Shown here piece by piece: positions 1 through 14,758 of a stretch of 14,758 nt of DNA. Source of the DNA: Thermodesulfatator sp. (GTDB lineage Bacteria; Desulfobacterota; Thermodesulfobacteria; Thermodesulfobacteriales; Thermodesulfobacteriaceae); the NCBI GenBank assembly GCA_027036915.1, contig JALWCD010000254.1:2721-17478 (forward strand), in the 5' to 3' direction. The position numbers and the translations under genes are program-made. Every line of letters begins with the position of its first letter. The first letter of the stretch is position 1. Under the pieces are notes generated by a model that was not told the DNA's origin, searched no databases, and saw nothing but the letters and a program-made list of their open reading frames with translations.

Positions 1-57
1 GATATAATGAAGATGCATGCTCCGCTGAAATCCATTAAAAGCCTGAATTTCTCTCAT
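1..57 (-). CDS. 5' end of a probable cytochrome b membrane subunit (partial)
   Basis: An ATG preceded by GGAGGGAAGGGCT opens a frame of 19 codons, MREIQAFNGFQRSMHLHYI, that runs off the window edge. It starts 21 bp after the stop of the Fe-S subunit gene, so it should be the third gene of the molybdoenzyme operon. The F-x-R-x-x-H pattern just before what may become a hydrophobic stretch resembles the start of di-heme cytochrome b gamma subunits, where the His is a heme ligand. An anchor of this kind would pass electrons between quinone and the Fe-S subunit. Too little is visible to exclude an NrfD-type anchor or an unrelated protein. The reading frame and ribosome binding site are seen; the identity is inferred from position and this short motif. 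Confidence 0.5.
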   Translation of the reverse strand, partial: MREIQAFNGFQRSMHLHYI

Positions 58-78
58 AGCCCTTCCCTCCTTAAAATT

Positions 79-858
79 TTATTCTTCACATTCTTTTCCC
101 AGACTATAAAAGAAGTGCCCGATGATACCCGCGGCGCTGGCGCCAAAAAGTACCCATCCCAGAGTCCGAACCGCATCCAGAGCCTCGATCTGCCCTCTGG
201 CCGCTCCGGGTCTGAGGAGATAGTCCTTAAGCTGGGCATAAGGCCCCACCGTTACCCAGTGCAGATACCCCGTAGCTTCACTTACTTTTTGGGCCCCGTA
301 GACCAGGAACTTTTCTCCCAGCCTTTTTTCGTAAACCTCTGCCCGCTTTTGGGCCTCAGCCAGAACCTCCTCCCGGGAACCGAAATAGATGGCTCGGGCC
401 ACGCAGGCCTCCACACAGGCCGGAGGAAGTCCGGCCTCTATCCGGTCGTAACACATGAAGCACTTGTAAGTCTTTCCCATCCGGGGATTGAATTGCGGCA
501 CATCGTAAGGGCAGGCTTCTATACAGGCCCGGCATCCAATACACCTCTCCTCATGTATGACCACCACCCCATAAGGTTTGACTTCTATGGCTCCTGCCGG
601 ACATCTCCGGGCACAGGGAGCATTTTCACAATGCATACAGTGATGGACATAGGAAACCGACCGTCCGGGGTAATCCCCTAGATACCGGAATACCGGAAAG
701 ATATAACGAAGCTCTGGCCGGGCTTCCGCCAGGACCTTCTCCGTATTTCCCCGTCCGTCTCTCGTCAGACGGGCCCGATTCTCTATTCCACACTGCACCG
801 AACAGGCATAACACCTTATACAGGCCTGCATATCGTAAAGCATGCTTACCTTGGTCAT
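79..858 (-). CDS. Four-cluster [4Fe-4S] electron-transfer subunit of a molybdoenzyme
   Basis: This 259-aa protein should relay electrons between the catalytic molybdopterin subunit and a membrane anchor. Sixteen cysteines form four ferredoxin-like groups: residues 13/16/19/23, 74/77/82/86, 106/109/112/116 and 133/136/148/152. That is the usual layout of DmsB/PhsB/FdnH-type beta subunits. Near the C-terminus, about residues 233-253, lies a single hydrophobic helix (GWVLFGASAAGIIGHFF). This is like formate dehydrogenase N beta and unlike soluble DmsB or PsrB, and it suggests direct anchoring beside a cytochrome b. The ATG lies 2 bp after the stop of the catalytic gene, and its AGGAGGG ribosome binding site is inside that gene's end, so the two are translationally coupled. 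Function as an Fe-S relay is secure; the substrate of the complex is not. Confidence 0.93.
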   Translation of the reverse strand: MTKVSMLYDMQACIRCYACSVQCGIENRARLTRDGRGNTEKVLAEARPELRYIFPVFRYLGDYPGRSVSYVHHCMHCENAPCARRCPAGAIEVKPYGVVVIHEERCIGCRACIEACPYDVPQFNPRMGKTYKCFMCYDRIEAGLPPACVEACVARAIYFGSREEVLAEAQKRAEVYEKRLGEKFLVYGAQKVSEATGYLHWVTVGPYAQLKDYLLRPGAARGQIEALDAVRTLGWVLFGASAAGIIGHFFYSLGKECEE

Positions 859-860
859 GG

Positions 861-3395
861 CTAAACCCTCCTGACTTTGATGATGACATCCTGGGTGGCA
901 TGTCCCCCATGGATGGGAGCAAAATGAAGTTTAGAGAAATGATTTATGTTCACTCCGTACTCGGGTAGAAAAGCCAAAAATTTCTTGAGCCTGGGGAAGG
1001 CCCCGGGGGCCACCCCGTAGTAACTGAAAAGTGCATCCGGATGCACGAGCGGCGTTACCCAGACCCTGGCGCGGGCCCTGATCTCCGGATTGTGAGCCGG
1101 GTAAACCTCCACTATATCTCCATCCGAGATCCCCAGTTTCCGGGCCCTTTCCGGATGAATCCAGAGACGATCCACACCGGTCTGTTCCCAGATTTCCAGC
1201 AAGATAGGATTGTTCCGGGTCTGCCCCCCGGTAAAAGAGTTGAGAGGGGAAAATCCGGTACAGAGGATAAATTCATCTTCACCCAACTTCCCGTTCTTTT
1301 CTTTCCACCAGAAGGGGGGAGACCACTGAGGAAGAGGATTCACATCTTCAGCGTAGGGATGATTCTGAGCTTTAAGTTTTCTATAGACCTTAAGATAGGT
1401 AAGACTGAAGATCTCAACCTCATGGGTTAAAGTCTTATTTTTAATCTTGTAATTCTTTTTGCCTGCATGCCAGGCCCCCTGGCGCTTGAGGTTCTCCAGC
1501 GTAAGTCCAGGATACTTCCGATCCAGCCCCTCGAGCTGTTTACGCCAGCCATATTCCCAGCCCCCGCGAACGAAATCCCCGAAATATTTCTCAAACTCTT
1601 CCGGGGAAAGAACCCGCCTGGCCAGCTCCACCATAACCCAATCTCCCGGTCGGGCCTCAAAAGGAGGCTCTATCGCCTTCATATTCATGGCTACCGTGGG
1701 AATGGCCTGTTTAAACTTGGTGTGGAGAGCCTCGTTTCTTTCGGGAAACATGGTGTCAGGGAGCACAATATCGGCATAAAGACAACTCTCATCCATAAAG
1801 GGACTCATACAAACTATGAGTTCCAGCTGATCCAGAAACTTGAGCATCTCCACCGAACCACCCGAACCACCGATGAAATTCTGACCCATGGCAAAAATGA
1901 CCGACGGTTTATAAGGCTCTCCGGTACGCAGGGCTTCGATTATGAACCGTCGCCCGGCCTTAGGAATGAGAAAAGGATACCCCTTCTTTGTCTGGTAATA
2001 TTTGGTAATCTGGATCGCCTTGGGTTTGGGAGGCTTGGGTAAAATGGAATGTAACTTTATTTTCTTTATTCCGGCCACCCCGCCCTTCTGTTCCCAGCAG
2101 CCAAGGAGAGTGTTCACCAGGCCAACGCAGTAGAATTGTCTCAAGGAATTAGCGAACCGTTCCGAATACCAGCCTGTATGCACGAAGACCTGCGGTTTGT
2201 TTTTCATAAGCTCTTCGGCCACCGCCTCTATCTCGGGAGCCGGAATGGTGGTAATCTTTTCCGCCCACTGAGGGGTATACTTCTCAAGCGCTCGCACTAT
2301 AGCCTCAAAGGCTGGCACAACTTTCTTTCCGTCAACCTCATATTCCCCACGCAAAGCCGGTCTCCGGGCCTCAGCCTTGAAAACCGCCCGTCCCTGAGCT
2401 TCGTCCCAGACCAGATACTTCAAAGTCTTTTTTTTCTTTTTCTTCCCGCCCTTCTCGACTTCTTTTTCCTCTATTACCGCTCCATAAGGTTCCAGAGTAT
2501 CCGGATCGATAAGCATACAGGCGTTGGTCTTTTTGATCAGGTAATCCGCATCGTATCCCTGCTTTTTGACGATTACATGAGCGAGGGCCAGGTGAAAGGC
2601 CGGATCCGTCCCTGGACGAATGGGCAACCACTTACGCCCCACACCTTCGGCCGATTCGTTGGGGAATCTTACATCCACCGCCACCAGACGAACTCCGTTG
2701 CGACGACCTTCCCCAAAAAGAGTCCCAAACTGATAAACACAAAGGCCCCCTCCGGGATTTCGCATGGCCAGGACGCCGAACCTGGCGTTGGGATAGTCCA
2801 TCCAGACCGCGCTCGGAGTGATAGGACGCCCGAAGAAGGCCCCTAGCCCCCAATCTTTACCCGCGGCGTGACAGGTATCGGCATAGGTCACAATGTTCGG
2901 AGTGCCATAAATCTTCCAGAAAGGTTTGTCTATTCCCGCCGCGGAAGTAAAACGCGGGAGATATACCACCCTTTCCGGTTCGCCTTTTTCCCGATACTTT
3001 TTAAGGACCGCGGCTATACGATCCAGAGCCTCTTCCCAGGTAATCCGTTTAAACTTTCCTTCGCCCCTTTTCCCTACCCGCAAAAGAGGATATTTCAGCC
3101 GATCGGGGTTGTATACGGCCGCCGGGGTCGAACGACTCCGACCACAGATCCCGGCATAGGGAAGATACGGGTTGGCCTCCATTTTTATTAGCTTTCCATC
3201 CTTCACAATCCCCATGGCAGGGCACTGCTGCCCACACATCCGACAACGCAGGGGAACTCTCTTTTCCACACCCAGATCTACCGGAGTGGGGGCTTTTTGG
3301 GAGGGGGCGATCCGATCACCCAATTTGACAAAGGGAGAAAAAGTAGCAATACCACTCAACTTCAGAAATTTGCGCCTTGAAATTTTTTTCTCCAT
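861..3395 (-). CDS. Tat-exported molybdopterin oxidoreductase, catalytic subunit (PsrA/PhsA-like group)
   Basis: This 844-aa protein begins with a twin-arginine signal (SRRKFLKLSG, residues 6-15), so it should be exported folded. Cys51, Cys54, Cys58 and Cys84 bind the N-terminal [4Fe-4S] cluster. Cys175 in YADTCHAAGKD is the expected molybdenum or tungsten ligand; it is Cys, not selenocysteine or Ser, as in polysulfide, thiosulfate, tetrathionate and arsenate reductases and some formate dehydrogenases. WLPIRPGTDPAFHLALAHVI (256-275) and the C-terminal dinucleotide-binding domain are typical of the DMSO reductase superfamily. Start: ATG with AGGGGG six bases upstream. It leads an operon with the Fe-S subunit and a probable cytochrome b, downstream of a TTGACA promoter. 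An odd Lys-rich run (about 316-325) sits in an insertion. A respiratory sulfur-compound or formate enzyme is plausible; sequence alone does not fix the substrate. Confidence 0.93.
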   Translation of the reverse strand: MEKKISRRKFLKLSGIATFSPFVKLGDRIAPSQKAPTPVDLGVEKRVPLRCRMCGQQCPAMGIVKDGKLIKMEANPYLPYAGICGRSRSTPAAVYNPDRLKYPLLRVGKRGEGKFKRITWEEALDRIAAVLKKYREKGEPERVVYLPRFTSAAGIDKPFWKIYGTPNIVTYADTCHAAGKDWGLGAFFGRPITPSAVWMDYPNARFGVLAMRNPGGGLCVYQFGTLFGEGRRNGVRLVAVDVRFPNESAEGVGRKWLPIRPGTDPAFHLALAHVIVKKQGYDADYLIKKTNACMLIDPDTLEPYGAVIEEKEVEKGGKKKKKKTLKYLVWDEAQGRAVFKAEARRPALRGEYEVDGKKVVPAFEAIVRALEKYTPQWAEKITTIPAPEIEAVAEELMKNKPQVFVHTGWYSERFANSLRQFYCVGLVNTLLGCWEQKGGVAGIKKIKLHSILPKPPKPKAIQITKYYQTKKGYPFLIPKAGRRFIIEALRTGEPYKPSVIFAMGQNFIGGSGGSVEMLKFLDQLELIVCMSPFMDESCLYADIVLPDTMFPERNEALHTKFKQAIPTVAMNMKAIEPPFEARPGDWVMVELARRVLSPEEFEKYFGDFVRGGWEYGWRKQLEGLDRKYPGLTLENLKRQGAWHAGKKNYKIKNKTLTHEVEIFSLTYLKVYRKLKAQNHPYAEDVNPLPQWSPPFWWKEKNGKLGEDEFILCTGFSPLNSFTGGQTRNNPILLEIWEQTGVDRLWIHPERARKLGISDGDIVEVYPAHNPEIRARARVWVTPLVHPDALFSYYGVAPGAFPRLKKFLAFLPEYGVNINHFSKLHFAPIHGGHATQDVIIKVRRV

Positions 3396-3639
3396 ATCAA
3401 CCCCCTATAACTCAGGATATTTCGCTTTAATTTTGTAGTGTAGACAGGACTATAGTAGATTGTCAAATCTTTTTAATACGGAATATCAGGTCTTACAAGC
3501 AAAGATTAATCTCTATTATTTTATTTAATGTCCTTTTTTAAAAAATTTAAAATTTTTTTCTTTTTATTGATGGAATAAAAATAAAAAAAAGTGAAGAGAG
3601 AGATAGAGAAAGGTAGAAAAACAGAATATTAGCTGTTTT
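3396..3639. other. AT-rich intergenic region between the glycosyltransferase and molybdoenzyme operons
   Basis: This stretch is far richer in A and T than the GC-rich genes around it and I see no coding sequence in it. From the glycosyltransferase side it holds a weak terminator-like hairpin next to the stop, then a strongly purine-biased run on the plus strand (about 3571-3620, with GAGAGAGA and A8). After that come A/T blocks around 3535-3560, a 10-bp palindrome AGATTAATCT at 3503-3512, and the promoter of the molybdoenzyme operon. It separates two minus-strand transcription units. Confidence 0.7.
3437..3466 (-). promoter_or_regulatory. Sigma-70-type promoter of the molybdoenzyme operon
   Basis: On the minus strand a perfect -35 box TTGACA (3466-3461) is followed after 18 bp by TACACT (3442-3437), a 4/6 match to the -10 box. 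Transcription would begin near 3430, giving a leader of about 35 nt before the ATG at 3395, with AGGGGG as ribosome binding site. The spacer contains the palindrome ACTATAGT (3449-3456), which could bind a regulator. There is no -24/-12 element here, so the nearby sigma-54 activator is unlikely to act directly at this promoter. Confidence 0.55.
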
Positions 3640-3640
3640 T
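3617..3640 (-). terminator. Weak terminator-like hairpin after the glycosyltransferase gene
   Basis: AAAAACAG (3617-3624) and CTGTTTTT (3633-3640) are perfect complements around an 8-nt loop, beginning at the stop codon of the minus-strand glycosyltransferase. On the transcript the second arm ends in a run of U, as in an intrinsic terminator. The stem has only two G-C pairs, so it would be weak, and the pyrimidine-rich sequence after it may help. It is the only terminator candidate before the molybdoenzyme promoter. Confidence 0.4.
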
Positions 3641-5085
3641 TAGTTCCAACTACCTCTCCAGCCGGAAAATACAAGATATCTGTTTCCGGGCAGTTTTACT
3701 TTCCGACAAAACAAGAACTCCGTCTCCCTAAAAGGACGTTTGCACCCTTTTATCACGAAAAGCACAGGTCTGCCCTCCAAATTTTCCGGAATCCCCCAGA
3801 GATGATATTGAGTTGCAGGGATAGGTCCTTCGGGAAGCTGGTAAACCCGGGGGTGATCCGGAAGATAGAAGGCTAACTCCGAAGCCAGGTAGCGGTGGTT
3901 GGTCAGGATGGGTTCCCCGGGACGGCGGTATTTCTGGACCACCGCGGCCATCTCCCGCCAGCCGTAAAAGCGGAAAAGGAGCCCGGCTACCGGGCGGGGA
4001 AACTTCTCTGGAAATCGGGGAAGCTGATAGAGAAGGGCCGTGCCGAAGAGAGCCAGAAGAAGTCCGGCAAAGAAAAGGCCCCTTAGAGCCCGGGCCCGGA
4101 GATTCTTTCGGAGGGAAAAGATCACCCCGGCGGAAAGCACGAGACCGGCCACGAAAAAGGGCATGGGCCAGTTGGCATTCACCTTCCGCAAAAAGGAAAG
4201 GGGCAGGACCGCGAGATACGGCCAGGCCGAAAGAGCCCAGAGATAGGTGAGCCGGGGCTCAGCGCGCCAGTCCCGACGTCTGAAAAGCATGTAGGTTGTC
4301 CATAGAAAGAGTCCAAAAAGGGGCGGAGAAAGAACCCCCGCCTGCTCGAGCAGGAAGCGAAGGGGGCCCAGGAGGGATAAGGTTTCCTCCTCAAAGTGAT
4401 GCTCCGTGTGTCGAAAGGTGATGAAGTCGTGTTCGGCGATCCAGTAAAGGTTGGGGGCCCAGAGAAAGAGGGCCACCGTGAAGGTGAGCCAGGGTCCGGA
4501 GCTGCGGACCAGCTCACGGCGATAAAAGAGTAACCACAGGCCAAAGAAGAAACCGAAGGCCAGCATGGTCTGTTTGGTAAGGAGACCGAGGCCGCAAAAA
4601 AGTCCCAGGAGTAGCCAGTGGCGTAAACGATCCTCCTCCACGGCCCGCCATCCGAAATAGAGGGCCCCGGACCAGAAGAAAAGAAGCGGCGGGTCGATGG
4701 TCATGAGAAGACCGAAGACCGTAAAGATGGGGATCAGGGCCGCCGCGAAAAGGGCCCAGCGGGCGGGAAGTCGCCCGAACATGCGATACCCGAGAAGATA
4801 GACAAAAAGTAGAAAACCTATCCCGCAGAGGACCGCAGGCAAACGCACCGCATACTCGGAAACCCCCAGAAACCCGGTGGAGGCGGCGATCAGCCAGGCC
4901 ACCATGGGGGGCTTACTGTAGTAGCCCCAGGCAAGCTGTCGGGACCAGTCCCAGTAGTAGGCCTCGTCCGGGGAGAGCTGAAGGGGCACTTCCCGAATGA
5001 ACCCCAGCCTGAAGGCCAGAATGATCAGGATGAAAAGACCTTCAATGGAAAAAAGGAGATCTAGGAGACTCTTTTCTCGATCCAT
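3640..5085 (-). CDS. ArnT/PMT-like polyprenyl-phosphate-sugar glycosyltransferase, multi-pass membrane protein
   Basis: This 481-aa protein has about ten or more hydrophobic segments and the signature of GT-C glycosyltransferases of the PMT/ArnT type. An acidic pair, Asp40-Glu41, sits in LSPDEAYYWDWSR in the first periplasmic loop, and DPPLLFFW follows at 131-138. Such enzymes move a sugar from an undecaprenyl- or dolichyl-phosphate carrier onto lipid A, a lipid or a protein outside the inner membrane. The C-terminal part (about 375-481) is soluble and ends in a mixed alpha/beta stretch. I chose the ATG at 5085, which begins just before the first hydrophobic segment and overlaps the PAP2 gene by 25 bp; the frame is open back to 5136, but that would overlap more. 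Coupling to a PAP2 phosphatase fits recycling of, or dephosphorylation near, the lipid carrier. The acceptor is unknown. Confidence 0.85.
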   Translation of the reverse strand: MDREKSLLDLLFSIEGLFILIILAFRLGFIREVPLQLSPDEAYYWDWSRQLAWGYYSKPPMVAWLIAASTGFLGVSEYAVRLPAVLCGIGFLLFVYLLGYRMFGRLPARWALFAAALIPIFTVFGLLMTIDPPLLFFWSGALYFGWRAVEEDRLRHWLLLGLFCGLGLLTKQTMLAFGFFFGLWLLFYRRELVRSSGPWLTFTVALFLWAPNLYWIAEHDFITFRHTEHHFEEETLSLLGPLRFLLEQAGVLSPPLFGLFLWTTYMLFRRRDWRAEPRLTYLWALSAWPYLAVLPLSFLRKVNANWPMPFFVAGLVLSAGVIFSLRKNLRARALRGLFFAGLLLALFGTALLYQLPRFPEKFPRPVAGLLFRFYGWREMAAVVQKYRRPGEPILTNHRYLASELAFYLPDHPRVYQLPEGPIPATQYHLWGIPENLEGRPVLFVIKGCKRPFRETEFLFCRKVKLPGNRYLVFSGWRGSWN

Positions 5086-5612
5086 CTTCGCCAAAGCCAG
5101 CCTCCGGAAAGACCCAGGAGCCCTCCCCAGAGCCATCCGAAGAAGACGTCTTCCGGAAAATGATGCCCCAGATAGACCCGGGATACGCCCACCAGCAAAG
5201 TAAAGACTAAAGCCGCCGGGGCCAAGAAGGGCTCAACTACCGAGAGACAGGCCGCCGCGGCCGCGGTATTGGTGGCATGGCAGGAAGGAAAGCCGTAGTG
5301 CTCGGCTGCCAGGGGCTTTTCCGTTATCCTAAACCGGCCGCCCTTGAAGACCCTGACTCCGGAAAAGGCGGCGTAGGGTCTGGGCCGGGCGAAAAAGGGC
5401 TTGAATAGACGGGCACAGCCCAGATCCGCAAGCCCCACCAGCCCCAGGGCCAGGAAAGAGGCCACCAGCCCCCGCCAGCCTTTCCGTAAAATCAGGAAGA
5501 AGGAAAGTAACCCGAAAAAACCAAAAATCACCTCTTCCCGGCTTACGAAGACCATAAGCCGGTCCATCCAGGGCCCGAGATCCCGGTTCAACAAACGGAA
5601 AAGCGGGCTCAA
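5061..5612 (-). CDS. PAP2-family membrane phosphatase (undecaprenyl-PP or lipid phosphatase)
   Basis: This 183-aa protein carries all three PAP2 motifs: KX6RP (Lys71, Arg78-Pro79), the PSxH block (Pro109-Ser-Cys-His112) and SRX5HX3D (Ser144-Arg145, His151, Asp155). His112 and His151 with Asp155 form the phosphohistidine chemistry of the family. The middle motif reads PSCH where PSGH is usual. Several hydrophobic helices place it in the inner membrane, with the active site probably on the outer face. The start is a TTG whose last two bases lie in the transaldolase TGA (TTGA overlap), with AGGAGG about 13 bases upstream. An N-terminus reading LFRLLNRD is normal for the family, which supports this start over the later ATG at Met16. 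Likely substrates are undecaprenyl pyrophosphate or a lipid phosphate used by the adjacent glycosyltransferase. Confidence 0.88.
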
Positions 5613-6262
5613 ATCCGGATACCTGCCTCCTCGGCATCCCGGAGGAAACGCTCAAGGCCAACGTCCGTGAGGGGATGGCGGAACATCTGTTTGATGACCT
5701 TGTAAGGAATGGTGGCAATGTCTACCCCGAGCTCCGCGCAGCGGCGCACGTGATCCACATGGCGGATGCTGGCCGCGATGATCTCCGTCTCCACCCCATA
5801 AACCTCGTAGATCTGAACCACCTCCTCGATTACGGAAAGGCCGTCGTAGCCGATGTCGTCTATCCGTCCGATGAAGGGAGAAACGTAGGTGGCACCGACC
5901 TTGGCCGCAAGCAAGGCCTGAAGGGGAGAGAAGACCAGAGTAACGTTGGTCTTTATCCCCTCAACCGAAAGGGCCCTGGTCGCCCTGATTCCCTCCTCGG
6001 TGCAGGGGATCTTGATGACCGCATTGTCGCCGAGTCTGGCAAGCTCCCGGGCCTCGCGGATCATGCCCTCGGCCTCTGTGGCCACCACCTCCACCGAGAC
6101 CGGAAGCCCGGCGCATTCCTTAAGGATTTCGCTTACGGCCTCCTTCCAGGGACGGCCCGTTTTTTTGACCAGGGAGGGGTTGGTGGTCACCCCATCCAGA
6201 ATTCCCAGGGCCTTGATCTCCCGGATCTCGGTTATGTCCGCAGTGTCGATAAAGATCTTCAT
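5609..6262 (-). CDS. tal: Transaldolase, small TalC/MipB type
   Basis: This 217-aa single-domain TIM-barrel enzyme moves a dihydroxyacetone unit between sugar phosphates in the non-oxidative pentose phosphate pathway. [10 protein letters not shown] and GVTTNPSLV are the family's opening signatures, and Lys84 in [11 protein letters not shown] is the Schiff-base lysine. The closely related fructose-6-phosphate aldolases carry Gln and Tyr at two active-site positions; here they are Glu58 (SVEVVAT) and Phe130 ([11 protein letters not shown]), which points to true transaldolase. The start is the ATG at 6262 with GGGAGGTG upstream; an open frame reaches 6313 but lacks family similarity. It follows engB by 61 bp with its own promoter and overlaps the PAP2 gene by 4 bp. 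In an organism with few sugar pathways it would mainly supply ribose and erythrose phosphates. Confidence 0.95.
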
Positions 6263-6298
6263 CTCCACCTCCCGCGGTAAAAAATTTCCTCCCCAACC

Positions 6299-6327
6299 TT
6301 TATAATGGCTCACAAGCCATTCATCAA
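6299..6327 (-). promoter_or_regulatory. Promoter of the transaldolase with an inverted repeat in its spacer
   Basis: On the minus strand TTGATG (6327-6322) and TATAAA (6304-6299) are separated by exactly 17 bp and match sigma-70 boxes at 4/6 and 5/6. A perfect inverted repeat, AATGGCT-TGTG-AGCCATT (6321-6304), fills the spacer and touches the -10 box. The -35 box overlaps the end of engB. Transcription would start near 6292, about 30 nt before the transaldolase ATG, leaving room for its GGGAGGTG. The repeat could be an operator or, in read-through RNA from engB, a small hairpin. Confidence 0.5.
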
Positions 6328-6932
6328 TCTCCTCCTGAACCTCGATTCCGGAGCCCCAGGGCCGAAAGGATGCGGGATCTTACAGCAGAAACGCCTTCTC
6401 CGGTGCGACAGGAGGTAAGAAAGATCTCTTCTTCCGGAAGGGAAAGTACAGAAAGCCATTCCGCCCGGGCCCTAAGTCTTTCATTCCTGGAGAGTTTGTC
6501 AATCTTGTTGAGCACCGCTATGTAGGGCCTGTTAAGGCTTTCCACATATTCGAGAAGACTACGATCGAGTTCATCGGCCCGGCGCCTAATGTCAAAGATC
6601 AGGATGAGGAGTTTAAGGGGTCTCGGGGCGGAAAGATAGCCCTCCACCAAACGCTTCCAGGCCCTCTGCACCTTCGGCGGGACTCTGGCAAAGCCGTAGC
6701 CCGGAAGGTCCACCACCAGGAAACGATGATCCACCCGGAAAAAGTTCAGCGCCCGGGTGAATCCCGGGGTGGAGGAGACTCGAGCAATCTTCCTTCGTCC
6801 GAGAAAGGCATTGATGAGAGAGGACTTTCCCACATTGGAGCGTCCGAGAAAGGCCACCTCCGGAAGCCCCGGGACCGGAAAATCCTCCGGCTTAACCACA
6901 CTCTTTACGAATTGTATCTCACGGAAATTCAT
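6324..6932 (-). CDS. engB: EngB/YsxC/YihA ribosome-biogenesis GTPase
   Basis: This 202-aa TRAFAC-class GTPase assists late assembly of the large ribosomal subunit and is normally essential. It has the P-loop GRSNVGKS (30-37), the switch I Thr in STPGFTR (54-60), the G3 motif DLPG (75-78) and the G4 motif NKID (142-145). The G5 region reads TSCRTGEG (173-180). Length and the opening [10 protein letters not shown] are typical of EngB. The ATG at 6932 is the only start that gives this conserved N-terminus; an in-frame TTG at 6971 lies inside the apparent -35 box. No Shine-Dalgarno sequence precedes the ATG and the promoter would start transcription only 0-4 nt upstream, so the message looks leaderless. 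It heads the run with transaldolase, PAP2 phosphatase and glycosyltransferase, with which it has no obvious functional link. Confidence 0.96.
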
Positions 6933-6957
6933 GATGGTTAAGATTCTATGGTAATAT
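6928..6957 (+). promoter_or_regulatory. Possible promoter of the coiled-coil nuclease-like gene
   Basis: TAATAT (6952-6957) is a good -10 box on the plus strand. The best -35 at a suitable distance is TTCATG (6928-6933, 18-bp spacer), a poor match that includes the engB start codon. Transcription would begin near 6964, leaving about 28 nt and the AAAGGAG site at 6978-6984 before the ATG at 6992. The divergent engB promoter occupies the same bases on the other strand. Confidence 0.3.
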
Positions 6958-6971
6958 TTAAGAAATTCCAA
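6943..6971 (-). promoter_or_regulatory. engB promoter placed for a leaderless transcript
   Basis: On the minus strand TTGGAA (6971-6966) and TAGAAT (6948-6943) are exactly 17 bp apart. The -10 box matches the sigma-70 consensus at 5/6 and the -35 box at 4/6. The usual start, about 7 nt past the -10 box, falls at roughly 6936-6932, at or a few bases before the engB ATG. That agrees with the lack of a ribosome binding site there. The gap to the divergent gene at 6992 is only 59 bp, so both directions share this DNA. Confidence 0.5.
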
Positions 6972-6991
6972 TCGAATAAAGGAGTACAGGT

Positions 6992-7738
6992 ATGCGCCTC
7001 GAAACCCTGGAAAAGGAGTTCAAAAATTTCAAAGTCCGGGTCATGGATGAACACGAGCGGCTCAAAGAGGAGTTGAAGCTCCTCCGGGATATCGCCTGGA
7101 ACCTGGTGAGGGCCGTAGAAGACACGCGGGAGGAGTTCCAGGCCGAAATGAAGGAATTGCGGGAAGAGTTCCGGGCTGAGATGAAAGAGATGCGGGAGGA
7201 ATTCCAGGCTGAAATGAAGGAAATGCGAGAGGAGTTTCAGGCCGAAATGAAAGAATTGCGGGAAGAGTTCCAGGCTGAAATGAAGGAAATGCGGAAAAGA
7301 TGGGGAGATCTTGCCCGGAGCCTGGGAACGGTAACGGAGAACATCTTTGCCCCCGGAGTGCCTTATCTGATCCAGAAGCTCGGATGCCGGGTGATAAAGC
7401 GCATGCTCGATGTCGAATACGAAAAGGAAGGACGAACCAATCAGTACGACGCCATAGTGGTGGCAAAGCCCCCTCAGGGGAAGGAAATCGTTTTCGTGGC
7501 CGAGGTGAAGACCAAGTTAAAGGCGGAACACTTCCAGGAACTGAAAGAAAAACTGGAAAATCTTCTGGAGTACGAACCAGAATATGCCACAAAAAGGATA
7601 GTTCCCATCCTGGCGGCCTTCAAGATTCCCTCCGATCTCATCCGTATGGCCAACAAGCGGGGAGTGCTCCTCGTTCACATGGGCGGTGAATATTTAGAAC
7701 CCCTCAATCCCGAAGTGCTCTCCCTAAGCGAAGGGTAA
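6992..7738 (+). CDS. Coiled-coil protein with hendecad repeats and a PD-(D/E)XK nuclease-like domain
   Basis: This 248-aa protein has a helical N-terminus (1-45), five near-identical 11-residue repeats of the form REEFQAEMKEL/M (46-100) and an alpha/beta domain (about 105-248). In the last, Asp153 (QYDAIVV) and Glu171-Val-Lys173 (VAEVKTK) match the D...ExK core of the PD-(D/E)XK superfamily. Similar coiled-coil plus nuclease-like hypothetical proteins (the DUF3782-like type) are common in thermophiles and cyanobacteria, with no settled function. No methylase or helicase gene lies nearby. The start is the ATG with AAAGGAG 7 bases upstream. The 3' end overlaps that of the convergent DUF362 gene by 15 bp. 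The repeats suggest an extended rod that sets spacing between subunits. The superfamily call rests on motif and order of secondary structure. Confidence 0.7.
   Translation: MRLETLEKEFKNFKVRVMDEHERLKEELKLLRDIAWNLVRAVEDTREEFQAEMKELREEFRAEMKEMREEFQAEMKEMREEFQAEMKELREEFQAEMKEMRKRWGDLARSLGTVTENIFAPGVPYLIQKLGCRVIKRMLDVEYEKEGRTNQYDAIVVAKPPQGKEIVFVAEVKTKLKAEHFQELKEKLENLLEYEPEYATKRIVPILAAFKIPSDLIRMANKRGVLLVHMGGEYLEPLNPEVLSLSEG
7127..7291 (+). repeat. Five tandem 33-bp repeats inside the coiled-coil gene
   Basis: Five contiguous 33-bp units begin at 7127, 7160, 7193, 7226 and 7259, each opening with CGG or CGA and encoding the same 11 residues with small changes. Differences are mostly at third codon positions, plus Gln-to-Arg in unit 2 and Leu/Met exchange at the last position (L, M, M, L, M). 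The unit is a whole number of codons, so gain or loss of copies would keep the frame. A sixth unit begins (RKRW) and then diverges. Confidence 0.95.
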
Positions 7739-8647
7739 GCGCAGAAAAAGTCTCTTTAGCATACCCCGAAGCAGGCGCAGGGGGTGGAAGGTTACCGGGG
7801 AGAGCCTTTCCGGAAGACGAAAATCCGAAAGGTCGGGAAGGTCGGCGGGCAGGGCCACCTCTTCCGGCCGAGCCCCGAAAAGACGCATCCTTAAAGCTGT
7901 TTCCCAAAGAGGGACCCTTTCCGGCGAAAGGCCCAAAGCCAGGTAAAGCGCGGTATCCAGGGCCACGGCGTTTTTGGACGCGAGAAGAAAACCCAGTGCC
8001 CTGGGTCGGCCTCCGGTGGGCCCCCGGCCCTCCATGGCCACGATGGCATCCAGGATATTGAGCCCCACCGGAAGAAGCTCCGCCACCTCAAGGATCATGC
8101 GAAAAAAGAGATCCCCTCTCTCCCCCAGGCGGGCGTGAAGCAGGGGTTTCTGGAGCCCCACCACGCAGCCGAAAAGGTTCTTGGCCGCCGCGGTAACCAG
8201 GAGCTGATCGTGGGCCTTAAGTCGCGGAAGATTCACGACGAGGTCCGCGCAGAGGGCCTCCCGGGGAAGCTTCACCGTGACCCCGCAGGCAAGCCTTACG
8301 GGGCGTGAAGGCGTGAAACGCACGATGCGCACCGGAAGATCCGCGAGGGCCCGGGTTAAGCCCGCGGCCCGGGCCACGGCGTAAGTGGTGCCGAAGGCCG
8401 GGGAGTCCCCCACCATGACCTCGGCCCCCCTTTCAAGGAGCCCTTCGCAGACCGCCCGCACCACCGCGGGATGGGTGCAGGAAAGTCCGGCGTTCCTCGG
8501 GGCCACCAGGTTGGGCTTGACCAGAATCCTGACCCCGGACGGAACCGTAAAGGAAAGCCCCGCCAGAAGGCGCTCCACAGCCTCCCTCACCTCCTCCGGA
8601 CGATAGGAGGCGCACGAGCACATGCTTACGAAGGCCCTCGAAACCAT
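7724..8647 (-). CDS. DUF362 family protein
   Basis: This 307-aa protein shows the conserved blocks of DUF362: ILVKPNLVAP (41-50), VGDSPAFG (79-86), NLPRLKAH (139-146), AKNLFGCVVG (155-164) and LDAIVAMEGRGPTGG (199-213). The family is widespread in anaerobes and often carries extra ferredoxin domains; this version has none, though a Cys-x-Cys (10 and 12) lies near the N-terminus. Its reaction is not established. The C-terminus is basic and hydrophobic (MLKRLFLRLPFA). The ATG at 8647 follows AAAAAGGATAGC, a fair ribosome binding site; the open frame continues to 8962 only as the shadow of the response regulator. It diverges from that regulator with 15 bp between start codons, and both start codons lie in one inverted repeat. 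Regulation by the neighbouring two-component system is therefore conceivable. Confidence 0.85.
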   Translation of the reverse strand: MVSRAFVSMCSCASYRPEEVREAVERLLAGLSFTVPSGVRILVKPNLVAPRNAGLSCTHPAVVRAVCEGLLERGAEVMVGDSPAFGTTYAVARAAGLTRALADLPVRIVRFTPSRPVRLACGVTVKLPREALCADLVVNLPRLKAHDQLLVTAAAKNLFGCVVGLQKPLLHARLGERGDLFFRMILEVAELLPVGLNILDAIVAMEGRGPTGGRPRALGFLLASKNAVALDTALYLALGLSPERVPLWETALRMRLFGARPEEVALPADLPDLSDFRLPERLSPVTFHPLRLLRGMLKRLFLRLPFA

Positions 8648-8666
8648 GCTATCCTTTTTAGCATGG
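8644..8666. repeat. Perfect inverted repeat containing both divergent start codons
   Basis: CCATGCTA (8644-8651) and TAGCATGG (8659-8666) are exact complements separated by TCCTTTT. The left arm contains the start codon of the minus-strand DUF362 gene and the right arm contains the ATG of the plus-strand response regulator. The symmetry may partly follow from two ATGs facing each other, but five further paired bases are not needed for that. It could be an operator that controls both genes. The centre also supplies the AAGGA ribosome binding site on the minus strand. Confidence 0.6.
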
Positions 8667-9976
8667 AATCCCTCAACATTCTTGTGGTGGAAGACGAAAA
8701 GGTCCATCGGGAGCTCCTGCGAAAGACCCTTGAGGAGGAGGGGCACCGGGTCTGGAGCGTCCCCAGTGCCGAAAAAGCCCTGCCCGTACTGGCTAAAGAG
8801 GAGGTGGAGGTGGCGGTGGTCGATGTTCGGCTTCCGGGGATGAGCGGACTTGAACTTCTCGAACGGATAAAGCGGGAGCGGCCCGAGGTGGAGGTCATCG
8901 TGATCACGGCCTTCGGCGAGATCGAGGATGCGGTTTCGGCCATCAAGGCCGGGGCCTTTCACTACCTGGTCAAGCCCTATGAGCCGGAGGTGCTTCTCAA
9001 CCTGATCCGGCGGTGCGGGGAACTAGTGCGTCTGAGGAGGGCTCCGGCCGGCTCCGGCCCGCTGGTTTACCGCTCCCGGGCCATGAGGGAGGTCCTGCGT
9101 CAGGCCGAGATCTTCGCCCGCACCGAGGCGCCGGTCCTCATCCTGGGGGAATCAGGCGTAGGCAAGGAGCTTCTGGCCCGCTATCTCCATGAGCGGAGCG
9201 GCCGGAAAGGCCCCTTCATAGCGGTAAACTGTGCGGCCATACCGGAGAATATCTTCGAGGCCGAGCTTTTCGGCTACGAACGCGGGGCCTTCACCGGGGC
9301 CGAAGCCGCGAGGCCCGGCCTTATTGAGGAGGCCGAAAGCGGCACGCTGTTTCTGGACGAGATAGGGGAGATGCCCCTGACCCTCCAGGGCAAGCTCCTG
9401 CGTTTTCTTCAGGAGGGAGAGTTCCGGCGCCTGGGGAGTAACCGGATCCGTAAAAGCCGGGCCCGCATCCTAGCCGCTACCAACGAGGACCTGGAGAAAG
9501 CGATCTCGGAAAAAAGATTTCGCGAGGACCTCTATTTCAGATTAAATGTCCTCACCCTGAGGATACCGCCTCTCAGGGAAAGGCCCGAGGACATCCTGCC
9601 CCTTGCGACCCACTTCCTTGAAAAGTTCAACCGGAAATACGGCAGGAGGGTGGCGCTCTCCCCGGAAGCCGCGCGCCGGCTCACGGAATACCATTTTCCG
9701 GGCAATGTCCGGGAACTGGAAAACCTCCTCCACCGGGCGGTCCTGGTGTGCGAAAAGGAGATCCGACCCGGGGACCTGGGGCTTGAAGAGCCCGAAAAAG
9801 GTCTTTCCATAGGTCTTTCCGCCGGGAGAACCCTCCCCGAGATCGTGGCGGAGGTGGAACGCACCCTCATCCGGGAGGCCCTGGAGCGAACGGGCTATGT
9901 CCAGACCCGGGCCGCGGAGCTTCTCGGTATAGATGAAAAATCCCTGCGTTACAAGCGCAAGAAATATGGCCTCTAG
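8663..9976 (+). CDS. NtrC-family sigma-54-dependent response regulator
   Basis: This 437-aa regulator has three domains. The receiver (about 5-120) has the phosphoacceptor Asp54, the acidic pair Glu10-Asp11, Thr82 and Lys104. The AAA+ domain (about 133-370) has Walker A GESGVGKE (162-169), the sigma-54 contact loop GAFTGA (208-213) and Walker B LFLDE (229-233). A Fis-type helix-turn-helix ends the protein (about 412-437, AAELLGIDEKSLRYK). Intact GAFTGA and Walker motifs mean it should remodel sigma-54 holoenzyme. The ATG at 8663 gives a normal receiver start; no Shine-Dalgarno precedes it, and a possible -10 (TATCCT, 8650-8655) would start RNA near the ATG. The kinase gene overlaps its end. 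The near-consensus -24/-12 promoter at 11221 is the obvious target. The ligand class is not evident. Confidence 0.96.
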   Translation: MESLNILVVEDEKVHRELLRKTLEEEGHRVWSVPSAEKALPVLAKEEVEVAVVDVRLPGMSGLELLERIKRERPEVEVIVITAFGEIEDAVSAIKAGAFHYLVKPYEPEVLLNLIRRCGELVRLRRAPAGSGPLVYRSRAMREVLRQAEIFARTEAPVLILGESGVGKELLARYLHERSGRKGPFIAVNCAAIPENIFEAELFGYERGAFTGAEAARPGLIEEAESGTLFLDEIGEMPLTLQGKLLRFLQEGEFRRLGSNRIRKSRARILAATNEDLEKAISEKRFREDLYFRLNVLTLRIPPLRERPEDILPLATHFLEKFNRKYGRRVALSPEAARRLTEYHFPGNVRELENLLHRAVLVCEKEIRPGDLGLEEPEKGLSIGLSAGRTLPEIVAEVERTLIREALERTGYVQTRAAELLGIDEKSLRYKRKKYGL

Positions 9977-11111
9977 ACGCTATTTACTTCTCTTTCTGGC
10001 TGTTCTCTGGAGCCTCGCCCTGGGTTTCCTCTACAACTTCCATCGGCTGAAAAAGGAATGGGAGAGATTCTTCCATCTCACCCTGGAGGAGGAAAAACGG
10101 AGATTATATTCGGCTCTCAAAGCCACCCTCACGGCCGGGGGAGATCCGGTTGAAACCCTTTCGGAGTACCTTGAAGGTTCGCGACTTCTCAAAGGGGCGG
10201 CCCTTATCCTTTCGGGAAGGACCATCATAGTGCCGGGCTCGGACATACCCCCTAAAAGCCTGGTCTATACGCTGGAGCTTGAACCCTTCAGGTTTCAACT
10301 CTATTTCTCCGGCGAAACCTTTTATGAAATCAAACGCCATCTTTATCTCGAACTGGCCCTGTGGTTCCTTCTCAACCTGGCGGGCCTTGGGGTTACCCTG
10401 TGGCTCCTCAGAGGTTATTACGAAAGCCGTCTGAATCTGGCCCGGGAAAAAGCCGAAACCGAACGTCTGAGGAGTGTGTCCCTGGCCATAGCCTCCGTGC
10501 TCCATGAGGTGAAGAACACCTTAAACAACCTCAATTTTGCGGTCTTTCGCCTGAAAAAGAAGTGTGGTTTCGAGGAGATACGCATCCTCGAGGAGGAAAT
10601 CCGTCGCCTCACCCTTTATCTGGAGGAAGTCTCCGATCTGAGAAAACCCCTGACCTTAAAACTTACCAGGCTCAGGATCGAGGAGTTGACCGGAGAAGTC
10701 CTCGAAGAATTTTCCGAAAGGATCAAGGATCTCGGGGTGGAGACGGAAGTCAATCTGGCTCCGGCCGAGCTTCCGGTGGATGCGGAAAGAATGCGGGTGG
10801 TCCTTCGTAACCTCATTCGGAACGCCCTGGAGGCTCTGGCGGAGGTTCCGCCTCCCCGGAAGCTCAAACTTAGCGGAGAACTTGAAGGACCATTCTATCG
10901 CCTGGAGGTGGCTGATTCCGCGGGTCTTCTTCCCGGAGACGCCCAGCTTTTCCAGCCTTACAAAAGCCGCAAACCGGGAGGCTTCGGCCTGGGCCTTTTC
11001 AATGTCAAACGCATCCTCGAGGCCCATGGAGGAGAGATCGAAGCCGGAGTACATTCGGGATTTACCGTCTTCACCCTGAAGCTTCCCCTCGGAAAACCTT
11101 CCGAAAAGTAA
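9966..11111 (+). CDS. Membrane-bound sensor histidine kinase, partner of the NtrC-type regulator
   Basis: This 381-aa kinase has a membrane helix at about 6-24, a short extracytoplasmic sensor region (about 27-127), a second helix (about 128-148), then a cytoplasmic kinase core. His180 in LHEVKNTLNNLNF is the phosphorylated residue. The ATP-binding part has an N box (RNLIRNALEAL, 281-291), an F-box-like LFQPYKS (328-334) and a G2 box (GGFGLGLFNVKRIL, 338-351). The G1 box is unusual: DSAGLLP (317-323) stands where DxGxG is expected. The ATG at 9966 overlaps the regulator's end by 11 bp and has no strong ribosome binding site, so coupled translation is likely; an in-frame ATG at 9933 would add 11 residues. 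The periplasmic sensor has no fold I recognise. The pair resembles ZraSR/AtoSC-like systems in layout. Confidence 0.9.
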   Translation: MASRRYLLLFLAVLWSLALGFLYNFHRLKKEWERFFHLTLEEEKRRLYSALKATLTAGGDPVETLSEYLEGSRLLKGAALILSGRTIIVPGSDIPPKSLVYTLELEPFRFQLYFSGETFYEIKRHLYLELALWFLLNLAGLGVTLWLLRGYYESRLNLAREKAETERLRSVSLAIASVLHEVKNTLNNLNFAVFRLKKKCGFEEIRILEEEIRRLTLYLEEVSDLRKPLTLKLTRLRIEELTGEVLEEFSERIKDLGVETEVNLAPAELPVDAERMRVVLRNLIRNALEALAEVPPPRKLKLSGELEGPFYRLEVADSAGLLPGDAQLFQPYKSRKPGGFGLGLFNVKRILEAHGGEIEAGVHSGFTVFTLKLPLGKPSEK

Positions 11112-11116
11112 GCCCT

Positions 11117-11138
11117 GTTTCGGAAAAATTTCCGAAAC
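11117..11138. promoter_or_regulatory. Inverted repeat, probable upstream activator site for the NtrC-type regulator
   Basis: GTTTCGGAAA (11117-11126) and TTTCCGAAAC (11129-11138) are exact complements around a 2-bp centre. The centre lies about 120 bp upstream of the start expected from the sigma-54 promoter at 11221, the usual distance for an enhancer bound by a dimeric NtrC-type activator. A half-like copy, TTCCGAAAA, lies at 11099-11107 in the end of the kinase gene. It is a poor terminator: the loop is too short and no T run follows. Confidence 0.6.
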
Positions 11139-11220
11139 GCAAAAACCGGCCACCGCGCCCTGATCCCCCGCAACCCGCAGGTCCCAAGAGATTTCACCCC
11201 GGAGGCAAAGTCGTAAATCA

Positions 11221-11236
11221 TGGCATACCATTTGCT
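11221..11236 (+). promoter_or_regulatory. Sigma-54 (-24/-12) promoter of the downstream operon
   Basis: TGGCATACCATTTGCT matches the sigma-54 consensus TGGCACR-N4-TTGCW at every defined position but one (T for C at the sixth base), with the GG and GC pairs at the required spacing. Transcription should start near 11247. An AGGAGGTG ribosome binding site at 11261-11268 and the ATG at 11275 follow at fitting distances. The operon sits directly after the genes for a sigma-54 activator and its kinase. Confidence 0.75.
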
Positions 11237-11274
11237 CCGTATTGAAATATGAATTTCGAAAGGAGGTGTGGATT

Positions 11275-11967
11275 ATGAAAAAAATTGTGGGGTTAAGTGT
11301 GATTCTTCTCGTCTTCTGGCTGGGGACGGCTCTAGGGAAAAACCCTCTTCCCTTAAGGGAAATAGAGGGGACGGTGAAGGAGATTCGGACAGAAAAAGCC
11401 TCTCCCAGGGCCAGGTTAGGCTTTATGACCGCGGTCCTTTCCACCGGGAAGGGCGAGGTGAAGGTGCGGCTTTATCCCGAATGGTGGAGGCTCAAACCTC
11501 CCTTTACCGTAGGCCATCGTATCAGGGTCAGGGGCTGGATTCCGCCGCGGACGCTTTTTAAAGGGCAGGCGGTTCTGGTGGCCGCCGAGATCCGGAACCT
11601 GGACACCGGTGAGGTTCTGGTTCTTCGGGAGGGTCCGGGGCGCCCTCGCTGGATTTCGGGGCTTAAACCGCAAACCTTTTCCGGAGAAATCGTGGCCCGA
11701 AGGATAAGCCCCGGTCTCGGACGCCCGCAGATCAAGTGGCTGGTAATTGAGGTCAAAAACGAACAGGGGGAGATCCACGCCTTCAGGATTTCCCCCCTCT
11801 GGCTGAATGATTATCCCGAACTCCGGCCCGGAATGAGGGTGAAAATCACGGCCTGGAGGCCTCCCTTCTGGAGGGCGCGCAACATTCAGGATTACATGGC
11901 CTGTCGGGTGGTTCTCCCTGAAAGCGGGAAAACCCTGAACCTTCGGAAATGTCCGACCACGAAATAA
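11275..11967 (+). CDS. Exported protein with a duplicated beta (OB-like) domain
   Basis: This 230-aa protein starts with a signal peptide (MKKIVGLSVILLVFWLGTALG) likely cut near residue 21, so it should act in the periplasm. The rest is two similar units of about 90 residues (30-119 and 135-224). Each runs: a short strand (EGTVKEI / SGEIVAR), a longer strand ending in charged residues, a P-x-W or P-L-W turn (YPEWWRLKPPFTVGHRIRVRGW / SPLWLNDYPELRPG), and WIPP or WRPP followed by a final strand. The pattern GxRxxVxxW recalls OB-fold beta barrels. I do not recognise a named family. It is the first gene after the sigma-54 promoter, with a strong AGGAGGTG site, and lies 11 bp before a membrane cytochrome-like gene. 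It has two cysteines (210 and 226), which could form a disulfide. A metal- or peptide-binding role is only a guess. Confidence 0.7.
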   Translation: MKKIVGLSVILLVFWLGTALGKNPLPLREIEGTVKEIRTEKASPRARLGFMTAVLSTGKGEVKVRLYPEWWRLKPPFTVGHRIRVRGWIPPRTLFKGQAVLVAAEIRNLDTGEVLVLREGPGRPRWISGLKPQTFSGEIVARRISPGLGRPQIKWLVIEVKNEQGEIHAFRISPLWLNDYPELRPGMRVKITAWRPPFWRARNIQDYMACRVVLPESGKTLNLRKCPTTK

Positions 11968-11978
11968 GGAGGAGCGCT

Positions 11979-12782
11979 ATGCGAAAGTGGATCAGCCCTT
12001 CCCTTTTCTACGCCACAGTCATCGTCATTCTCACCGGCCTGGTGCTTTACATCATGCCGCCGGGTCGGATGGCTTACTGGACCGACTGGCGCCTTCTGGG
12101 ACTGGACAAGGACCAATGGGAGGCCCTCCACATCCTTTTCGGTCTCTTGATGATGTTCCTGGCCTTCTGGCACCTTTACCTCAACTGGAAACCCTTCAAA
12201 CTTTATCTCGGTTCACTCAAGGCTCCGGGAAAAGCCTTTGTTTCCGTAACCCTGGCCGCCCTGATTCTCGCGTCCCTGGCCGTAAAGGATCTTCCTCCGG
12301 CCGGCTGGCTCATGGCCCTGAGAGCCCGCTTAAAGGCCTCCTGGGGCAAACCCTCCGTCCCTCCGCCCATACCCCATGCGGAGTTGCTGAGCCTTGAAGC
12401 CCTTCTAAAAAGGGAAAAAATACCCGCGGAAAAAGCCCTTCCCTTTCTTCAAAAACACGGCATAAAAGTCCCCTCCCTCCGGCTGAATCTTAAAGAGCTG
12501 GCCCGGATAAATCGCACCACCCCGGCCGATCTCTACGGGCTGCTCCTGAAATTGAAGGGAAACAGGAGGTTTCCTTCCTCCATTTCGCGTCCCGGTCGCA
12601 GGACTTTAGCTGAGGTTTGCCGGCTCCTGGAACTGGAACCCCGGGTTTGTCGGAAGATCCTTGAAAAACACGGAATAAAGCCCGACTGGGAGGTTCCCCT
12701 TCGGGAACTGGCCTTTGCCCATGGGACAACTCCTCGCGAAATAGTAGAATGGCTAAAAGCCGCCAGGGAGGCCCGAAAATGA
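11979..12782 (+). CDS. DUF4405-like membrane protein with duplicated helical C-terminal domain
   Basis: This 267-aa protein has membrane helices at about 8-28, 50-70 and 86-104. His51 (ALHILFG) and His65 (FWHLYLNW) lie in or near the second helix, resembling the heme-coordinating histidines of DUF4405/cytochrome b-like proteins. The soluble tail has two similar units, about 138-190 and 209-260: each begins with a helix, then KHGIK (159-163 and 230-234), then a helix ending RTTPADLY or GTTPREIV. Tails of this kind follow DUF4405 domains in other anaerobes. AAGGAGGAG gives a strong start at 11979. It probably sits in the membrane with the exported OB-like protein outside, and its TGA overlaps the ATG of the PqqD-like gene (ATGA). 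Heme binding is inferred, and the electron partner is unknown. Confidence 0.7.
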   Translation: MRKWISPSLFYATVIVILTGLVLYIMPPGRMAYWTDWRLLGLDKDQWEALHILFGLLMMFLAFWHLYLNWKPFKLYLGSLKAPGKAFVSVTLAALILASLAVKDLPPAGWLMALRARLKASWGKPSVPPPIPHAELLSLEALLKREKIPAEKALPFLQKHGIKVPSLRLNLKELARINRTTPADLYGLLLKLKGNRRFPSSISRPGRRTLAEVCRLLELEPRVCRKILEKHGIKPDWEVPLRELAFAHGTTPREIVEWLKAAREARK

Positions 12783-13033
12783 AGCTGAATCGCCTGGCCA
12801 TAAGTGAAGAGGGTTTCATCTTCGACCCCGAGACCGGAAACAGCTACACGGTGAATGAAACCGGCCTTCTGATCCTGAAAAAACTTCGGGAAGGGCTCGG
12901 CCCGGAGGAGATTGCGAAGGCCATGAGCGAGGAATACGAGGTTTCCCGGGAGGAGGCCCTGAGGGACGTCCAGGATTTCCTGGAGACGCTCGCGAGATTC
13001 GGTCTGTGGGAGGAAAAAGCATGGTTAAGGTAG
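12779..13033 (+). CDS. PqqD-like protein (RiPP recognition element fold)
   Basis: This 84-aa protein matches PqqD in length and pattern: a small beta region ending GFIFDPETGNSYTVNETGLL (12-31), followed by three helices (LILKKLREG, PEEIAKAMSEEYEVS, REEALRDVQDFLETLARFGL). The FDPETGNSYTVNETG stretch followed by a helix is the family signature. PqqD and related RRE domains are chaperones that bind the leader part of a peptide and bring it to a modifying enzyme. The start overlaps the previous stop (ATGA), and its end overlaps the ATP-grasp gene by 13 bp, so all three are translationally coupled. No PQQ genes (pqqA, C, E) are visible here, so PQQ synthesis is not implied. A stand-alone RRE next to an ATP-grasp ligase suggests delivery of a peptide or tagged protein to that ligase. 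Confidence 0.85.
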   Translation: MKLNRLAISEEGFIFDPETGNSYTVNETGLLILKKLREGLGPEEIAKAMSEEYEVSREEALRDVQDFLETLARFGLWEEKAWLR

Positions 13034-14049
13034 CCGTCTCCGGCATCAACGCCGTGGACAATCCGGGCCCGGGGCTCGGCATCATCAAGGGGCTGCGGGA
13101 GGGAAAGACCCCGGTCTCGGTGGTGGGGCTGGCCTACGACGCCATGGAACCGGGAATCTACCTCACGGACCTCATCGAGCGGGCCTACCTCCTGCCCTAC
13201 CCTTCCGAAGGCGAGGTCCCCTTCCTGAACCGCCTCCTCTACATCAAGGAAAGGGAAGGGCTTGAGGTGGTTATCCCGGCCCTTGATGCCGAACTTCCGC
13301 TTTTCATAGACCTTGAGCCGCGGCTTTCCGCTTATGGTCTCAGGACCTTTCTTCCCACGCAAAAACAGTTCAGATTGCGGGCCAAGGATCGCCTGTCCAC
13401 CGTGGCCGAGGCCATAGGGATAAAGACGCCCGAAACACTTGCGGTCACCTCTTATGAGGAATTTACGCGGGCCCTCTCCCGGCTCAGGTTTCCCGTAATG
13501 GTCAAAGGACTCTTCTATCGGGCCCTTAAGGCCTACACCGAGGCCGAGGCCCGGCAGCACTTTCAGGCCATCGCGGCCGAGTGGGGCTATCCCGTGATCG
13601 TGCAGGAGGTGGTGGAAGGCGAGGAGATGAATGTGGTGGGGGTGGGCGACGGAGAGGGCGGCCACTTCGGACTCATGGCCATCAAGAAGCTCTGGATCAC
13701 TTCCCTGGGTAAGATCTGGACCGGGGTGACGGTGACCCATCCGGGGCTTCTCACCGCGGCCGAAAATTTCGTAAAACACTTCCGCTGGCGGGGGGCTTTT
13801 GAGCTTGAAACCATCGTCTCGGGAGACGAGATTTACCTCATAGAGATCAATCCCCGCTTTCCGGCCTGGATCTATTTCGCGGTGGGGGTAGGGATCAACC
13901 TTCCCGAAAGGCTGCTTAAGGCCGCCCTGGGAGAGGAGCCCGAGAGGGACTGGGACTATCCGGCCGGAAAACTCTACATCCGCTTCACGGACGATCTGGT
14001 AACGGACCTCGAAGTCTTCCAGCACATGGTTACAAGGGGGGAGAGATGA
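13021..14049 (+). CDS. ATP-grasp carboxylate-amine ligase-like protein
   Basis: This 342-aa protein has an N-terminal Rossmann-like pre-ATP-grasp domain (1-115, VKVAVSGINAV, VVIPALDAELPL). A central ATP-grasp domain follows: Lys123-Asp124, Lys162 in VMVKG, the hinge VQEVVEGEE (194-202), Glu261/Glu263 in FELET, and the metal ligands Glu275 and Asn277 in LIEINPRF. It looks closest to the PylC/CarB-like branch, whose members activate a carboxylate as acyl phosphate and join it to an amine; the exact substrates are not predictable. The ATG at 13021 follows GGGAGG at 13008-13013 and lies inside the end of the PqqD-like gene. Its TGA overlaps the next ATG. With an RRE-like gene upstream and a PLP decarboxylase downstream, it is a candidate for attaching an amino acid or amine to a peptide or protein. 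Confidence 0.88.
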   Translation: MVKVAVSGINAVDNPGPGLGIIKGLREGKTPVSVVGLAYDAMEPGIYLTDLIERAYLLPYPSEGEVPFLNRLLYIKEREGLEVVIPALDAELPLFIDLEPRLSAYGLRTFLPTQKQFRLRAKDRLSTVAEAIGIKTPETLAVTSYEEFTRALSRLRFPVMVKGLFYRALKAYTEAEARQHFQAIAAEWGYPVIVQEVVEGEEMNVVGVGDGEGGHFGLMAIKKLWITSLGKIWTGVTVTHPGLLTAAENFVKHFRWRGAFELETIVSGDEIYLIEINPRFPAWIYFAVGVGINLPERLLKAALGEEPERDWDYPAGKLYIRFTDDLVTDLEVFQHMVTRGER

Positions 14050-14758
14050 GAAAGCCCTATCAGAAACCCACCATCCTGAAGCTCCAGGTGGGCTTTATGC
14101 GGGATAAGAAAAGCGGCCTTTCGCAAATGGTACGCCGGGACATAGACGGCGTTCCGGTAAGGGAGCTTGCCGAAAGATTCGGCTCGCCCCTTTTCGTCTT
14201 TTCCGAAAGGAGGCTCCGGGAACAGTTCCGTTATCTGAAAAGGCTCTTTGAAAGCCATTACCCCCGGGTGGAATTCAGCTGGTCCTACAAGACCAACTAT
14301 CTGGATGCCGTCTGCCGCATTTTCCACCAGGAAGGGGCCACGGCGGAGGTGGTCTCCGATTTTGAATACGAAAAGGCCCGGAGACTGGGAATTACCGGGG
14401 ATAAGATCGTTTTCAACGGTCCTTACAAGCCGAAGGAGATTCTACGGCGGGCGGTCCTTGAGGGGGCCCGCATCAATGTGGATTCCCTGGACGAAATCCT
14501 GGATCTCGAGGAGATCGCCCGGGAAACGGGAGAGAAGCTGCGGATAGGGCTTCGGGTAAACATGGATACCGGTATTTACCCCCGGTGGGACCGTTTCGGT
14601 TTCAATCTCGAAAGCGGGGAGGTCCTGAATGTGGCCCGTAGAATCGCCGCCGGGGGGCGGCTCGAGGTGGTGGGACTTCACTGCCACCAGGGGACCTTTA
14701 TCCTTGAGCCCGAGGCTTACGGACGGGCCGCGGAAAAACTGGTTCAACTGGCCCGAAA
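14046..14758 (+). CDS. Diaminopimelate-decarboxylase-like PLP enzyme with an N-terminal YxxP extension (partial, 3' end missing)
   Basis: The first 237 residues are present, and the frame is open to the window edge. From residue 32 (DIDGVPVRELAERFGSPLFVFSE) it follows fold type III decarboxylases of the LysA/ornithine-decarboxylase group. Lys82 in SWSYKTNYLDAV is the PLP lysine, DRFGFNLESG (182-191) matches the KFG block, and GLHCHQGTF (210-218) stands where LysA usually has HxHIGS. The relatives remove the carboxylate of a D- or L-amino acid or polyamine precursor. Before the domain is an unusual extension of about 30 residues, MRKPYQKPTILKLQVGFM, with Tyr5-x-x-Pro8. The ATG overlaps the ATP-grasp TGA and follows AGGGGGGAG, so this start is well supported. 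The YxxP pattern resembles leader peptides bound by RRE domains, and an RRE-like gene lies two genes upstream. A housekeeping lysA is less likely here. Confidence 0.85.
   Translation, partial: MRKPYQKPTILKLQVGFMRDKKSGLSQMVRRDIDGVPVRELAERFGSPLFVFSERRLREQFRYLKRLFESHYPRVEFSWSYKTNYLDAVCRIFHQEGATAEVVSDFEYEKARRLGITGDKIVFNGPYKPKEILRRAVLEGARINVDSLDEILDLEEIARETGEKLRIGLRVNMDTGIYPRWDRFGFNLESGEVLNVARRIAAGGRLEVVGLHCHQGTFILEPEAYGRAAEKLVQLAR

Follow-up and report, generated by a model that had tools for sequence, protein, structure and literature searches.

We analysed a stretch of 14,758 nucleotides, here called the window, which covers positions 2721 to 17478 of contig C254 in genome G000 and whose end (14758) coincides with the end of the contig (17478). 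Three genes on the plus strand lead up to this end. They encode an 84-residue discrete RRE protein of the PqqD fold (12779..13033), a 342-residue CPS/PurD-like ATP-grasp ligase with its catalytic residues kept (13021..14049) and the first 237 codons of a LysA/FslC-like PLP decarboxylase (14046..14758). As an earlier note on this DNA had stated, the genes overlap end to end, by 13 bases between RRE and ligase and by 4 bases between ligase and decarboxylase. Comparison with the close relative G003 places the start of contig C76 (locus L139) of the same genome about 14 bases past the window end. This contig carries the C-terminal part of the decarboxylase, followed by genes for a urea-transporter/M23 fusion (UT-M23), a small barrel-like protein and a TPR protein, whose starts overlap or abut in this genome and in its nearest relatives. 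The fusion matches PF03253 with 209.8 bits (cut-off 25) and reaches 104.3 bits with the urea transporter equivalog TIGR03441 (cut-off 274.6).

The RRE protein matches PF05402 with 62.4 bits (E 4.9e-17; cut-off 23.4), which assigns it to the PqqD fold, and its nearest solved chains are the lasso-peptide RREs TfuB1 (6jx3) and TbiB1 (5v1u/5v1v). According to the available portion of PMC13381572, discrete lasso RREs recognize [Y/W]xxPx[L/V/I/F/A], and residues N33, D70 and F74 of LppB hold the Tyr and Pro of YxxP in solved complexes. Recognition of W/Y/LxxP is common to several RiPP classes, as described in the accessible part of PMC12710340. The window RRE retains the corresponding pocket residues Asn26, Asp63 and Phe67 with the spacing found in LppB, and among 87 aligned rows (window and 4 duplicates included) the Asp is present in 85, the Phe in 84 and the Asn in 80. 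No hydrophobic counterpart of LppB V63 is found at equal spacing in these rows. The pocket is typical of peptide-serving RREs and thus indicates competence for YxxP binding, not the decarboxylase as the partner.

The ligase matches PF15632 and PF02655 above their cut-offs, and its K, E..E and E-x-N-P-R residues are invariant in 71 aligned homologues, as in ATP-grasp enzymes. We take the Lys to bind ATP and the E..E and E-x-N residues to bind Mg. In one homologous locus (L054), the ligase gene is readable in two frames. The ligase model has a pLDDT of 91.6; its best solved match by profile is 2pn1, and the solved proteins closest to it resemble CPS and carboxylases.

The decarboxylase and its N-terminal tag

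The window decarboxylase carries an Orn_Arg_deC_N domain. Residues K82, H214 and C370 of the enzyme, presumably the catalytic Lys, His and Cys, are invariant in 53 sequences. Its nearest solved relative is the N-citrylornithine decarboxylase FigC/FslC (7kh2), both by sequence (E 6.9e-54) and by fold (E 1.8e-36; Foldseek TM 0.81/0.87), placing it among the alanine-racemase-fold PLP decarboxylases. The motifs NGPYK and C-M-x-x-D are common to our enzyme and 7kh2 and are not found in the diaminopimelate decarboxylase 1tuf. With the LysA profile TIGR01048 (cut-off 297.9), 16 homologues of the class score 209 to 233 bits and the window copy, cut at the contig end, 126 bits; with the N-citrylornithine decarboxylase profile NF041039 (cut-off 500), three family members reach 204, 221 and 216 bits. 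Homologue L041 stays below both cut-offs, with 230 bits for lysA and 204 bits for FslC. A canonical lysA lies elsewhere in the same genome (contig C53; 537 bits against the cut-off of 297.9), and 16 of the 17 genomes of the class that contain our decarboxylase, G000 among them, have such a separate gene. The 7kh2 clade acts on conjugates and includes BtrK, whose decarboxylation substrate is a glutamylated carrier protein, and MccE, which decarboxylates a modified peptide (PMC7857480, in its available part).

The lysA profile match on the window enzyme begins at residue 31, and residues 1-30, which contain PYQKPTIL, are thus extra, bearing out the N-terminal extension of about 30 residues seen in the earlier note. 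Residues 1-24 (MRKPYQKPTILKLQVGFMRDKKSG; 14046..14117) form a leader-like tag. Its core, YxxPxI (Y5, P8 and I10; 14058..14075), conforms to the [Y/W]xxPx[L/V/I/F/A] motif of the discrete lasso RREs, and it is followed by a second motif, GFMRDKKSG in the window (14091..14117). A [Y/W]xxPx[hydrophobic] tag is present on the decarboxylase in each of the 92 non-duplicate loci, six of which were inspected by eye, under approximately 20 phylum-level names. It lies within the first 25 residues in 118 of the 120 best homologues; the other two start behind the tag or carry it at residue 25. The second motif, as K-x-[GASTQ], was found in place by script in 84 of 86 parsed loci, and in 91 of 92 after correction of L082 and inclusion of the six loci read by eye. 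The conservation of YxxP beside the same neighbours that had been predicted from the window is therefore found, but the predicted G-x-M is not, the conserved form being G-x-x-[NS]-K-[FYH]-G. Some wider-family members lack the Lys of this second motif (MNTFAG, MNTFSG, MNTYSG and WNTLAP), which weakens the case for its obligatory modification. Tag and pocket changes show no clean match, as W tags occur with Glu in place of the pocket Asp in L109 and with the Asp retained in L124 and L125. L093 retains the tag with neither the Asp of the pocket nor the Lys of the second motif. The tag is unstructured in the AlphaFold model of L041 (pLDDT <50 at residues 6-13 and 15-24).

We searched 41 genomes of the class with a tag profile, which by construction matched the 17 decarboxylases present there (E 7e-14 to 2.7e-6); beyond them it matched nothing below E 0.006. 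The profile found no tag on canonical LysA in these genomes, in line with the absence from other LysA homologues that the earlier note had called for. The next match, a short tagged frame of G035 (E 0.006), runs antisense to a real gene and was taken as due to chance, and all subsequent matches have E 0.096 or worse. In 50 genomes a tag profile matched, at E 0.01, only our decarboxylases; it missed 3 of the 50 and also the free peptide of locus L092.

Search for a precursor peptide

No separate precursor gene is found among the overlapping genes of the window, as had been noted before, or among those of its nearest relatives. Reading on past 14758 revealed the transporter-peptidase fusion, barrel-like and TPR genes, and neither contig C76 nor the 16 relatives inspected showed a precursor just downstream of the decarboxylase. 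We scanned the 92 loci for small open reading frames with [YW]x[KR]Px[IVLM] and found 27, of which 26 were set aside by eye. The one retained is a gene for a free tagged peptide of 64 residues between ligase and decarboxylase in L092 (1 of 92 loci). Sixteen loci have room between these two genes, and on inspection L092 alone contains a tagged small frame there. In searches for free peptides, nearly all tag matches were pieces of the decarboxylase. The tag profile matched 16 short proteins among 246 candidates; 15 of these are fragments, since each continues into decarboxylase sequence, and the remaining one, P0256 (33 residues), may be either a fragment or a free peptide. With the exception of L092, the separate short leader-bearing precursor of a RiPP pathway was thus found neither among the overlapping genes nor in the tag searches. 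The L092 gene suggests that in certain lineages the RRE may act on peptides.

Distribution and covariation

An RRE gene lies upstream of the decarboxylase in 86 of 96 loci, a set that includes 4 duplicates. In nine of the other ten the contig starts 82 to 1186 bases upstream, and in the tenth (L068) RRE and ligase are located on two other contigs. Among 247 genomes of the phylum, 13 contain the decarboxylase (E 1e-90), and the 14 best RRE matches are confined to the same 13, one of which (G115) has two copies of the operon. These matches have E <=1.4e-16; the next one has 8.7e-14. In one Aquificota genome the RRE, ligase and decarboxylase genes are scattered, yet all are present and the tag is retained. 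The recurrent neighbours in the 92 loci are the decarboxylase, UT-M23, ligase, RRE, TPR and barrel-like proteins; the B2 protease and asparagine-synthetase-like cyclase of lasso clusters are not among them. The family comprises at least 580 related loci in a species-level genome collection, the best 80 of which were read. Viral contigs gave one short match, and on plasmids a wider-family member, P0193, had no match at E 1e-40.

We compared the divergence of the tag, beyond that of the decarboxylase core, with the divergence of its neighbours, using leave-window-out windows of the decarboxylase as controls. Tag and RRE covary with a partial r of 0.261 (reached by 4 of 62 control windows), rising to 0.364 (0 of 62) when Thermosulfurimonas-type loci are left out. 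The corresponding values for the ligase are 0.264 (7 of 62) and 0.393 (3 of 62), and there is no covariation with UT-M23 (0.039, 39 of 62; 0.043, 42 of 62). These controls replace a set taken from inside the conditioning set (82 loci; partial r 0.263, matched by 0 of 25 windows), and with them the signal is weaker. The effect is a modest one, and the r values could be inflated by phylogeny.

Discussion

We propose, with a probability of roughly 0.6, that the RRE docks the tagged decarboxylase to the ligase, and that the ligase makes an amino-acid conjugate which the decarboxylase then decarboxylates. Judging from the conserved motif and pocket, the RRE would bind Y5-x-x-P8-x-I10 of the decarboxylase in the way that leaders are bound by lasso RREs, and the tag would be a true RRE recognition signal carried by an enzyme. 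Such a signal, which these binding proteins usually read on antibiotic-like peptides, probably serves at the front end of the decarboxylase itself to bring enzymes together: binding may hold the decarboxylase beside the ligase encoded between the two genes, with the second motif probably touching the ligase. By family resemblance, the ligase would couple an amino acid with a carboxylate; from this conjugate the decarboxylase would then strip the α-carboxyl group, as FigC/FslC, SbnH, MccE and BtrK do with theirs. The ligase substrate and the pathway product are guesses. The product may be passed to an envelope module formed by the urea-transporter-fold/M23 fusion, the barrel-like, putative outer-membrane protein and the TPR protein.

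Alternatively, the tag could be leader and acceptor in one, presented by the RRE and loaded with an amino acid by the ligase, on the second-motif Lys or elsewhere, for decarboxylation in the attached active site; this would resemble BtrI/BtrJ/BtrK, except that the enzyme would contain its own carrier. Conservation beyond YxxP in 91 of 92 loci, the free peptide gene in L092 and the M23 peptidase domain encoded in the operon are consistent with a precursor-enzyme fusion, as is the presence in the 7kh2 clade of BtrK and MccE, with their carrier- and peptide-bound substrates (PMC7857480, available part). We consider it unlikely, as the Lys is missing from L093 and from the MNTFAG, MNTFSG, MNTYSG and WNTLAP members, and a self-carrier enzyme would need resetting or renewed synthesis at each turnover. 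Somewhat more doubtful is its extension to a RiPP-like pathway of ancient origin and cross-phylum spread. Here a precursor fused to its own tailoring enzyme would be presented by the RRE to the ligase as leader and acceptor, the enzyme would act as its own carrier and decarboxylate the loaded group, and the product would be exported via the UT-M23/barrel/TPR machine.

The tag might also have only a structural or regulatory role in the decarboxylase, for instance as a dimer arm or active-site lid. Its likeness to leaders and the adjoining RRE, which would act on an unlinked peptide, would then be incidental. Its almost exclusive occurrence on this enzyme would fit, and dimer contacts would be invisible in a single-chain model. 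The arm is nevertheless improbable, and slightly more so than the extended pathway, given the [Y/W]xxPx[hydrophobic] motif of all 92 loci and the YxxP-type pocket of the adjoining RRE, the lack of tag matches on LysA in our searches, the restriction of profile matches to these decarboxylases in the 50 genomes (misses as above) and covariation with RRE and ligase above most decarboxylase windows. An ordinary diaminopimelate decarboxylase gene adjoining unrelated genes, as source names and lysA profile matches would have it, is ruled out as a housekeeping LysA by the separate lysA and the sub-threshold LysA and FslC scores, and the conserved operon and 7kh2-like motifs leave it next to no probability.

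The established role of RREs is to bring precursor peptides to the enzymes that modify them. If borne out, a conserved recognition sequence on a full-size enzyme would mean that RRE and leader can also connect one protein to another like plug and socket, and PqqD-like orphans lacking a precursor gene could then be examined as testable enzyme assemblies. Members of this widespread decarboxylase family are listed, where they are named, as diaminopimelate decarboxylase or alanine racemase. We found no description of an RRE/ATP-grasp/tagged-decarboxylase system in the full-text literature, mostly outside subscription journals, and PMC7470986 mentions neither decarboxylase, ATP-grasp and urea nor LysA and alanine racemase.

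The RRE resembles the discrete RREs of lasso-peptide and LPP systems (TfuB1, TbiB1, FusB1, LppB and PbaB1) in its PqqD fold, in the [Y/W]xxPx[L/V/I/F/A] motif beside it and in its Asp/Phe/Asn pocket. Unlike in those systems, the motif resides on a 446-residue enzyme instead of a precursor peptide, and the recurrent neighbours include no lasso cyclase, B2 protease or kinase. The decarboxylase is closest to FigC/FslC (7kh2) in sequence, fold and shared motifs, but at approximately 30% identity and with scores below cut-off; here an ATP-grasp ligase takes the place of the NIS synthetase, and the decarboxylase carries a tag. In borosins, a peptide signal is fused to a catalytic domain, that of a self-modifying methyltransferase, in one protein, at the end opposite to our tag. 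In butirosin synthesis, BtrJ is an ATP-grasp ligase. BtrI/BtrJ/BtrK are similar to our system in that BtrK, too, has the LysA fold and decarboxylates an amino acid bound to a carrier (PMC7857480, available part); BtrK ranks 32nd among the fold matches of our enzyme, and the carrier protein would be replaced here, if at all, by RRE and tag. The borosin arrangement is thus shared in having signal and catalytic domain in one protein, with a different enzyme and the tag at the other end in our decarboxylase.

Gene Order and Continuation of the Operon

Three genes on the forward strand close the window: an 84-residue PqqD-fold protein, hereafter RRE (12779-13033), an ATP-grasp ligase (13021-14049), and a LysA-like PLP decarboxylase with an N-terminal leader-like tag (14046 to the window end, which is also the contig end). 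These coordinates confirm the end-to-end overlap described in the earlier note. The start of the RRE gene in turn overlaps the stop of the upstream gene (11949-12782), and with all of these overlaps a small precursor gene cannot fit between the three.

The missing C-terminal part of the decarboxylase is located on contig C76 (L139) of the same genome; in an alignment to the close relative G003, position 3340 is the last one covered by the window and 3355 the first one covered by C76. Reading beyond the window end, as had been proposed, leads through C76 into a urea-transporter/M23 fusion (UT-M23) and then a barrel-like protein, both named by likeness to relatives and separated by a few unread bases.

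The Tag Is Conserved and Travels with the RRE

Within the class, 17 of 41 genomes contain the decarboxylase (E 1e-30); these 17 also account for the top 17 RRE matches among 60 relatives. The order RRE, ligase, decarboxylase is identical in the 16 relatives fetched, with the L054 ligase read in two frames. Nearly all of them share the decarboxylase N-terminal pattern [MV]-[KR]-x-x-Y-[QE]-K-P-x-I-x-K-[LV]-x-x-G. A full-length decarboxylase matched at least 8000 of 5.8 billion proteins; among the best 120 listed, 118 carry YxxP at most 25 residues from the start, the two exceptions being P0105, which begins just past YxxP, and P0113, with YxxP at residue 25.

A species-level genome collection yielded at least 580 related loci; the 80 best were retained, covering about 20 phylum-level names from record titles (many are MAGs, and labels were taken as given). 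With the 16 class loci these make 96, or 92 after removal of four identical contigs, some of them near relatives (L064/L065, L132/L134, L133/L135). Under a lax pattern, [YW]xxP is found in 96 of 96 loci, which bears out the conservation anticipated for decarboxylases with PqqD-like and ATP-grasp neighbors. A stricter parse succeeded for 86 of the 92; L097, L105, L118, L132, L134, L136, and the mismatched L082 were read by eye. The first tag residue is Tyr in 88 loci and Trp in 4 (L109, L124, L125, L131), position +5 is hydrophobic in 92/92, and K-x-[GASTQ] follows the tag core in 91/92, with L093 as sole exception. The Tyr and the start of the enzyme core lie 42 to 45 positions apart in 85 of the 86 parsed rows; the remaining row is the mismatched L082.

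The RRE lies upstream of the decarboxylase in 86 of 96 loci, and in 9 of the other 10 between 82 and 1186 bases of contig precede the decarboxylase. The tenth is an Aquificota MAG, in which the RRE (64% identical to that of the window), the ligase (62%), and the decarboxylase are found on three separate contigs (L068, L157, L158) amid apparently unrelated genes, with the tag kept. Among 247 genomes of the phylum, for which a completeness of at least 90% was asked, 13 contain the decarboxylase (E 1e-90), and exactly this set of 13 harbors the 14 top RRE matches. One of the genomes (G115) has two operon copies (L160 and L161), the second cut by the contig end, and in G108 the RRE and ligase are located at a contig end. 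A further 41 phylum genomes show less significant RRE-like matches (E 8.7e-14 or worse) and no decarboxylase at E 1e-90.

A 26-column tag profile retrieved the 17 decarboxylases from the 41 class genomes and nothing else convincing. It matched none of the canonical lysA genes, which score above cut-off in 39 of these genomes, in line with the predicted lack of the tag in LysA homologues elsewhere. Run on 50 genomes from other groups, a 41-column profile returned 48 matches at E 0.01, 47 in decarboxylase-length frames and one in a 97-aa frame that is a second decarboxylase copy cut by a contig end; its sensitivity is limited, as it missed the decarboxylase in 3 of the 50 genomes and a free peptide in L092. 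Of 246 short candidates from a large protein set, 16 matched the tag profile, 15 of them decarboxylase fragments. As far as searched, the tag belongs to the decarboxylase.

Variants of the Tag

The L092 peptide is encoded in a Melioribacteraceae MAG by a 64-aa gene (246-437, forward strand) between the ligase and the tagged decarboxylase, overlapping each by four bases. It bears its own YxxPxI and SKYG tag, the only such case among the 92 loci, and a query against 25 other genomes gave no convincing match (best E 0.0017, a stretch with stops). Either the tag was copied onto a free peptide, or the fused form derives from such a peptide.

A divergent variant in genome G059 (L055, contig C301) comprises a TPR protein, an RRE with a Cys-rich N-terminal extension, two consecutive ATP-grasp genes, and a decarboxylase with the tag YEKPTIVRNLLKSVNKYAG and the second motif NKYAG. 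Among the best 120 homologues of this decarboxylase, 102 have at least 35 residues ahead of the core. A script found [Y/W]xxP in 94 of the 102, or 93 once P0192 is dropped (its match lies elsewhere, and it seems to begin past the motif). Of the remaining 8, P0154, P0164, P0166, P0180, and P0182 seem to begin just past the motif, and P0170, P0201, and P0226 are without it. The second motif lacks its Lys in P0186, P0195, P0206, P0216, P0185, and P0197. These proteins (P0121-P0240) represent a much wider LysA-like family with the same tag in most members and with source names including Scalindua, Omnitrophica, Armatimonadetes, and Planctomycetes; their second motifs differ (KHAG, NKYIGR, DKQW, MNTFAG).

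The RRE Pocket and Covariation with the Tag

The solved structures closest to the window RRE are TfuB1 (6jx3) and TbiB1 (5v1u). For another discrete RRE, LppB, the pocket residues include N33, V35, C39, I56, Y60, V63, V67, D70, F74, M78, and L83; of these, D70 bonds to the Tyr, and N33 holds the Pro kink in place (PMC13381572). At ungapped LppB spacing, Asn is present in 80, Asp in 85, and Phe in 84 of 87 RRE rows (the window and 86 loci, including four duplicates); at the spacing of V63, these rows have no hydrophobic counterpart. The Asp is replaced by Gly in L093 and by Glu in L109. L109 has a Trp tag, yet the Trp-tagged L124 and L125 keep the Asp, and there is thus no clean Tyr/Trp switch. 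Recognition of W/Y/LxxP is described as common to several RiPP classes (PMC12710340). The conserved pocket residues suggest that the RRE is competent to bind YxxP.

We compared pairwise BLOSUM distances over the 61 loci having all parts, with the decarboxylase core removed by partial correlation and 62 core windows, each left out of the core in turn, as controls. The tag correlates with the RRE (partial r 0.261, reached by 4/62 controls) and the ligase (0.264; 7/62 as high), and shows no correlation with UT-M23 (0.039; 39/62). Without Thermosulfurimonas-type loci (54 left), the values are 0.364 (0/62), 0.393 (3/62), and 0.043 (42/62), respectively. The apparent covariation of the tag with RRE and ligase is suggestive only.

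Structural Relatives of the Decarboxylase and Ligase

An AlphaFold model of the decarboxylase from the homologous locus L041 (53 sequences) has a mean pLDDT of 84.8, with 251 of 446 residues at 90 or above. Residues 6-13 and 15-24 fall below 50, as do the core stretches 338-344 and 370-372, and no secondary structure precedes residue 22. The top four Foldseek matches are chains of the N-citrylornithine decarboxylase FigC/FslC (7kh2), which also ranks first by sequence; BtrK ranks 32. The motifs NG-P-x-K and C-M-x-x-D, invariant in 53 aligned decarboxylases, are shared with 7kh2, whereas the DAP decarboxylase 1tuf lacks them. FigC has been grouped with SbnH, AcsE, MccE, and BtrK, whose substrates are citryl conjugates, a modified form of microcin C, and a carrier bearing a glutamyl group; DAP decarboxylases belong to the same clade (PMC7857480). 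The ATP-grasp ligase was modeled with high confidence (pLDDT 91.6). Its profile best matches 2pn1 and carbamoyl-phosphate synthetase, and amide, carbamoyl, or carboxyl chemistry is therefore possible.

The Rest of the Operon

ORF clusters over the 92 loci contain the decarboxylase in 85, UT-M23 in 82, the ligase in 71, the RRE in 61, the TPR protein in 60, and the barrel-like protein in 39; these are lower bounds because contig ends and frame choice lose members. The UT-M23 fusion is a conserved partner (L041:9584-11680 and homologues; L139 in the window's genome). Its transporter half matches PF03253 well, with a score far under the urea-transporter equivalog, and urea therefore need not be its substrate. 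In the M23 half, H351, D360, H435, H468, and H470, which we take to be catalytic, are invariant in 79/79 aligned members; the eight residues between H351 and D360 seem long by what we assume to be the usual spacing. The N terminus of the TPR protein looks signal-like by eye. The 290-aa protein has no family match and is read as a barrel by its look alone.

Directly 5' of the RRE gene, positions 8471-12782 encode a response regulator and a histidine kinase (both named by eye), an OB-fold protein, and a DUF4405 membrane protein. Since their relatives recur in just 5 to 8 of 92 loci upon ORF clustering, these genes are local neighbors and not operon core. Elsewhere in the window, 6992-7738 encodes a protein with a run of near-identical EEFRAEMKEM-like repeats, then possibly a nuclease-like half (a guess by eye), and 79-3395 on the reverse strand contains a gene pair, named by eye, one gene for an Fe-S subunit and the other for a Tat-type molybdopterin oxidoreductase.

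Comparison with Known Systems

The conserved tag on the decarboxylase is in all likelihood a recognition sequence read by the RRE. The most favored reading is that the enzyme docks through its tag; a bolder alternative is a self-carrier fusion in which the tag would be the modified peptide. On the features tested, the RRE-ligase-decarboxylase system falls outside the lasso class and is without the separate precursor that a standard RiPP pathway has. It appears to act like an RRE-leader pair set between enzymes.
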